DNA of 64,000 nucleotides from Sphaerochaeta halotolerans. Lineage in GTDB: Bacteria > Spirochaetota > Spirochaetia > Sphaerochaetales > Sphaerochaetaceae. The DNA is taken from positions 124,001 to 188,000 of the forward strand of contig NZ_QUWK01000001.1 of the NCBI RefSeq assembly GCF_003429665.1, read 5' to 3'. The notes under the pieces were generated by a model. That model saw nothing but the letters and a program-made list of their open reading frames with translations. It was not told the DNA's origin and made no database searches. This document shows positions 1 to 64,000 of the stretch, in pieces; position 1 is the first letter of the stretch, and each line of letters begins with the position of its first letter. Position numbers and translations under genes: made by a program.

Positions 1-274
1 GACCGTCAATGTTTTTACTATTGAGCATGTCTTCAATCCCTGATAATTGAACAGAAACATCGTTTCTTCCATCTACATCAAATAATTCAATATTATTTTC
101 TGCAGCATATTTTTTTACAGCAGCAAGCATATCTTGCATAAACTCGTGCTCGTACGTCATTAAAGATATCCCCAATCGCAATGTGTCTGATTCCTCTTTA
201 GCACCTTGTGCTGAAAGAGAAAATGTAGATACCAATAATACAACTAAAATAAACATACCAATTTTCTTCATCAT
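1..274 (-). CDS. Sugar ABC transporter substrate-binding protein, N-terminal part
   Basis: This is the first 91 codons of a periplasmic sugar-binding protein; the rest lies beyond the window edge. It opens with a lysine-containing hydrophobic signal peptide ending at SAQGAKEES, then a type-1 periplasmic-binding fold start (LRLGISLMTYEHEFMQDML) and the Ser/Gln-rich stretch before NIDG that is typical of RbsB/MglB-like proteins. An AGGAG ribosome site (275-284) precedes two adjacent ATG codons (274 or 271). It is the promoter-proximal partner, or the next gene, of the permease and ATPase that follow on the same strand, so it should deliver the sugar to that transporter. The AT-rich codon use matches those neighbours. 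The family is clear; the exact sugar is not. Confidence 0.88.
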   Translation of the reverse strand, partial: MMKKIGMFILVVLLVSTFSLSAQGAKEESDTLRLGISLMTYEHEFMQDMLAAVKKYAAENNIELFDVDGRNDVSVQLSGIEDMLNSKNIDG

Positions 275-393
275 ACTTTTCTCCTAAAATATTTTTTATA
301 AAACTTACAATTATTAAACTTTTTACTGGAAAATTTTCTAAATTCTTTTACACTACCTCCTATCTAAAACTTTTTTAACAATTGTAAGAGTTA

Positions 394-1341
394 TTATTTC
401 TTTCTCTCATAAAGGCTTACTGCTAATACCAATATGATTCCTTTGAACACCTGCTGCCAGAATGAAGAGAGACCAAAGATATTAAAGCCATTTGTGAGGA
501 ATACAAGGAATAATCCTCCGATAACAGTTCCAAGAACAAATCCCTTACCACCACTAATACTCGTACCACCTAACACTGCTGCTGCAATGGCATCTAGCTC
601 CAGACCATCACCCATTGTTGGCTGGCTCGAAGCGAGTCGCATTATCATCACCATTCCAGCTAATGCTGCACAGAATCCACTTATTGCAAATACGCTTAAC
701 TTAGTCCTAGAAATATGAATACCGGAAAGACGTGCACTCTCTGCGTTTCCACCAACAGCAAATATATGGCGTCCATAATTTGTTCTAGTGAGAATAAAAG
801 CGGCTACTAGAACCAATACAATTGCAATTATTACAAGGATAGGGATTCCCATTACATAGTTTCGACCGATATAGAGGATTGAATCAGGAAGTTCATTTAT
901 AGGACGTGCATTACTATAGACAAGAGAGAGGCCACGAGCAGTAATCATCATAGCTAAAGTGGCTACAAATGATGGCACCTTTATATATGCTACTACTACT
1001 CCATTAACGGCTCCTAAAAAAGTTCCGAGTCCCAGTCCTAACGCAATAGCTAATGCAGGAGAGAGGCCATTACGAACCATAAGCCCTGCCATAATTGTAC
1101 CAGAAAGGTTTGCAATAGAACCTACTGACAAATCAATCTCATTTGAAATTAGGACAAAAGTCATCCCAATAGCTACACACATTTGAACTACTGCTTGCCT
1201 AGATACTCCTGTGAAATTCCTTACTGAAAAGAACCCTTCAGCAAATATGCTGAAAAACAAAAGCATCGCTACAAAAGACAAAAGAATACTAAATTGAGGA
1301 AAAGATATTATTTTTCTTTTCAATTCTCTGATATTTGTCAT
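394..1341 (-). CDS. Sugar ABC transporter permease (RbsC/MglC family)
   Basis: Inner-membrane permease of 315 residues, the usual length for the RbsC/XylH/MglC (BPD_transp_2) family. It is almost entirely hydrophobic segments with the family signatures EIDLSVGSIANLSG near residue 70, VPSFVATLAMM near 125, FAVGGNAESARLSGI near 195 and LDAIAAAVLGGTSISGGKG near 245. A GGGAG site lies just ahead of the ATG. The ATPase gene lies 33 bp upstream on the same strand and the binding-protein gene 119 bp downstream, giving the order ATPase, permease, binding protein. It probably forms the homodimeric channel for a pentose or hexose. The substrate cannot be read from the sequence. Confidence 0.93.
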   Translation of the reverse strand: MTNIRELKRKIISFPQFSILLSFVAMLLFFSIFAEGFFSVRNFTGVSRQAVVQMCVAIGMTFVLISNEIDLSVGSIANLSGTIMAGLMVRNGLSPALAIALGLGLGTFLGAVNGVVVAYIKVPSFVATLAMMITARGLSLVYSNARPINELPDSILYIGRNYVMGIPILVIIAIVLVLVAAFILTRTNYGRHIFAVGGNAESARLSGIHISRTKLSVFAISGFCAALAGMVMIMRLASSQPTMGDGLELDAIAAAVLGGTSISGGKGFVLGTVIGGLFLVFLTNGFNIFGLSSFWQQVFKGIILVLAVSLYERKK

Positions 1342-1374
1342 CCCACTCTCCCTTATGGTTTCTACTATTTTTTA

Positions 1375-2871
1375 TCACACATCATGTCGCCCAGAAGCGA
1401 GCTTCATTATTGTCTCTTGTGTTGAATTTGATGCATCTACTATCCCAGCCACTGTTCCTTCATAGACGACAAGAATACGATCACTCATCCCTAAAACCTC
1501 GGGTAATTCCGATGAGATTAAAATAATAGCAAGACCAGATTTTGCAAGTTCTACTATGATTCTGTGTAACTCTTCTTTTGCCCCGACATCAACGCCCCTT
1601 GTAGGCTCATCTAAGATAAGAACATCAATATCTCTTGCTATCCATTTAGCAAGAACTACTTTCTGTTGATTCCCACCACTTAAACCACCAATATTTTGCA
1701 TTTTTGAAAAACACTTTACTTTCAGTTGCTCAATCATAGAATCGACGAATGTACGTTCTTTATCCTTAAGGACATAACCATATTTAGAAATCTTGTCTTC
1801 ATTCGTGATACTCATATTATTTTTAATACTTGATTTCATATTAAGACCAAGAAGTTTTCTGTCTTCGGGTACATATGCTATTCTATTTTTCATAGCATCT
1901 GATGGGTGTTTATTTATGATTTTATTTCCATGAACTGTAATAGTTCCAGAGTCATGCTTCATGGCACCGAATATTGATAAGCAAATTTCTGTCCTACCAG
2001 AGCCAATAAGCCCCGCCATTCCAAAAATTTCACCCTTTCTCACATCAAAACTAATATCTTTAAACACTTTATCCTTTGTAAAACTCTCAACTTGAAGGAC
2101 AGGTTCACCAAGGGCAAAATGCTCTTTAGGGAATAGTTGAGTTATTTCCCGTCCTACCATGGCTGAGATTAGCATATTCTCATCCACATCCTTTAAATTC
2201 CAATTGTTGATTAATTTCCCATCACATAAGACGGTAACTGAATTACAGATAGAGAAGATTTCTTCCATCCTGTGAGAGATGTAGACAATGGTCATTCCCT
2301 GTTTTTGAAAATTTTTGATGAGACTAAACAAATGCTCAGTGTCACTTAAGGAGAGAGAAGAGGTTGGTTCATCCATAATAAGAATAGTGGCTTTTCTTGA
2401 TAAAGCTTTTGCTATTTCTACCATTTGTTGCTTTGCTATACTTAAATCTTTAATGAGTGCATCCGCTTTAATATCGATCCCATACTTTTTTAGCAATACC
2501 TCTGCTTTTTCGATCATCTGCTTCTTATGAAAAAGGATTGAACGCCCCTGGCCTACTCCTAAAAAGATATTTTCAGCTACTGTTAATTCATCTACAAGAT
2601 TGAGTTCTTGATATATCATAGCAATACCATGTTTTATGGAATCCTCAGGGGATGTAAATATCTCTTTTTTTCCATTAATAAAGATTTCACCATCATCCAT
2701 GCTTGTAGCACCAGATAAGATATTCATTAATGTAGACTTGCCAGCACCATTTTCTCCAACAAGAGCATGAACTTTACCCCTTTCAACTTCAAAACTTACA
2801 TTGTCTAAAGCTGTTACACCTGGGTAGCGTTTAGTTACTGAATTCATTTTTAAAATCAAATCCTTTTCCAA
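1375..2871 (-). CDS. Sugar ABC transporter ATP-binding protein, tandem ATPase (RbsA/MglA family)
   Basis: Cytoplasmic ATPase of the sugar importer, 498 residues from the chosen start and so of normal length for RbsA-like tandem ATPases. The first nucleotide-binding half has a Walker A motif GENGAGKST and Walker B ILIMDEPTSSLS. The second half keeps the SGGNQQKV signature and Walker B VLILDEPTRGVD, while its P-loop is replaced by the degenerate GLIGSGRTE usual in this family. I chose TTG at 2871 because an AAGGAG lies 7 nt upstream of it; the reading frame extends further to an ATG at 2919 that lacks a ribosome site. It is first of the leftward operon and its promoter must lie in the divergent gap shared with the LacI gene. 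Confidence 0.92.
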   Translation of the reverse strand: MEKDLILKMNSVTKRYPGVTALDNVSFEVERGKVHALVGENGAGKSTLMNILSGATSMDDGEIFINGKKEIFTSPEDSIKHGIAMIYQELNLVDELTVAENIFLGVGQGRSILFHKKQMIEKAEVLLKKYGIDIKADALIKDLSIAKQQMVEIAKALSRKATILIMDEPTSSLSLSDTEHLFSLIKNFQKQGMTIVYISHRMEEIFSICNSVTVLCDGKLINNWNLKDVDENMLISAMVGREITQLFPKEHFALGEPVLQVESFTKDKVFKDISFDVRKGEIFGMAGLIGSGRTEICLSIFGAMKHDSGTITVHGNKIINKHPSDAMKNRIAYVPEDRKLLGLNMKSSIKNNMSITNEDKISKYGYVLKDKERTFVDSMIEQLKVKCFSKMQNIGGLSGGNQQKVVLAKWIARDIDVLILDEPTRGVDVGAKEELHRIIVELAKSGLAIILISSELPEVLGMSDRILVVYEGTVAGIVDASNSTQETIMKLASGRHDV

Positions 2872-3249
2872 CCTATTACTCCTTGTATGAAACGGTAACA
2901 TAGATGATAAAACTAACAATATGGACAGTTTAACAGAGTATAATAATCAAGTCAAATAATTTTTTTATTTTATTTTAAGTATATTTGATTACAAGTTGGC
3001 ATTAAGCTAATTATTATTGGATGCAACCTTATATTTCATTCCAAATTAATAAAATATAAGTTTTTAGTATAAATTAAAGAGAAAGGTATCAACTTTTATC
3101 TATAAGAAGATAGGATAAATTTCTCTACTAATATTAAGAAAATGTACCTTAATTAAATCAAATTAAAGTAAAATTTACTAAACATTGACTTTTACTCATA
3201 CTAATGTATAATTCTTATAAATATAATTTAATGGCTTGGAGTGCATGTT
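2872..3249. promoter_or_regulatory. Divergent AT-rich control region between sugar ABC operon and LacI gene
   Basis: This 378-bp gap separates two divergent genes and is extremely AT-rich. For the rightward regulator there is a good sigma-70 promoter, TTGACT (3185-3190) with 16 nt to TATAAT (3207-3212), about 37 nt before its start codon. The leftward operon must also start here, but no single hexamer pair stands out. Short dyads abound because of the composition, so I do not name an operator. Confidence 0.6.
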
Positions 3250-4299
3250 TTGAAAATAACCCTTAAAGAGATTGCAGAAAAAGCAGATGTGTCTATATCA
3301 TTAGTTTCGAAAATACTAAATGATAAAGAAGTAAGCGTATCATCCGAAAAAAGAGAACGCATTATTCAGTTGGCAAAAGAATTAAGAGATGATAAAAGTT
3401 CTATTTCTAGCATCGTTCACTCCAAAACTAATTCTAGTTTGATAGCTCTTATACAACCTAACTTGAAATTTGATTTTCTTGCCGACTTAACTGAGCAAAT
3501 AGAGTTACGTGCAAATCAACGAGGATTTAATGTTCTTATTCTAAATTCACATGAAGATATAATAAAAGAAAGAGAATTTTTAGAATTAAGTGAAAAGAGT
3601 TTCATTAAGGGTATAATAGTCAATGTATGTGATAATAATGCAAATATTGACTTCTTTAAACATTTGGATAAAAAAGGGAAGCCTTTTGTATTTGTGGATA
3701 GATATATCCCAGACCATGATTTCAACTTTGTAACTACCAACAACTTTACTGGTGCTTACAATCTCACAAAACAATTAATAGAGGAAGGAAATAAAAATAT
3801 TTTATTTGTATTTCATGGAAAATCCCTCTTTACCACTGGTCAACTAGACAGATTCGCAGGATATCAAAAAGCTATGCTTGAATGTGGCCTCGTATCTCAG
3901 AAGGAATATTTGTATTCAGATAGGCCTATTTCAAAGCAACCAATAAATTCAGACTTCTCATGTCTTAAAAAAATAGATGCTGTTTTTTTAGCAACAAGTT
4001 GGGATCTATTATTTTTCCTCAAAATATTGGATCAGCATGGTAATCATATTGAAAAAAAAATAGATATTGCAACATTTGATAAATTTTCCTTTAACTACCC
4101 TGCAGCATTAGAAACAGACCTTATTAATAAACATATAAATTCTATACTTATTATGGAACAAAACCCCGCAGAAATTGCAATTAAAGCAGTAGATCACCTT
4201 ATTAACCAGATAGTTAATAGAAATAATCATACTATAAAAAGCTTTCTTGAAACATCTAAGGTTGTACTAAAATCACCATTCATAGAAGTTAATAGTTGA
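3250..4299 (+). CDS. LacI-family transcriptional regulator
   Basis: DNA-binding sugar-responsive regulator of about 349 residues. The N-terminal helix-turn-helix and hinge read ITLKEIAEKADVSISLVSKILNDKE, the LacI signature, and are followed by a periplasmic-binding-like effector domain containing FVFVDRYIPDHDFNFVTTNN. A GTG at 3241 is in frame, but the TTG at 3250 has GGAG eight nucleotides upstream and starts directly at the helix-turn-helix (KITLKEIA), so I prefer it. The gene diverges from the sugar ABC operon, so the natural inference is that it controls that operon and itself from the shared gap. It is very AT-rich, like the transporter genes and unlike everything to its right. Confidence 0.93.
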   Translation: MKITLKEIAEKADVSISLVSKILNDKEVSVSSEKRERIIQLAKELRDDKSSISSIVHSKTNSSLIALIQPNLKFDFLADLTEQIELRANQRGFNVLILNSHEDIIKEREFLELSEKSFIKGIIVNVCDNNANIDFFKHLDKKGKPFVFVDRYIPDHDFNFVTTNNFTGAYNLTKQLIEEGNKNILFVFHGKSLFTTGQLDRFAGYQKAMLECGLVSQKEYLYSDRPISKQPINSDFSCLKKIDAVFLATSWDLLFFLKILDQHGNHIEKKIDIATFDKFSFNYPAALETDLINKHINSILIMEQNPAEIAIKAVDHLINQIVNRNNHTIKSFLETSKVVLKSPFIEVNS

Positions 4300-4305
4300 A
4301 GAAAT

Positions 4306-4324
4306 CCACAGGCTCGGCCTGTGG
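4306..4324. terminator. Perfect hairpin between convergent LacI and pth genes
   Basis: An 8-bp perfect stem, CCACAGGC / GCCTGTGG, with a TCG loop lies 7 bp after the LacI stop codon. There is no following T-run on either strand, so it may act as a weak terminator or as an RNA 3'-end protector. Confidence 0.45.
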
Positions 4325-4375
4325 TGAAACGGTTGGTTATACCCGGTTATATTTGGTAATAGAAAACCCCTGCTG

Positions 4376-4906
4376 TTAGACTAATGTATTTGTGACAGGA
4401 AGTGTGTAAATATCGTCACTAAGCATATATCTTGCTTTGTCCAGAATCAATGGCAGGGAAATCTCTTCCTCAGGGGAAAAGCGTTGCAATACAAAAGAGG
4501 AAACCGATCCATGTTTTGGTCTCCCGATTCCTATGCGGAGTCGGATGAACCCGTCGTCTTGTATATGGCTCTTGATTGACTTCAATCCATTGTGTCCCTG
4601 CAGCCCTCCTCCACATTGCATTCTGATGGTTCCAAATGGAAGCTCCAGATCATCATGGACAACCAGGACTTCCTGTACTGCATAATCGAAATAATCCATG
4701 CAAGAGCGAACTGACTTGCCACTTTCGTTCATATAGGTATGAGGTTTGAGGAGCCTCTTGTTCTCAACCTGAGCAATCTTCCCATTGAATTTCTGTGACC
4801 AAGATGCTGACGGGTATGCATAATCACAAACCATCCAGCCAACATTGTGCCGGGTTTTCTCATACGCTTTGCCAGGGTTGCCGAGAAATACCAGAAGTTT
4901 TACCAT
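4376..4906 (-). CDS. pth: Peptidyl-tRNA hydrolase
   Basis: Hydrolyses peptidyl-tRNA released from stalled ribosomes so that the tRNA can be reused. The protein is 176 residues, close to the usual 180-200. Key residues are in place: N10 and the catalytic H20 (FLGNPGKAYEKTRHNVG), M59-N60 (HTYMNESG), D86 in VVHDDLELP, and N106 in GGGLQGHNGLKS. The start at 4906 gives the canonical N-terminus MVKLLVFLGNPG. No ribosome site precedes it. A TATGAT hexamer (4914-4919 on the minus strand) ends 7 nt before the ATG, so the mRNA may be leaderless. It diverges from the sulfur operon with only 37 bp between the two start codons. Confidence 0.96.
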   Translation of the reverse strand: MVKLLVFLGNPGKAYEKTRHNVGWMVCDYAYPSASWSQKFNGKIAQVENKRLLKPHTYMNESGKSVRSCMDYFDYAVQEVLVVHDDLELPFGTIRMQCGGGLQGHNGLKSIKSHIQDDGFIRLRIGIGRPKHGSVSSFVLQRFSPEEEISLPLILDKARYMLSDDIYTLPVTNTLV

Positions 4907-4943
4907 ACTTCATATCATACGGACAAACAGAAGGAGAGAAAAG

Positions 4944-5273
4944 GTGTACATACTGGTAACCTATGTTCCTGATTCCCATCTTGAGGTGGTGAAAGAGGCA
5001 ATCTTCAAAGCAGGGGCTGGAACGATGGGATCCTATGATTCCTGTTGCTACCAAAGCCAAGGAACGGGCCAATTTCGTCCCTTGCAAGGATCTTCTCCTT
5101 TCATTGGGGATGTAGGAGAGCTTGCACAAGAAAGGGAGTGGCGACTAGAATTGGTGGTTAATGATGAATGTGCTGCCCAAGTGGTAGATGCGCTCTTGGA
5201 GAGTCATCCCTATGAGGTCCCTGCTTATCATCTGATCCCAGTCTTGACCTTGGAAGGGTTGAGTGACGAATAG
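4944..5273 (+). CDS. Stand-alone NIF3 insertion-domain (YqfO C-terminal-like) protein
   Basis: A 109-residue cytoplasmic protein matching the PII/CutA-like domain that is inserted in many NIF3/DUF34 proteins (YqfO type). Recognisable features are a ferredoxin-like start (YILVTYVPDSHLEVVKEAIFKAGAG), then GSYDSCCYQSQGTGQFRPL, and the end LESHPYEVPAYHLIPV. The metal-binding NIF3 halves are absent. The GTG start at 4944 has AAGGAG seven nucleotides upstream; a longer frame extends back into pth antisense without a ribosome site. It ends 8 bp before the DUF39 gene and so is the first gene of the homocysteine/methionine operon. Stand-alone members are known in other bacteria, but their function is not settled. 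Confidence 0.82.
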   Translation: MYILVTYVPDSHLEVVKEAIFKAGAGTMGSYDSCCYQSQGTGQFRPLQGSSPFIGDVGELAQEREWRLELVVNDECAAQVVDALLESHPYEVPAYHLIPVLTLEGLSDE

Positions 5274-5281
5274 GAGCTCCT

Positions 5282-6442
5282 ATGGCAAAGACAGTTGCCC
5301 AGATCAATGAGAAAATTAACAAAGGTACGGTTGTCGTGGTAAGTGCGGAAGACTTTTCCGCGATGGCGAAAGAGAAGGACCTGAAAGAGCTCAGTGAAGA
5401 GGTGGATATTGTCACTACTGCCACCTTTGGCCCGATGTGCTCCAGTGGGGCAATCATCAACTTTGGGCACTGGTCGCCAGGAATCCGTATGGAGGAAATT
5501 ACCCTCAATGGGGTGAATGCCTACGAAGGACTTGCTGCAGTGGATACCTACATAGGTGCTACCAGCGAATCAAAGTTTGATGCTCGCTATGGTGGTGCGA
5601 ATGTCATTGAGGAGCTGATCGATGGCAAGGATGTCCGCCTGCATGCCAGGGGAAAAGGAACCGACTGTTATCCTACCAAGGAGATTGATACCTATATCAA
5701 CAAGGATACAATCAACGAGTTCTATCTCTTCAATCCCAGAAACGCCTACCAGAACTATGCGGCGGCGACCAACAGTACAAACCGGATCAAGTACACCTAC
5801 ATGGGGAGCCTTCTTCCCAGGTTCTCAAACATAACCTACTCTACCAGTGGGGAACTGAGCCCCTTGCTTAATGATCCCTACCTGAGAACCATCGGCTTGG
5901 GAACCCGGATCTTCCTTGGTGGGACGGAAGGGTATGTGGTGTGGAACGGAACCCAGTTCAATACTAGAAGGGAGCGGACTGCAGAAGGTATTCCTACCCT
6001 TCCTGGTGCAACCCTTGCTGTCATTGGGGATGCAAAACAGATGTCGAGGGAGTACATCCGCTCAGCATACTATGAGAAGTATGGTGTCTCGATGTTCGTC
6101 GGTATAGGAATCCCTATTCCTGTCCTCGATGAGAAAATGGCAGCACATCTAGCCATATCGAATGAGAAGATCATAACCAATATCCTGGACTATGGGCAGG
6201 ATGGGCACCCATCGGTTGCCACATGTTCATATTCCCAACTTGCCAGTGGATCGGTCACCTTGAGTGATGGAAAGAAAGTCAAGACAGCTCCGCTCTCATC
6301 CCTTGCAAAGGCACGGGAAATTGCCGAAGTTCTGGCTTCTTGGATCAGAGAGAAACGATTTTTCCTCTCTGAACCAGTGCATATGTTCCCTACTGACAGT
6401 TTTGTAAAACCGTTGGTTCCTCGAGAAGGGGGTGAGAAATGA
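5282..6442 (+). CDS. Homocysteine biosynthesis protein, DUF39 family
   Basis: A 386-residue protein of the DUF39 family. Its homologue in Methanosarcina acetivorans (MA1821) is genetically required, with a NIL-ferredoxin partner, for making homocysteine from aspartate semialdehyde and sulfide. The diagnostic stretches are TTATFGPMCSSGAIINFGH with Cys53, YGGANVIEELIDGKDVRLHARGKGTDCYP with Cys129, and the glycine-rich GLGTRIFLGGTEGYV. The methanogen protein carries CBS domains after DUF39; this one ends after DUF39. The ATG is 8 bp past the previous stop. Its stop overlaps the start of the NIL-ferredoxin gene by 4 bp, which predicts translational coupling and a stable complex. Confidence 0.9.
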   Translation: MAKTVAQINEKINKGTVVVVSAEDFSAMAKEKDLKELSEEVDIVTTATFGPMCSSGAIINFGHWSPGIRMEEITLNGVNAYEGLAAVDTYIGATSESKFDARYGGANVIEELIDGKDVRLHARGKGTDCYPTKEIDTYINKDTINEFYLFNPRNAYQNYAAATNSTNRIKYTYMGSLLPRFSNITYSTSGELSPLLNDPYLRTIGLGTRIFLGGTEGYVVWNGTQFNTRRERTAEGIPTLPGATLAVIGDAKQMSREYIRSAYYEKYGVSMFVGIGIPIPVLDEKMAAHLAISNEKIITNILDYGQDGHPSVATCSYSQLASGSVTLSDGKKVKTAPLSSLAKAREIAEVLASWIREKRFFLSEPVHMFPTDSFVKPLVPREGGEK

Positions 6443-6852
6443 AAAAACGATACGCATTATTATTCTCCCCCACCTTGGTGGAGCAACCCATTGTAAGTAA
6501 GCTTGCCCGCTCCTACGATGTGGACATCAATATACTCAATGCTGATGTTGCCAGTGGTCGTGGAGGGAAGCTCATTGTAGAACTGAGTGGAACCGAACAG
6601 GACTTGGATGCAAGTGTCATATATCTCAGTGAGATCGGAGTCATCGTCTCAGAAATGGTCAAGGAGTTGCTCTTCAACCAAGATGAGTGCATTGATTGCG
6701 GTGCCTGTACGGCTGTCTGTTCCTCTGGTGCTTTATGGATGGACGCAGAGGCAAGGTTGCAATTTGATGTATCACACTGTGTTGTCTGTGGTCTCTGTGT
6801 CCACGCCTGCCCGATGTGCCTGTTTGAGGTATCGCACGAACGGGAGGCTTAG
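6439..6852 (+). CDS. NIL domain plus two [4Fe-4S] ferredoxin protein
   Basis: A 137-residue two-part protein. Residues 1-75 resemble the NIL domain (SKLARSYDVDINILNADVASGRGGKLIVELSG), a small ligand-binding fold. Residues 80-130 carry two [4Fe-4S] motifs, CIDCGACTAVC and CVVCGLCVHACP. It corresponds to MA1822 of Methanosarcina acetivorans, which works with the DUF39 protein in sulfide assimilation into homocysteine; the clusters presumably supply electrons or handle sulfur. Its ATG overlaps the DUF39 stop by 4 bp, and it is followed within 2 bp by the COG2122 gene. Confidence 0.9.
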   Translation: MKKRYALLFSPTLVEQPIVSKLARSYDVDINILNADVASGRGGKLIVELSGTEQDLDASVIYLSEIGVIVSEMVKELLFNQDECIDCGACTAVCSSGALWMDAEARLQFDVSHCVVCGLCVHACPMCLFEVSHEREA

Positions 6853-6854
6853 CG

Positions 6855-7589
6855 GTGTATCAGAGAAGGGCCTATCGTCAAGGCATGGGAGATACCCGTT
6901 TCTCTTCGATTTCCCTCTCTGTGGGGGAGAGTGATGTCTGGATTGGGTATCAAGGTAATGCTGATAGGAGTGCATTGCAACAGGCATCGGCCACCCTTTT
7001 GAGACGACTGAGAAGGGAGCTTCTCGACTATGGGGATCCACGGCTGTTTACCAGCTTTGTTCCCTTACATTCAAAGGGAGAATTATCAGAGCTGTTAACG
7101 AGCATGTTCAGCGCAGGAGAGCGTTCAGGGACCGGTCCAATGGCCAGTGTAGCAGGGGCAATTGCAGAGCGCCTTGGAAAGCATCTCAAAGAGCAGTTCG
7201 GTCTCTCAGAAATTGTAGTTGAGAATGGAGGCGATTTGTATATTGATGTCTTGAAACCTCTCTCTGTACAGCTTTTTGCACCCACAAGCGCTTTTGCAGG
7301 GAAGCTTTCTGTCATTGTTGATCCCTCTTATGGCCCGATGGGAGTCTGTACCAGTTCAGGAAAGATTGGTCACTCCGTCAGTTTCGGTAAGGCTGATGCC
7401 GTTATGGTTGCCTGTAATGATGCTGCTCTTGCCGATGCCTATGCTACTGCCTACTGCAACCGTGTTACCAGAAAAGAGGATGTCAGAAAGGTGTGTGAAG
7501 CGCTCACACAAGAGGAAGAGGTTCTCTCTTCTGTAGTGGTATTTGAAGATATGTTGGCCGTTGGAGGCTGTTTGAAGGTAGGTACCTGA
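6855..7589 (+). CDS. UPF0280/COG2122 family protein, probable sulfide-assimilation factor
   Basis: A 244-residue protein of UPF0280 (COG2122), related in fold to ApbE flavin transferases. Visible signatures are SGTGPMASVAGAIAERLG near residue 95, IVVENGGDLYID near 120 and VCTSSGKIGHSVSFGKADAVMV near 165. The Methanosarcina acetivorans member MA1715 is needed for efficient growth on low sulfide, so an auxiliary role in the homocysteine pathway is likely. Its position here supports that, because it lies directly after the DUF39 and NIL-ferredoxin genes and 1 bp before metH. The start is GTG at 6855, with GGGAGG upstream. The molecular activity remains unknown. Confidence 0.85.
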   Translation: MYQRRAYRQGMGDTRFSSISLSVGESDVWIGYQGNADRSALQQASATLLRRLRRELLDYGDPRLFTSFVPLHSKGELSELLTSMFSAGERSGTGPMASVAGAIAERLGKHLKEQFGLSEIVVENGGDLYIDVLKPLSVQLFAPTSAFAGKLSVIVDPSYGPMGVCTSSGKIGHSVSFGKADAVMVACNDAALADAYATAYCNRVTRKEDVRKVCEALTQEEEVLSSVVVFEDMLAVGGCLKVGT

Positions 7590-7590
7590 C

Positions 7591-10500
7591 ATGAATAGAA
7601 GTGAATACTTGCAAGCGTTGCTCGAAAAGAGAATAGTGCTCCTCGATGGAGCTATGGGTACCATGATTCAGAAGCAGGGGCTGGATGTTGAGGACTATAC
7701 CTTGGAAGATCTTTCCGCTCCTGGCTGTAATGAACTGCTCAACCTTAGCAGAGGGGATGTCATTTACCAGATTCACCAGGAGTATTTATCCACTGGTGCA
7801 GACATTATTGAAACCAATACCTTCTGTGCGAACGCATTCAATCTTGCAGAGTATGGTCTTTCAAGGGAGGTGGAAGCTCTCAACCAGGCGGCCTGTGAGA
7901 TAGCACGTGAAGCTGCTGCAGACTTTGAAGCGACCCACGACGGGTATGCCTTCGTTGCCGGAGTCCTTGGCCCTACCAACCGTTCTCTCTCCCTCTCAGA
8001 GAAGGTAGAGGACCCAGCATACCGACAAAAAGACTTTTCCTCCTTCCTGGCGATGTACCGAGAGCAGGCACGTGCATTGTTGCAAGGAGGGGTTGACCTT
8101 CTCCTTATTGAGACGGTCTTTGATACCTTGGTAGCCAAGAGTGCCATCATTGCCTGCCTCCAAGAAATGGAAGCGCAACAGCGGAAGCTCCCCCTGATGG
8201 TAAGCGTAACCTTCAGCGATCAGAGTGGAAGAACCCTCAGCGGCCAGACCTTGGAAGCCTTCGTGGCAAGCCTTGCTCCTTTCCCGCTTTTCAGTCTTGG
8301 ACTCAACTGCTCCACAGGACCGACTGAGATGCTTCCCCTTATCGAAAAACTCTCTGCAATCTGTCCCTTCTATGTCAGTGCGCATCCCAATGCCGGCTTC
8401 CCGGACAAGGAAGGGAATTATCAGCTGCAGGCACAGCAGATGGCCGATGAACTTGCTCCCACCCTGCAAAAGGGGTATCTGAACATTCTCGGGGGATGTT
8501 GTGGTACCACCCCTTTTCACATCAAGGCATTGAAGGAAGTATCGAAAAAGGCTGTCGTAAGGAAACCTCCTACAATTGCCTCTTCGCTTTCCTTGAGTGG
8601 GATGGACATTGTCAAAGAGGAAGCGGGGAAACTCCTCTTGATTGGAGAGCGAACCAATGTGGCAGGGTCGAGAAAATTTGCCCGCCTGATCAAGGAAGAA
8701 AAATGGGAGGAAGCACTCCAGATTGCTCGTGAACAAGTAGCCCTTGGCGCTTCTGTTCTAGATATCTGCATGGATGCGTCCATGCTTGATGCAAAACAGA
8801 GTATGATACACTTCCTACGCCACATCGCAAGTGATCCCTCAGTAGCAAAAGCTGCCATCATGATCGACTCTTCGGATTGGGATGTTATCTCCGCTGCGAT
8901 GGGAGAGGTCCAGGGACGAGGAATCGTCAACTCGATCAGTCTAAAAGAGGGGGAGGAACGCTTCATCTCCCATGCAAAGCAAATTGCCAGCTATGGCCAT
9001 GCCATGGTAGTCATGCTGTTTGATGAAGCGGGACAAGCCGCTACCTATGAGCGAAAGATTGCTATAGCAAACAGGAGCTATGCTCTGCTTGGGCAGGCAG
9101 GAATCAGGGATGAAGATATCATTTTCGATGCCAATGTCCTTTCTATTGCCACCGGTATTGAAGAGCATGATACGTATGCACGGGATTTCATTCTCGCCAC
9201 TCGTGAACTCAAGCGTCTCTATCCTCGCTGCCACACCAGTGGAGGGGTGAGCAATCTCTCATTCTCGTTCCGTGGAAATGATGCCCTTCGCTCTGCAATG
9301 CATGCGCTTCTGCTGGAGTTGGCTGACCTTGATATGGCAATCATAAATCCTGCAGGGCTGATTGATGTTCAGACATTGAACAAGGATGTTCGTACCACCA
9401 TTGAGCATGCCCTGATGGCAGAGGGCGGCGATTTGGCAGATATCAGGGCTGAGCTCATCAATCTTGCTCTGACGATGCAAAGCGAGGATTCCCCAAAGAA
9501 GAAAGCTGTTGCACGTGCTGAAAGAAGCGCATATGAGCGCCTCTATGATGCTGTGGTGTCAGGGGATCATACCTATCTCTCCCAGGATCTGGAAGAGGTG
9601 GATGAAGAAAATCCTCTTTCATTGGTGGAAGGCCCCTTGATGGATGGTATGAAGGAAGTTGGTCGTCTGTTTGGGAAAGGAAAGCTGTTTCTTCCCCAGG
9701 TGGTTCGAAGTGCAAGAACGATGAAAATCGCTGTTGATATCCTCCAGCCACGCATTACTGAATATTTAGAGAAGAACTTGCACGAAACAAGGAACCAAAA
9801 GAAGCTTGCTGTGCTCGCCACCGTCAAGGGTGATGTACACGATATTGGTAAAAATATCGTTGCACTCATCCTCAAATGCAATGGATTTACTGTCATCGAC
9901 CTGGGGGTGATGGTCCAAGCCCAGGCCATCTATGATGCAGCCGTCGAGCACCGGGCAGATATCGTCGGGCTCAGTGGGCTGATCACCCCTTCCCTGAAGG
10001 AGATGGAGGGAGTCATCTCCCTCTTCGAGGAGAGAGGCTCCACCATTCCAATCTTTGTAGGAGGGGCAACTACCAGTGAACTGCACACCGCAGTAAAGCT
10101 TTCGGTACGCTACTCGAATCCGGTCATACAGACAAAAGATGCCTCAGCCATGGCCTTGGCTGCCAATGAGGTAGTGGGCCCCAATCGTCTTACGTTCTTC
10201 CATGAGGTGGGAGAGCGCTATCGTCAACTCAGGGAAAATCATCAGGAATCAAGAGAGGAGAGGAAAGCACCTTCCTCTGGCCGCTATGCATCTTCGTTGG
10301 AACAGAGTGAACAGAAGAGACTGGGAACCAAGGCTAAAACCTATGGGGTGAATACCCTCACCCATATTCCCCTTTCTGATTTAATCGGCCTTATCAACTG
10401 GAACATGTACTGTGCTGCATGGAAGGTTCCTTCTTCCAGTGAAGAGGGAGAGAAGCTCATCAACCATGCAAAAGAGCTTCTTGCAGAGGAGCAAGTCCGT

Positions 10501-11112
10501 CTTTTGTTCGAACGTGGATGCCGGATTGTCTATGGTTTATTCCCAGCCAAGAGTGACCGGTTGTCAGTGCAGGTTGGTAAAGAGACATTCTACTTCCTGC
10601 GTGATGAGAAGAGCAACCTCTGTATTGCGGATATGATTGCAGAGGAGGATACTGTGGGGCTGTTTGTTACTACCAGTTCGCTCTTTTTGGCTCCCTATCT
10701 CAGGGATTTGGAGGAGAGAGGGGAGACCATGCGTCATCTTTCTCTGAAGCTCCTTGCCGACCGCCTTGCCGAAGCTCTTGCAGAGAAAGCACAGCAGTTG
10801 ATTGTTTCTATGTGGGGAGAACAGTGTTCCTCCTATCTTCGGCCCGCCCCAGGGTATCCTTCCTGGAATGACCATAGTGAAAAGAGCACCCTGTTCAGGT
10901 TGCTTGATGCAACCAATAAGATCGGAGTACAGCTTACCGAAAGTTTTGCCATGGATCCTCCCTCCTCAGTGTGCGGAATGCTGATCGGAGGAGAGAACCT
11001 TCGCTATTTTGCCCTCAAGCATGTCAGTGAAGAACAGCTTTCTCTCTATGCGAAGCGGAAAAGTATGGACAGGCAGATGCTTGTCAGACTCCTCAGTGGT
11101 ATGGAATACTGA
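7591..11112 (+). CDS. metH: Cobalamin-dependent methionine synthase
   Basis: Transfers the methyl group of methyltetrahydrofolate via cob(I)alamin to homocysteine. At 1173 residues it is near full length. Domains in order: homocysteine module (1-325) with zinc ligands C240 in GLNCS and C303-C304 in GGCCGTT; pterin-binding module from about 345 (LIGERTNVAGSRKF); cap at about 630-735; cobalamin-binding module with GDVHDIGKNIV, where H750 is the lower axial ligand; and a C-terminal reactivation domain with RPAPGYPSWNDHSEK near 1084 for S-adenosylmethionine. The start is 1 bp after the COG2122 stop and metF follows 4 bp after the stop. The operon therefore couples homocysteine formation to its methylation. 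No B12 or SAM riboswitch was recognised upstream. Confidence 0.98.
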   Translation: MNRSEYLQALLEKRIVLLDGAMGTMIQKQGLDVEDYTLEDLSAPGCNELLNLSRGDVIYQIHQEYLSTGADIIETNTFCANAFNLAEYGLSREVEALNQAACEIAREAAADFEATHDGYAFVAGVLGPTNRSLSLSEKVEDPAYRQKDFSSFLAMYREQARALLQGGVDLLLIETVFDTLVAKSAIIACLQEMEAQQRKLPLMVSVTFSDQSGRTLSGQTLEAFVASLAPFPLFSLGLNCSTGPTEMLPLIEKLSAICPFYVSAHPNAGFPDKEGNYQLQAQQMADELAPTLQKGYLNILGGCCGTTPFHIKALKEVSKKAVVRKPPTIASSLSLSGMDIVKEEAGKLLLIGERTNVAGSRKFARLIKEEKWEEALQIAREQVALGASVLDICMDASMLDAKQSMIHFLRHIASDPSVAKAAIMIDSSDWDVISAAMGEVQGRGIVNSISLKEGEERFISHAKQIASYGHAMVVMLFDEAGQAATYERKIAIANRSYALLGQAGIRDEDIIFDANVLSIATGIEEHDTYARDFILATRELKRLYPRCHTSGGVSNLSFSFRGNDALRSAMHALLLELADLDMAIINPAGLIDVQTLNKDVRTTIEHALMAEGGDLADIRAELINLALTMQSEDSPKKKAVARAERSAYERLYDAVVSGDHTYLSQDLEEVDEENPLSLVEGPLMDGMKEVGRLFGKGKLFLPQVVRSARTMKIAVDILQPRITEYLEKNLHETRNQKKLAVLATVKGDVHDIGKNIVALILKCNGFTVIDLGVMVQAQAIYDAAVEHRADIVGLSGLITPSLKEMEGVISLFEERGSTIPIFVGGATTSELHTAVKLSVRYSNPVIQTKDASAMALAANEVVGPNRLTFFHEVGERYRQLRENHQESREERKAPSSGRYASSLEQSEQKRLGTKAKTYGVNTLTHIPLSDLIGLINWNMYCAAWKVPSSSEEGEKLINHAKELLAEEQVRLLFERGCRIVYGLFPAKSDRLSVQVGKETFYFLRDEKSNLCIADMIAEEDTVGLFVTTSSLFLAPYLRDLEERGETMRHLSLKLLADRLAEALAEKAQQLIVSMWGEQCSSYLRPAPGYPSWNDHSEKSTLFRLLDATNKIGVQLTESFAMDPPSSVCGMLIGGENLRYFALKHVSEEQLSLYAKRKSMDRQMLVRLLSGMEY

Positions 11113-11116
11113 AGCC

Positions 11117-12070
11117 ATGCAAGTAATCGACATCCTAAACGAGGCAAAGAAACCCCTGTTTACATTTGAACTGGTCCCCCCATTGAAGGGAGGGGATGTC
11201 CAGACACTTCTGGAATCAGTACGCACACTCAGTGAATTTGACCCAGCGTACATCAATGTGACCAATCACCAGCAGGAGGTGGTCTACGTGGAACGGGAAG
11301 ATGGGCTCTTGGAGCGGCGAACCGTACACAAGCGTCCTGGGACGGTTGCACTTTCAGCATTGATACAATACACCTTCCAGATTCCCGTAGTTGCACATCT
11401 GATTTGTGGGGGTATGGATGCTGACCAGCTTGAAAATGCATTGGTGGAACTCAATTTTCTGGGAATTGAAAATATTTTGGCCCTGAGAGGAGATCCTCCC
11501 AGTGGGGTGAAGCGTTTCGTACCGGTAAAAGGCGGGTATGACCACTCAAGTGATCTGGTTACCCAGATTGCCCGTCTTAATGAGGGGATTTATCTGGATG
11601 ACCAACTTCAGAATGCGCAAAAAACCCATTTCTGCATCGGTGTTGCCGGCTATCCAGAGAAGCATGGAGAGGCTCCAAACCTAACGCATGACATCCAAAT
11701 GTTGAAAAAAAAGGTAGATAGTGGAGCCCAGTATATTGTCACCCAGATGTTCTTCGACAATAGTGTGTATTACCGCTTTGTTGAAGCCTGCAGGAATGAA
11801 GGCATTACCGTGCCCATCATTCCTGGTATCAAGCCAATTGGGAGCAAGCGGGATCTTGCCACCATTCCCCAGACATTCCATGTGGATTTTCCCGATGAGC
11901 TTGTTTCTCTGTTGAATGGTGCGACTAAGCTCTCAGAAATCAGGGAGATTGGGGAGTACTGGTGTATCAAGCAGGCGAAGGATTTGATTGCCCATGACGT
12001 TCCCGGGGTACACTTCTACACCCTTGGAAAGGCAGACAGGGTAGCCAGGATTGTCCGAGAAGTTTTCTAG
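11117..12070 (+). CDS. metF: Methylenetetrahydrofolate reductase
   Basis: Reduces 5,10-methylene- to 5-methyltetrahydrofolate, the methyl donor for the MetH encoded just upstream. The protein has 317 residues with FTFELVPP at the start (catalytic Glu), AHLICGG, then IENILALRGDPPSG and GGYDHSSDLV, and the C-terminal signature DSGAQYIVTQMFFDN followed by IPGIKPIGS. I start it at the ATG 4 bp after the metH stop; a longer frame back to 11009 would overlap metH and has no homology. Its last 4 bp overlap the end of the convergent nth gene, and no terminator fits between them. Confidence 0.96.
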   Translation: MQVIDILNEAKKPLFTFELVPPLKGGDVQTLLESVRTLSEFDPAYINVTNHQQEVVYVEREDGLLERRTVHKRPGTVALSALIQYTFQIPVVAHLICGGMDADQLENALVELNFLGIENILALRGDPPSGVKRFVPVKGGYDHSSDLVTQIARLNEGIYLDDQLQNAQKTHFCIGVAGYPEKHGEAPNLTHDIQMLKKKVDSGAQYIVTQMFFDNSVYYRFVEACRNEGITVPIIPGIKPIGSKRDLATIPQTFHVDFPDELVSLLNGATKLSEIREIGEYWCIKQAKDLIAHDVPGVHFYTLGKADRVARIVREVF

Positions 12071-12729
12071 CGGCTACGTTGTACCCCAATCTTTGGGCAG
12101 TGCCCCGCCTGTGGGCATTTGCTGCAGAATGGGCTGACTGGAGTACAGATAAGCTGTCCGTATCGCACCAATAGTTCATTGAGCGGGATCCAGAACCTTC
12201 TTGGCATGATTTCTTGAAGGGCTTTCTCGCTCTGCTCTGGGGTCTTTGTCTCCACCCATCCCATGCGGTTAGCGATTTGGTGGACATGACAATCCACACA
12301 GATGGCATCAACCTGGAAGCCTAGGTTGAGGGTGAGGTTTGCAGTTTTGATCCCTACCCCTGGCAGGGAGAGTAACGTTGCTTGGTCATTTGGGACGACT
12401 CCACCATGGTGCTCAAGGAGTATCGTACAGATGGCTCTGATATTTCTTGCTTTGGTTTTATAGAATCCTGCAGGATAGATTGCCTTCTGAATCTCCTCTT
12501 CACTGAGGTTCAGCATATGCTCTGGGTCTTTCGCAAGCGTAAAGAGTCTTGTGCTTGCATCGAGAGTCACCTCATCCTTGGTTCTCAAGGAAATAATGGT
12601 AGCTATAAGCACACGAAACGGATCATTCTCCCTCTCTGCAATCACTGAGACTGAAGGAAAGATGCCACCCTCTTTCTCTATTGCTTGCTTGAACAGGGCA
12701 AAAACAGAATCCCAATATGCATCATTCAT
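12067..12729 (-). CDS. nth: Endonuclease III (DNA glycosylase/AP lyase)
   Basis: Base-excision repair enzyme that removes oxidised pyrimidines and nicks abasic sites. The 220-residue protein has the helix-hairpin-helix LPGVGIKTANLTL with the catalytic lysine, the catalytic aspartate region ICVDCHVHQIANRMG, and the C-terminal [4Fe-4S] loop C-x6-C-x2-C-x5-C (CTPVSPFCSKCPQAGHC). The ATG at 12729 has AGGAG seven nucleotides ahead; an in-frame ATG 36 bp further up has no such site. The stop codon overlaps the stop of the convergent metF. Confidence 0.95.
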   Translation of the reverse strand: MNDAYWDSVFALFKQAIEKEGGIFPSVSVIAERENDPFRVLIATIISLRTKDEVTLDASTRLFTLAKDPEHMLNLSEEEIQKAIYPAGFYKTKARNIRAICTILLEHHGGVVPNDQATLLSLPGVGIKTANLTLNLGFQVDAICVDCHVHQIANRMGWVETKTPEQSEKALQEIMPRRFWIPLNELLVRYGQLICTPVSPFCSKCPQAGHCPKIGVQRSR

Positions 12730-12772
12730 GGTCCGTCTCCTACCATGGGAAGGCAAAAAAGGCAATGATTAC

Positions 12773-12808
12773 TTGACCTTTTTAGTATTACACTCTAGCG
12801 TATTTTCA
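12773..12808 (+). promoter_or_regulatory. Promoter abutting the DAHP synthase fusion gene
   Basis: TTGACC (12773-12778), a 17-nt spacer and TAGCGT (12796-12801) end 6 nt before the ATG at 12808. No Shine-Dalgarno sequence is present, so transcription would start at or next to the start codon. The -35 box is good (5 of 6) and the -10 is weak. Confidence 0.45.
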
Positions 12809-14718
12809 TGATAATCGTACTGCAAAAGAACATTGGTGACACACAAAGGGAAGCGATTAGATCCTTCCTTGTTAAAAAAGGCTACACTGTCAAAGAAATC
12901 ATTGGACAGGAAGAGACTGTCTTTGGTGCAGTGGGCCAGAGTACCGTTGATATCAGGGAAGTGGAGATGCTTGAAGGTGTGGCCAGTGTGGTCCCCATCA
13001 GCAAGCCATATAAACTTGCTTCGCGAGAGCTGAAGAAAGAGGACACCATTGTGTCCGTGGGCAAGGTGAAAATCGGTGGCAACCGTATCGCCATTTTTGC
13101 TGGTCCCTGTGCAGTAGAGTCACGTGAACAGATCATGAGTATTGCTGAGTCAGTACGAGAAGCAGGTGCAGTCATTCTCAGGGGAGGTGCATTCAAGCCC
13201 AGAACCAGCCCCTATGCATTCCAGGGTTTGGGAGAGGAAGGCCTGCAGTATCTGAAGGAAGCCGGTGAAAAGTTCGGCATGCCGATTATCAGTGAGGTCG
13301 TAAACCCCTCAGATGTACCGATGATGGCAAAGTACCTTGACATGTTCCAGATTGGTGCGAGGAACATGCAGAACTTTGAACTGCTCAAGGTGGTAGGCAA
13401 GACCGGTATGCCGGTTCTCCTCAAGCGAGGGCTCTGTGCCACTATTGAGGAATGGCTGATGGCTGCCGAATACCTGATGAGCAGCGGCACCGACCAGGTA
13501 GTACTGTGCGAGCGAGGTATTCGTACCTATGAGCGGGCTACAAGGAATACCCTCGACATTTCAGCAATCCCCATGGTGCAGAAGATGACTCATTTACCGG
13601 TCATCGGCGACCCAAGCCATGCAACAGGGGTGAGGGATATGGTTTCTCCGATGAGTCTTGCCTTGGTTGCCAGTGGTGCCTCCGGTCTGATCGTTGAAGT
13701 ACACAACCATCCAGAGAAAGCGTTTAGTGATGGTCCCCAATCTCTCTATCCCTCCCAGTTTGAGAAGTTGATGCGTGATATCCAGGCATTGAGCTCGGTG
13801 GTGGGAAAGTCTTTGGAACGAATTCCCCGTCTTTCTGCCATAACGATTCCCAATGCAAAGGAACAGTTGCTGGAGAAGGATCAGTTGGTGGTTGCCTTCC
13901 AAGGAGAGCGTGGGGCCTACAGCGAACTTGCAATCCAACGGGCGTTTGATGAGAGTACCAAGGTGCTTCCTTGCAATGACTTTGCAGATGTCTTTGAGGC
14001 GGTCATGGAAGGTAAAGCTTCCTATGGCATGATTCCCATGGAGAATACCTTGGGTGGTACGTTGTATGAGAATCTTGACCTCCTGGATAGACATCCAAGT
14101 ATCGAGGTTGTGGGAGAGCAACAGATCAGGATCATCCATAATCTCATTGCACTGCACGGTGCAAAAAAGGAAACTATCAAGGAAATCTACTCCCACCCAC
14201 AAGGGTTGGCACAGTGTGCCGACTATCTTGCAAAGGAGATGGCTCATGCCAAGGCAATTCCTTTCTTCGATACCGCTGGTGCAGTCGCCTATGTAAAAGA
14301 GTGTGGAGATATTCACAAGGCAGCTATTGCAGGGCTCCCCGCAGCAAAAGTACATGGCCTTGAGGTCCTTGATGAGGCCATTGAAAGCAACTCCAGCAAC
14401 TACACACGGTTCTACATCATTTGCAGGGAAGAGCGAAGCAGTGTGTTCCGTTCGGCAAGCCAGGTCAATCGTGCTTCTTTGCGGTTCACTGTTCCCGACC
14501 GTCCAGGCTCTCTCTTCCAGGCCTTGTTGGTTCTTACCAAGCATGGCTTGAATATGAAGAAGCTGGAAAGCCGCCCTATTCCTGGAAAGCCATGGGAGTA
14601 CTCCTTTTTCGTGGAGACGGAACTTGGAGAGGCAGGTGCATTCAACGTTGCACTTGAAGAGCTTGGTGGTATCTGTCACTCGATTCGGGTCCTAGGGACC
14701 TACTCCAGTACACTTTGA
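12808..14718 (+). CDS. Fused 3-deoxy-7-phosphoheptulonate synthase / prephenate dehydratase with ACT domain
   Basis: A 636-residue bifunctional enzyme joining the first step of the shikimate pathway to the phenylalanine branch. Residues 1-340 are a type I-beta DAHP synthase with its N-terminal ferredoxin-like domain (MIIVLQKNIG..., then IAIFAGPCAVESREQI, GGAFKPRTSPYAFQG and VIGDPSHATG). Residues 370-550 are prephenate dehydratase (VAFQGERGAYSELA, PMENTLGG, and the catalytic NYTRFYII). Residues 555-636 are an ACT domain with the ESRP phenylalanine-binding motif. The I-beta class is often feedback-regulated through fused domains, so phenylalanine may inhibit both activities here (inference). 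The DUF4416 gene starts 2 bp after its stop. Confidence 0.94.
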   Translation: MIIVLQKNIGDTQREAIRSFLVKKGYTVKEIIGQEETVFGAVGQSTVDIREVEMLEGVASVVPISKPYKLASRELKKEDTIVSVGKVKIGGNRIAIFAGPCAVESREQIMSIAESVREAGAVILRGGAFKPRTSPYAFQGLGEEGLQYLKEAGEKFGMPIISEVVNPSDVPMMAKYLDMFQIGARNMQNFELLKVVGKTGMPVLLKRGLCATIEEWLMAAEYLMSSGTDQVVLCERGIRTYERATRNTLDISAIPMVQKMTHLPVIGDPSHATGVRDMVSPMSLALVASGASGLIVEVHNHPEKAFSDGPQSLYPSQFEKLMRDIQALSSVVGKSLERIPRLSAITIPNAKEQLLEKDQLVVAFQGERGAYSELAIQRAFDESTKVLPCNDFADVFEAVMEGKASYGMIPMENTLGGTLYENLDLLDRHPSIEVVGEQQIRIIHNLIALHGAKKETIKEIYSHPQGLAQCADYLAKEMAHAKAIPFFDTAGAVAYVKECGDIHKAAIAGLPAAKVHGLEVLDEAIESNSSNYTRFYIICREERSSVFRSASQVNRASLRFTVPDRPGSLFQALLVLTKHGLNMKKLESRPIPGKPWEYSFFVETELGEAGAFNVALEELGGICHSIRVLGTYSSTL

Positions 14719-14719
14719 T

Positions 14720-15256
14720 ATGGGTAAGGAGCAGGGATTCCTGCCCCATCGGTTGGTGATGGGGGTGCTGGTTTCACAGCAAGAGATGATTTCTCTTGTG
14801 ACCGAACAGCTTGTTGCGCACTACGGTCTTCTCTTGGACTGTACTGAGCCCAAAGTATTCACATATACCGACTACTATGACGATGAGATGGGAGGAAAAC
14901 CCTTGCGGTTGTATCTGAGCTTTGCCCATCTCATCGATCCTTCACGGCTGTCCACGATAAAACGGGAGACCAATGCATTGGAGTTGGAGTTCTCACAGCA
15001 GGGAGGCAGGAGGGTAAACCTGGACCCTGGTTTGCTGAGCTTGGCCAACCTCATTCTCGCTACTACCAAGAATCGTGCCCACCGCATTCCATTGGCGGAT
15101 GGTATCTATGCTGAACTCACGCTGTTGTATACAAACAAACAGTTCCAAAGCTTTCCCTGGACCTATGCCGACTATAAAAGTGAAGAAGTAAAGCTTCTCT
15201 TTGCCTCTTGGAGAGAGCAATATCGAAAGCAGCTGAAGCAAGAAGCCCTCTTATAG
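14720..15256 (+). CDS. DUF4416 family protein
   Basis: A 178-residue cytoplasmic protein of the DUF4416 family. Characteristic pieces are a start containing LVMGVLVSQQE, FTYTDYYDDEMGGKPLRLYLSF near residue 55, and RRVNLDPGLLSLANLILATTKNRAHRIPLADGIYAELTL near 100-140. The family occurs in spirochaetes and deltaproteobacteria and has no established function. The ATG lies 2 bp after the stop of the DAHP synthase fusion, suggesting co-expression and translational coupling. Alternative in-frame starts exist inside the first 15 codons; I kept the first because of the coupling. Confidence 0.8.
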   Translation: MGKEQGFLPHRLVMGVLVSQQEMISLVTEQLVAHYGLLLDCTEPKVFTYTDYYDDEMGGKPLRLYLSFAHLIDPSRLSTIKRETNALELEFSQQGGRRVNLDPGLLSLANLILATTKNRAHRIPLADGIYAELTLLYTNKQFQSFPWTYADYKSEEVKLLFASWREQYRKQLKQEALL

Positions 15257-15268
15257 CTCTTACAAGGT

Positions 15269-15997
15269 GTGAGAGCATTAGTTTGTTGCCTCCTGCTCTT
15301 TCTTTGTATTGGGTGTGAGGCAAATTTTTTACACGAACAACGCATTACGGTTTCTTTGCAGGAAACCCATCCTTGGGGGGAGGTGTCTCATCGTCCTCTC
15401 TGGCATACATTGGTGTACACCAATGGGGAAGGGACACGGAATACCATCCACCTCAAGGAGGGACAGAAAACGGTCACGCTCGTAGTCCCAAGGGATTCCC
15501 TGACCGTTTTCTGTGCGTATCCTCTCTCATTTCTGCATCCTTATGGGGGGTTCTACCATCCAGGGGAAACCACGTCGGTAACACTTACCCAGGAACAAGG
15601 AGAACTTGCCAAGTTGCTTCTCGATTCCTATCAATTCAATCCTGAAGCGGTAGAGCATATCAACGCAACCTACCTAGCCGAGGAGGTAGGGGATGCTTCC
15701 TTGCTCGATGGGAATGCCTTGGTGGTTTCCCTGCTCAACGGGGAGGGAATCCCTCCGGATTTACAGTACTATGAAAAACTTGAGGTAATCGTACGGGATA
15801 TTCCCTCTGGATACTGGGTTCCTGAGCGGATAAGCCAACAACCCTTTTGGAATAGATGGGGAGAAGAACTAACCCTTGAACTGGAAGGGGGACTGCAACG
15901 GTTTCTCAACAGGGAAGATTCTCTTTGTCTTTCGCTGTATACGGACCTCAAGGATGGTTCGTATATGAGTAGTCTCTCAAAAGCTCCCCTGTGGTAA
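15269..15997 (+). CDS. Predicted lipoprotein of unknown function
   Basis: A 242-residue protein starting at GTG. The first 17 residues form a short lipoprotein signal (MRALVCCLLLFLCIGC) with Cys16 as the likely lipidated residue. The rest is soluble and mostly beta-like, with no domain I can name; it includes LKEGQKTVTLVVPRDSLTVF and a LDSYQFNPEAVEHINATYL segment near the middle. It follows the DUF4416 gene by 12 bp and could share its transcript. No catalytic motif is evident. It is probably anchored in the cell envelope. Confidence 0.7.
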   Translation: MRALVCCLLLFLCIGCEANFLHEQRITVSLQETHPWGEVSHRPLWHTLVYTNGEGTRNTIHLKEGQKTVTLVVPRDSLTVFCAYPLSFLHPYGGFYHPGETTSVTLTQEQGELAKLLLDSYQFNPEAVEHINATYLAEEVGDASLLDGNALVVSLLNGEGIPPDLQYYEKLEVIVRDIPSGYWVPERISQQPFWNRWGEELTLELEGGLQRFLNREDSLCLSLYTDLKDGSYMSSLSKAPLW

Positions 15998-16038
15998 AAG
16001 AGCTTCCCATTTTTGGTATAAACAGATAGAGTTTGGAC

Positions 16039-17247
16039 ATGGAATCCTTGCGTGAACTCTATAGAATCGGGTATGGCCCCTCAAGCAGCCACACCATGGG
16101 CCCTCGTTCTGCAGCACAACACTTCCTCTCCCTTCATTCCGATTGTCAGCGGTTTGAAGCCGATCTGTACGGAAGTTTGGCTGCTACAGGGAAGGGACAC
16201 TTGACTGACAAAGCCTTGCGAGAGGTGTTTTCCTCCGAGGGGAAGGATGTCGAAATTATCTGGTATCCAGAAATTGAGAAACCCTTCCATCCGAATGCAC
16301 TTACCCTTCGCTCCCTTTCTGATGCAGGAGAAGTAATTTTTGAGAACACCTACTACAGTGTGGGAGGGGGAAAGATTGTTCTGGAAGGTGAGCAGGCCGA
16401 CCAGGCGGCGGAAGTATATCCCAGGGCTTATTCCAAAATGCGCCAGATCCTGGATTATTGCGGGGAAGAAGGGATGCAGATTTGGGAGTTTGCACTCCAG
16501 TTTGAGGATTCAAAAATTCTGGACTATATGGATGAGATATGGGGTGTGATGATTGATGCAATCGAGCGAGGGGTGAATGCCGAGGGTGTGCTTCCAGGCG
16601 GCTTGAAGCTTGCTCGCAAGGCAAACCAGTTCAACTCCAAGGCTGGTGAGTTCACTGCTGCAATGGGGAATCCTGCCTTCGCCATCAGCTATGCCCTTGC
16701 AGTCAGTGAGGAGAATGCAGGTGGTGGAAAGATTGTCACTGCTCCAACGTGCGGAAGCTGTGGTGTGCTCCCCGGTGTCCTGTATTACTTGGCTAAGCAG
16801 TATAAGTTTCCCAAGGTCCGCCTCCTGCGTGCGTTGCTGACGGCCGGAGTTATAGGCAACGTGGTAAAGACCAATGGATCAATAAGCGGGGCAGAGGTTG
16901 GTTGCCAAGGAGAGATTGGGGTGGCTTGCGCTATGGCGGGAGCTGCAGCTACGCAGCTGCTAGGGGGTTCTATTTTCCAGATAGAGTACGCTGCTGAGAT
17001 GGGACTGGAACACCATCTGGGATTGACCTGTGATCCAATGCGGGGCCTTGTCCAGATTCCCTGCATTGAACGAAATGCTCTTGCTACCATGCGCTCCATC
17101 GACCACTGCACGTACGCCCTTCTTGGTGATGGTCGTCACAAAGTTTCTTTTGACAGTGTCATTGAAGTGATGATGGAGACCGGGCAAGCGCTTCCTTCCC
17201 TCTACAGAGAAACCAGCAAAGGTGGTCTTGCCAAGGTGCTCGGATAG
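16039..17247 (+). CDS. sdaA: L-serine dehydratase, iron-sulfur dependent, single chain
   Basis: Deaminates L-serine to pyruvate and ammonia, feeding serine into pyruvate metabolism. The protein is about 402 residues with the beta-domain signature GYGPSSSHTMGPRSAA at the start and the alpha-domain cluster ligands in TAPTCGSCGVLPG, GCQGEIGVACAMAG and GLTCDPMRGLVQIPCIERNA. It is a fused alpha/beta enzyme, somewhat shorter than E. coli SdaA. The ATG at 16039 has only a weak purine tract ahead; a TTG two codons earlier is equally possible. A TATAAA (16017-16022) lies about 16 nt upstream, so the leader is very short. Confidence 0.94.
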   Translation: MESLRELYRIGYGPSSSHTMGPRSAAQHFLSLHSDCQRFEADLYGSLAATGKGHLTDKALREVFSSEGKDVEIIWYPEIEKPFHPNALTLRSLSDAGEVIFENTYYSVGGGKIVLEGEQADQAAEVYPRAYSKMRQILDYCGEEGMQIWEFALQFEDSKILDYMDEIWGVMIDAIERGVNAEGVLPGGLKLARKANQFNSKAGEFTAAMGNPAFAISYALAVSEENAGGGKIVTAPTCGSCGVLPGVLYYLAKQYKFPKVRLLRALLTAGVIGNVVKTNGSISGAEVGCQGEIGVACAMAGAAATQLLGGSIFQIEYAAEMGLEHHLGLTCDPMRGLVQIPCIERNALATMRSIDHCTYALLGDGRHKVSFDSVIEVMMETGQALPSLYRETSKGGLAKVLG

Positions 17248-17381
17248 CACTAATATGTCATAAGATAAAATACGCTAACCTATTCTGGAGGAGTGATATA
17301 GATAGATTGTGTATTCTATATTGCAGAAGATGGTATGTATTCTCTATACTGCTGACACAAGTTTCTGGATAGGTATGCTAT

Positions 17382-17843
17382 ATGAGGCAGAGGATTAGAA
17401 GCTCCATGCAATTCCAAGCAATTCTCTTTGGCGTGTTCTTTCTCGCTTGCATGGTTTCATTGCATCCGCTCGTTGCAGCTATTACATTGCAAGACCCTTC
17501 CCCCACAGGTGCCAAATTTGTCCTTGTGCAGGACAATGATCGCAGTATTCCAAAGGAAGTGACGGTCGCCGAATTGTACATTCAGGTAAAGCATCGTGGA
17601 AGGGGAAGTGTCTATATCTCCTACTCCCCACTTACCAATGGTAATACGTTCGTGTTGTATCAAATGGTGAATGATGATGGTAGGCAGTTACATGACGGTT
17701 TTTGTGCTGAATATGTGGCAACCGGTCAACAAAGAAAAACCATTCGGCTCTGTTCCCTGCATGCCTTACTCTCCCGACCCCTAAGGGCGGGGGAATCTGA
17801 TCTGAAAAGTACCATTATTCTCGAACTCTCGGTTGAGCTGTAA
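17382..17843 (+). CDS. Small exported protein of unknown function
   Basis: A 153-residue protein with an N-terminal signal sequence: a basic start, a hydrophobic run (ILFGVFFLACMVSL) and a probable cut after LVAA near residue 33. The mature part, about 120 residues, is predicted beta-rich (GRGSVYISYSPLTNG, NTFVLYQMVNDDG) and ends in LELSVEL. I recognise no family. A second ATG at 17406 would shorten the basic N-region. CTGACA (17352) and TATGCT (17374-17379) suggest a promoter so close that the later ATG might be the real start. It stands alone between sdaA and the metal cluster. Confidence 0.6.
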   Translation: MRQRIRSSMQFQAILFGVFFLACMVSLHPLVAAITLQDPSPTGAKFVLVQDNDRSIPKEVTVAELYIQVKHRGRGSVYISYSPLTNGNTFVLYQMVNDDGRQLHDGFCAEYVATGQQRKTIRLCSLHALLSRPLRAGESDLKSTIILELSVEL

Positions 17844-18266
17844 CGAGTAGGACTTTTGCTAAATTCAAGGGAATGAAGCAATAGCCCTGTCTCTTTACGT
17901 TCCTGAAAGTAGATGAAAAAGAGGGTACAGGGCATCCTCCGGTTTAATGCAATTTTCATGAATACAAACACTTGAAACGCATACATATGTGAATATAGCC
18001 AACTATTTCGCAATCTTCCCTTTTCCCTTGAATCCGATTTCCAGAATTCGGGAGAGACACTGATGATTCCCAATACCAACTTATTGGCCGATCTGGCAAT
18101 ACCTGCTCTGGCCCTTGTACGGTGTTGGGCAAGCTCAGCTGACGGTAATCCGATTCCCGATTCTTCATGTCCAAGAAATCGTCCAAAGTTGATTCTAATC
18201 AATTATTATTCTTTCAGGCTTTGCTATGGTACTCATGTAAACAGAAGTAATGAAGGAGAAGCCACT
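17844..18266. other. Intergenic region upstream of the metal cluster
   Basis: About 420 bp without a convincing gene. Open frames here have no ribosome sites and no recognisable family. The only clear structure is the TTGATT-CT-AATCAA dyad at 18189-18202, listed separately, and an AAGGAG (18253-18258) serving the next gene. Confidence 0.5.
18189..18202. promoter_or_regulatory. TTGATT-nn-AATCAA dyad, putative operator 1 of metal cluster
   Basis: A perfect 6-2-6 inverted repeat (TTGATT, CT, AATCAA) lies 64 bp before the Ric-like gene. The same dyad with longer arms precedes the HMA metallochaperone gene at 20457-20474. Two copies in front of two transcription units of one metal-handling cluster suggest the binding site of a metal-sensing repressor, possibly of the Fur or DtxR type (inference). 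No regulator gene is adjacent. Confidence 0.55.
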
Positions 18267-18575
18267 ATGAAAAATACCGCATCATTCGCCCAACTGAAGA
18301 AAGAATACCTCAATGTCTTGAAACAATATATTCCTATTGTAGACAGGGTTCACGGCTCTAATCATCCTGAATTCCATGAAGTTCGCAGGATATTTGAGAA
18401 CATGAACAAACAGATGGAGCAGGCAGATGTAAAGAGTACTGAATTGCAGGAATTTTTTTCTCAACTGAGAAGAAGCACTCAGGATTATCGAATTCCTGAA
18501 GATGTTTGTGAAAGCTATGAGGCAGTGTATCGGATGTTGTCAGAACTCGATGAAACCTATCACCGGAGTGAGTGA
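18267..18575 (+). CDS. Small Ric-like (hemerythrin-fold fragment) protein
   Basis: A 102-residue cytoplasmic protein. The segment YIPIVDRVHGSNHPEFHEVRRIFENM and the ending DVCESYEAVYRMLSELDETYH resemble short bacterial proteins annotated as Ric (iron-sulfur cluster repair) relatives, which keep part of the hemerythrin-like helical fold. It has fewer histidines than a complete di-iron site would need, so iron repair activity is doubtful. The ATG at 18267 has AAGGAG upstream. Its end overlaps the possible earlier start of the P-type ATPase gene, so the two are co-transcribed; the shared operator-like dyad ties it to metal homeostasis. Confidence 0.65.
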   Translation: MKNTASFAQLKKEYLNVLKQYIPIVDRVHGSNHPEFHEVRRIFENMNKQMEQADVKSTELQEFFSQLRRSTQDYRIPEDVCESYEAVYRMLSELDETYHRSE

Positions 18576-18595
18576 TCAGCATGAAGGAGCAACAA

Positions 18596-20455
18596 ATGCA
18601 GAAATTCATCCTCGAAAAAAAGAACAATATTGCAGGGGTTAGTGCCCTACTGATCATCCTTGGTTTTACCAGTGAATTTGGTTTTCACAATGAGAGCCTG
18701 GCAATGTGGTCGCTGGCCTTAGCTTCAGTGCTGGGTGTAGCTCCGATAGCCATCCAGGCGTATCAGGCACTCCGGGTGAAAGTCGTCAGCATCGACTTGC
18801 TAGTAACGATTGCTGTAGCAGGAGCTTTCGTTATCAGGAACTTTGAAGAGTCGGCTATTGTTACTTTTCTTTTCCTATTTGGCGCTTTTCTTGAGCAACG
18901 AACCTTGCAGAAAACCCGTTCGGCAATCAAGGAATTGACTGAATTGGCTCCAGAGAGTGCCTGGAAACAGCGGGAAGATGGTACTTTTGGTGAGGTGGCA
19001 ATTGATGAGGTGACAGTAGGGGATATCCTGCTGGTAAAAACCGGAGCGAAAGTACCAGTGGATGGCATGGTACAGTCAGGTGAAGGTTATATCAATGAAG
19101 CGAGCATCACTGGTGAGGCTGTGCCTGTCGGCAAGCATAAGGACTCTCGCGTGTTTGCTGGTACCATCTTGGAAAATGGAACCATCCAGATCATCGCTGA
19201 ACGCGTTGGTGAAGATACCACCTTTGGAAGAATCATTGAATTGGTAGAGGAGGCGCAGGACTCAAAATCTGAGACCCAGCGGTTCATCGACAAATTTTCC
19301 CTTTACTATACACCTTTCGTCCTCATTCTTTCCGTGGTTGTGTGGTTGATATTCCGTGATATGGAACTTGCCATCACTATTCTGGTCCTTGGTTGTCCTG
19401 GCGCCTTGGTGATTGGGGTTCCTGTCTCGAATGTCGCAGGCATCGGCAACGGTGCACGCCATGGGGTCCTTTTAAAGGGCAGTGAGGTTATCCATGATTT
19501 CAGCAAGGTGGACACCATTGTCTTTGACAAGACTGGAACGTTGACCATTGGCAACCCGAGTGTTGCAGATACCATATACTATACAGCTGAGGAAGAGAAA
19601 ACTGCAGCGTATCTCGTCAGCGTGGAACAAGAGTCTGACCATCCCTTGGCAAAGGCAATAGTTGAAAAACTCGGAGAGATCGGCACCTACAAGATTGAAA
19701 AAACTGATGTTGCTCGAGGTGGTGGTATTGTTGCACTGGTGGACGGACACAGGATAGTGGTCGGAAATCTTGCACTGATGGAAGAGGAACAGATAGAGAT
19801 ATCTGATCAAGCTCACCAAGATATTGCACGACTCGAACAACAGGGAAACTCACTTGTTCTGATCTCTGTTGATGGGGAAATGCAAGCCTTGTTTGGTATT
19901 CGCGACCAAGTACGTCCAAACGTGAAGAGCCATTTACAAAGACTGAAGGAACTGGGAGTAAAGCATCTTGTGGTTCTCTCAGGGGATAATCAAGGGACAG
20001 TGGATGTGGTCGCTCGACAGCTTGGATTGACTGAAGCCTATGGGCATATGCTGCCTGAAGACAAAGCTGCCTATATCAAAAGACTGCAAAAGGAAGGCCG
20101 TATTATTGCCTTTGTCGGAGACGGGGTGAACGATAGTCCCTCTCTTGCCTTGGCGCAGATTGGGATTGCCATGGGCAGTGGTACGGATGTTGCCATTGAA
20201 ACTTCTGATGTAGTTCTGATGAACTCCGATTTCAGCCGACTGCCTCATGCCTTTGGATTGACTAAGGCTATCCTTGCGAATATGCGACAGAATATTGCTA
20301 TCGCTGTAGGCGTGGTAGTGGTCCTGTTGGCAAGTGTGTTCCTCAGTGAGTGGATGAACATGTCGATCGGCATGCTGGTTCACGAAGCGAGCATCTTGGT
20401 TGTAATTCTCAATGGTATGAGACTACTTCGATACCGATTGCCAAAAGAACGTTGA
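18596..20455 (+). CDS. Heavy-metal P1B-type ATPase with CPG membrane motif
   Basis: A membrane pump of about 619 residues that exports or imports a metal ion at the cost of ATP. Features in order: transmembrane helices, actuator motif SITGEAVPV, transmembrane metal motif C267-P268-G269 (LGCPGALVIGVPVSN), phosphorylation site D311 in DKTGTLT, and the hinge GDGVNDSPSLA. There is no N-terminal HMA domain; a separate HMA protein is encoded 78 bp downstream. The membrane motif is CPG where most P1B pumps have CPC, CPH, SPC or TPC, so the metal cannot be assigned. The ATG at 18596 has AAGGAG six nucleotides upstream; earlier in-frame starts (18572, 18581) lack one. Confidence 0.9.
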   Translation: MQKFILEKKNNIAGVSALLIILGFTSEFGFHNESLAMWSLALASVLGVAPIAIQAYQALRVKVVSIDLLVTIAVAGAFVIRNFEESAIVTFLFLFGAFLEQRTLQKTRSAIKELTELAPESAWKQREDGTFGEVAIDEVTVGDILLVKTGAKVPVDGMVQSGEGYINEASITGEAVPVGKHKDSRVFAGTILENGTIQIIAERVGEDTTFGRIIELVEEAQDSKSETQRFIDKFSLYYTPFVLILSVVVWLIFRDMELAITILVLGCPGALVIGVPVSNVAGIGNGARHGVLLKGSEVIHDFSKVDTIVFDKTGTLTIGNPSVADTIYYTAEEEKTAAYLVSVEQESDHPLAKAIVEKLGEIGTYKIEKTDVARGGGIVALVDGHRIVVGNLALMEEEQIEISDQAHQDIARLEQQGNSLVLISVDGEMQALFGIRDQVRPNVKSHLQRLKELGVKHLVVLSGDNQGTVDVVARQLGLTEAYGHMLPEDKAAYIKRLQKEGRIIAFVGDGVNDSPSLALAQIGIAMGSGTDVAIETSDVVLMNSDFSRLPHAFGLTKAILANMRQNIAIAVGVVVVLLASVFLSEWMNMSIGMLVHEASILVVILNGMRLLRYRLPKER

Positions 20456-20456
20456 A

Positions 20457-20474
20457 AATTGATTTGAATCAATT
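20457..20474. promoter_or_regulatory. AATTGATT-nn-AATCAATT dyad, putative operator 2 of metal cluster
   Basis: A perfect 8-2-8 inverted repeat whose core equals the dyad at 18189-18202. It begins 1 bp after the ATPase stop and 60 bp before the HMA gene, which implies that the chaperone has its own regulated promoter in addition to readthrough. Confidence 0.55.
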
Positions 20475-20533
20475 ACAAAGCATTCATGTAGAAATATACT
20501 GCATGTACAAGAACAAAAAAAGGAGTTAACACT

Positions 20534-20767
20534 ATGCAAAAAGCTACTATCCAGTTGGAAACATTAACCTGTCCTTCCTGTCTGTTGAAAATTGAAAACG
20601 CAACTAAAAACTTGCAAGGGGTACAGAAAGAGAGTGTCCAGGTACTGTTCAACTCGAGCAAGGTTACATTGAATTTTGATGAAGAAATCATCAACCTGGA
20701 AAAGATAGAGCAAGCGATTGCTACTTTGGGCTACGTAGTGAAAAAATCACAGGTCAAGGCATTGTAG
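20534..20767 (+). CDS. HMA-domain metallochaperone (CopZ-like)
   Basis: A 77-residue cytoplasmic protein consisting of one heavy-metal-associated domain. The metal site is TCPSCLLKIE near residue 12, a CxxC in the usual beta1-alpha1 loop, with the expected beta-alpha-beta pattern and the typical ending IEQAIATLGYVVKK. It probably hands a soft metal to, or regulates, the adjacent P1B ATPase, which lacks its own HMA domain. An AGGAG precedes the ATG. It has its own dyad (20457-20474) and is followed by a strong terminator. Confidence 0.88.
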   Translation: MQKATIQLETLTCPSCLLKIENATKNLQGVQKESVQVLFNSSKVTLNFDEEIINLEKIEQAIATLGYVVKKSQVKAL

Positions 20768-20803
20768 CTTATTTCACAACGAAGAATTTCCAGACATACA
20801 AAC

Positions 20804-20838
20804 AACAAGTGGGATTGCTCAAGACAATCCCACTTGTT
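20804..20838. terminator. Strong bidirectional terminator between HMA gene and leuS
   Basis: A perfect 14-bp stem, AACAAGTGGGATTG / CAATCCCACTTGTT, with a 7-nt loop separates the convergent HMA and leuS genes. The arm edges and flanks are T-rich on each side, so it can serve both directions. Confidence 0.85.
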
Positions 20839-20873
20839 TCATGTGTTGGACTCTTCAGGCCAACCCTCTGAAC

Positions 20874-23390
20874 CTAGCGAACAACAATGTTCACCAGCTT
20901 ATCGGGAACCACAATCTCCTTGACGATGGTCTTTCCCTCGATCCACTGCTGAATTTTCTCATGCTCTTTAGCCATTGCAAGAGCGGAAGCCTTGTCCATG
21001 CCTTTGGAGATGGTCTCCTTTGCTCGGACTTTTCCGTTGACTTGGAAAACCATCTCAATCTCATCATCGATGGTCAGCTTCTCATCAAAGGTAGGCCAGC
21101 TTACCTTGGTGAGGCTATCCTTGTGGCCGAGTTTTTCCCAGAGCTCCTCAGCAATATGTGGTACATATGGGCCAAGTAGTTTCACCAATGTTTCTGCTAC
21201 CACACTGGGGAACTCCTGGGTCTTGTACAGTTCATTGACCAATACCATCATCTGGCTGATAGCGGTATTGAAGTTCAATGTTGCCGTATCATGGGTTACC
21301 TTCTTGATGGTCTTATGCAGGATCTTGTTCAGGTCCTTGGAGGGTTCTCCCTCAGTGATGGCTCGTTCCTCATAGAGTCTCCATACCCTGTCCAGGAATC
21401 GGTAGATACCATTCAGCCCCGTGGTTGCCCATGGCTTTGATACCTCAAGAGGTCCCATGAACATCTCATACATGCGCATGGAATCGGCACCATACTCCTG
21501 GATTATCTCATCAGGGTTGATGACGTTTTTCAAACTCTTGGACATCTTGGCTATGACTCGTTCAAGCTTCTGCCCAGTCTCCTTTTCCACAAAGACGTCG
21601 GTTTCTACTTCTTCTACCATATCCGTTGGGACAAGGCTCTTGTCCGGTCTCTGATACGCGTAACTGGTGATCATTCCCTGGTTGACTAGTCGTTTGAACG
21701 GTTCATTGGTGGAAACCAGTCCCAGGTCGAAGAGTACCTTGTGCCAGAAGCGAGCGTACAGGAGGTGCAGTACCGCGTGCTCAGCTCCGCCGACATACAG
21801 ATCGACCGGCATCCAGTACTGTTCCTTTTCCTTGCTCACGAATTCCTTCGTATTGTTTGGATCGAGATAGCGCAGGTAGTACCAGCATGAGCCAGCCCAC
21901 TGGGGCATGGTGTTGGTTTCCCGTTTTGCTTCCCCACCACAAACAGGACAGGTGGTATGTACCCAACTATCAATTTTTGCGAGCGGGCTTTCGCCGGTAC
22001 CGCTAGGTTCATAGCTGGAAACTTCAGGCAACAGCAGGGGCAATTGGTCCTCTGGAATTGGTACTACACCGCACGTTGGACAGTGTACCAAGGGGATTGG
22101 TTCCCCCCAGTACCGCTGGCGGCTGAAGACCCAGTCGCGCAGCTTGTAGTTTATGGACTTGGTTCCCACCTTTCTCTCTTCCAGCCATGCAATCATGGTT
22201 TCAATGGCATCATCTTTATTGAGACCATTGATGAAGTCACTGTTAACGTGAATTCCATCCTCGGTCCATGCTTCCTCCTGGACATCAACAGCACTCTTGA
22301 GTACTTCGATGATCGGAAGGTCGAACTTCTTTGCAAACTCCCAGTCACGGGTATCGTGGGCAGGGACAGCCATGATGGCCCCGGTACCGTAGCTGATCAA
22401 CACATAGTCAGCAATCCATATGGGAATTTTCTTTCCATTCACTGGATTGATCGCATAACTGCCGCTGAAAACGCCGGTCTTGTCTTTTGCCAGATCGGTT
22501 CGTTCAAGATCACTTTTTCTGGCAGTAGCCTCAAGGTATGCTTCAACAGAGCCCTTCTGCTCTTTGCTGGTAAGTTTGTCTACCAAGGGGTGTTCTGGAG
22601 CAACAACCATATAGGTGGCTCCGAAGAGGGTGTCAGGGCGGGTGGTATATACCTCAAGGTTCTCCTCCATTCCATCGATTTGGAAAATGACAGAAGCTCC
22701 TTCACTCCTTCCAATCCAGTTTTGCTGCATGAGCTTCACTGATTCGGGCCAGTCTACACTGTCCAGATCAGCGAGCAACTTGTCTGCATATGCTGTAATC
22801 TTGAGTACCCACTGGCGGATACTCTTGCGTACAACAGGAGTTCCACAGCGCTCACACTTTCCGTCCTTGACCTCTTCATTGGCCAGGCCGGTTTTGCAAT
22901 TGTCGCACCAATTGATCGGGGTGTGGGACTCGTAGGCCAACCCCTGTTTGTAGAGCTGTAGGAAAATCCATTGGGTCCAGCGGTAATATTCACTTGTATG
23001 AGTAGAAATTTCCCGATTCCAGTCATAACTGAATCCCAGCCGCTTGATCTGCTTGCGGAAGTTCTCGATGTTCTTCTCTGTGGTTACCTTGGGATGGGTG
23101 CCTGTCTTGATTGCGTAGTTTTCAGCTGGCAGTCCGAATGAGTCAAATCCCATCGGGTGTAGGACGTTGTATCCGTTCATACGTAGGTAACGGCAATAGA
23201 TGTCGGTTGCGGTGTAGCCTTCCGGGTGTCCCACGTGCAACCCGGCACCGGATGGGTAGGGGAACATGTCCAAAACGTACATGCGTTTCTGGGCTGGTAC
23301 GTTCTCGTCCTCGGTAACGGCAAAGCTCTGGTTCTCTTCCCAGTATCGTTGCCATTTTGTTTCAATTTCACTGAAGGGATATTTGCTCAT
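20874..23390 (-). CDS. leuS: Leucyl-tRNA synthetase
   Basis: Charges tRNA-Leu. About 838 residues with the class I signatures [20 protein letters not shown] (HIGH-type motif, near residue 45) and KMSKSLKN (near residue 620), an editing domain in between, and the zinc-type Cys pairs CDNCKTGL and CERCGTP. I start it at [17 protein letters not shown] (23390), which matches the family N-terminus. The frame continues upstream into the neighbouring gene without a clear ribosome site. The CNNM/CorC gene is just upstream on the same strand. Confidence 0.97.
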
Positions 23391-23442
23391 GGGAGCAATC
23401 ATACCTTTGGAGTGCTGTTCAGTCAACGCTTGAAAGCATTTC

Positions 23443-24705
23443 TCAGAGGGTTCCATCATCCACAGTGGGGGAAAATTCTACTGCTTCCATCCTGTTTCCC
23501 TTCATGGAGATGATTCTGAAGGTGCCGAGTTGTGACTGCACCACATCCCCCTCATTGGGGATGTCCCCGATCTGGTCGAGCAGGTAGGCAGCAACAGTAC
23601 TGGTTTTCTGCTTGCAGGCATCAGTATCAAGATCCAGTTCATCTACAAGTTGTTGGAACGGGGTGTCTGCCATGACAAGGAACGTTCCTGGGTTTTCCTC
23701 ACGCTCAACGATGCGGTCAGGATACCTTCGCTCATGCTCATCATAGAGTTCTCCAAAAAGCTGTTCGGCTACGTCCTCCATGGTGACCACACCACTAAAT
23801 CCACCATATTCATCCAGGACAATCGCTTGTTGGAGCTTGGTTTTCTTGAAGCGGAAGAATACATCATCAAGATGCATTTGCTCGGGGACGAAAAAGGGTT
23901 CGCGAATGATGGAAGATATCGGGCGTCCCATCTGCTTCTGCAACTGAGTTCTGAGGATATCACGGACCAGCACAATACCGATGATGTTCTCTGGACTTCC
24001 ATGGAAGACAGGGACACGGCTGAATCCGGCTTTTACAATAGAAGGAAAAGCATCACGGATTGTGAGCTCGTCACTGATACAGAAGACATTGGTTCTATGG
24101 GTCATGATGGTTCTTACCTGGGTTTCGCTGAAGTGGATGGCTCGCTGCATGAGATCAGATTCATACCGGTCCACCAGGCCGACATTCTCCGCTGCGTCAA
24201 CCATATGCATTACCCCTTCAGTGGTGATGGTTGGTTCTGCGTGGGAAGCAAATAGACTGGTGATGATTGCAGAGACATGTCTAAGCAACCAGACTACAGG
24301 AAATAGTACCACCTCGAGGAAACGCAAGGGATAGGCCATGAAGACAGCAATTTTCATGTTGTGGGTAAGGGCCAGTTGTTTGGGGGTGATTTCGCCGAAA
24401 ATAAGAATGACCAACGTCAGCAACCCGGTAGCATACCCAACTGGCTGGCTGGAAAAGAACTCAATGGAGAACGTAGTGACCAGGGATGAGACCGTGATAT
24501 TCACTACATTGTTTCCCACCAAGACGGTGGTGATAAGTTCTTCTGGCTTCATGCTGAGTGTATACACCAACTTGGCCGCACGCTTTTTGCGGTTTTCCAG
24601 AATCTTGAGTTGCACAAAGGAGAGCGATGTAAATGCTGTTTCTGTGGCAGAAAAGATACCAGAGAGAATTAACAGAATGATGATGGCGGTTAGTTGTACG
24701 TGCAT
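23443..24705 (-). CDS. CNNM/CorC-type membrane protein with CBS domains
   Basis: A 420-residue inner-membrane protein. Residues 1-180 form the DUF21/CNNM transmembrane part ([41 protein letters not shown]). A pair of CBS domains (about 205-325) follows, with a CorC/HlyC domain at the C-terminus. The family is linked to magnesium efflux or cobalt/magnesium resistance and is often misnamed hemolysin. The ATG at 24705 has GGGAGG five nucleotides upstream; the frame continues 16 codons further without a better signal. It ends 52 bp before the leuS start, so the two may be one transcript. Confidence 0.9.
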
Positions 24706-25355
24706 GTACACCTCCCGGCCACTGACAAACAAAACGGGTGTTCGATTGAGCACCCTATACTAGGTAACGGGTCATCCATAATAGAGTCAGTATAGCAACA
24801 GTTTAACCAACCAGACAAGTGTAATGGTCAAGGGGAGAAGGAAAAAGGTATCCCTATCCAGATTCCTTGCTGTTCTGCTAACTGGGTGTGCACTCCCCGG
24901 TGGGAATATGGAGGGTCTTCTTGGGGATGAGCTACCGGTACATTGATCCTTTTCACTTGGCAACAAAGAAGGTAGTGGGAGTACCCATTCCCTTGATGAT
25001 GGCTCCAACTTTTGTACGATTTCCTCCATTATCGACAAAGTTAGAAAGAAATGCGTTCAATGCCTTGGCACAGCTATTCGACACCTTATTCTCCCTGGCT
25101 TTCCTGGGCTAAAAACTGCTTGGGAGACCTGGGCAGTTACCTCCTATTTTTCAAACAGAAGAAATGGTGCCTTTGGGGTTGTGGCTGCTACACCTGCGCT
25201 CCGCCGGAAGATACGTCTTATATACGAAATACCCGTTTCTTATAAAAGACGATGCTGTCTTTTATACAGACTCCCCATTTCTTATAAAACCCAACTCGTC
25301 GGCAGTCAATCTTTGATATGCAGTTTTCCGGTTCTTGCTTGTCGAACTGCAGGTA
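24706..25355. other. Gene-poor stretch with repeated TTATAAAA-type motifs
   Basis: About 650 bp in which I see no supportable gene; short open frames on both strands have no ribosome site, signal or family resemblance. Two copies of a TTTCTTATAAAA motif (25235-25246 and 25276-25287) flank a perfect 10-bp inverted repeat TATAAAAGAC / GTCTTTTATA (25240-25265). The same GTCTTTTATA(A) word occurs in front of the fic gene at the other end. Confidence 0.5.
25240..25265. repeat. Inverted repeat TATAAAAGAC / GTCTTTTATA
   Basis: Ten-base perfect arms with a 6-nt centre, 91 bp beyond the 3' end of fic. It could be the fic terminator or another binding site for the protein that recognises the related motifs in the fic promoter. 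Confidence 0.5.
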
Positions 25356-26441
25356 CTACAGACGAAGCATATCACGTTCTGCATTATAGAGAATGGTCAT
25401 GAGTGCTTTGTTGATATAGTAGCTTGATCGCCAGATAGTCCGTTTTTCCAATAGTCCGTCTTCAGTAAGCAGTTCAAGGTATTTTCTTGCTGTTTGGTAA
25501 CTTGTATCCAGCTCCTTGGAAACGTAGTTGATTTTTGTATAGGGATGATAGAAAAGATTGTTAATGAGATCCTGACTATAGAATTTTGGGTATTTGCTTC
25601 GGATTTCATGTTTATAGGATTGCATTGCATCACGTATCTGACTCACCATGGTACAACTTGTCAGGGAAGTTCTTGCAACTCCTTCAAGAATGAAGAGAAC
25701 CCACTCCTCCCATTTGTTTTCATCCCGTACTGCTTGCAACAAAGCATAATATCTCCCTTTGTTGACATTGATGAATCGGGAGAGGTAGATAATGGGGAAG
25801 TCGAGCAACCCCTCTTTTACCAAGTAGAGAACGTTCAAGATTCTACCGGTCCTCCCATTGCCATCGTAAAAGGGATGGATCGATTCAAATTGATAATGGA
25901 GAACAGCCATTTTTACAAGTGGGTCAAGCTCCCATACAGAAGAATCATTGAAATACAACAGGAAATTATCCATCAACGTATCAATCTGCTGAGGATCAGG
26001 AGGATTGTAGACAACAGCCTTGGTCCTATCATTGACCAAGGCTGTTCCTGGCAGTTTTCTGAAGCCCGCTTGGTTTTGTTGCAATGTCTCTTGAATAACA
26101 AGGATGTCACTCCTGGAAAGCAAGCTTCGTTTTTTCAACGCATCATATCCTGTCTGTAGTGCTTCACGGTAATACCGTACTTCCTTTGCGGCAATGGTGA
26201 AGGTTTGCGAGTCATCGGAATCCCGACTTGCAAACATGTCATCATAGGTTGTTATGATATTTTCAATCTCTGAACTATCCTTTGCTTCCTGAAGAACCAA
26301 GGTATTCACCAATACCTCCTGATTGGGAATCGAGTGTGATAGTCCCTTCAGCTGGGAGAGATTGCTTTTTGCATCAATCAATTTCTTCAAGATCTGTTTT
26401 GTTTCCAATTCAACGAGTGGAGGTAATGGTGCAGGTATCAT
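25356..26441 (-). CDS. Fic-domain protein (AMP transferase) with N-terminal inhibitory helix and C-terminal winged helix
   Basis: About 361 residues. Fic proteins usually move AMP from ATP to a target hydroxyl. The catalytic loop HPFYDGNGRTGR is intact, with His at about 189. The inhibitory motif [ST]xxxE[GN] is present before the Fic core (SSEIEN, about 56-61), which makes it a class II, self-inhibited enzyme. The C-terminal 70 residues (NYVSKELDTSYQTARKYLELLTEDGLLEKR) look like a winged helix-turn-helix. The ATG at 26441 has GGAG six nucleotides upstream; the ATG at 26453 does not. The promoter carries repeated motifs consistent with self-regulation. No antitoxin gene is adjacent, as expected for class II. 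Confidence 0.92.
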   Translation of the reverse strand: MIPAPLPPLVELETKQILKKLIDAKSNLSQLKGLSHSIPNQEVLVNTLVLQEAKDSSEIENIITTYDDMFASRDSDDSQTFTIAAKEVRYYREALQTGYDALKKRSLLSRSDILVIQETLQQNQAGFRKLPGTALVNDRTKAVVYNPPDPQQIDTLMDNFLLYFNDSSVWELDPLVKMAVLHYQFESIHPFYDGNGRTGRILNVLYLVKEGLLDFPIIYLSRFINVNKGRYYALLQAVRDENKWEEWVLFILEGVARTSLTSCTMVSQIRDAMQSYKHEIRSKYPKFYSQDLINNLFYHPYTKINYVSKELDTSYQTARKYLELLTEDGLLEKRTIWRSSYYINKALMTILYNAERDMLRL

Positions 26442-26530
26442 GGTATTCTCCATCTTTTATAGAAAATCATGTATTTGTATCAATGATAGTCTTGTCTTTT
26501 ATAAAAAACAAGGTCTTTTTATAAAACTCA
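26442..26530 (-). promoter_or_regulatory. fic promoter with three GTCTTTTATA-type motifs
   Basis: Read on the minus strand, TTGATA, 16 nt and TATAAA lie just upstream of the start, giving a very short leader. Three related AT-rich motifs occur: 26454-26467 (over the -10 box), 26494-26509 (GTCTTTTATAAAAAAC) and 26513-26528 (GTCTTTTTATAAAACT). The latter two are about two helical turns apart. The layout suggests binding by the winged helix of Fic itself (inference). Confidence 0.5.
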
Positions 26531-26868
26531 ACGCTTTGGTAGGCCCTCTCCACTACCCCTTTGGTCCATCATAGTGGTGTCGGTAATCTCTTTCGAATTG
26601 ACTTCGAGCGAAAGGATTGTACGGCGAGAAGACCATGGATGGCAGGTTGTTCGTCAACTTTTTCAAGATAGAGTATTCTGGAATGGCAAGACCTTGAACA
26701 TCCAGGAGACCGGCAAACCCGAAGTGGATGCCGAACAGGGAGATGAGCCGACCTAGTTACAATTGAGTCGGGAATTCGAACAACTATATGACTATCAATT
26801 GACGTTTGTAAAATATTATTGTACACTATATTTAAGAGAAAGAAATTTTCCCTCTAAGGAGAACAATC
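26531..26868. other. Intergenic region between fic and FMN reductase
   Basis: About 340 bp with no gene I can support. Short frames on both strands lack start signals. The last 60 bp are AT-rich and contain the promoter area of the reductase (TTGACG at about 26799, TACACTATAT near 26822) and its AAGGAG. Confidence 0.4.
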
Positions 26869-27447
26869 ATGAGTATACCAAAAATTGGAATTATCATAAG
26901 CAGTACCAGAACCACGAGAGTGGGAGAACAAGCAGCAACCTATGTAGCGTCCATCGCCAAGAAACGGACCGATCTTTCCTTCGAAATCATCGACTTGCGT
27001 GACTATCCGATGCCATTCTTCGACGAAGTCGCATCGAATGCCTATGTCCCCTCGACCAATCCGATTGCACAGAAATGGCAGAAAAAAGTCGCTGAATTTG
27101 ATGGATTCATCTTCATCACCGCCGAATACAACAATAGTATCACCGCAGCCTTGAAGAATGCCTTGGATTACGCCTATCCGGAATGGAATCGTAAGGCGGC
27201 GGCCTATTTCTCCTATGGTTCGGCCGGTGGGGCACGTGCTGTACAACACTTGAGGGACATCTGTGTTGAATTGCAGATGGCGCCCGTCAGACAAGCCGTC
27301 CTGGTTCAAGGCAATGATTTCTTTCAAATCATAAACGGTCAGAAGCAAATCAAGGATTTGGGGTATCTCGAGAACTTGGTTGAACAGATGATCGACCAGC
27401 TTTCTTGGTGGACACTTGCACTGAAGACGGCACGGGAACGCACGTGA
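26869..27447 (+). CDS. NADPH-dependent FMN reductase-like flavoprotein
   Basis: A 192-residue flavodoxin-fold oxidoreductase. The flavin phosphate loop is IISSTRTTRVGEQA near residue 9. The second flavin contact is ITAEYNNSITAALKNALDYAYPEW near residue 84-107, and YGSAGGARAVQHL near 123 completes the fold. Such enzymes reduce quinones, azo dyes or chromate, or supply reduced FMN; the true substrate is not visible. The gene stands alone with an AAGGAG upstream. Its TGA stop is the exact point where the IS200/IS605 element begins. Confidence 0.9.
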   Translation: MSIPKIGIIISSTRTTRVGEQAATYVASIAKKRTDLSFEIIDLRDYPMPFFDEVASNAYVPSTNPIAQKWQKKVAEFDGFIFITAEYNNSITAALKNALDYAYPEWNRKAAAYFSYGSAGGARAVQHLRDICVELQMAPVRQAVLVQGNDFFQIINGQKQIKDLGYLENLVEQMIDQLSWWTLALKTARERT

Positions 27448-28050
27448 CAACTCTCCTGCCTACAGGCAGGGAGCTTCTTGGAAAGCATTCCCAAGAACTA
27501 TTTCTGCTTCTACGATGTTCATCTCCACAGACGTTACGTTCCCGCAGGATGGGTAAATCCACTCCCTGACAGAGAGGGGTAAATCCCTCTCTGTTGTTTT
27601 ACACGTATTGCAAGTCTTCGAGGACGCGTAGAAGCGAGGTGCCAGCACGAAGCTCTTCCCTCTCTCCCTGCACTTCTGCTCCATCCTCATCCGGAAGAAT
27701 CCAAACGAGGCATCTGCTATGGATTTGGCCAGCTTGAAGTTCCTGACCATGCCTTTGACATTGAGATCCTCCATGCACACGGCGTCGACTTGGTTGTCAT
27801 CAACAATCATGCTTGTGGCTTTCTCAATCGTATCCTTCCTCTGGTTGGCAATCTTTTCATGAATGCGGGCAACCTGTATCCTGGCCTTCTCCCTGTTCCT
27901 GGAGCCTTTGGCTTTCCTGCTTAGATCCCGCTGGAGCCTCGCCAAGCCAGGGGTAGCCTTTCTTGAGAATACCTTTCATTGCCAATCAGAAAAACGTATG
28001 GGCACTAGCATCTCCCGCCTAAAGTCGGGAGTCTTCTCGTGCTCTTTCTT
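27446..28050 (-). mobile_element. Degenerate IS200/IS605-type element with tnpB only
   Basis: A roughly 600-bp element relic. On the minus strand its 5' end starts AAGAAAGAGCACGAGAAG (28050) followed by a hairpin CTCCCG-8 nt-CGGGAG (28012-28031). Its 3' end has a second hairpin around AGGCAGG (27453-27473) and closes with GAGAGTTGTCAC at the stop codon of the FMN reductase. Subterminal hairpins and lack of terminal inverted repeats are typical of this family. No tnpA transposase is present, so it cannot move by itself. A second, internally deleted copy of the two ends joined together lies at 57958-57999. Confidence 0.75.
27460..27973 (-). pseudogene. Truncated, inactivated tnpB (RuvC-like nuclease of IS605 family)
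   Basis: Only the C-terminal part of TnpB remains: RKATPGLARLQRDLSRKAKG, REKARIQVARIHEKIANQR, the RuvC-II glutamate in VCMEDLNVKGM and the zinc-finger region. The N-terminal part, including the first catalytic aspartate, is missing and stop codons lie directly upstream. In the zinc finger the third cysteine is Tyr (WIYPSCG), and the final catalytic aspartate region (normally DRDxNAA) reads SVEMNIVEA. It cannot be an active RNA-guided nuclease. The longest frame with a possible start covers 27460-27945. Confidence 0.85.
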
Positions 28051-28222
28051 CTAAGCCTCGCTCTGCTGAGCGCGCACTCATCCAACGTTCCATTCTTGTA
28101 CTCACAGCTACCCGGTAGACGTTCGAATGCTCCTCGAAATAATGCCTGTCGTTGGCAACAATTCCGTCGAGATTCTGGCTACTTGGTTACCATTATATGG
28201 ATATGTGGGTAAGAGGGGCCCC

Positions 28223-29275
28223 TTACCACCACTGTTTCCTCCAGAAATAATAAGCCATGCCGAAGACCACCAGCATACAACATACCAACATACCGTAGAA
28301 CCCCCACCGGTAGTTTGCAAGGGGTATGTAAGAGAAATTCATCCCATAAAGACCTGTTAAAAAGGTGAGAGGAATGAAGATGGTGCTGATAATCGTCAAG
28401 ACCTTCATGATGGAGTTCATTTTTGTATCGAGACTGGAGAGATAGACTTCCATGATGCTGCTGACTGTTTCCCTGAGCATTTCACACTCCTCAGCAAGCC
28501 AGAGGGCGTGGTCTTGGATATCAGTGAGCAATATCTTGGTATTCTTATCCAGGAAGGGGTGCTCAACCCTAATCAGGGTAGCGAGAATATCTTTGAGAGG
28601 ACTGGTCATTCTCCTGAGTGTAAGAATCTTTGCTTTTTGCCGATGGATGGCAGGTGCATCCGTATCATTGGGAGCGGTAATTACCAGCTGTTCCAGTTCA
28701 TCGGTTTCATTTTCCAGTTCATCAGCTCTCACCAGATATTGGTCGACCACCCGATCAACGAGTGTGTGGAAGAGTATGCTACTCGCTCCTCCCTGCAGCT
28801 TTGCTTGGGAATCTTCCAACTGGCGTATAGCAGGAAGAAAGACATCGCTGGCATATTCTGTGATGGAGAGCACCCAATTGTTCCCGAGAAAGAGGGAGAG
28901 TTGCTGATCTTTTGTGGTAGCCGTTGCAAGGATTCTGAGTGTGACGGCAAGATAGTGCTCGTAGTTGTCGAGTTTCAGTCTTTGATCAGTTGAGAATACA
29001 TCCTCAAGACTAAGGTTGGAGAGGGAAAATGCCTTTGCCACCTCCACAATAGACATGATGGAAGAGAGCCCACTGATTTGTATCCAGCAACGCTGGTTCT
29101 CAGCCGGCAGTACAAACCCATCCACCATCTGATAGGATTCCTCCGAGTATAGGTGGGTGCGAATTTTCGTCGTCTCAGGTTGTCCTTCGCCCGCAAAGAC
29201 GAGGGACCCGGCGGCCAACCCTTCTTTTCTCTTATGCGAGGTATGGTGTGGTTGATGTGTGTGATGAGGTTTCAT
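28223..29275 (-). CDS. corA: CorA-family magnesium/cobalt channel
   Basis: A 350-residue inner-membrane channel for Mg2+ (or Co2+/Ni2+). The long cytoplasmic N-terminal domain ends in the helical stalk. The C-terminus has two transmembrane helices (VLTIISTIFIPLTFLTGLYGMNF and WGFYGMLVCCMLVVFGMAYYF) separated by the signature YGMNF. The start has a His-rich tail (MKPHHTHQPHHTSHKRK), unusual and possibly metal-sensing. The YhhN gene lies 9 bp upstream on the same strand, so they are likely one transcript. Confidence 0.94.
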   Translation of the reverse strand: MKPHHTHQPHHTSHKRKEGLAAGSLVFAGEGQPETTKIRTHLYSEESYQMVDGFVLPAENQRCWIQISGLSSIMSIVEVAKAFSLSNLSLEDVFSTDQRLKLDNYEHYLAVTLRILATATTKDQQLSLFLGNNWVLSITEYASDVFLPAIRQLEDSQAKLQGGASSILFHTLVDRVVDQYLVRADELENETDELEQLVITAPNDTDAPAIHRQKAKILTLRRMTSPLKDILATLIRVEHPFLDKNTKILLTDIQDHALWLAEECEMLRETVSSIMEVYLSSLDTKMNSIMKVLTIISTIFIPLTFLTGLYGMNFSYIPLANYRWGFYGMLVCCMLVVFGMAYYFWRKQWW

Positions 29276-29284
29276 TGTATTCTC

Positions 29285-29899
29285 CTACAGAGTGGTTAAT
29301 CCGAGAATCAGAAAAAGTTGGGCAAGGATATAGCTTCCCATTTCACTGGTATTACTTACCTGTTTCATGGAGAGACTGTTCAAACCGATCATGGTATCGC
29401 TGAGTATGAACAGCAATACACCAATGATGCAGAGCAGCGAAGCAAGCCCCGTCAACAGGGATGCAAGTATACAAAGCAGTGCGGCATACACAAGGTACTT
29501 CGCAGAGCCCTTCTGCTTCCCTAGTAAACGATACAGCAAACCATAGGGAATCAGAAGCCCTGCAAAGGCAATGGCTGTGAGAATCCAATCCACCCCCAAT
29601 GATAGTACATGGATGCTGTAGAAAATATGGCAAATTGCGAAACTGCCCATACCCCAGAGAAAATAGCTGCCTTGATATCCCTTGGTCAATAATGCATCTC
29701 CAAGGGTGGCAAAGAGAAGCGCAGCGACAATCAAGGGATAGGATCCTTGTTGCATGACATATACAATCAAGATCGGCATCAGCAGAATCTTTGTTAGATC
29801 GCCAAGTGTCTGGTAACCTTCAGATCGGAAGCTGAGGTGGGCAAAGGAGATGCTTAGATAGAGTAAGAGGATGGTATTCATGTATATAGGGTAGTGCAC
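29285..29899 (-). CDS. YhhN/TMEM86 family membrane protein (lysoplasmalogenase-like)
   Basis: An integral membrane protein of about 205 residues with seven to eight hydrophobic helices. It matches the YhhN (TMEM86) family through FATLGDALLTKGYQGSYFLWGMGSFAICHIFYSIHVL in the middle and LLFILSDTMIGLNSL near the C-terminus, which carry the conserved aspartates. Eukaryotic TMEM86B hydrolyses lysoplasmalogen; since many anaerobes make plasmalogens, the same activity is plausible. Start choice: GTG at 29899 has GGAAGGG six nucleotides ahead; ATG at 29881 is the alternative. Confidence 0.8.
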   Translation of the reverse strand: MHYPIYMNTILLLYLSISFAHLSFRSEGYQTLGDLTKILLMPILIVYVMQQGSYPLIVAALLFATLGDALLTKGYQGSYFLWGMGSFAICHIFYSIHVLSLGVDWILTAIAFAGLLIPYGLLYRLLGKQKGSAKYLVYAALLCILASLLTGLASLLCIIGVLLFILSDTMIGLNSLSMKQVSNTSEMGSYILAQLFLILGLTTL

Positions 29900-29939
29900 T
29901 AAGATCCCTTCCTGCAAGAGTATTATTCTGTCGACTATT

Positions 29940-29977
29940 TTGCTATCATTGTAGAATTCTGTTATAATGCTCAGTCA
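29940..29977 (+). promoter_or_regulatory. parE promoter giving a leaderless start
   Basis: TTGCTA (29940-29945), a 17-nt spacer and a perfect TATAAT (29963-29968) end 8 nt before the parE ATG (29977). No Shine-Dalgarno sequence fits between them, so the predicted transcript begins at, or within two bases of, the start codon. Confidence 0.65.
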
Positions 29978-31779
29978 TGGCGAAGACAACATATGATGAA
30001 TCGAAAATTCTTACGCTCAGTGCGTTGGAGCATATTCGAAAACGTCCCGGTATGTATATCGGGCGGTTGGGAAACGGTACCCATGTCGATGATGGTATCT
30101 ACATCCTGCTCAAGGAGGTGGTGGATAACAGTATCGACGAGTTCATCATGGGTTATGGCAGCCGTATCGTCATCCGATTGAAGGAGAGCGAGGTATCGGT
30201 AAGAGACTTCGGCCGAGGGATTCCCCTCGGGAAAGTGGTTGACTGTGTCTCAATCATCAATACCGGTGCAAAATACAGTGATGATGTCTTCCAGTTCTCT
30301 GTCGGTCTCAACGGGGTTGGTACCAAGGCGGTGAATGCACTCTCCTCGCATTTTCAGGTCACCAGCTATCGTGAAGGGAAATACAGCACAGCGATTTTTG
30401 AAAAAGGAATACTGATCAGAGAAAAGACCGGCAAAACAGAGGAAGCTGATGGAACTGAAGTCCTTTTCACACCTGACCCGGAACTGTTTGGTGAGTACTC
30501 CTATAATGAGGATTTTGTCATCTCCAGGATCTGGAGCTATGCCTATCTGAACACGGGCCTTACAATCAACTACAACAATCGTGCCTATAAATCCTCCAAT
30601 GGTCTGTATGATCTTCTGGATAAAGAGGTAGGTACGGAGAATCTTTATTCAATCATCCACTACCAGAGCAAACAGCTTGAATTTGCCTTGACCCATGTAA
30701 CAGGGTCCTATGGGGAGAACTATTTTTCCTATGTGAATGGCCAGCATACCAACGATGGGGGAACCCACCAAAGTGCCTTCAAAGAGGGTATTCTCAAAGG
30801 CATAAACGAGTACTTCAAGAAGAACTGGGCACCACAGGATGTAAGGGAAGGCGTGGTTGGTGCAATTGCTGTCAAAATCAAGGAACCAGTCTTTGAATCC
30901 CAGACGAAGAACAAACTCAGTAATACGGAAATTCGGACTTGGATTGTCAATGAAGTGAAAGACGCCATTATCGATTTCCTGTTGAAAAATACTGCAGAAG
31001 CGGAGAAGATCAATCAGAAAATTCTCAACAATGAGAAGCTTCGCAAAGAACTGAACGAGGTTAAGAAGGGAGCAAGGGAGTCGGCCAAAAAGGTCAGTCT
31101 GAATATTCCCAAGCTCAAGGACTGCAAGTACCACTTGGGACAAAGCAACGCCCACCAAGAAGCGTGTGAGAGCTCCATGATTTTCCTCACCGAGGGAGAT
31201 AGTGCCAGCGGTACGATTACCAAGACGCGGGATGTCATGACCCAGGCCGTATTCAGCCTGAGAGGAAAGATTGTCAATGTATTCGGAAAGAAGAAAACTG
31301 AGATATACAAGAATGCAGAGCTTTATAACATGATGGTGGCCCTTGGCATAGAAAACGGTGTGGAAGGACTACGCTACGGTAAGGTCATTATCGCAACTGA
31401 TGCCGACACCGATGGGTTCCACATCCGAAACCTATTGATGACCTATTTTTTGACGTATTTCGAAGATTTGGTGCTTTCCGGCCGTCTTTATATTCTGGAG
31501 ACTCCGCTGTTTCGTGTACGTAACAAGACACAGACAGTATACTGTTACAGCGAGAAGGAGCGGGACCATGCCACAAGCCAGATTCGAAATTCTGAAGTGA
31601 CCAGGTTCAAGGGGCTTGGGGAGATAGATCCCAAGGAGTTCGGTCAATTCATCGGAGAGGATATGCGTCTGTTGCCGGTCTCCATCGTAGGAATGAATGA
31701 GATGCATAAAACCATGGAGTTCTATATGGGTAGCAATACCCCTGAACGACGCGACTTCATTATGGAGAATCTAATCTGA
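29977..31779 (+). CDS. parE: DNA topoisomerase IV subunit B (GyrB/ParE family)
   Basis: ATPase subunit of a type IIA topoisomerase, 600 residues. It shows the GHKL ATP site (LKEVVDNSIDEF, DFGRGIP, GLNGVGTKAVNALS), the transducer domain with QTKNKLSN, and the TOPRIM acidic motifs TEGDSASG and DADTDGFHI. The length and lack of the extra GyrB insert favour ParE over gyrase, as does the partner gene that overlaps its stop by 1 bp. Such ParE/ParC pairs decatenate daughter chromosomes. It diverges from the YhhN-corA unit. Confidence 0.92.
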   Translation: MAKTTYDESKILTLSALEHIRKRPGMYIGRLGNGTHVDDGIYILLKEVVDNSIDEFIMGYGSRIVIRLKESEVSVRDFGRGIPLGKVVDCVSIINTGAKYSDDVFQFSVGLNGVGTKAVNALSSHFQVTSYREGKYSTAIFEKGILIREKTGKTEEADGTEVLFTPDPELFGEYSYNEDFVISRIWSYAYLNTGLTINYNNRAYKSSNGLYDLLDKEVGTENLYSIIHYQSKQLEFALTHVTGSYGENYFSYVNGQHTNDGGTHQSAFKEGILKGINEYFKKNWAPQDVREGVVGAIAVKIKEPVFESQTKNKLSNTEIRTWIVNEVKDAIIDFLLKNTAEAEKINQKILNNEKLRKELNEVKKGARESAKKVSLNIPKLKDCKYHLGQSNAHQEACESSMIFLTEGDSASGTITKTRDVMTQAVFSLRGKIVNVFGKKKTEIYKNAELYNMMVALGIENGVEGLRYGKVIIATDADTDGFHIRNLLMTYFLTYFEDLVLSGRLYILETPLFRVRNKTQTVYCYSEKERDHATSQIRNSEVTRFKGLGEIDPKEFGQFIGEDMRLLPVSIVGMNEMHKTMEFYMGSNTPERRDFIMENLI

Positions 31780-33761
31780 TGACTCAGGCACACGCAATTT
31801 TCAAAGAGAACTTCCTGGAATACGCAAGCTATGTCATCAAGGAACGGGCGATTCCCGATCTTGTTGACGGATTCAAACCTGTACAGAGACGAATCATCCA
31901 CACACTGTTTGAGATGGATGACGGTAAGTTCCATAAGGTTGCCAATGTTGTAGGGTGGGCGATGCGCTATCACCCGCATGGGGATGCCTCCATCTATGAG
32001 GCCTTGGTAAACCTTGCTAACTGTGACTTGTTCATTGAGCGACAGGGAAACTACGGAAATATCTTGACAGGGGACAGAGCCGCCGCAGCACGATACATTG
32101 AATGCCGTCTCCTCCCTTTTGCAAAGAAGGTGCTGTACAATCCTGAGCTCACCGAGTTTGTAGAATCCTATGATGGTAGAAACAAGGAGCCTGTTGTATT
32201 CCCTGCAAAGATTCCCGTTGTTCTTATCCAAGGGGTAAGTGGCATTGCTGTAGGAATGAGCACCTATATTCTTCCCCACAACCCTCTTGAGGTATTTGAT
32301 GGAATGGCGGCCTCTTTGCGGGGTGAATCCTATGAACTTTACCCTGATTTCCCGGGGGGGGGCATTGTTGATGTTGATGATTACAAAGATGGACGGGGTT
32401 CCGTTTCGATCAGGGCAAAACTGAATACCAAGGATCCAAAGCGCATCATCATTGAGGAACTCCCCTATGGAACCACCAGTGAGATGATGATCCGTTCAGT
32501 TGAGGATGCAGCCAAGAAAGGAAAGCTGAAAATCAGTTCCATCACTGACTATACCGCCGAAAAGGTAAACATCGAAATCAGCCTTGCCCGAAATACCTAT
32601 TCACAGGAGATTGTTGATGCCTTGTATGCCTATACGGCGTGTGAGACAAAGCTTTCAGTCAATCCGCTTGTTATCAGGGACAATACTCCTACCATCATGG
32701 GGGTGCATGAGATCCTGGATTTCCATGCACACCACTTGGTTGAGGTCTTGGAGGCAGAGCTCAAGTTGGAGAAATGCCATCTCTTGGACAAGCTCCACTA
32801 TAGGACCTTGGAAAGAATCTTTGTTGAAGAGCGAATCTACAAGCGTATCGAACAGAAACGGAGTGCAGAAGATGTAGACAAGGCAGTAGTCACTGGGTTC
32901 AAGCCTTTTTCTGAGAAACTGCTTCGTCCGCTTGATAGCGAGGACGTTGAACGTCTGCTGAAGATTCCCATCAGGCGCATCAGTTTGTTTGATATTGAAA
33001 AGAACCATCAAGAAATCGAAACGATCAACGAACAGCTTGCGGATATTGAAAAGAAGCTTGCCGATTTGACCGGGTATGCGCTCTCTTTCATTGCTGAATT
33101 GAAGCAGCTCATGTCAGATGAGGACCACAAGCGAAAGAGTACCATCAAAAAGTTTGAAATGGTCGATGTGAAAGAGGTTGCAGAGCGAAACCTGCCTTTG
33201 CGATATGATGCCACCGCTGGGTATCTGGGATATGATGTAAAGAAGGGAAACACCCTTTTTGATGTCAGTCCCTTTGACCGTATCCTGGTGATACGAAAGG
33301 ATGGTAGCTATCAGGTAATCGATGCCCCTGAGAAGGAATTCGTCGGGAAGGGAATGCTGTACTGTGGGTTCGCTGACAAGGATGAACTTGCCAAGGTTAC
33401 CTTTACCATCATCTACCAGGAGAAGACTTACAAATACCTGTTCATCAAGCGGTGTCAGATCTTGAGCTACCAGTTGAAAAAACTCTATCCCTTAGTTCCA
33501 GAAGGAAACTTCAAGATAGTCAAACTGTCCACCTTTGAGAATGCTGAGTTGAACCTTACCTATAAGAAAAAGCCGGGACTACGAATTCTGGAGGAGAAGT
33601 TCTACTTCTCAGATTACCGGCAGAGAGGCGTGAAGGCGAACGGGGTTCGTCTTGCAGTCAAGGAAGTAGCATCCATACGACTGCGGGCAGTGAAAGAAGT
33701 GGTACACGAAGACCAACGGGAACCGTCGCTCTTTGACGATGATGAGATGGAGAAGGAATAA
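31779..33761 (+). CDS. parC: DNA topoisomerase IV subunit A (GyrA/ParC family)
   Basis: DNA cleavage subunit, 660 residues. The catalytic tyrosine is Y106 in AAAARYIECRLLPFA, with the upstream DNA-binding helix region VVGWAMRYHPHGDASIYEAL. A coiled tower domain (about 330-470) and a reduced C-terminal beta-pinwheel region complete it; the typical GyrA-box is not evident, which fits topoisomerase IV. The start overlaps the parE stop by one base, and its own stop overlaps the start of the pseudouridine synthase gene in the same way. Confidence 0.92.
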   Translation: MTQAHAIFKENFLEYASYVIKERAIPDLVDGFKPVQRRIIHTLFEMDDGKFHKVANVVGWAMRYHPHGDASIYEALVNLANCDLFIERQGNYGNILTGDRAAAARYIECRLLPFAKKVLYNPELTEFVESYDGRNKEPVVFPAKIPVVLIQGVSGIAVGMSTYILPHNPLEVFDGMAASLRGESYELYPDFPGGGIVDVDDYKDGRGSVSIRAKLNTKDPKRIIIEELPYGTTSEMMIRSVEDAAKKGKLKISSITDYTAEKVNIEISLARNTYSQEIVDALYAYTACETKLSVNPLVIRDNTPTIMGVHEILDFHAHHLVEVLEAELKLEKCHLLDKLHYRTLERIFVEERIYKRIEQKRSAEDVDKAVVTGFKPFSEKLLRPLDSEDVERLLKIPIRRISLFDIEKNHQEIETINEQLADIEKKLADLTGYALSFIAELKQLMSDEDHKRKSTIKKFEMVDVKEVAERNLPLRYDATAGYLGYDVKKGNTLFDVSPFDRILVIRKDGSYQVIDAPEKEFVGKGMLYCGFADKDELAKVTFTIIYQEKTYKYLFIKRCQILSYQLKKLYPLVPEGNFKIVKLSTFENAELNLTYKKKPGLRILEEKFYFSDYRQRGVKANGVRLAVKEVASIRLRAVKEVVHEDQREPSLFDDDEMEKE

Positions 33762-34450
33762 TGGAGCAACTGGAAGGTCGGATACTCTATGAGGACAATC
33801 ACTTGATCGTGGTGAACAAGCGTGGTGGTGAATTGGTACAAGGAGACAAGACGGGAGACAGAACACTCGCGGACCTCGTCAAAGAGTATCTGAAAGTTAC
33901 CTATAACAAAAAGGGAAATGTCTATCTGGGTATTCCCCATCGTTTGGATCGTCCAACCAGTGGGTTAGTGATTTTTGCCAAGACTGAGAAAGCTTTGGTC
34001 AGAATGAATGAGCTTTTCAAGGGAAATACTGTGAAGAAGACCTACTGGGCGATTGTGGATAAGGTTCCCAATGAAACAGAGGGGACTTTGCTTCACTATA
34101 TTATCCGTGATACCAAGGCAAACAAAAGTGTTGCGCTTCCTGTGGAGAAGCAGAAAGGAAAGCTTGCAAAGCTGGATTACCGTCTCATTGCTGCAAGCAA
34201 GACCTACTATCTATTGGAGGTACAGCTGCATACCGGTAGGCACCACCAGATCAGGGCGCAGTTTGCTGCAATTGGTCTGCATATAAAGGGGGACCTCAAA
34301 TATGGATTTCCTCGTTCCAACCCCGATGGGGGTATTTGTCTCCATGCTCGATCCATCTCTTTCGTTCATCCGGTACGCAAGGAAGAGCTAACCATTGTTG
34401 CCGATCCTCCACAAGATACGTTATGGGATGCATTTCTCTCTCAGCTCTAA
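33761..34450 (+). CDS. RluA-family RNA pseudouridine synthase
   Basis: A 229-residue pseudouridine synthase. The catalytic aspartate lies in PHRLDRPTSGLVIFAKT, followed by the family elements KTYWAIVD, LEVQLHTGRHHQIRAQFA and HARSISFVHP. No S4 domain is present, so it is a small RluA-type enzyme; whether it modifies rRNA or tRNA cannot be told. The start overlaps the parC stop by 1 bp, making it the third gene of the topoisomerase operon. Confidence 0.9.
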   Translation: MEQLEGRILYEDNHLIVVNKRGGELVQGDKTGDRTLADLVKEYLKVTYNKKGNVYLGIPHRLDRPTSGLVIFAKTEKALVRMNELFKGNTVKKTYWAIVDKVPNETEGTLLHYIIRDTKANKSVALPVEKQKGKLAKLDYRLIAASKTYYLLEVQLHTGRHHQIRAQFAAIGLHIKGDLKYGFPRSNPDGGICLHARSISFVHPVRKEELTIVADPPQDTLWDAFLSQL

Positions 34451-34522
34451 GGCCAGTATTCCTTGCTTTTTGTGTGAGAGCTTCCTAAGATACAGAGAGA
34501 TACACAAATTGGAGGAGTTACT

Positions 34523-35506
34523 ATGAAGAAAAGACCGTTTGGTACAAATAGGACCTTGGTTTCCGAGGTTGGACTGGGGACCTGGCAGATTGGTGGGTCA
34601 TGGGGTACCGTAGAGGATGAGACCGCCATGAAGATCCTCCAGACTGCAGCTGATTCTGGAATCACCTTTTTTGATACGGCTGATGTATATGGAGATGGAA
34701 GAAGCGAGAAGTTTATTGGGAAATTCCTCAAATCTCGTCGTGATTCCTTCTTTGTTGCAACAAAATTGGGGCGTGGTGGAGATCCTGGATGGCCTGGGAA
34801 TTTCACCCCGGAAGCGATGATCCGCCACACTGAAAACTCTCTCTCCCGTCTCGGAGTTGAACGCTTGGATTTAATCCAGCTGCACTGTATTCCTCAAGCG
34901 GTCCTGGAAGAAGGAAGCGTCTTTGATGTCCTCAGGGATTTGAAAAAGCAGGGAAAGATTGCTGACTTCGGGGCAAGTGTTGAGACTGTGGAAGAGGGCA
35001 TTGTCTGTCTCAAGCAGGAAGGTATTGCGTCTCTACAGGTCATCTTCAATATTTTCCGCCAGAAATTGATCACCGACCTCTTTGGTAAGGCCAAGGAGAA
35101 AGAGGTTTCCATTATTGCCCGTGTTCCATTGGCTAGTGGACTTCTCTCCGGCAAGATGACGAAGAGCACCACCTTTGATAAGAGTGATCACCGTAACTTC
35201 AATCGCGATGGAGCTGCCTTCAACGTAGGTGAGACGTTTGCAGGCATTCCGTTTGAGAAGGGAGTTGAGCTAGCTGAAGAGCTCAAGGCTCTGAAGCCTG
35301 AGGGGATGACCCTTGCCCAGATGGCACTTCGCTGGATACTCGACTTTGATGCAGTTTCGGTGGTAATCCCGGGTGCCAGCCGACCATCTCAGGTGCTGGA
35401 TAATGCTGCAATCTCCGATCTTCCTCCTCTCTCAGATGCGTTGCATCAGAAATTGGAGAAGTTCTATCAGGACAAGGTGGCTCAACACATCCGTGGTCTC
35501 TATTAA
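34523..35506 (+). CDS. Aldo/keto reductase
   Basis: A 327-residue NADPH-dependent TIM-barrel oxidoreductase. The catalytic tetrad is visible: Asp and Tyr in TFFDTADVYGDGRSE, Lys in FVATKLGRGG and His in LDLIQLHCI. The cofactor-binding end reads VSVVIPGASRPSQVLDN. It belongs to the YdbC/YajO-like group, acting on small aldehydes or sugars. A good GGAGG precedes the ATG, and a terminator (35534-35558) separates it from the following operon. Confidence 0.9.
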   Translation: MKKRPFGTNRTLVSEVGLGTWQIGGSWGTVEDETAMKILQTAADSGITFFDTADVYGDGRSEKFIGKFLKSRRDSFFVATKLGRGGDPGWPGNFTPEAMIRHTENSLSRLGVERLDLIQLHCIPQAVLEEGSVFDVLRDLKKQGKIADFGASVETVEEGIVCLKQEGIASLQVIFNIFRQKLITDLFGKAKEKEVSIIARVPLASGLLSGKMTKSTTFDKSDHRNFNRDGAAFNVGETFAGIPFEKGVELAEELKALKPEGMTLAQMALRWILDFDAVSVVIPGASRPSQVLDNAAISDLPPLSDALHQKLEKFYQDKVAQHIRGLY

Positions 35507-35533
35507 TCAATAATACTATTCAAAGTTTTTATT

Positions 35534-35565
35534 CAGGGCCCCTTGCTTAGGGGTCCTGGTCTTTT
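35534..35565 (+). terminator. Rho-independent terminator after aldo/keto reductase
   Basis: CAGGGCCCCT and AGGGGTCCTG form a 10-bp stem with one mismatch and a 5-nt loop, followed by GTCTTTTG. It closes the aldo/keto reductase transcript before the sugar-phosphate operon. Confidence 0.75.
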
Positions 35566-35598
35566 GCTTGCCTCAGAGGGGACTCCTTGAATTTTTCC

Positions 35599-35650
35599 TT
35601 GACAGATTGAGAAATGTACTTCATTCTTCATATGTATGATGTATGATGTT
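35599..35650 (+). promoter_or_regulatory. Promoter/operator region of the sugar-phosphate operon
   Basis: TTGACA (35599-35604) is followed at 17 nt by a weak CATTCT, and then by a direct repeat TATGATG-TATGATG (35635-35648). A FadR-type GntR gene ends the operon, so the repeat is a candidate operator (inference). Confidence 0.4.
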
Positions 35651-35672
35651 ATAGGAATTGGGAGGAGTATGC

Positions 35673-36329
35673 ATGGCTGAACATACGATTGCTGCTATTT
35701 ATACCGGAGCTGCATTGGTGAAACCATTGTCAGATCTGATGAAAGAGATTCTTGGTGATTACAAGGTGATGAACATACTTGATGACAGCATGATTGCTGA
35801 CATCATTGAGGCAGGTGGTATGACCAAGGCTGTGAAGAGACGGCTTTATGGATACTATGAGATTGCCTGTGCATCAGGTGCTGAGCTGATTCTCAACACC
35901 TGCTCCTCCATCGGGGATGCTGTCTACGGGGCACGAGAGTTCTTTCCCATCCCGATTATTAGAATTGATGAACCCATGGCTCGGCGGGCAATTGAACTCT
36001 CTGACTCAATCGCTGTCCTGGCAACACTCCCTACCACCTTGGATCCAACCATACGGTTGCTGCAAAGGTGTGCACAGGAGGCAGGGAAATCAATCAAGAC
36101 CATCAGTGCATTGGCTGATGGTGCATTCCCTGCCATCACCGCCGGGGATGCAGAAACCCATGATCGACTGATCGCAGAGACGGCTAAAAAGGTATCGGAT
36201 TCCTGTGATGTAATCCTTCTTGCCCAAGGCTCTATGGCTCGAATGGAGAAGCCGCTTGCAGAACTTACCGGCAAGACTGTGCTCAGCAGCCCCCGCTTGG
36301 GTGTTGAGCAGATCAAGGGACTATTGTAG
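35673..36329 (+). CDS. Asp/Glu racemase-fold protein lacking the second catalytic cysteine
   Basis: A 218-residue protein of the aspartate/glutamate/hydantoin racemase superfamily. The first half has the expected ILNTCSSIGDAVYGARE with the catalytic cysteine. At the second site, where racemases have a Cys in a GCxSM-type motif, it reads VILLAQGSMARM, so a two-base racemase mechanism is not possible. A decarboxylase, isomerase or lyase role is more likely. The ATG at 35673 has GGAGG seven nucleotides ahead. It is first in an operon with split transketolase, transaldolase and cupin genes, so its substrate is probably an acidic sugar or keto acid. Confidence 0.8.
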   Translation: MAEHTIAAIYTGAALVKPLSDLMKEILGDYKVMNILDDSMIADIIEAGGMTKAVKRRLYGYYEIACASGAELILNTCSSIGDAVYGAREFFPIPIIRIDEPMARRAIELSDSIAVLATLPTTLDPTIRLLQRCAQEAGKSIKTISALADGAFPAITAGDAETHDRLIAETAKKVSDSCDVILLAQGSMARMEKPLAELTGKTVLSSPRLGVEQIKGLL

Positions 36330-36338
36330 GAGGAAGCT

Positions 36339-37157
36339 ATGGATCTTGAAGCGTTGAATGCGATCTCTTTGCAGCTCAGGAGAGATGTCGTGGAGATGGT
36401 TTACCGAACCAAGGATGGTCATCCAGGTCCCAGTTTTTCAGTTGCAGACATTATTACCGCCCTCTACTTTGAGGTGATGAATATAGATTCATCCAACCCA
36501 GATATGATTGATCGCGACCGTTTTGTGCTTTCTAAGGGACACTCCTGTCCCGTGTTGTATGCAGCACTTGCAAGAAGAGGCTATTTCCCTGTAGAGGATT
36601 TGTATACCCTACGGTACCTTCATTCCAAGTTGCAAGGGCATCCCTATGCACCAAAGACGAAAGGTCTTGATGCAACCACAGGTTCATTGGGAAACGGGGT
36701 TTCCATTGGACTGGGTATGGCATTGGCTGCTCGAATCCAGAAACAAGCAAACCTGGTATATGTAGTTACCGGTGACGGTGAACTTGGAGAAGGAATGATC
36801 TGGGAAGCAGCAATGGCCGCAAGTCATCAGAAGGCAGCAAACCTGACAGTATTCATAGACAACAACAACTACCAGAGTGGGGGAACCGTCTCAGAGATAT
36901 CAGGCCCATACCCGATTGAGGATAAGTGGAAAGCTTTTGGATGGCATACCCAAAGCATTGACGGACATGATATTTCCCAGATTTTGCATGCGGTTGAGAA
37001 AGCCAAGGAAGAAAGGGAACGCCCCTCTGCAATCATCTGCAAGACCGTCAAGGGAAACGGGGTTTCCTTCATGGTAGGAGAGAACTCCTGGCATAAACGG
37101 GTCTATACCGATGAAGAGTACCGTATAGCCATGAAGGAACTGGGAGGTGTGGTATGA
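36339..37157 (+). CDS. Transketolase, N-terminal (ThDP pyrophosphate-binding) subunit
   Basis: A 272-residue half-transketolase. The thiamine diphosphate motif is GDGELGEGMIWEAAMAA ending at FIDNNNYQSGG, and the start has RDVVEMVYRTKDGHPGPSFSVADI with the substrate His. It needs the C-terminal subunit encoded next, whose start overlaps its stop by 4 bp. Split transketolases are common in anaerobes; a second copy in a small operon, as here, usually serves a specific sugar rather than the general pentose phosphate pathway. Confidence 0.94.
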   Translation: MDLEALNAISLQLRRDVVEMVYRTKDGHPGPSFSVADIITALYFEVMNIDSSNPDMIDRDRFVLSKGHSCPVLYAALARRGYFPVEDLYTLRYLHSKLQGHPYAPKTKGLDATTGSLGNGVSIGLGMALAARIQKQANLVYVVTGDGELGEGMIWEAAMAASHQKAANLTVFIDNNNYQSGGTVSEISGPYPIEDKWKAFGWHTQSIDGHDISQILHAVEKAKEERERPSAIICKTVKGNGVSFMVGENSWHKRVYTDEEYRIAMKELGGVV

Positions 37158-38104
37158 GCAGTGTTGACAGTACCAGAATTGGATTCAGGGATGCATTGTT
37201 GCATTTGGCAAAAGAGCGTGAGGATATCGTATTTGTTTCCACCGACTCACTGAAAGTGGTGAAAGGTGAACCCTTTTTGGAAGTCTTTCCTGACCGTGTC
37301 ATTGAACTTGGGATTTCTGAACAGAACGGGGTTGGGGTAGCCAGTGGGCTTGCTTCCAGTGGCCTCTTGCCCTACATCTGCACGTATGCAGGATTTCTGA
37401 CAATGCGTGCTTGTGAGCAAATGCGTACCTTTGTATCCTATCCTAACCTGAAAGTCCGTTTTGTCGGGGCCAACGGTGGATTGCACGGAGGAAACCGGGA
37501 AGGAGTCTCCCATCAGTTCATTGAGGATGTGGGAATTCTCAGGACGATGCCCAATTTCACCATTCTCTGTCCGGCAGATGGTAACCAGGTCTATCAAGCA
37601 ATGCTGGCAAGTGTTGATATTGAGGGACCAGTATACATACGAATTGGTAGTGGGCGTGAAGAGAAAGTCTTTCCAGATGGGACACCATTCCCTTTAGGCA
37701 AGATTCGAACCTTGATAGATGAAGGGAGTGATGTGGCGCTCTTTTGCCATGGTTTTATTACCAACCGGGTAATTGAAGCTGCAAAACAGCTGAAAGAAGA
37801 GGGCGTTGGGGTGAAGGTTGTGGAGGTTGCAACCATCAAACCATTAGACCAAGCAGGAATTGCAACTATTCTTGAAAAGACAGGATGTGCGGTTACTATT
37901 GAAGACCATACCATCATCAATGGTCTTGGTAGTGCGATTGCAGAAGTAATTGCAGAAGGTAACCCTGCCTATCTGGTGCGTTTGGGATTACAGGATGTGT
38001 ATGGTGAATCCGGCTTCCCTGATGAACTGCTTGATGCCTACGGTATGTCTGTACAGGATATTGTCGAGGGAGCCAAGAGGGCCATCAAACATACAAAGGT
38101 ATAA
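37154..38104 (+). CDS. Transketolase, C-terminal subunit
   Basis: A 316-residue partner of the preceding subunit. It holds the pyrimidine-binding domain (ELGISEQNGVGVASGLASSG, with the catalytic Glu activating thiamine) and the C-terminal domain (VKVVEVATIKPLDQAGI, TIEDHTIINGLGSAIAE). The 4-bp overlap with the N-terminal subunit gene gives equal synthesis. Next downstream is the relic of a TRAP transporter and then the transaldolase gene. Confidence 0.94.
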   Translation: MSSVDSTRIGFRDALLHLAKEREDIVFVSTDSLKVVKGEPFLEVFPDRVIELGISEQNGVGVASGLASSGLLPYICTYAGFLTMRACEQMRTFVSYPNLKVRFVGANGGLHGGNREGVSHQFIEDVGILRTMPNFTILCPADGNQVYQAMLASVDIEGPVYIRIGSGREEKVFPDGTPFPLGKIRTLIDEGSDVALFCHGFITNRVIEAAKQLKEEGVGVKVVEVATIKPLDQAGIATILEKTGCAVTIEDHTIINGLGSAIAEVIAEGNPAYLVRLGLQDVYGESGFPDELLDAYGMSVQDIVEGAKRAIKHTKV

Positions 38105-38150
38105 TTCCTCAGGCTTACCTGAGGATACAAACAAAAGGAGATAGAAACAA

Positions 38151-38413
38151 ATGAAGAAGAAAATTGTTGTATTGGTGCTTGTCACCTTGTTGGCAACGGC
38201 TCTGTTTGCACAAGGGCAGGCGGAAAAGAGTGGTCCAACTGCCGAGAATCCGTTGGTATGAGCGTATATATGCTCAGTCCAATCGTGAAGCTTCCCGTGG
38301 GGAAGGTATTCAAAGCAGTCTTGCCGTACCTGTTCTCCCTTCTGGTGGCATTGGTGGTTCTCACCTATGTTCCACAGATTTCCCTGTGGCTTCCGTCACT
38401 ATTTTTCAAGTAG
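38151..38413 (+). pseudogene. Scar of a deleted TRAP transporter operon (dctP start joined to dctM end)
   Basis: Two tiny frames lie between the transketolase and transaldolase genes. The first (38151-38261, 36 codons, AAAGGAG upstream) is a perfect binding-protein signal peptide, MKKKIVVLVLVTLLATALFA then QGQAEKSGPTAENPLV, and stops where the mature domain should begin. The second (38258-38413, 51 codons) is the last helix of a TRAP large permease, with VGKVFKAVLPYLFSLLVALVV and TYVPQISLWLP, the DctM C-terminal signature. The simplest reading is one deletion that removed the body of dctP, all of dctQ and most of dctM. The outer ends of the transport genes survive in the correct order. Confidence 0.8.
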
Positions 38414-38423
38414 AGGTGTGTAT

Positions 38424-39473
38424 ATGAAATCTACCTATTTTCACCGTGTGCATCAGCAGACCAAGACTCGGTTCTGGATCAACAACCCGACCATTGAGCA
38501 AGCCAAGCGGGCGATAGAGGAAGGTGCAATTGGTTGCACCACCAACCCAAGTTATGTTTCAAAGCTCTTTGAATCAGAAGAGGACATGCTTGTTGTTAAA
38601 CGAACGATTGATCTATTGCTTCCCTATGAGAAAGATGATTCAGTTCTTGCCTCCAAGGTTCAACAGATGATGGTAGGCCGTCTTGCAGATGTATTTCTTC
38701 CGCTCTATCGTTCCAGTGGGGGGACAGAGGGATTGGTCACCATCCAAGGGAATCCGTTTGCCGAGAGGGATACCAGCTTGATTGTAAAAGAAGGGTTGGA
38801 GAACCGTAAGATTGCTGAGAATATCTGCATTAAGATACCGGTAACTCAGTGGGGTATTGAGGCAATCCGCACCATGGTGGAGCATACTATCCCCACGATG
38901 GCAACAGAGGTTATGAGTTTGAGTCAGACTATTGCCATTTGTGAAGCCTACCAGAAGGTTAGCCAAGAGAGCGGGAACGCCCCTCCTTTCTATGTTACCC
39001 ACATCACCGGTATCCTCGATGACCACTTCAAGCGTGTCATCAAGGAGCAACGGCTATCCATTGATGAGGAGTTGGCTGGATATGCAGGGCTATCCATCGC
39101 AAAGAAAGAGTATAAGCTGATGAAAGAGAGAGGCTATCCAGGAATCATGATCGGTGGAGGAGCGAGAAAGCTTGAAGATTTCACTGAGCTGGTGGGTGGA
39201 GATTTGGGCATCACCATCAACTGGAAAGGGACTGCCGATGTCCTGATTGAACAAGACAAGGAGGTGGTTGATCGTATCGGCAATACTCTGGATGAACAAC
39301 AGATACTGACGCTCAGAAAGGAACTTCCTGACTACCAGCGTGCTTTTGATCTTGATGGAATGACTGTTGATGAGTACTACGACTATGGCGGGGTTGAGCT
39401 GTTCCGCTCTTCGTTCCAGAAGGGATGGAATGCCCTGCTTGCCTTGATTGCTGAGAGAAGGGGAAATAACTAA
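38424..39473 (+). CDS. Transaldolase-family protein
   Basis: A 349-residue TIM-barrel enzyme of the transaldolase family. Typical elements are RFWINNPTIEQAKRAIEEGAIGCTTNPS at the start, the Schiff-base lysine in ENICIKIPVTQWGIEAI, and IMIGGGARKLEDFTELVGGDLGITINWKG. It is longer than the 215-residue TalC type and not a close match to classical TalB, so it may cleave or transfer an unusual sugar phosphate. The ATG at 38424 has AGAGG upstream and starts 10 bp after the TRAP relic. The cupin gene overlaps its stop by 1 bp. Confidence 0.88.
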   Translation: MKSTYFHRVHQQTKTRFWINNPTIEQAKRAIEEGAIGCTTNPSYVSKLFESEEDMLVVKRTIDLLLPYEKDDSVLASKVQQMMVGRLADVFLPLYRSSGGTEGLVTIQGNPFAERDTSLIVKEGLENRKIAENICIKIPVTQWGIEAIRTMVEHTIPTMATEVMSLSQTIAICEAYQKVSQESGNAPPFYVTHITGILDDHFKRVIKEQRLSIDEELAGYAGLSIAKKEYKLMKERGYPGIMIGGGARKLEDFTELVGGDLGITINWKGTADVLIEQDKEVVDRIGNTLDEQQILTLRKELPDYQRAFDLDGMTVDEYYDYGGVELFRSSFQKGWNALLALIAERRGNN

Positions 39474-39814
39474 TGGACCAGAAGAAACATAGAGGAAATC
39501 TGCATACAGACAAGAGAGTGGAACGTGCAAAGGGAATTGAACGGGTTACCTTGACCTATGACCAGGATAGCATGATCTGCTATTTTTACCTTGAGAAAGG
39601 ATCCACGTTGGATATGCATACCCACCCAGAAAGCCAGAATGGCTTTGTGGTAAAGGGCCATATCCATTTCATCAAGGGCGATGGCGAGATTTTAGATCTG
39701 CACGCTGGGGATGCATACTACTTCCCTTCGATGGATCCCCATGGTTCCAAGATCCTTGAGGATACTGAACTCATAGAGTGTTTCTCCCCTTCCAGGGATG
39801 ATTACAAGGATTAA
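39473..39814 (+). CDS. Small cupin-domain protein
   Basis: A 113-residue single cupin. Metal-ligand motifs are visible as THPESQNGFVVKGHIHF (His, Gln-type first motif: MHTHPESQ) and FPSMDPHGSKIL (His of the second motif). Such proteins are sugar or keto-acid isomerases, dioxygenases or ligand-binding factors; in this operon an isomerase or epimerase of the catabolised sugar is the best guess. The start codon overlaps the transaldolase stop by 1 bp. Its stop lies 66 bp before the GntR gene. Confidence 0.85.
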   Translation: MDQKKHRGNLHTDKRVERAKGIERVTLTYDQDSMICYFYLEKGSTLDMHTHPESQNGFVVKGHIHFIKGDGEILDLHAGDAYYFPSMDPHGSKILEDTELIECFSPSRDDYKD

Positions 39815-39880
39815 TGATTCTTCGCTTTCCTCACGGGTTCTTGGTATGATACAGTGCTGTATGCAGGGGGAATTATTTCC

Positions 39881-40585
39881 ATGGAAGACATATTCAGGGT
39901 ACACGAAGGCCGCCAGTCAGCGGTTGAATTGGTGATAGAGAAAATCAAGGAGCTCTTGATCGACCAGAAGCTTTCTCCCGGAGATATGATTCCCAATGAA
40001 ATCTCCCTTGCCGAGAGCCTGAAAGTTGGGCGTGGTACGGTGCGTGAAGCCTTGAAAATTCTTTCTGCCTATGGGGTGGTTGAAATCAAGCAAGGGCATG
40101 GAACGTTTGTTTCCAGCGCTTCAAACAAACGACTCTTCGACCCCCAGCTGTTCCAGATACTCGTCCAGGATCGTGATTATAAATCACTCACCCAAGTGAG
40201 GCAATTATTGGAAGAGGGTATCGTCAAATTAGTCATCGAGTCGGCAAGCGATGACGAGTTGGCCTTACTCGATCAAACAATGAGGGAGTTCCAGGAGGCA
40301 CTTAGAGATGAACAGGCTTCTGCCCAGAAAGCGGGTGCCCTGGACCTGCATTATCATCGCTTGCTTGCACGGTTTTCTCACAACAGTATCGTGGAGAATA
40401 TCTATACCTTCGTAATCGAGTTGTTCACCAAGACCATCAATCCCATCCATGAGGGAGTTGATGAGGTACATCGGCAGTTACATCAGGCGATTATGGATAG
40501 AAATAGTGAGAAGGCTGTGGCAGCAGTCCACTCTCACACGGCAATCTGGGTCTGGGCCTACAAAGAGGCCCATCCGGAGCATTAA
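39881..40585 (+). CDS. GntR-family regulator, FadR subfamily (FCD domain)
   Basis: A regulator of about 234 residues. Residues 8-75 form the winged helix (IKELLIDQKLSPGDMIPNEISLAESLKVGRGTVREALKILSAYGVVEIKQGHGTFV), and the C-terminal two-thirds is the helical FCD ligand domain with the metal-binding His positions in LHYHRLLARFSHN and AVHSHTAIW. It probably senses an intermediate of the upstream operon and represses it. The ATG at 39881 has GGGGG ten nucleotides ahead; an in-frame GTG at 39854 is possible. An ATACAG-TG-CTGTAT dyad (39848-39861 region) lies in its own leader. It converges on the PPDK-like gene with a 4-bp overlap of the ends. Confidence 0.9.
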   Translation: MEDIFRVHEGRQSAVELVIEKIKELLIDQKLSPGDMIPNEISLAESLKVGRGTVREALKILSAYGVVEIKQGHGTFVSSASNKRLFDPQLFQILVQDRDYKSLTQVRQLLEEGIVKLVIESASDDELALLDQTMREFQEALRDEQASAQKAGALDLHYHRLLARFSHNSIVENIYTFVIELFTKTINPIHEGVDEVHRQLHQAIMDRNSEKAVAAVHSHTAIWVWAYKEAHPEH

Positions 40586-43521
40586 TCGATGAGTACTACT
40601 CCCTCTCCGTCGAAGCCGTTGACCTTTATGGTCAATGGCTTTTCGCTTCTTGCATGAATGAAGTGTTCCGTTTCTGAAACCATCGGGAGTGTTTTAAGCT
40701 TCTCATACTGCATTGAACCAGATCGATATGCCGGGTTTATTGTTAAATAGAGACATCCAAGACTCGTCATGTTCTGGAAGAAGTGGGTTCCTTGGCTAGG
40801 TTCCACTTGGAACCCCTGCAAACCAGTTTCAACGATGACCTTGCTTCGGGATATTTGCGACCAAGTCACTGGGATACCCAGCCAAGGGTCACAACTACCC
40901 AATCTTCCCGCTACTACCAATACATAGTCTCTCTCCGCAACAACCATTGCTGCATTGAGCTTGCCGAGTTCCTTGGCCATTCCTCTCATTGCAGAGGCAG
41001 AGAAGTTTTCAACCTTTACATAGATAATGTCTTGTACGTGGTCTATCTTTCCGTTTCCCATGACCACATGGGAATGGATGGCAGCCCTCTCTCGTTCCTT
41101 TTCGCTGATGGTTACATCATTCTCCTCGTTCCCTGCTGCAATCGGGCGAATCTGGAGAAGGCTGAATTCCCTCATCTTTGGGGCAGCTCGATTCAGGTTT
41201 ACGGCAAATTCTATCTCCACTGGTTTTCCCATTGCCTCTGTTCCCAACTGAAGCACATCCTTGACGATAGAGGCCAAGGGGAATGCGTCATACTTCAGTA
41301 TGCCGTTGAAGGTTATGACCTTCTCTCCCTCAGTCCTGACAGACTCACTAAGCATACCACTGGCCAAATCATAGGTGCTTGCAATGTATCTGATAGCTTC
41401 TGGATATGCCCATGATTCACGGAAATTGAGCAGTTCAAGATTCTCAAGTCCCCCTTCTTCAAGCGGATGGTAGCCGTTTTTCATATTTAGGGCGTAGAAG
41501 GTACTCTGGCTGCTGGTCTGGTTGCCTCCAAGGAACTGTGCTGGTCGCTTTGGATGGGTAGGGCTGAAACGCAGGGCCGATCCGTTGTCCACTACCGATT
41601 TGCCAAAGCCGAAGCTGAGCATACCAACACCATCCTCAGGTTTTTCTCCTCCCAAGGGATAGTAGTTCAGGGAGCGGGCAACCCCACTGATGTTTGGATA
41701 CCAGTAAGGGCCATGGTTGCTTCCTATGACCTGTTGGATAATGACGGCCATCTTCTCATCCTCCAGCATATGCTCGGTTGCCTTGAGGTACTCCTTTGCA
41801 CTACGGAAGAAGGTGGAAGCCCAGACTGCGCGAACCGCATCACAGAGTTCCTGGAGCCTTGTCTCGTCGGATCCTTGGTTGGGAAGCATGCACGTTTCAT
41901 ATACTCCTGCAAATGGCTGGTAGTGTGAGTCTTCCAGAAGACTGGAAGAACGGACACAGATTGGCTGGTGGATAACTTGGACGATTTCAGCGAGGTTCAG
42001 TACCAACTCATTGCTCAGTGGTTTGGAGAGGAATATTTTAAGCAAGGTCTCATCAGGAAGATCTCCTGAAGCGATATCATTCAGATCGTTCTCTTCAAGG
42101 AACTGGGTGAACTGGTCGGTGGTTACCACTACGGTACGTGGAATGGAGAGATATACATCCGGGTATTTTTCCGGGAGTTTGGCGGCCCGTAGCACCATGT
42201 CAATGAAGGCGAGGCCACGGCCCTTTCCCCCTAGCGATCCTCCCCCAATTCTGCTGAAGAACAGGGTCTCGTCATAGTTGTTCCTACTGAACTGGGCTAT
42301 GACTCCCTTGGTCCTTTCCTTGCGGTAGTTGCGGATGATTTCAGTCATCTGTTGTTGTACTACCTTTGCGTCTCCGTTTGCAGGAATTTTCAGGTCCTTG
42401 ATTCTTGCTGCAATGGCATAGAGGCTCTGTGCCCTGAGCCAACGTGAAAAGTCATTTCGCCTGGAATGGAAATCAAAGCTTTTCGTCGGGATCTTGGGAA
42501 GGACCCTTTGCAGGTCGCGCATAGTTTCAGCCCGGGCAATCTCCTCCATGGTATCGGGGTCGCGGAAAATGAAGGGTCCGAACCCATAATGCTTGGTCAT
42601 GAATTTATTGAGTTCAAACAGGAGTGCTGAGTTGTTTTTCCATAGAAAGTAGGCCCCTGCGTCTTCTACCATCTCCTGGACAGTGTTGTCGCTGCTTTGA
42701 ATCAAGATTGGAATTTCAGGATCATTTGCGTGGACCATTTTTGTAAGATGCAGGCCGGCATATTTGTCTTGCTTTCCCTCTTTAAGATAGGACATGTCGG
42801 TGATGATTCCCAGGATATTGTGCCGATACTTTGTATAGAGTTCCTGGGCCTCCTCATAGGTCCTGGCAAGCGCAATCTTAGGTCTGCCACGCATCCTGAG
42901 GGTTTTCCCCCAGTTGTTCAGTGCCTCGAGGATGGCTGAGCGGTTCTGTTGGATCAAGGTGGTGTACATCATGGGTAGGTAGGAAGAATAGAACCGTACA
43001 GAGTCCTCTACCAGAATGATGAGTTGGACATCCGCTTCCTGGGTATCATGTTCCAGGTTCATTCCGTCCTCAACCAATTTGATCATGGCTAGGAAGATGG
43101 TGGGGTCCCCCTGCCAGTAGAAGAAGTAGTCGATGTCCTTGCCGTCTGATCCCTTGATCAGCTTGTTTCTCTTGTGGCTTGAAGAGGGGGAAAGTGCGAT
43201 AACCGGCATTTGCGGGTCGATCTTCTTGATGGTCGTTGCCAATTGCTCAACGGAGTCGGTCCCGAGGTCAAGCATGGTGACCACCAAATCAAACTTCCTT
43301 TGATTCAATAGGTTCAGCGCTTCTTCAGCTGTACTGGTGTGGGTGAATTTTGGGGGATTGTTCAGCCCAAGCTGGGTATATTCGAGATATAACTCCTCCT
43401 CAACCCGTCCGTCTTCCTCCAAGAGAAAACGGTCATAGTCGTTGCAGATGAGCAGCACGTTGTAGATATGTTTCAGCATGAGGTTACTGAACGGCAACCA
43501 CGTTGGGTCAAGTGTATACAT
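40582..43521 (-). CDS. Double receiver plus PPDK/PEP-synthase N-terminal (ATP-grasp) protein
   Basis: A 979-residue cytoplasmic protein. Residues about 15-155 and 165-320 are two receiver-like domains. The first has Met where the phospho-aspartate should be (DLVVTMLDLG); the second keeps it (LGIITDMSYLKEG). Residues about 430-830 are the pyruvate phosphate dikinase N-terminal ATP-binding domain (GGGSLGGKGRGLAFID, ICVRSSSLLEDSHYQPFAGVYETC, LLQIRPI). The central phosphohistidine domain and the PEP/pyruvate barrel are absent, so it is not PPDK or PEP synthase. It may phosphorylate another protein or act as a regulatory ATPase. It is monocistronic and diverges from gdhA. Confidence 0.82.
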   Translation of the reverse strand: MYTLDPTWLPFSNLMLKHIYNVLLICNDYDRFLLEEDGRVEEELYLEYTQLGLNNPPKFTHTSTAEEALNLLNQRKFDLVVTMLDLGTDSVEQLATTIKKIDPQMPVIALSPSSSHKRNKLIKGSDGKDIDYFFYWQGDPTIFLAMIKLVEDGMNLEHDTQEADVQLIILVEDSVRFYSSYLPMMYTTLIQQNRSAILEALNNWGKTLRMRGRPKIALARTYEEAQELYTKYRHNILGIITDMSYLKEGKQDKYAGLHLTKMVHANDPEIPILIQSSDNTVQEMVEDAGAYFLWKNNSALLFELNKFMTKHYGFGPFIFRDPDTMEEIARAETMRDLQRVLPKIPTKSFDFHSRRNDFSRWLRAQSLYAIAARIKDLKIPANGDAKVVQQQMTEIIRNYRKERTKGVIAQFSRNNYDETLFFSRIGGGSLGGKGRGLAFIDMVLRAAKLPEKYPDVYLSIPRTVVVTTDQFTQFLEENDLNDIASGDLPDETLLKIFLSKPLSNELVLNLAEIVQVIHQPICVRSSSLLEDSHYQPFAGVYETCMLPNQGSDETRLQELCDAVRAVWASTFFRSAKEYLKATEHMLEDEKMAVIIQQVIGSNHGPYWYPNISGVARSLNYYPLGGEKPEDGVGMLSFGFGKSVVDNGSALRFSPTHPKRPAQFLGGNQTSSQSTFYALNMKNGYHPLEEGGLENLELLNFRESWAYPEAIRYIASTYDLASGMLSESVRTEGEKVITFNGILKYDAFPLASIVKDVLQLGTEAMGKPVEIEFAVNLNRAAPKMREFSLLQIRPIAAGNEENDVTISEKERERAAIHSHVVMGNGKIDHVQDIIYVKVENFSASAMRGMAKELGKLNAAMVVAERDYVLVVAGRLGSCDPWLGIPVTWSQISRSKVIVETGLQGFQVEPSQGTHFFQNMTSLGCLYLTINPAYRSGSMQYEKLKTLPMVSETEHFIHARSEKPLTIKVNGFDGEGVVLID

Positions 43522-43745
43522 AGCAGGTATTTTATCATGATAGACCGAGTTTGCATATCATTTCAGTATATTCAAAAAATTGATTAAAAATTCAATTTTA
43601 CTGTATATTTTTGTAAGATAGGGTAACTATATAAAATATAATCACGCTTATCATAATTTAACGTTGACATATTGGTATGGTAGGTTTACGCTTTTTGAAC
43701 AAGCAACGTCCTGTTGCAGCACAGACCAAGGAGAAAAGTCTAGGT
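43522..43745 (+). promoter_or_regulatory. gdhA upstream region
   Basis: An AT-rich 224-bp divergent gap. For gdhA a TTGACA (43664-43669) with a weak TACGCT at 17 nt, and a TATAAT (43637-43642), are visible; AAGGAG lies at 43729-43734. An AAATTGA / TCAATTT dyad (about 43577-43598) could be a binding site. Confidence 0.4.
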
Positions 43746-45083
43746 ATGTATACCCTTGAATCAGTAATGAAAGAACTGGAGAGAAAGAATCCAGGCGAAC
43801 CTGAATTCATCCAGGCAGTCGGCGAGGTGGTGGAAAGTGTTCTCAGCGTGGTCAATGAGAACCCGGTGTATGAAAAGCATCGGATTCTCGAGAGAATGAC
43901 CGAACCTGACCGTGTGTACACCTTTCGAGTCGAGTGGGAGGATGATGAAGGAAATCTTCAAGTAAACCGTGGATACCGCGTGCAGTTCAACAATGCAATC
44001 GGTCCCTATAAGGGAGGTTTACGCTTTCACTCCAGTGTTACCCTTGGAACATTGAAGTTTCTAGGGTTTGAACAGACTCTGAAAAACAGCCTGACCACAC
44101 TTCCCATGGGCGGTGGCAAGGGCGGTAGTGATTTCAATCCCCGTGGCAAGAGCGACAGCGAAATCCTTCGCTTCTGCCGTTCTTTCATGACTGAGTTACA
44201 GAAATATATCGGTCCTGAGACAGACGTGCCTGCCGGGGATATCGGAGTAGGAGCGCGTGAGATTGGATTTCTCTACGGACAATACAAGCGTATCAGGGGA
44301 GAGAATACTGGTGTGTTGACCGGTAAAGGCCTCGGCTTTGGAGGATCCTTGGTCCGCCCAGAGGCAACTGGATACGGCACAATGTACTTTGCCCAAGCTA
44401 TGCTTGAAACGCATCAGGACAGTCTGGAAGGAAAACGAATCTCCTTAAGTGGCTTTGGAAACGTTGCTTGGGGAGCTGCTATGAAGGCGACCGAATTGGG
44501 AGCCAAGGTCGTAGCAATCAGTGGTCCAGATGGGTATATCTATGATGAAGAGGGAGTAGGAACGCCCGAAAAGTGGGCATTCATGCAGTATCTGCGTTCT
44601 TGCAACAATGATGTTGTTGCACCCTATGCGGAACGCTTTGGGGCAAAATTCGTTGCAGGAAAGAAGCCTTGGGAGGTCCCTGTTGATCTTGCTTTCCCCT
44701 GTGCCATCCAGAATGAGCTTGACCTGGAGGATGCCAGAACGTTGGTTGCCAATGGGATCAAGTACGTGGTGGAGACTTCAAACATGGGATGCACGGCTGA
44801 AGCAGCAGCCTATTTCATCAAGCAGAGAATTCCCTATGCACCTGGAAAGGCTGCAAATGCCGGTGGTGTTGCGGTAAGTGGTCTCGAGATGAGCCAGAAT
44901 GCCATGCATCTTTCTTGGAGTGCTGAGGAGGTCGATGAGAAACTGAAGGGTATCATGGGAAAGATTCATCAAGCTTGTATTACCGAGGGAAAGGAAGATG
45001 ATGGATATGTCAATTACGTGAAGGGAGCGAATATTGCTGGCTTCAAGAAGGTTGCCGATACCATGGTTCAGCTCGGTTACTAG
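43746..45083 (+). CDS. gdhA: NADP-type glutamate dehydrogenase
   Basis: Interconverts 2-oxoglutarate plus ammonia and glutamate, the main ammonia-assimilating reaction in many anaerobes. From the ATG at 43746 the protein has 445 residues, the standard hexameric GDH length, beginning MYTLESVMKELERKNPGE. The substrate pocket is in GPYKGGLRFH and PMGGGKGGSDFNP (catalytic lysine), and the nucleotide fold is in SLSGFGNVAWGAA. The frame continues 23 codons upstream, but without family similarity. A terminator-like hairpin follows at 45113. Confidence 0.96.
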   Translation: MYTLESVMKELERKNPGEPEFIQAVGEVVESVLSVVNENPVYEKHRILERMTEPDRVYTFRVEWEDDEGNLQVNRGYRVQFNNAIGPYKGGLRFHSSVTLGTLKFLGFEQTLKNSLTTLPMGGGKGGSDFNPRGKSDSEILRFCRSFMTELQKYIGPETDVPAGDIGVGAREIGFLYGQYKRIRGENTGVLTGKGLGFGGSLVRPEATGYGTMYFAQAMLETHQDSLEGKRISLSGFGNVAWGAAMKATELGAKVVAISGPDGYIYDEEGVGTPEKWAFMQYLRSCNNDVVAPYAERFGAKFVAGKKPWEVPVDLAFPCAIQNELDLEDARTLVANGIKYVVETSNMGCTAEAAAYFIKQRIPYAPGKAANAGGVAVSGLEMSQNAMHLSWSAEEVDEKLKGIMGKIHQACITEGKEDDGYVNYVKGANIAGFKKVADTMVQLGY

Positions 45084-45112
45084 TGGTTTTTCCCTTCGGG
45101 GTGTGTATCAGG

Positions 45113-45139
45113 AGGGCCTCCCCTAGTTTGGAGGCCCTT
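45113..45139 (+). terminator. Hairpin terminator after gdhA
   Basis: A perfect 9-bp stem, AGGGCCTCC / GGAGGCCCT, with a 9-nt loop lies 30 bp after the gdhA stop. The T-run after it is short. Confidence 0.65.
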
Positions 45140-45168
45140 CACTCGTAAGATAGCACTAGCCATCAGAT

Positions 45169-45256
45169 ATAATTTCACGTTTGACCCTATGATAGGACCC
45201 CCAAAGAAGCACAAAATATGCATAGTGTTTTTACCTGCTTTGTGGGGGTGTTTTTA
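45169..45256 (+). ncRNA. Possible small RNA between gdhA and nrdJ
   Basis: A TATAAT (45169-45174) stands alone in the gap and is followed by a hairpin (ACCCCC...GGGGGT, 45197-45249) ending in a T-run (45251-45255). Promoter-like and terminator-like signals about 75 nt apart with no open frame suggest a short transcript. The -35 region is poor. It could instead be a second gdhA terminator. Confidence 0.3.
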
Positions 45257-45360
45257 TCATGGTTCACCCATTACCAGCAAGGAATAACAAGAAAAATGAT
45301 TCTCTCTATTTGTCCTTTTCCGACGGCACCAATATGCATTATTTAAGACATGATACATGA

Positions 45361-45416
45361 TTGCTATAAAACCTATATAACACTATATGTAGCGTTATGC
45401 AACTTTATATAGCGCT
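45361..45416 (+). promoter_or_regulatory. nrdJ: nrdJ promoter with paired NrdR boxes
   Basis: Two 16-bp sites, 45380-45395 (ACACTATATGTAGCGT) and 45401-45416 (AACTTTATATAGCGCT), match the NrdR-box consensus (ACACwATATmTwGTGT-like), with centres 21 bp apart, two helical turns. They overlap the -10 of a TTGCTA-17 nt-TATATG promoter (45361-45389). NrdR represses ribonucleotide reductase genes when dATP is high. Confidence 0.75.
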
Positions 45417-45576
45417 ATAAATGTTGTATTGCCTGCTTGCCAAGTTCAGTCCGCCATGCTATGGTAGATGAGGATTGACGAGGTCCGACCAGCTTCCTCG
45501 CATTGCATTTCTGCCAATCGAGGGGGTGTGTTTGTCTTCATGAATTGTGAATTAATTTTATATATAGAGGGATTAC
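45417..45576 (+). promoter_or_regulatory. Long 5' leader of nrdJ
   Basis: About 180 nt would separate the NrdR-controlled promoter from the nrdJ ATG. It contains short dyads such as CGAGG/CCTCG (near 45480-45510) and a GAGGG ribosome site (45563-45568). No cobalamin-riboswitch B12 box was recognised, although the enzyme needs B12. Confidence 0.35.
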
Positions 45577-48075
45577 ATGAGCGCTGCTAAGAATGAATTG
45601 AACCCGTTGGGTCGTAAGATTTTCCTCGACCGTTATGCATTGAAAGACGTCCAGAAGAAGACGTTGAAGGTTGGGGATGTCGTGGTTGCTGTGAGCAACC
45701 CGAAGACTGGTCAGCGAGAGATTGGAGTGGTTACCGAATTGAACGATGGGGATGCCATTACCGTCAAGCTTGATGAAGGCACTGTCTTGCACGTGAAACG
45801 TGAGGATGTTGATAAGCCGCTTGAGACCGACCCAGCACAGATGCTTGCTCGTGTAGCGAAAGGTATTGCTTCCCAAGAGAAGCCGGAGGTTCGAAAGCAA
45901 TGGGAAAAAGAGTTCAATTGGCTCCTGGAGGACTGGAAGTTCGTCCCTGGAGGCAGGATTCTTACCGGTGCGGGAACGGATCAGAACCTGACCTATTTCA
46001 ACTGCTACGTGATCCCTTCCCCGAAGGACAGTCGTGGTGGCATCATAGCCTCATTGGGCCAGATGACAGAAATTATGAGCCGAGGTGGGGGAGTCGGCAT
46101 GAACATATCGTCCCTCAGGCCACGGCACAGCTACGTCAAGGGCGTAAACGGCCGTTCCAGTGGCTCAGTAAGCTGGGGTGGGCTCTTCAGCTTCGTAACC
46201 GGCCTGATTGAACAGGGTGGATCCCGCCGAGGTGCCTTGATGTTGATCCTTAATGTCTGGCATCCTGATATCCTTGATTTCATTGAGTCAAAGCGGGAAA
46301 TGGGCAAGATTACCAACGCAAATATCTCGGTCGGAATTACCGATGACTTCATGGACGCTGTACGCAGTGATGGGGATTGGCATACGTACTTCCCTGATAC
46401 CACCGACCCTGACTACAATGAAAAGTGGGATGGAGATATTGAGAAATGGAAGAACAGTGGGCATAAGGTCCAAGTCTACCATACGATGAAGGCACGAAAG
46501 ATTTGGGACGCTATTATAGAAAGCGCCTGGGCAAGTGCCGAACCTGGAGTATTCTTCATCGATCGCTACAACAAGATGTCCAACTCCTGGTACTACGCTT
46601 CCATCCAGAGTACCAATCCCTGTGGGGAGCAGGGGCTTCCTCCTTGGGGTGTCTGTAATCTTGGATCCATCAACCTTAGCCAGTTTGTGGAGAACAAGAA
46701 GGTGAATTACAAGGATTTGGGAAGGGCCGTTCGGTTGGCAGTCCGCTTCCTTGACGATGTCATTGATGATACCCCCTACTTCTTCGAGGAGAACAGGAAA
46801 CAGCAGCAGAGTGAGCGTCGTATCGGACTCGGGACCATGGGACTTGCCGATATGTTGATCAAGATGGAACTTGGCTATGGAAGCGATGAGTCCCTGACCT
46901 TTATTGAAGAGCTGTACAAGTTCATCTGTTTGGAAGCATATGGTGAAAGTTGTGATCTTGCGAAAGAGAAGGGAAGCTTTCCCCTCTTTGATGCTGATAA
47001 GTTGCTTGAGAGCGGCTTCATGAAGCAGATGCCCGAGGAGATCCGTAGTAAAGTCCGTGAACAAGGCCTCAGAAATGTCACCCTCCTTACCCAGGCTCCG
47101 ACTGGAACCACCGGTACGATGGTAAACACATCCACTGGGATTGAGCCCTATTATTTCTGGGAATGGGAACGCACAGGAAGGATGGGAACGAACATCGAAC
47201 GGGTGAAGGTGTATGATGATTGGGTACAGGCTCATCCCGGGCAGAAGAAACCAGACTACTTTGTTTCTGCAATGGACCTTGCTCCCGAAGGGCATGTCAG
47301 GGTGCAGGCAGCAATCCAGAAGTGGGTGGATTCTTCAATCTCCAAGACAGGAAATACTCCCAAGGAGTACACGGTTGAGCAGACAGAGAAGCTCTATGAA
47401 TTGCTCTATGATCTGGGATGTAAGGGGGGAACCACCTATCGTGATGGATCACGTGATACGCAGGTATTGACGGTCAAGAAAGAAGAGAAGAAGGAAACTC
47501 CGGTCGTTACTCGTTCCAGTGAACCCAAGCCACGGGTACGTTCCACTGTCCTAAGGGGGACCACATATCGCAAGGCCACTCCTATTGGAACGGCATACAT
47601 CACGGTTAATTGTGATGGCCCAAATCCTAGTGATATCTTTGAGGTCTTCATCAATGTGGCAAAGGTGGGAAGTGATGTTGCAGCCGATGCAGAGGGACTT
47701 GGAAGACTCATCAGCTTGCTGCTTCGCATGCCCTCTCCCCTGACCCCCGACCAACGAGCCCAGGCGATTATCAGCCAGCTCTCAGGGATCGGCAGTGGCC
47801 GCTCCATGGGATTCGGAAGAAATCGGGTAATGAGCTTACCTGATGCAGTTGCACAGGTGTTGCAACAGCATATTGGTTCCTCAGACTCTGACCGGGATGC
47901 CTCCCGCCTTCCTGATGAGGAAGATGAGGAGGAAGAGGTCGGGCAGCTCGATCTTGGGCTTCCTGCTTCCGGTTCCTCTGTGAAACCTGATATGTGTCCA
48001 ATTTGTGGTAATGTCACGTTCGTGAATATTGAAGGTTGCAAGAAATGTTTCTCTTGTGGCCACAGCGAGTGTTGA
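45577..48075 (+). CDS. nrdJ: Adenosylcobalamin-dependent (class II) ribonucleotide reductase
   Basis: Makes deoxyribonucleotides with a B12 radical, independent of oxygen. The protein has 832 residues. The active-site loop is NPCGEQGLPPWGVCNLGSINL with C349 and E351; the specificity region is GGRILTGAGTDQNLTYFNCY and the nucleotide end is TQAPTGTTGTMVNTSTGIEP. There is no N-terminal ATP-cone. A long C-terminal extension holds an acidic linker (EEDEEEEVGQ) and a four-cysteine zinc-ribbon/redox tail (CPICGNV, CKKCFSCGHSEC). Its use fits the B12-dependent MetH in the same window. NrdR boxes lie 160-200 bp upstream. Confidence 0.96.
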   Translation: MSAAKNELNPLGRKIFLDRYALKDVQKKTLKVGDVVVAVSNPKTGQREIGVVTELNDGDAITVKLDEGTVLHVKREDVDKPLETDPAQMLARVAKGIASQEKPEVRKQWEKEFNWLLEDWKFVPGGRILTGAGTDQNLTYFNCYVIPSPKDSRGGIIASLGQMTEIMSRGGGVGMNISSLRPRHSYVKGVNGRSSGSVSWGGLFSFVTGLIEQGGSRRGALMLILNVWHPDILDFIESKREMGKITNANISVGITDDFMDAVRSDGDWHTYFPDTTDPDYNEKWDGDIEKWKNSGHKVQVYHTMKARKIWDAIIESAWASAEPGVFFIDRYNKMSNSWYYASIQSTNPCGEQGLPPWGVCNLGSINLSQFVENKKVNYKDLGRAVRLAVRFLDDVIDDTPYFFEENRKQQQSERRIGLGTMGLADMLIKMELGYGSDESLTFIEELYKFICLEAYGESCDLAKEKGSFPLFDADKLLESGFMKQMPEEIRSKVREQGLRNVTLLTQAPTGTTGTMVNTSTGIEPYYFWEWERTGRMGTNIERVKVYDDWVQAHPGQKKPDYFVSAMDLAPEGHVRVQAAIQKWVDSSISKTGNTPKEYTVEQTEKLYELLYDLGCKGGTTYRDGSRDTQVLTVKKEEKKETPVVTRSSEPKPRVRSTVLRGTTYRKATPIGTAYITVNCDGPNPSDIFEVFINVAKVGSDVAADAEGLGRLISLLLRMPSPLTPDQRAQAIISQLSGIGSGRSMGFGRNRVMSLPDAVAQVLQQHIGSSDSDRDASRLPDEEDEEEEVGQLDLGLPASGSSVKPDMCPICGNVTFVNIEGCKKCFSCGHSEC

Positions 48076-48090
48076 CCAAAGAGCAAGCAA

Positions 48091-48117
48091 TCCCTACCCT
48101 CCAAACCGGGTAGGGAG
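48091..48117 (+). promoter_or_regulatory. Hairpin covering the ribosome site of the MFS gene
   Basis: A perfect 9-bp stem, TCCCTACCC / GGGTAGGGA, with an 8-nt loop ends 4 nt before the MFS ATG. Its 3' arm contains the only Shine-Dalgarno-like sequence (GGGAG, 48113-48117). It could terminate nrdJ, or mask the MFS ribosome site, or both. Confidence 0.55.
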
Positions 48118-48120
48118 AGC

Positions 48121-49332
48121 ATGAGCAGTATACGTACGACTCGTCCTTCTGTGACGGGTCTTTCTTTGTATAGAGGTCTGGAGAAGAATATTTATATTCT
48201 TTTCATCATCCGAATCATTAATAGGTTCGGTGATTTTGTGCAGCTACTCCTGGTCCTTATTCTTACCGGTAACCTTAATCTTACTCCAGCCCAGGCGGGA
48301 TTCTTCGTCTCATGCAGTGTCATTGCCACCATGTTTGGCCAATTTTCCAGTGGGTATGTAGCAGACAGATGGGGGAGAAAAATTCCTCTGGTAATCTGTC
48401 AGGTTGTGGTCAGTATCTCATATCTTTCCTGTGCCTTGATGGTTAGGTCTTTTCCCCATCTGGTGCCATACCTCATTCTTCTTTCCAGTCCTTTCCGTGG
48501 AGGCACCTCTCCCCTCACCAATACCATGGTTGCTGACTTCAGCCGACCCGAGCAACTCTCCCAGTCGTTCAGTCTTCTCTATCTGGGAACGAATATCGGG
48601 GTGGCGCTTGGTCCTGTTGCAGCTTCCTTCCTCTATGCACGTTCAATTGTGTTACTCTTTGCTTTCTCCTCCTTGCTGATTTTCCTCTCTACACTCCTGT
48701 TGATCTTTGGAATCCCAAAGAGTGAAACCATGTATACCAAGGAGACGGCTCATTCCAGCAAGACACTGCGGATGCCTCCCGTTCTTATCATCTTTTTTGG
48801 GTTGTTCGCGCTCTATGGTCTTGCCTATGCCCAGAACACCTTCACCCTTCCGCTCCAGTTTGCTTCTTTGTATGGCGAGATGCTCGGGACGAGTCGCTAC
48901 GCGCTGTTGATGACGGTAAATGCAGTAACAGTCTTACTTGCAACAGCTTTTCTCACCACATGGACCCATAGGCTGGGGCAACTATGTTCCATGGCGCTTG
49001 CCATGGTGTTTTATGTTGTTGGGTACGGTATGTATGCCAGATGTACAGCATTTCCTTTTTTCTTGGTTGCCACCTGCATTTGGACCTTTGGAGAGATATT
49101 GATGGCAACAAATGCCAATGTGTTTGTGAATGCCTATGCTCCTCCATCATTGCGTTCACGTTGCAACGCATCGCTTACCATTGCATCCAGTCTCGGTCAC
49201 TCCATTGCTCCAACTGCCGGAGGTTTGTGGTTGGCAGTAAGTGGCTATACTCAGCTTTGGGGTATTTCAGCAGCGCTTTGTTTTCTCCTTGGGTGCGGTT
49301 ATGTTGCACTAAATAAATACTTGAAGTCATGA
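48121..49332 (+). CDS. MFS transporter
   Basis: A 403-residue inner-membrane carrier with about twelve hydrophobic helices. The loop 2-3 signature is GYVADRWGRKIPL near residue 80, and LYLGTNIGVALGPVAA follows in helix 5. It resembles the drug/metabolite exporter subgroup (MdtH/YdeE-like), but no substrate can be given. It lies 45 bp after nrdJ on the same strand, with a hairpin between that may restrict its translation. Confidence 0.85.
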   Translation: MSSIRTTRPSVTGLSLYRGLEKNIYILFIIRIINRFGDFVQLLLVLILTGNLNLTPAQAGFFVSCSVIATMFGQFSSGYVADRWGRKIPLVICQVVVSISYLSCALMVRSFPHLVPYLILLSSPFRGGTSPLTNTMVADFSRPEQLSQSFSLLYLGTNIGVALGPVAASFLYARSIVLLFAFSSLLIFLSTLLLIFGIPKSETMYTKETAHSSKTLRMPPVLIIFFGLFALYGLAYAQNTFTLPLQFASLYGEMLGTSRYALLMTVNAVTVLLATAFLTTWTHRLGQLCSMALAMVFYVVGYGMYARCTAFPFFLVATCIWTFGEILMATNANVFVNAYAPPSLRSRCNASLTIASSLGHSIAPTAGGLWLAVSGYTQLWGISAALCFLLGCGYVALNKYLKS

Positions 49333-49503
49333 TATATAACTAAAAGTTTTGCAAATAATGAAATCAATCTGGAGAAGGTTGCAATCGATTCCTTATTGGT
49401 TTAAGATTGAAATCTGAAAAAAATCTGTTTGGATTTTTTTTTGTTCGCGCAAAGGGTAGCCCCCTCAGGGCTACATCAAATACTGTTATTATGGAGTGTC
49501 AAA
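49333..49503 (+). promoter_or_regulatory. nifJ upstream region with hairpin
   Basis: An AT-rich gap with a T-run (49433-49442) and a perfect 7-bp hairpin GTAGCCC / GGGCTAC with a 5-nt loop (49456-49474). A TGGAG ribosome site lies 9 nt before the nifJ ATG. The hairpin falls within the leader or ends an upstream transcript. Confidence 0.4.
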
Positions 49504-52500
49504 ATGGGTAACAAAAAAAGGGTTACTATTGACGGAAACACCGCTGCCGCGCATATTGCATATGCCTTCAGTGAAGTAGCCGCAATCTATCCGATCACCC
49601 CGTCCTCCCCGATGGGAGAGTTCGCGGATTCTTGGTCCAGTACCGGACGTAAGAACCTTTGGGGGAAGACGGTAGAAATCATGGAGATGCAGTCTGAGGC
49701 TGGTGCGGCTGGTGCCGTTCATGGTGCTCTCGCTGCCGGTGCTTTAACTACCACGTTTACTGCAAGCCAGGGATTGCTTCTGATGATTCCGAACATGCAC
49801 AAAATCGCTGGTGAGATGACACCGACCGTCTTCCACGTGTCTGCAAGATCACTTGCTGCACAATCTCTCTCAATCTTTGGTGACCACTCCGACGTCATGT
49901 CCTGCCGCAATACGGGTTTTGCCATGACCTGTGCAAGCAATGTGCAGGAGACCATGGACATGGCCTTGGTTGCACACCTGGCGACACTGGAGTCACAGGT
50001 CCCCTTCCTCAGCTTCTTCGATGGATTCAGAACTTCCCATGAGCTGCAGAAGGTCGAGGAAATTTCTTATGACGACATCAAGCCGTTGGTGAGGGAAGAG
50101 TATATTCGTCGCTTCCGCGAACGTGCAATGCGTCCTGAGCAGCCAAGGCTTAAGGTTGCAGCACAGAACGAAGACGTCTACTTCCAAGGCCGTGAGACCG
50201 TCAACAAGTACTACGATGTACTGCCTGAGATAGTGCAGAAGTACATGGATGAAGTAGAGAAACTTACCGGTAGGGCATACCACCTCTTCGACTATGTTGG
50301 GGCCCCAGACGCAACTGATGTAGTGGTTGTCATGGGTTCCGGTGCCGATACCATGGAGTGGACCAGCGAATACATCAACAAGAAGGGTGGCAAGACCGGT
50401 GTCCTCAAGGTCCGCCTCTATCGCCCATTCAGTGCAAAGCACTTCCTCGGAGCTCTTCCTGCTTCAGTGAAACGTCTTGCAGTACTTGACCGCACCAAGG
50501 AACCCGGTTCTCTTGGTGAGCCTCTCTACCAGGATGTCATCACTGCTCTCAGTCAGATGGACAAGAGCGATATCAAGGTCTACGGTGGTCGCTATGGTCT
50601 TTCCAGCAAGGACTTCACTCCTTCCCATGCAAAGGCTGTCTTTGATCATCTTGCAGGTAAGGCGTTCCACAACTTCACCGTTGGTATCAACGACGATGTA
50701 ACCAATCGTTCGATTCCTGTACAGGAAAATATCGACGTCTCTCCCGAAGGTGTGGTTTCCTGCATGTTCTGGGGTCTCGGTTCTGACGGTACCGTTGGTG
50801 CAAACAAGAACTCGATCAAGATCATTGGGGACAACACCGATTTGAACGCCCAGGCTTACTTCTCATACGACTCGAAAAAGAGCGGCGGTATCACCGTAAG
50901 CCACCTTCGCTTTGGAAAGGGCAAGCTGACCATGCCGTGGTTGATCGACCATGCTGACTTTGTTGCTTGTCACAACCCTGCCTACATCGGTCGCTATGAC
51001 ATGCTTGGTCCTCTCAAGAAGGGCGGTGTATTCTTGCTCAACAGCCAGATTCCCTCTGATGAGATTTTCGAGCATCTGACTCGCGAGATGCAGGAACAAA
51101 TCATCGAGAAGAAGATCCGTTTCTACAACATCAATGCATTGAAGATTGCAGAGAACGCAGGTCTTGGTACCCGTATCAACACTGTTATGCAGGCTGCATT
51201 CTTTAAGATCAGTCAGGTTCTTCCTGAGGATGAAGCCATTGATTTGGTCAAGCAGTACATCAAGAAGACCTTCATTAAGAAGGGTGAGGACATTGTCAAG
51301 AAGAACTGGGCAGCAGTTGATGGTGCCAGTGAGGCTCTTCATGAGGTTGTCATTCCTGAGAAGATTACCAAGAGCTATGATCCTGCTCGCTTGATTCCTG
51401 AGGATGCTGACGATTATGCAAAGGATATCATGGAACCCATCATGCACCTCAAGGGTAACGATATTCCTGTTTCCAAGATGTCTTTCGATGGAAGTCTGCC
51501 GACTGCTACCGCAAAATTCGAGAAGCGCGGGGTTGCTCCCTTCGTTCCTCATTGGATTGCCGAGAAATGTATCCAGTGTAACCAGTGTGTCCAGTCTTGC
51601 CCGCATGCAGCAATTAGAGCAAAGCAGATTGAACCCAAATACCTTGAAGGTGCACCTGAGACTTTCAATGTATTGAAGTCCAATACCAAGAATGACAAGG
51701 ACCTCCAGTTCAAGATTCAGGTATATACCGAAGATTGTCAGGGTTGTGGTGTCTGTATTGAGACCTGTCCCAGCAAGGAGAAGTCCCTTGTATTCAGCCC
51801 AATCGCAACCGAGCGTGAAGCTGGTGAGATTGCAAATGCAGAATTCTTTGAGAAACTTCCGTACGATGTGCTTGATGGCACCAAGGAAACAACACTCAAG
51901 GGTCTGCAGTTCAAGCAGCCACTTTTCGAGTTCAGCGGTGCTTGTGCAGGTTGTGGTGAGACCCCCTATGTCAAGATGGTCTCCCAGATTTGTGGTGATC
52001 GCATGATTGCTGCAAACGCAACAGGTTGTTCTTCCATCTACAGTGGTACCTTCCCAACAACTCCCTACACTGTCCGTCAGAGTGACGGCCAGGGTCCTTC
52101 CTGGGGCAATAGTCTCTTCGAGGATAATGCAGAGTATGGCTTGGGCATGCGCCTCGCTGTCGATTCCAACCGTGAGCAATTGAAGATCTATATTGATCAG
52201 CTCTTTGCATTGGGAACCACTGATGCTCTCAAGAGTGCCATTGAGAAGTCCCTTGAACTGTGGGATGAGTCTTCTGAGGCTGCAAACGATGCCCAGAAAG
52301 CTGTTAAGGCAGTTCTTCCTGAGGCAATCGCTGCTGCAAAGAGTGACGAAGAGAAAGCCTTGCTCGCCAAGATTGACGAGTTGAAGGACTACTTCGCTGA
52401 CAAGGTTGTCTTCATCATGGGTGGTGACGGATGGGCCTACGACATCGGTTATGGTGGTGTTGACCACGTTGTTGCCTCCGGTAGAAACGTCAACATCTTG

Positions 52501-53040
52501 GTACTCGATACCGAGGTGTACTCCAACACCGGTGGACAGGCTTCCAAGGCAACTCCGATGGCAGCTGTTGCGAAGTTCGCAAACGCTGGTAAGAAGATTG
52601 GCAAGAAGAACATGGGCTTTATGTGCATGACCTACGGACATGTCTATGTTGCATCCATCGCTCTTGGCTCCAACCGCATGCATGCCCAGAAGGCTTTGCA
52701 GGAAGCGGTTGCTTGGAAAGGTCCTTCGATCATCTTCTGTTACTCCCCGTGTATCAACCACGGCATGGACATGCGTTTCAGCCAGGTTGAGGAGAAGAAG
52801 GCAGTGGAAGCTGGCTATTGGCCGCTCTACCGCTTCAATCCCGCACTTGAGGAAGGCAAAAGGTTCAGCTGGGATACCAAGGCAACTACTGGTTCCTACC
52901 AGGAGTTCATCAAGGGTGAGGTTCGCTACACTTCATTGTACAAGACCAATCCTGAGAATGCTGAGGCACTCTTTGCCAAGGCCGAGGAAGATGCAAAGAA
53001 GCGCATGAGTTTCTTTGAGAAACTTGGTCCGTTGATGTAA
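49504..53040 (+). CDS. nifJ: Pyruvate:ferredoxin (flavodoxin) oxidoreductase
   Basis: Oxidatively decarboxylates pyruvate to acetyl-CoA and reduces ferredoxin, the core of anaerobic fermentation. The 1178-residue single chain starts MGNKKRVTIDGNTAAAHIAYAFSEVAAIYPITPSSPM (domain I). Two [4Fe-4S] ferredoxin motifs sit in domain V (CIQCNQCVQSCP from C689, CQGCGVCIETCP from C745). The thiamine diphosphate domain has CAGCGETPY, GGDGWAYDIGYGG and the proximal-cluster Cys in CYSPCINHG. Codon use is highly biased, as in a strongly expressed gene. I start at 49504 because the frame upstream shows no family similarity. A terminator follows. Confidence 0.98.
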   Translation: MGNKKRVTIDGNTAAAHIAYAFSEVAAIYPITPSSPMGEFADSWSSTGRKNLWGKTVEIMEMQSEAGAAGAVHGALAAGALTTTFTASQGLLLMIPNMHKIAGEMTPTVFHVSARSLAAQSLSIFGDHSDVMSCRNTGFAMTCASNVQETMDMALVAHLATLESQVPFLSFFDGFRTSHELQKVEEISYDDIKPLVREEYIRRFRERAMRPEQPRLKVAAQNEDVYFQGRETVNKYYDVLPEIVQKYMDEVEKLTGRAYHLFDYVGAPDATDVVVVMGSGADTMEWTSEYINKKGGKTGVLKVRLYRPFSAKHFLGALPASVKRLAVLDRTKEPGSLGEPLYQDVITALSQMDKSDIKVYGGRYGLSSKDFTPSHAKAVFDHLAGKAFHNFTVGINDDVTNRSIPVQENIDVSPEGVVSCMFWGLGSDGTVGANKNSIKIIGDNTDLNAQAYFSYDSKKSGGITVSHLRFGKGKLTMPWLIDHADFVACHNPAYIGRYDMLGPLKKGGVFLLNSQIPSDEIFEHLTREMQEQIIEKKIRFYNINALKIAENAGLGTRINTVMQAAFFKISQVLPEDEAIDLVKQYIKKTFIKKGEDIVKKNWAAVDGASEALHEVVIPEKITKSYDPARLIPEDADDYAKDIMEPIMHLKGNDIPVSKMSFDGSLPTATAKFEKRGVAPFVPHWIAEKCIQCNQCVQSCPHAAIRAKQIEPKYLEGAPETFNVLKSNTKNDKDLQFKIQVYTEDCQGCGVCIETCPSKEKSLVFSPIATEREAGEIANAEFFEKLPYDVLDGTKETTLKGLQFKQPLFEFSGACAGCGETPYVKMVSQICGDRMIAANATGCSSIYSGTFPTTPYTVRQSDGQGPSWGNSLFEDNAEYGLGMRLAVDSNREQLKIYIDQLFALGTTDALKSAIEKSLELWDESSEAANDAQKAVKAVLPEAIAAAKSDEEKALLAKIDELKDYFADKVVFIMGGDGWAYDIGYGGVDHVVASGRNVNILVLDTEVYSNTGGQASKATPMAAVAKFANAGKKIGKKNMGFMCMTYGHVYVASIALGSNRMHAQKALQEAVAWKGPSIIFCYSPCINHGMDMRFSQVEEKKAVEAGYWPLYRFNPALEEGKRFSWDTKATTGSYQEFIKGEVRYTSLYKTNPENAEALFAKAEEDAKKRMSFFEKLGPLM

Positions 53041-53065
53041 GTATCAACAAACTGTTCGATATATC

Positions 53066-53093
53066 GGGGCTGTCGCAATGCGGCAGCCCCTTT
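53066..53093 (+). terminator. Terminator after nifJ
   Basis: An 11-bp stem (GGGGCTGTCGC / GCGGCAGCCCC, with one G-T pair) and a 3-nt loop, followed by TTT, 25 bp after the nifJ stop. Confidence 0.8.
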
Positions 53094-53160
53094 GTCTCGT
53101 GCAAGGAAAAAGAGAAACAAGTGTCTTAAAACTCCAAAGCGATTGACGTATGATACAGCT

Positions 53161-54078
53161 ATGGAAGCATATCGAATTACACTCACCCCAAAGGACAGCA
53201 TCAATGATGCTCTCCTCCAATTTCCTGAAGAGGAAAGGCCGCTTGTTGTTACCCTTGAGAAGGGTACCTATACAGAAAAGGTGGTTATCGATCGGGCGAA
53301 TGTCACACTTGTCGGTTCTGGGCGTGATGAGACACGTATTACCTTCAGTGATGCTGCAGGGGCATATATGATGGGAACCTTTGCTTCTGCTTCCTGCACG
53401 ATACAGAAAGCGAATTTCCGGGCAGAGCACCTGACGTTTGCCAACGATTTTGACTATCCCTCATTTCGCCATCTTGTGGAGCAGAATCCAGGGAAAGTGA
53501 ATGGATTGCAAGCAGTTGCCTTTAGAACCACTGAAAGCGCCGATACCACCATTTTGGAGGATTGTGCTTTCTTTGGCTATCAGGATACGCTCTTGCTCGA
53601 TGAGGGTATGCACCTACTGAATAATTGCCAGATCGAAGGTACTATTGATTTCATCTTTGGTGGAGGAGCCGCTCTCTTTACCGATTGTACCATCCTCTCC
53701 AATGGGGAGGGGTATGTCACTGCTCCCTCAACTCCTGGTGACCAGTTGGGTTTCTGTTTCCATCGATGCAGGTTCCTCAGGAAAAAAGAGGTCCCTGCCC
53801 ACTCGGTGTATCTTGGCAGACCATGGCATCCGAAAGCCGACCCTACCATTAAATCCTTTGCACTTGTGTGTGAGTGCTATCTTGATGAACACATCCAAAG
53901 TTGCGGTTGGACGCAGATGCATGCCTTCCCTCCAGAGGGAGGGGAAAGTATCTTCACAGCAGAGCAATCACGATTCTATGAGGTTGCTTGCACGGGACCA
54001 GGCTCCTCTTCTGAACGAGATAATCTTGGAAATAATGAGGCTCTCTTTTTGATGTCTGCCTGTAGGGCGTTATTGTAA
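53161..54078 (+). CDS. Pectin methylesterase without signal peptide
   Basis: A 305-residue right-handed beta-helix esterase that removes methyl groups from polygalacturonate. Active-site motifs are GYQDTLL (Gln, Asp), GTIDFIFGGGAALF (Asp) and YLGRPWHP (Arg, Trp). No signal peptide or lipobox is present, so it should act in the cytoplasm on imported oligogalacturonides. No other pectin genes flank it. A TATGAT hexamer (53149-53154), with TTAAAA at 17 nt, ends 6 nt before the ATG, and no ribosome site is present, pointing to a leaderless message. Confidence 0.92.
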   Translation: MEAYRITLTPKDSINDALLQFPEEERPLVVTLEKGTYTEKVVIDRANVTLVGSGRDETRITFSDAAGAYMMGTFASASCTIQKANFRAEHLTFANDFDYPSFRHLVEQNPGKVNGLQAVAFRTTESADTTILEDCAFFGYQDTLLLDEGMHLLNNCQIEGTIDFIFGGGAALFTDCTILSNGEGYVTAPSTPGDQLGFCFHRCRFLRKKEVPAHSVYLGRPWHPKADPTIKSFALVCECYLDEHIQSCGWTQMHAFPPEGGESIFTAEQSRFYEVACTGPGSSSERDNLGNNEALFLMSACRALL

Positions 54079-54244
54079 TTCTTTAGAAATTGTTCTTTTC
54101 TCAATCGAGAGTGGAAAGGCTCTTGTGTATAAGAAAAATGTTTCAATATCGAAAAAAAACCAAGATTAACCAAAAAAATTTGCATGTACGACTCCCTAAG
54201 GTCGTGCAAAACTGAATACAGAGAAAATCCACTAGGAGGGTTCT
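54079..54244 (+). promoter_or_regulatory. mglB upstream region
   Basis: A 166-bp gap. It ends with a TAGGAGGG ribosome site ahead of mglB and contains a short ACGAC/GTCGT hairpin (about 54188-54205). No firm promoter hexamers were assigned. Confidence 0.35.
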
Positions 54245-55258
54245 ATGAAAAAGTTTACGGCTATCATGTGCTTGGCACTCGCTCTGGTAACTCCCGTTTT
54301 TGCTCAAGGACAGGGAGAGGCCAGCGACATTGAAATCGGATGTGCAATCTACAAGTTTGACGACACCTTTATGACTGGTGTTCGTAATGCAATCATCGCT
54401 GCAGCCGCAGAGACCGATGCAAAAGTCGAGGTTGTTGACTCCATGAACATCCAGGCTACTCAGAATGAGAAAGTCGACCTGTTCATTACCAAAGGTATGG
54501 ATGCAATGCAGATCAACCCTGTTGACCGCACCGCAGCTGGCGTTATCATTGACAAGGCCAAGAAGGCCAACATCCCTGTAGTGTTCTTCAACCGTGAGCC
54601 TTTGGCTGAAGATATGGCAAAATGGGACAAAATCTATTACGTTGGTGCTCGTGCTGAAGAGTCCGGTACCATGAGTGGTCAGCTGGTTGTTGATTACTGG
54701 AAATCCAATCCAAAGATGGACAAGAATGGAGATGGAGTCCTGCAGTATGTCATGCTGAAAGGCGAGCCCGGACATCAGGATGCGGAGCTGAGAACCGAAT
54801 ATTCGATCAAGGCATTGCAGGATGCAGGTATCAAGGTTGAGAAACTTGCTGAAGATACCGGCATGTGGGATCGTGTAAAGGGCCAGGAAAAGATGGCTGC
54901 TTTCATCGCCAGCCAGGGTGATGCAATCGAGGCAGTGTTTGCAAACAATGACGACATGGCCCTCGGTGCAATCGAAGCTCTCAAGGCTGCCGGTTACTTC
55001 AAAGATGGTAAGTTCATGCCTGTTGTTGGTGTTGATGCAACCGCTCCTGCATTGCAGGCACTTGAGGAAGGCACCCTGCTCGGTACCGTACTCAATGATG
55101 CAGTCAACCAGGGTCGTGCAACCTTCGCTCTTTCCTATGAGCTTGCAAAGGGCAACACCCCCACTGATGCTTCCATTGGTTATACCATTACTGATGGCAA
55201 GTACGTATGGGTTCCTTATCAGAAGGTTACCAAGGAGAATTATCAGCAGTTCAAGTAA
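54245..55258 (+). CDS. mglB: Galactose/glucose-type substrate-binding protein
   Basis: A 337-residue periplasmic protein with signal peptide MKKFTAIMCLALALVTPVFA and a mature start QGQGEASDIEIGCAIYKFDDTFM. The Ca2+-binding loop DKNGDGVLQ near residue 160, followed by VMLKGEPGHQDAE, is the MglB hallmark. Sugar-stacking and hydrogen-bond positions occur in FNREPL, AVFANNDDMALGAI and VVGVDATAPALQAL. It feeds the MglA/MglC transporter encoded next. A terminator-like hairpin after the gene would keep its mRNA more abundant than the transporter's. It may also be the partner sensed by the neighbouring three-gene sensory system (inference). Confidence 0.95.
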   Translation: MKKFTAIMCLALALVTPVFAQGQGEASDIEIGCAIYKFDDTFMTGVRNAIIAAAAETDAKVEVVDSMNIQATQNEKVDLFITKGMDAMQINPVDRTAAGVIIDKAKKANIPVVFFNREPLAEDMAKWDKIYYVGARAEESGTMSGQLVVDYWKSNPKMDKNGDGVLQYVMLKGEPGHQDAELRTEYSIKALQDAGIKVEKLAEDTGMWDRVKGQEKMAAFIASQGDAIEAVFANNDDMALGAIEALKAAGYFKDGKFMPVVGVDATAPALQALEEGTLLGTVLNDAVNQGRATFALSYELAKGNTPTDASIGYTITDGKYVWVPYQKVTKENYQQFK

Positions 55259-55277
55259 GTGCTGAGATGTAGTACAT

Positions 55278-55313
55278 ACCCTCCGGGTTGCAATGTCATC
55301 CGGAGGGTTTTTT
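55278..55313 (+). terminator. Intra-operon attenuator between mglB and mglA
   Basis: A perfect 9-bp stem ACCCTCCGG / CCGGAGGGT with a 13-nt loop and T6 run: a complete intrinsic terminator placed inside the operon. Partial readthrough gives excess binding protein over transporter. Confidence 0.8.
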
Positions 55314-55327
55314 CAAGAAAACTACAC

Positions 55328-55345
55328 CCCCGATGCATATCGGGG
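55328..55345 (+). promoter_or_regulatory. Second hairpin before mglA
   Basis: A perfect 7-bp stem CCCCGAT / ATCGGGG with a 4-nt loop lies 14 bp before the mglA ATG and touches its GAGG ribosome site, so it may tune mglA translation or protect the mRNA end. Confidence 0.4.
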
Positions 55346-55359
55346 AGGCGAGGGAAGTC

Positions 55360-56868
55360 ATGTATGTACTAGAAATGAACCATGTCTCCAAATCGTTTCC
55401 TGGAGTAAAGGCTCTAGACGATGTCACCCTGAAGGTAAAACCTGGAACGGTCCACGCTCTGATGGGCGAGAATGGAGCAGGCAAATCTACGTTGATGAAG
55501 TGCCTCTTTGGACTCTACTCCATGGACGAGGGAGAAATTCGCTTCAATGGAGAGCCGGTTGTCATCAACAACGTTAAGGAAGCACTTTCCTTGGGAATTT
55601 CCATGATCCACCAGGAGCTCCATCTCATCCCCTATCGGTCGGTTATGGAGAATATTTGGCTGGGAAGGTTTCCTAGAATAGGGGGTGCAAAGAGTCCGGT
55701 GGTCGACCATCAGGCTATGTTTGACAGGACCGATCAATTGCTGAAGGAGTTGAATCTTAGCAACATCAAACCGACTGATTTGCTACGCACCTTGAGTGTT
55801 TCAAAAGCACAGAGTGTTGAGATAGCAAAGGCGGTTTCCTATGATTCGAAAATTATCATCATGGATGAGCCCAGCTCATCGCTGACGGAGAATGAAGTGG
55901 AACATCTGTTTTCCATCATCCGTTCTCTCCGACAGCGTGGAGTGGCTATCATTTATATTTCCCATAAAATGGAAGAGATCCTCAAAATCTCCGATGAAGT
56001 GACAATCATGCGTGATGGGCACTATGTAGGAACCTGGGAAGCAAGTGAGCTCACAACTGCGACCATCATCAAGCGGATGGTAGGGCGTGATCTTACCCAT
56101 CGGTTCCCTTCCCGAGAGAGTAAAATCGGGGGAGAGTTGCTTCGAGTGGAAAACTATACTTCCCCTAATGCGAGAAGTTTCAAGAATGTATCCTTTACAC
56201 TTCATAAGGGAGAGATATTAGGTTTAGGAGGTCTTGTTGGTGCCCAGAGAACTGAGGTGATGGAGGCAGTCTTTGGATTGAGACTCCATAGCGAAGGGTC
56301 TCTGTATATACGAGGTAAGGAAGTGACGATCAACAATTCCTATGATGCCAAGAAGTATGGTATGGCACTATTGACCGAAGAGCGACGAGCGACTGGGATT
56401 TTCCCCGTCCTTTCTGTCCAGGACAATCTGGTAATAGCAAACATCAAGGAATATCGGGACAAGAGTGGTTTACTCAATTCGGCAAAAATGGCAGCTGATA
56501 CACAGAAAAGCATCAAGGATCTTGACATCAAGACTCCTTCAGCCAGAACCTTGATCAAGAGCCTGAGCGGAGGAAACCAGCAGAAGGTACTCTTCGCCCG
56601 TTGGTTGCTTACCTCTCCTGATATTCTCATCCTTGATGAACCAACCAGAGGTATCGATGTAGGAGCCAAGTATGAGATTTATGTCATCATGCAAGAGCTC
56701 GCAGCACAGGGCAAGGGTGTGATCATGATTAGTAGTGAGATGCCTGAACTCTTGGGAATGACCGATCGAGTCGTGGTAATGAGTGAGGGGCGTGTCGCCG
56801 GTACGGTGAACAGTAAAGAAACAGACCAGGAACAGATAATGGAACTGGCGACAAAGTATGTCGGGTAG
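55360..56868 (+). CDS. mglA: Galactose/methyl galactoside import ATP-binding protein
   Basis: A 502-residue tandem ATPase. The first half has GENGAGKST and IIIMDEPSSSLTENE. The second has a degenerate P-loop (GLVGAQRTE), the LSGGNQQKV signature and ILILDEPTRGIDVGAKYE. Both hydrolyse ATP to drive the MglC pore, as in the RbsA/MglA family. The ATG at 55360 gives the canonical start MYVLEMNHVSKSFPGVKAL; a frame further upstream runs through the attenuator and is not coding. The mglC start follows 13 bp after the stop. Confidence 0.94.
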   Translation: MYVLEMNHVSKSFPGVKALDDVTLKVKPGTVHALMGENGAGKSTLMKCLFGLYSMDEGEIRFNGEPVVINNVKEALSLGISMIHQELHLIPYRSVMENIWLGRFPRIGGAKSPVVDHQAMFDRTDQLLKELNLSNIKPTDLLRTLSVSKAQSVEIAKAVSYDSKIIIMDEPSSSLTENEVEHLFSIIRSLRQRGVAIIYISHKMEEILKISDEVTIMRDGHYVGTWEASELTTATIIKRMVGRDLTHRFPSRESKIGGELLRVENYTSPNARSFKNVSFTLHKGEILGLGGLVGAQRTEVMEAVFGLRLHSEGSLYIRGKEVTINNSYDAKKYGMALLTEERRATGIFPVLSVQDNLVIANIKEYRDKSGLLNSAKMAADTQKSIKDLDIKTPSARTLIKSLSGGNQQKVLFARWLLTSPDILILDEPTRGIDVGAKYEIYVIMQELAAQGKGVIMISSEMPELLGMTDRVVVMSEGRVAGTVNSKETDQEQIMELATKYVG

Positions 56869-56881
56869 GAGGGTGAAGCAA

Positions 56882-57907
56882 ATGCGTACGCAAGCAATAG
56901 GTGGTTTCCTCTTTGGTAAAAAGAGTTTGAAAGAGTTTGTGATGGACAAGGCAATCTTCCTCGTCCTGCTGATGTTGGTTATCGTGATCGCCATCATCAA
57001 CCCCCGTATCCTTCGAGTACAGGTACTCAGGGATATCCTGATGATGAGTTCCACCAAGATCATCATGGCCTTAGGCATGATGTTCGTCATTCTCACCGGT
57101 GGCGTTGATCTGGGAGGGGGGCGTATGGTTGGTATGGCAGCTGTTATTTCTGCCTCCATGCTCCAGACCTCTGATTATGTTAGACGATTCTATCCAGAGT
57201 TGGGTCAGATTCCTTTGCTGATCCCTATTCTGTTGGCGGTAATTGTTGGGACTTTGTTTGGGATGATGAACGGAATGATTGTGGCAAAGTTCAAGGTACC
57301 AGCCTTTATTGCCACGCTCTCTTCGATGTTGATCATCTATGGAGTCAACTCAATTTACTTCAACATGCCCCCGAACAACAGTCAGCCCATCGGCGGACTT
57401 CGCCCTGATTTCACCTATCTTGGTTCTGGGTCCATTGGGTTCATTCCAGTGATTGTCATCTTTGCCGCCATTGTATCAATCATTGTCTGGTTTATACTCA
57501 ACAAGACAGTCTTTGGGAAGAATGTCTATGCAGTAGGTGGTAATCCGGAAGCTGCAGCCGTTTCTGGTATCAACATCACCAAGACCTTGGTTGGTTTGTT
57601 TGGTTTGTGTGGTTTCTTGATCTCCCTCTCTGGAGTACTCGAAGCTGCAAGAACCGGAGGAGCAACCAATAACTATGGGAGTGGCTATGAGCTTGATGCC
57701 ATTGCAAGTTGTGTTGTTGGTGGTGTATCGACTACCGGAGGGGTTGGAACGGTTAGTGGAGTTATTGCAGGTGTTATCATCTTCAGCTTCATCAACTATG
57801 GTCTGACCTTTGTCGGGGTAAACCCCTACTGGCAGAACATCATCAAGGGAATCATCATTGTATCTGCAGTATCCTTTGATATCAGAAAGTACGTCCAGAA
57901 AAAATAG
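56882..57907 (+). CDS. mglC: Galactose/methyl galactoside permease
   Basis: A 341-residue inner-membrane permease of the MglC/RbsC family. Signatures include ILTGGVDLGGGRMVGMAAVI near residue 75, VPAFIATLSSML near 140, YAVGGNPEAAAVSGI near 220 and LDAIASCVVGGVSTTGGVGTVSG near 270. The long PPNNSQPIGGLRPDF loop is typical of MglC. The ATG at 56882 has AGGAGGG upstream; an earlier frame start overlaps mglA. A terminator hairpin (57928-57949) follows the stop. Confidence 0.94.
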   Translation: MRTQAIGGFLFGKKSLKEFVMDKAIFLVLLMLVIVIAIINPRILRVQVLRDILMMSSTKIIMALGMMFVILTGGVDLGGGRMVGMAAVISASMLQTSDYVRRFYPELGQIPLLIPILLAVIVGTLFGMMNGMIVAKFKVPAFIATLSSMLIIYGVNSIYFNMPPNNSQPIGGLRPDFTYLGSGSIGFIPVIVIFAAIVSIIVWFILNKTVFGKNVYAVGGNPEAAAVSGINITKTLVGLFGLCGFLISLSGVLEAARTGGATNNYGSGYELDAIASCVVGGVSTTGGVGTVSGVIAGVIIFSFINYGLTFVGVNPYWQNIIKGIIIVSAVSFDIRKYVQKK

Positions 57908-57927
57908 TCGAATGTATTGTACGCGTT

Positions 57928-57954
57928 GGGGCAGGGTAACACCTGCCTCTCTTT
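57928..57954 (+). terminator. Terminator of the mgl operon
   Basis: GGGGCAGG / CCTGCCTC (one G-T pair) with a 6-nt loop, followed by TCTTTT, 21 bp after the mglC stop. Confidence 0.7.
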
Positions 57955-57957
57955 TAT

Positions 57958-57999
57958 AAGAAAGAGCACGAGAGGACTCTAGGCGGGAGAGTTGTCACT
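57958..57999 (+). mobile_element. 42-bp relic joining both ends of the IS200/IS605 element
   Basis: The left 22 bp (AAGAAAGAGCACGAGAGGACTC) match the 5' end of the element at 27446-28050 with one difference. The right 19 bp (TAGGCGGGAGAGTTGTCAC) match its 3' end with one difference. Everything between, including one arm of the 5' hairpin, is gone. It lies exactly at the TGA stop of the binding lipoprotein gene, just as the larger copy lies at the TGA stop of the FMN reductase gene. Confidence 0.7.
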
Positions 58000-58945
58000 G
58001 GAACGTCTGGAAGAGTATGTGCTGGTGTTCTTCGCTGAACATGGACTCCTTGGTCACCAAGGCAAAGTCCACCAACTTTTGAACCGGCCGCTTTCCTTCC
58101 AAAAGTTCCACCGCTGCAAGCACACTGCGATATCCCAAATTGAATGAGTTTACAACAACCAAGGCATCAATTACCTCGGCTTCAAGAAGCTGGATCTCAT
58201 GCTGGGTGTTCCCGAAGGCTATAAAATGAATCTTAGGATCTGGAGAGAGTGCAGCAGCAACACCATGTGCGGTGTACTCTTCCAGGGCGAATATCAGGTT
58301 GATTGAGGGATCGGCCTTGATAGCCCTTACAGCAGTATCGTGCGCAAGAACCTCTGAAGAGAAGCTGTAGGCAACTGAGTTGATCCTTGCGTTCTCCCTT
58401 TGGTGAAAAGCTGTTTCCAGGGAACCGATAAGAGCAGTCATGCTGGTGGTGTTCGGCAAGGAGCCAATGATCAAGGCATTGATGGGCTCATCTTCGCTGA
58501 AGTGGCTGAATGCGTGTTCCGCAACATGCTTTCCAATCATTTGGTAATCAGCTGTAATGAGAAAATCCGGCTCTTCCTGTAAAAGGCCGGTGTCTGCGAA
58601 CACCACCTTTATCCCTGCAGAGCGAGCCTTGCCCACCACGTGTTCCAGTTGTGTATGATGACTGGGTGATAGGATGATTGCATCGAATTCTTGTGCGATA
58701 GCTTCCTCTACAAAAGCAATCTGACCACTGTAATCCGATTCATTAACTGGGGCGAAAAACTCCAGTACAGCTCCTGTTGCCAGCCTTGCACTACGTGCGC
58801 CATTTTTCAGTGCTCCCCAGAATTCTCCTCCCTGCATCATGGTAATTACTGCAATACGGTAAGGCGTGTTGGTATCCTGCTGATTTCTGGAGCAGCCAGA
58901 GAGCAGGAGCAAGGGTATCAATAGGAGAAGAATTGTTCGTTTCAT
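57995..58945 (-). CDS. Periplasmic sugar-binding lipoprotein, sensory partner of the kinase
   Basis: A 316-residue type-1 periplasmic-binding protein with a lipoprotein signal (LLLLIPLLLLSGC, lipidated Cys18). It shows IAVITMMQGGEFWGALKNGA at the start, DAIILSPSHHTQLEHVV near residue 95, and an ADYQMIGKHVAEHAF hinge near 150. It is the last gene of a kinase/regulator operon: its ATG overlaps the kinase stop by 3-4 bp and no permease genes follow. It therefore probably presents sugar to the sensor kinase, as XylFII does for LytS in clostridia, rather than feeding a transporter. Its stop lies in the IS relic. Confidence 0.88.
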   Translation of the reverse strand: MKRTILLLLIPLLLLSGCSRNQQDTNTPYRIAVITMMQGGEFWGALKNGARSARLATGAVLEFFAPVNESDYSGQIAFVEEAIAQEFDAIILSPSHHTQLEHVVGKARSAGIKVVFADTGLLQEEPDFLITADYQMIGKHVAEHAFSHFSEDEPINALIIGSLPNTTSMTALIGSLETAFHQRENARINSVAYSFSSEVLAHDTAVRAIKADPSINLIFALEEYTAHGVAAALSPDPKIHFIAFGNTQHEIQLLEAEVIDALVVVNSFNLGYRSVLAAVELLEGKRPVQKLVDFALVTKESMFSEEHQHILFQTFQ

Positions 58946-60708
58946 CAGTGTGCCACCTTGATCGGTTGGATGGGGTCCTGTTCAGGAATGACCAGCCTTA
59001 CCAGAGTCCCCACATCCAGTTCACTGGATATCTCCAGACCATAGTCCGACCCATAATAGAGTTGGATTCTCTGATGCACATTACGGACCCCGATTCCCTC
59101 ACCATTCTTTTGGGAAGGACTGGACATGGTCAGAATGGTATTCAGTCTCTGTTCATCCATACCTACTCCGTTGTCCCTGATTTCAATGATTACTGCTCCT
59201 GGTTTCTTCTTGAACACCTTGATATCAAGGTGTCCCATTTCCTGCAGGTATTTTATGCCATGGTAGATGGCATTTTCCACGATAGGTTGGACGATCAACT
59301 TTATGGTGGGTAGGTTCTCAACACCTGGTTCCATGTCGATGGAGAACTGAAATTTATCCCGATAACGGATCTGTTGGATAATGAGATAGTTCCTTACATG
59401 TTCCAGTTCCTCACCAAGGGTGATTATATCCCTTCCCTTACTGATGGATATCCTAAATAATCTTGCCAAGGCGGTAACCATGGTGATGACACCGCTCGTA
59501 TCGTTTTGTTCAGCCATCCAGACGACCGAGTCGAGGGTGTTGTAGAGGAAATGAGGATTAATCTTTGCTTGCAGTGCATCAAGCTCGAACTTGCGCTTCA
59601 TCTCCTGGCTTTTGACGATGTCATCCATCAGTTGCCTGATGCGTTGCACCATCGCGGCAAATGTTTGGGAGAGCGCTGCAACCTCCTGGTTTCCCCCTAC
59701 AGTCGGGGGGGACGAGAAGTCACCACGCTCCACACTGTTCATCAGTCTTTCAAGTTCCTTGATTGGTCTGCTGATATATGCAGAAACAGTGCGTGCGATG
59801 AGTATGGTTGTAATGATACAGAAGGCAAGGATGATGAGCATAACGGTGGTGTACTGATCGAGTCCTGCCATCAATTCGTCCATATATGCTACCCCGACGA
59901 TTCTCCATCGAGCGTTGTTCACTGTGTCTATGATGACCAGACGTTCCCTTCCTTCGAATGTGTTGGTAAAGGTTCCGAAGATATGTTCCTGGACTGATTC
60001 AATATCTTCGTTGAAGAGATTCGAGTTAATCAGTTGTTGGTAAGGGTGGTACACAATCTTCCCATTGTTGTCTATGAAGTAGACATAGCCGCTGGATCCC
60101 AGTTTTGCACTTTGGCAGAGTTCGCTTACGGCCCAGGAGTTCATGTCGATGAGGAGCAATCCTTGGCTGAGTTCTCCCTGTTTGTTGGTGTAGCTGATCT
60201 GTTGGCTGTAGGTAATGACCCAAGGGTAGCTGGAGGTGAACAATTGTTGTACATGGGGGCCGGTGAAGTAGAAGTTTCCCTCTCCTCCGATGGCACGGGT
60301 GAACCATGTTTGGCCAAGGATCTCCTCTGTTGGGCGGCGGGGAGCATCGCTGGTGGAGAGCAATGTTTCTCCTCCAAGGTCGAAGAGGACGAGGCAAACA
60401 ATATCCTGGCGGCTGTCAACAATGGATCGTAGGCGGTTTTCAATCTCTTCCCTGGGAAGAATGTTAGTCTGTTTGGCAAGATCTCGAGCATAGGTGGCTA
60501 TGGTGAGAATATCGTTGGTGTAATAACTCAGGTTAGCATTTACCTGTCGAACAATCTCTCTTGTTGAGACAGTGGCATTCTCTTTGATCCGGGAGGAGAA
60601 CTGACTGTACAGGATTGCTGAGATCAAGAGGGTGAAGGAGATGGAAACTACCGCAATTGCAAAAGTCAGGAGGGTCATGATGGAGTACGGTTGCTTCTTC
60701 CTCTTCAT
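58945..60708 (-). CDS. YesM-type sensor histidine kinase
   Basis: A 587-residue membrane kinase. Transmembrane helices lie at about 11-35 and 288-308. The extracytoplasmic part in between looks like a dCache/Cache sensor domain. A HAMP domain covers 305-360 (YISRPIKELERLMNSVERGDF). The His_kinase domain has H386 in AKINPHFLYNTLDSVVWMAEQ, and the C-terminal ATPase reads VQPIVENAIYHG and IRDNGVGMDEQRL. Overlapping starts and stops with both neighbours (4 bp each) make a tightly coupled unit. It most likely phosphorylates the AraC-type regulator in response to a sugar-loaded lipoprotein. Confidence 0.93.
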   Translation of the reverse strand: MKRKKQPYSIMTLLTFAIAVVSISFTLLISAILYSQFSSRIKENATVSTREIVRQVNANLSYYTNDILTIATYARDLAKQTNILPREEIENRLRSIVDSRQDIVCLVLFDLGGETLLSTSDAPRRPTEEILGQTWFTRAIGGEGNFYFTGPHVQQLFTSSYPWVITYSQQISYTNKQGELSQGLLLIDMNSWAVSELCQSAKLGSSGYVYFIDNNGKIVYHPYQQLINSNLFNEDIESVQEHIFGTFTNTFEGRERLVIIDTVNNARWRIVGVAYMDELMAGLDQYTTVMLIILAFCIITTILIARTVSAYISRPIKELERLMNSVERGDFSSPPTVGGNQEVAALSQTFAAMVQRIRQLMDDIVKSQEMKRKFELDALQAKINPHFLYNTLDSVVWMAEQNDTSGVITMVTALARLFRISISKGRDIITLGEELEHVRNYLIIQQIRYRDKFQFSIDMEPGVENLPTIKLIVQPIVENAIYHGIKYLQEMGHLDIKVFKKKPGAVIIEIRDNGVGMDEQRLNTILTMSSPSQKNGEGIGVRNVHQRIQLYYGSDYGLEISSELDVGTLVRLVIPEQDPIQPIKVAH

Positions 60709-62312
60709 CGGTTAGCCTGTCTATACTGACTGGGTGATACCCCCACATGCCGCTTGAAACTGAAACTAAAGTAGTTGGGTTCTGAAAACCCAACCGCTTG
60801 TGCAATTTCATAGGTTTTTCCTTCAGTCTTGACCAACAACTCTTTCGCACGGTCCATACGCATTGCAGTCAGGTACTGTACGAAACTCAATCCGACTTCC
60901 TTCTTGAAGGTGGAGCTGAAGTAGGAAGGGCTGACCCCAATCATTTCACAAATCTCTTCAAGACCGAATCCGGGTTCAGTGAAGTGCTTCGTTATCAGGG
61001 ATTTTGCCTTCCCTATGAACTGGATATGGGAGATTTCTCTCTGTCCGGCTATCTTCTCCCTGATTCCCAGACAGACATGGGTGAACCAGCGCCGTGCTTT
61101 CCCCAGGGTGGTGAGCGAGGCGAGCTCCGCAAAAAGGTTCCTTCCTTCCTCTTCGGAGAAAGCAAAGAGCGTATATCCATAGCTGTGGGCCAGATCCTGC
61201 AGAGAGACAGCTAGGGAGAGGACAAGCTCCTGAATCTGGGTAAGGCTGAGTGAAGCGAGTGCTTCCCCGAATAGATTGGAAACTGCTTCACTGACCTGTT
61301 GCTCGTTTCCCGTCTTAACCGAAAGTACTACATTGGCCTGCAATTCCTGGAGGGCTCCAGGTAGCTCTTCGGGAGAATCACTTTCCAGGTCAGTGATGAA
61401 CAAGAGAGATTGCTCTGGGTAACAAGAACTGTAGTTGAGAGCCCTGAGTGCCTGTCTGTAGGATTGAGAGATTGCTGAGGGCTTATGAACCTGGTTCCCA
61501 ATTCCAAGTACCACAGGGAAGTTGTACTTCTCCAGGTAGGCTTGGACCTGTTCAGCTTTGCGATAGGTCTGTTTCTTGAACACTGCATCATAGTGTGCTT
61601 GGCCATGGCTTTTGGCACTGAAGATGATGGCTATCTGATTTTCAAATTGGAAAACCAGAGATCCTTCCTCCTTTTTGCATACCTCATCAACTACCTCGAA
61701 TATTGCCAATGTCTGCAGTGGATCATTCTGGAGGTGGTCACTTTCTATAAGAGCAACCATGAATTCATCTTTATCAAGATCAAGGCCATACTCCCTTGCC
61801 TTGGAGATCAGGTTCTGGTCAGTGGTTGCTTGTGTGGTGGTTAGGAGCGAGAGTAGGAATTTTTCCCTGATAAGGGGAAGTGCTTGTTGGTAGACCTCTT
61901 TCAGTCTTTCTTGGTCCTGTGTTCTTTTAATTTCTTGGTCCAAACGATTACTCAAACGTTCCAATAACTCGCAAAGATCAGCAACAGAGACTGGTTTTAG
62001 GACATATTCACTGACATCATAGTGCATTGCTTGCTGGGCATAGGTGAACTCATCATATCCACTGAGTATTACCAAGGTGGTTGCAGGATGGACAAGTCGG
62101 ATTTCCTTGATTAGATCCATACCGTCAAGGTAGGGCATCCTGATATCGGTTATGACGACATCGGGATGAAGGTCCTCAACCAGCTCAAGAGCTTCTATTC
62201 CATTTCCTGCTTCTCCGACCACTGTGAAGTTATACCGCTCCCACGGGGTGCGGGAGCGAATTCCTTCTCGTACAGCAGACTCATCATCAACCAGAAGTAT
62301 TGAATACGGCAT
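60705..62312 (-). CDS. YesN-type response regulator with AraC output domain
   Basis: A regulator of about 535 residues, first gene of the sensory operon. The receiver (1-120) has acidic pair DDE at 9-11, phospho-aspartate D56 in VVITDIRMP and the lysine in YVLKPVS. The middle 300 residues are a YesN-type linker. The last 100 form two AraC helix-turn-helices (LEEICEMIGVSPSYFSSTFKKEVG and YEIAQAVGFSEPNYFSFSFKRHVG). The start at 62312 gives MPYSILLVDDE; the open frame runs a little further and would overlap the nitroreductase end. Likely targets are the sugar-uptake genes next door (mgl). Confidence 0.92.
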   Translation of the reverse strand: MPYSILLVDDESAVREGIRSRTPWERYNFTVVGEAGNGIEALELVEDLHPDVVITDIRMPYLDGMDLIKEIRLVHPATTLVILSGYDEFTYAQQAMHYDVSEYVLKPVSVADLCELLERLSNRLDQEIKRTQDQERLKEVYQQALPLIREKFLLSLLTTTQATTDQNLISKAREYGLDLDKDEFMVALIESDHLQNDPLQTLAIFEVVDEVCKKEEGSLVFQFENQIAIIFSAKSHGQAHYDAVFKKQTYRKAEQVQAYLEKYNFPVVLGIGNQVHKPSAISQSYRQALRALNYSSCYPEQSLLFITDLESDSPEELPGALQELQANVVLSVKTGNEQQVSEAVSNLFGEALASLSLTQIQELVLSLAVSLQDLAHSYGYTLFAFSEEEGRNLFAELASLTTLGKARRWFTHVCLGIREKIAGQREISHIQFIGKAKSLITKHFTEPGFGLEEICEMIGVSPSYFSSTFKKEVGLSFVQYLTAMRMDRAKELLVKTEGKTYEIAQAVGFSEPNYFSFSFKRHVGVSPSQYRQANR

Positions 62313-62353
62313 AGCTACCATGGTAGAGGGAAACGAGGGAGTAAGCAAGTTTT

Positions 62354-63139
62354 TTAGTGCCCACACCACCAGTCAAACATGACACTGGTGGAGCGGTTCA
62401 TCTCCTCCATGAACGCACTGGTATGTTTTCTCAGGTAGTAGTAGTCAGCGAGTGTGCCACTGTTCTCATAGGGAAGCGCGTGTCTTGCTCTTCTCTGCTC
62501 CTCATGCTCCTTATAGGCATTTCCCAATACCTCAATATGGGGTTCCTCATATCGATTTTCCATGAAGATTGAAGAGGCGGGACAACGGGGGGTCAATTTT
62601 ATGGGGCCTTTCCCTTTGGGGTAGCCGAAAATAAGCATGCAGGCAGGGATGGTGTACTGCTTCAGCTCTAGGAGGTCTTTCAGGTTCTCAAAATGCTCGA
62701 TAACGTCCCCGATGTAACAGGAGCCTATGCCGAGGGCTTCTGCGGCCACTACGGCGTTCTGTGCAGCTATGATGGCATCCTGCATGCAGAGATGCAGGTC
62801 TCCAAGTCCTGGTTTTCGATAGGAAACATGCTTTTGCTCTTTGCCTCTCTCAACAGCACCGCTTTCATGGAAATAATTCACCCACTTCTGCATGTCGGCG
62901 AGGAATACCCAGACCAATGGGGCCTTGCTGATCATAGTTTGGTTGTCACAAATTCCAGCTAGGGTTTTCTTTTTATCACTGTTGTTGACCTCAATGACTG
63001 AGTAGAGTGCCATATTTCCTGCCGTAGGGGCACGAAGGGTTGCCTGTTTCAGGAGCGAGAGATGCTCCTCCTCGATGGGCCGCTCCTGAAAGGCGCGGAC
63101 GCTCCGTCGATTGTTCAATAGTTTCAATGTTTCTTGCAT
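62354..63139 (-). CDS. Nitroreductase-family flavoprotein
   Basis: A 261-residue FMN enzyme of the nitroreductase (NfsA/FRP-like) family. The start NNRRSVRAFQERPIEEEHLSLL and LRAPTAGNMALYS carry the FMN phosphate contacts, and AAEALGIGSCYIGDV and LIFGYPKGKG complete the flavin site. The substrate is unknown; relatives reduce nitro compounds or flavins. The ATG at 63139 lacks a ribosome site. TATACT (63146-63151, minus strand) lies 6 nt upstream, so it is another leaderless candidate. The response-regulator gene begins 42 bp downstream on the same strand. Confidence 0.9.
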   Translation of the reverse strand: MQETLKLLNNRRSVRAFQERPIEEEHLSLLKQATLRAPTAGNMALYSVIEVNNSDKKKTLAGICDNQTMISKAPLVWVFLADMQKWVNYFHESGAVERGKEQKHVSYRKPGLGDLHLCMQDAIIAAQNAVVAAEALGIGSCYIGDVIEHFENLKDLLELKQYTIPACMLIFGYPKGKGPIKLTPRCPASSIFMENRYEEPHIEVLGNAYKEHEEQRRARHALPYENSGTLADYYYLRKHTSAFMEEMNRSTSVMFDWWCGH

Positions 63140-63217
63140 GGCTAGAGTATACGGCACTGTGGATGCTTCTTCCAGTGGAGATATACAAATCAGATAGAAT
63201 GCTCTATCCTATATGGT

Positions 63218-64000
63218 ATGAAAAGTGTGAAGGCATATCGCTATCGATGGTTGATTCTACTCTCATTGGTACTTCAGATTCTCTCGGTGGAGGTCCATTG
63301 GCTCAACCTTTCTCCAGTGGGTAGAGTTGCAAATGAATACTATGCGTCCCAACTAACACTCACCTACGCTCGTCCAGTGGACTTGCTCTCATTGACGTAT
63401 CTTGTAGTTTTTGTGGTGGCGAGCATCCCCGCATCCTATTTATTGCACCGCCTCGGTATCCGCACGGCTACGTGGATAGCTAGTGGGTTGATCATATTCG
63501 GTTCCATGACCAAGTGGCTCTATCTCCCTACATTTTCACTGGTTCTCCTTGGTCAGTTTATCCTTGCCATTGGACAGGCTTTGGTTCTCACCAGTATCAC
63601 CGAGATTGTCAGCCGTTGGTTTCCCATCCGTGAGCGTGGTATGGCAGTTGGTATTACCAGTGCCAGTCAATATTTATCGCTTGCCGTGGTAATGATTCTT
63701 TCTCCAATCCTGGTTGTGACCAAGGCAAATGATCCCTCATGGGGGAGTGGCTTTGAGGAGTTGATGCGTTTCTATGCAATTCTCAGTTCTACCCTTGCCC
63801 TTGTTGCAGCCATTCTGATTAGGGAAAATCCACCTTCTCCATCTTCCGCTCTTCCAACCAACAACAAGGTGCACTATAAATCCTCATTCAGAGCAATCAA
63901 TGCCATTCCCTCTCTTCGTGGGTTGATGATTATCTTTGCAATTGGCTGGGGTGTTCTGATGACTTTATTCATTAAGATTGATGAAATCAGTGAGTTGCTT
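63218..64000 (+). CDS. MFS transporter, N-terminal part (open at window end)
   Basis: A 261-codon open frame running off the right edge. It encodes at least seven hydrophobic helices, starting MKSVKAYRYRWLILLSLVLQILSVEVHWL. The helix 2-3 region (VVASIPASYLLHRLGIRTATWIASGLI) and helix 5 region (WFPIRERGMAVGITSASQYL) are typical of the major facilitator superfamily, with some likeness to the FLVCR-type subgroup. The ATG at 63218 has no ribosome site. A TATCCT (63205-63210) with TATACA 17 nt upstream ends 7 nt before it. It diverges from the nitroreductase gene with 78 bp between starts. Confidence 0.82.
   Translation, partial: MKSVKAYRYRWLILLSLVLQILSVEVHWLNLSPVGRVANEYYASQLTLTYARPVDLLSLTYLVVFVVASIPASYLLHRLGIRTATWIASGLIIFGSMTKWLYLPTFSLVLLGQFILAIGQALVLTSITEIVSRWFPIRERGMAVGITSASQYLSLAVVMILSPILVVTKANDPSWGSGFEELMRFYAILSSTLALVAAILIRENPPSPSSALPTNNKVHYKSSFRAINAIPSLRGLMIIFAIGWGVLMTLFIKIDEISELL

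Follow-up and report, generated by a model that had tools for sequence, protein, structure and literature searches.

The window analyzed here, a 64,000-nucleotide stretch of Sphaerochaeta halotolerans DNA, carries a gene for a 979-residue protein (40582..43521, minus strand), hereafter the dikinase. Facing away from it lies gdhA (43677..45083, plus strand), which encodes a hexameric family I glutamate dehydrogenase (GDH; NCBIfam PRK14030, E value 1.6e-233) of 468 residues as called, although the true start is probably M24. The 155-bp divergent intergenic region between the two genes (43522..43676) has a layout that is conserved in Sphaerochaetales and in several Bacteroidales. The dikinase open reading frame is real, as it has >150 matches in genomes, most of those listed being full length, at 39 to 95% identity. 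Its product consists, in order, of two receivers (REC1 and REC2), a helical linker, an ATP-grasp domain (PPDK_N), and a C-terminal swivel-like domain. Only the receiver and PPDK_N (residues 429 to 812, E value 4e-46) were found above threshold by Pfam, with no match to PEP-utilizers (PF00391) or the PEP barrel, while NCBIfam returned only partial, subthreshold matches to PEP synthase-like models. An AlphaFold2 model of the full-length chain (mean pLDDT, 84.9) divides into receivers at residues 18 to 152 and 165 to 316, the helical linker, the ATP-grasp domain at residues 410 to 796, and the C-terminal domain at residues 797 to 979. The dikinase matched no PADLOC model for anti-phage defense, and a defense function was rejected on that basis.

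REC1 (residues 18 to 152; 43066..43470, minus strand) was assigned by Pfam, by conservation, and by a structural match to the PorX receiver (Z 14.6). It is degenerate, with M83 at the phospho-aspartate position and W136 in place of the lysine; this tryptophan is itself strongly conserved (54/57 aligned relatives). REC2 (residues 165 to 316; 42574..43029, minus strand), identified by conservation and by a structural match to the ComE receiver (Z 15.2), keeps every residue that a two-component receiver needs—an acidic pair (E172/D173), the phospho-aspartate (D242), the Thr/Ser (S276), and the lysine (K295)—a set that is broken in REC1. The expected phospho-aspartate of REC2, D242 (codon 42796..42798, minus strand), is Asp in 53 of 61 alignment rows and invariant in a set of 17 receiver-bearing relatives, and the sequence supports the view that REC2 is phosphorylatable. 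The linker that follows (residues 317 to 405; 42307..42573, minus strand) is helical in the model and gave a weak match to DUF5752 that fell below the cutoff (E values of 0.001 to 0.004).

The ATP-grasp domain (residues 410 to 796; 41134..42294, minus strand) is of the PPDK/PEP synthase type. Besides the PPDK_N match, it resembles rifampin phosphotransferase in structure (VIA Z 26) and retains the catalytic Lys, Arg, Glu, and Gln-x-Arg of PPDK and PEP synthase as K433, R524, E771, Q790, and R792. All 61 relatives keep G431, K433, R524-S525-S526, E530, D531, E771, and Q790, and 59 of them also share R792; judged by these residues, the domain appears competent. A preliminary description of this DNA had placed a protein at the same positions (40582..43521), with an intact ATP-grasp domain of this type and two receiver-like domains of which the first lacks its phospho-aspartate, and the present data agree with it on each of these points.

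Beyond the ATP-grasp domain, the chain continues for 183 residues (residues 797 to 979; 40585..41133, minus strand) and then stops. The C-terminal PEP/pyruvate TIM barrel is thus absent, with no Pfam barrel match, and without a barrel the protein would not synthesize PEP. The terminal domain belongs to no Pfam family. Modeled alone, it was predicted confidently (pLDDT, 90.8), and its best solved match was the His domain of rifampin phosphotransferase (5fbu; VIA Z 7.3, 111 residues), with further matches to the PPDK phosphoryl-carrier domain (2fm4; Z 7.1), maize PPDK (Z 6.9 to 7.1), the extra domain of pyruvate kinase (2e28; Z 6.7), and Enzyme I (Z 6.3). Phosphohistidine-type domains made up the majority of the top 17 structure rows, at middling Z scores. 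When residues 410 to 979 of the full model were considered together, both domains were covered in alignments with PEP synthase (2ols, residues 10 to 466; Z 25.7) and PPDK (1dik, residues 3 to 510; Z 18.8).

Within this domain, H913 (codon 40783..40785, minus strand) is the sole His residue that is invariant in the 61 relatives, which were aligned down to ∼22% identity. It lies in the sequence SQGTHFF (SxGTHFF across relatives), and the residue that precedes it is Thr in 58 of the 61 and Ser in the others. In the model, H913 follows a strand and a loop and opens a helix, the full order being strand 831 to 835, helix 842 to 861, strand 866 to 871, helix 887 to 890, strand 893 to 899, SQGT-H913 opening helix 913 to 920, and strand 924 to 928. 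The central domain of PPDK likewise runs strand, helix, strand, helix, and strand, then GGMTS-H455 starting a helix, then strand; this agreement in element order places H913 in the position of the catalytic His residue (H455). The other searches were negative. PF00391, with its GGxTSH motif, matched neither the dikinase nor any of 56 C-terminal domains at an E value of 10, a level at which Pfam as a whole gave only scattered chance matches; HHalign of the domain against PEP-utilizers gave a probability of 1.5%; Foldseek with the domain alone gave no match; and hmmsearch against the PDB gave no meaningful match, hits to the viral coat protein VP4 (E value 0.6) being dismissed as chance. The C-terminal domain probably shares the swivelling phosphohistidine fold, a link made by predicted fold only, and we regard H913 as its likely phosphocarrier.

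The preliminary description had held that the protein lacks a phosphohistidine domain, a claim that hinged on there being no TGGxxSH-type segment in the last 150 residues. With a predicted swivel fold and an invariant H913 in residues 797 to 979, this is probably wrong, even though PF00391 is unmatched; the end of the chain comes close to such a segment in its fold and its invariant His residue, but the motif reads SQGTH rather than TGGxxSH and the fold is a prediction. Nor did the corollary, that the protein must phosphorylate a separate His domain in trans, find support, since its own such domain is probable and a search of the genome for stand-alone PEP-utilizer His domains recovered none. 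PF00391 occurred there only in a whole 924-residue PPDK and in a 584-residue protein that is, by size, PTS Enzyme I, and the idea of a stand-alone phosphohistidine domain in this genome was dropped.

A different role for the C-terminal domain must also be weighed, in which the dikinase binds GDH noncovalently and the binding or hydrolysis of ATP acts as a conformational signal. The swivel would then be degenerate, with GRxGSS for GGxTSH, and H913 would be structural. Sequence profiles, if they place anything on the canonical motif, point this way, as the (insignificant) HHalign alignment sets GRxGS..LGIP, not GTHFF, onto GGMTSH..GIP. The extra C-terminal domain of Bacillus stearothermophilus pyruvate kinase, which is related to swivel domains but is not known to take part in phosphotransfer, was also among the structural matches. 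However, the GRxGS register lacks the helix-strand unit that must precede the canonical His residue, and H913 remains invariant together with the catalytic residues of the ATP-grasp domain in very divergent relatives. On balance, we consider noncovalent regulation unlikely.

The dikinase is present in nearly all sampled members of the genus to which the window belongs and in many other Spirochaetota. In a sample of Bacteroidota, 49 of 247 genomes gave matches, comprising 42 full-length or core proteins and 7 receiver-only matches near an E value of 1e-4. The gene was found in 106 of 121 genomes from the family of Hoylesella (L074), in 77 of 80 sampled from one genus of that family, apparently Bacteroides judging from gene order, and in one Krumholzibacteriota metagenome-assembled genome. 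More remote relatives are 27 to 32% identical over the ATP-grasp and C-terminal domains and have other N-terminal halves in place of the receivers; some gain a C-terminal nucleotidyltransferase domain (1,062 to 1,064 residues). A 583-residue relative (39% identical) consists of the core only. Pfam gave no convincing match for the N-terminal halves of the remote relatives, and a KaiC-like or GAF-like reading of them, made by eye only, was set aside.

Across this distribution, the most constant companion of the dikinase gene is gdh, a neighbor that the preliminary description did not mention. At 33 nonredundant loci with long flanks, GDH was the commonest neighbor within 5 kb (22/33; the next family reached 10). 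Among 49 family members made nonredundant at <70% identity, 35 had gdh within 700 bp, where we estimate the chance expectation at <1%, given one to three gdh genes in ∼3 Mb. In 21 of these 35, gdh lies immediately upstream on the same strand (often by 11 to 140 bp), in 12 it is divergent, and in 2 it is downstream; convergent cases were seen at the 90% identity level. That orientation changes while proximity stays speaks against shared ancestry of the locus as the sole explanation. The linkage spans Spirochaetota, Bacteroidota, and Krumholzibacteriota and extends to proteins without the receivers: of 30 remote relatives whose N-terminal half differs, 19 adjoin gdh. At two loci (L232 and L233), dikinase forms of 583 to 600 and 1,064 residues come after a GDH from a different subfamily, which shares 33% identity with the GDH encoded in the window. 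Another (L235) holds two gdh-dikinase pairs within one stretch, and in one genome (G211) two GDHs are each flanked by a dikinase, one of the receiver type and the other of the remote type. Hence, the tie to GDH resides in the core, whereas the sensor part varies. Family I GDH does occur without a dikinase in many genomes, so GDH does not universally need one, and in some Bacteroides the dikinase gene no longer adjoins gdh. Taken together, a functional association of the dikinase with GDH is well supported.

Our working interpretation, held with even confidence, is that the protein is a truncated dikinase dedicated to GDH, one that would pass a phosphoryl group from ATP via H913 to a partner under the control of REC2. 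The mechanism that we infer comprises autophosphorylation, GDH as the target, and receiver gating. By homology with PEP synthase and PPDK, the ATP-grasp domain would use ATP to phosphorylate H913 on the swivelling domain, and AMP would be released together with Pi or PPi, as happens in those enzymes. There being no PEP barrel, a partner would receive the group next; the likeliest is GDH itself or a site bound to it, and GDH activity would be set thereby. REC2, once phosphorylated on D242 by some histidine kinase, would gate the reaction, a task that other N-terminal domains may perform in the relatives. The preliminary description had suggested an undescribed switch instead of a PEP-making enzyme, and this is supported by the missing barrel, the conserved architecture, the intact receiver, and the constant GDH neighbor. 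As the chain combines a phosphohistidine-type domain with an intact receiver, H913 might instead donate its phosphoryl group to D242 of its own or another receiver, the dikinase replacing a histidine kinase in a phosphorelay linked to GDH only indirectly. This we judge very improbable: receiver-less relatives (the 583-residue form and those with other N-terminal domains) retain both the core and the GDH neighbor, and the receiver is therefore not the general acceptor.

For the proposed target, comparison of alignment columns between GDHs with and without a dikinase drew attention to H118-x-S120 in the active-site loop RFHSSV (44028..44036, plus strand). H118 is present in 91/91 GDHs beside a dikinase versus 26/35 GDHs without one, and S120 is present in 89/91 versus 19/35. 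In an earlier comparison with 19 dikinase-less GDHs, S120 ranked first and H118 fifth; both signals weakened with 35. In the three nearest GDHs that lack a dikinase, the loop is RFSKNV, RFNKNV, and RFAPNL, versus RFHxSV. On the tree, however, the covariation of H118 and S120 with the dikinase was not significant (2.6 of 11 independent pairs agree, none opposed), and two other columns scored higher. H118 and S120 are thus offered as a speculative lead for a target site only.

Among known systems, PEP synthase (2ols) and PPDK (1dik) match the dikinase in their ATP-grasp domain, catalytic residues included, and, in the same order, in the swivelling fold predicted for its C-terminal domain; the dikinase differs in lacking the PEP/pyruvate barrel and the PF00391 signature and in having two receivers in front. 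A functional parallel is VadK (Rv1127c) of Mycobacterium tuberculosis. This PPDK relative, which likewise has no barrel, phosphorylates itself on a His residue that was recognized by overlay on PPDK, and it reportedly tunes a metabolic pathway (PMC13400623). With these properties, and with its proposed role in regulating metabolic enzymes, VadK is a precedent for a dikinase acting as a regulator. As described, though, it consists of an ATP-binding and a His domain with no receivers, and its partners are enzymes of the methylcitrate cycle, not GDH (PMC13400623). Of the same architecture as the dikinase is a Parabacteroides protein (WP_041525632.1, "PEP/pyruvate-binding domain-containing protein"), which is 43% identical over 99% and adjoins gdhA; it is annotated by domain only, with its function undescribed. 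Our literature search found no paper connecting PPDK_N to GDH and none describing the REC-REC-PPDK_N architecture.

To our knowledge, all biochemically characterized non-PPDK members with this ATP-grasp, VadK excepted, act on small molecules. Rifampin phosphotransferase (RPH) and HpeHI (PMC12167813) are the models for a further reading, in which the acceptor of the phosphoryl group would be a metabolite connected with glutamate or 2-oxoglutarate. Both have the same ATP-grasp fold (HpeHI, 9goj, Z 19; RPH, 5hv1, Z 26), and the C-terminal domain finds its best match in the His domain of RPH. In contrast to the dikinase, in which no acceptor-binding domain was found, they contain a substrate-binding part or work together with one, and two-component dikinases (HpeHI and the phenylphosphate synthase type) have a separate His-component gene, which was not found in the genome of the dikinase. 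The interchangeable sensor-like N termini, moreover, suggest regulation, and what the dikinase is paired with is one enzyme, drawn from two subfamilies, and not a pathway. A small-molecule acceptor therefore seems quite improbable.

The regulatory reading bears on Bacteroides, gut bacteria in which GDH is a main route for assimilating ammonia. The dikinase is near-universal in what is apparently this genus and common in the wider family, yet no described function was found. At one such locus (L295; 6.0-Mb genome, apparently Bacteroides), the order is gdh, dikinase (990 residues), catalase, gdh, and malic enzyme, the catalase and malic enzyme having been named by eye. In Bacteroides thetaiotaomicron, BT_1971 is a catalase, and BT_1970 and BT_1973 are presumably GDHs; the resemblance of these gene orders around the catalase makes BT_1972 probably the dikinase orthologue. 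A 1996 paper by Baggio and Morrison names in its title "trans-acting gene(s)" affecting Bacteroides GDH activity (J Bacteriol 178:7212; via PMC4539542). As a hypothesis, we put forward the 2.97-kb dikinase-family gene as a candidate for the gene(s) in question, for which our literature search found no later identification. In that work, a 3-kb downstream segment was reportedly required in trans for GDH activity in Escherichia coli. A more far-reaching proposal, which we make tentatively and regard as somewhat doubtful, is that the dikinase represents a novel kind of regulatory protein kinase—barrel-less, with a diverged phosphohistidine domain and lineage-specific sensors—that covalently switches GDH and is the trans-acting factor for Bacteroides GDH activity. 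Less specifically, the dikinase is probably a dedicated controller of ammonia uptake in these bacteria. If the GDH link holds, nitrogen assimilation in dominant gut organisms would be under dedicated control, the 1996 genetic observation would have a molecular candidate, and the dikinase fold would extend from metabolism to regulation, with a domain absent from the family libraries searched. As for gene order, if the gdhA of 1996 is BT_1970, the catalase gene sits between it and BT_1972.

Three spirochaetal genomes without the dikinase (loci L305, L306, and L307, in G031, G045, and G030, respectively) have retained a GDH that is 68 to 73% identical to that of the window, and in all three enzymes the active-site loop (RFHSSV in the window's GDH) has lost H118 as well as S120.

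A Bacteroidota operon, found at two loci (L232, 7891 to 14215; L233, 9578 to 15926), encodes a 429-aa GDH of a different subfamily from the window's together with two dikinase forms. The shorter, of 583 to 600 aa, has the ATP-grasp and C-terminal domains but no receivers; the longer is a relative of 1064 aa. Both forms recur together in ∼10 genomes of one genome sample searched. In Spirochaetota (L119 and L121), a dikinase form of ∼1060 aa carries a nucleotidyltransferase domain at its C-terminal end.

For the remote relatives, in which other N-terminal halves replace the receivers (L122 and L265 to L294), no convincing Pfam or NCBIfam family was found for the N-terminal ∼290 aa; ORFs of ∼430 to 460 aa homologous to this half are present in some of those genomes.

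In large genomes from the genus of G450 (L298, L300, and L301), the dikinase gene has been relocated away from gdh and adjoins a large ORF of 1301 aa. In G440 (L162), an in-frame TGA breaks the gene, reflecting either a pseudogene or an assembly error. Judged by eye, the window also holds a cluster resembling sugar catabolism (34523 to 40585), with a transketolase split over two genes (36339 and 37154), an aldo/keto reductase, an Asp/Glu-racemase-like protein, a long transaldolase-like protein, a cupin, and a GntR-type regulator.
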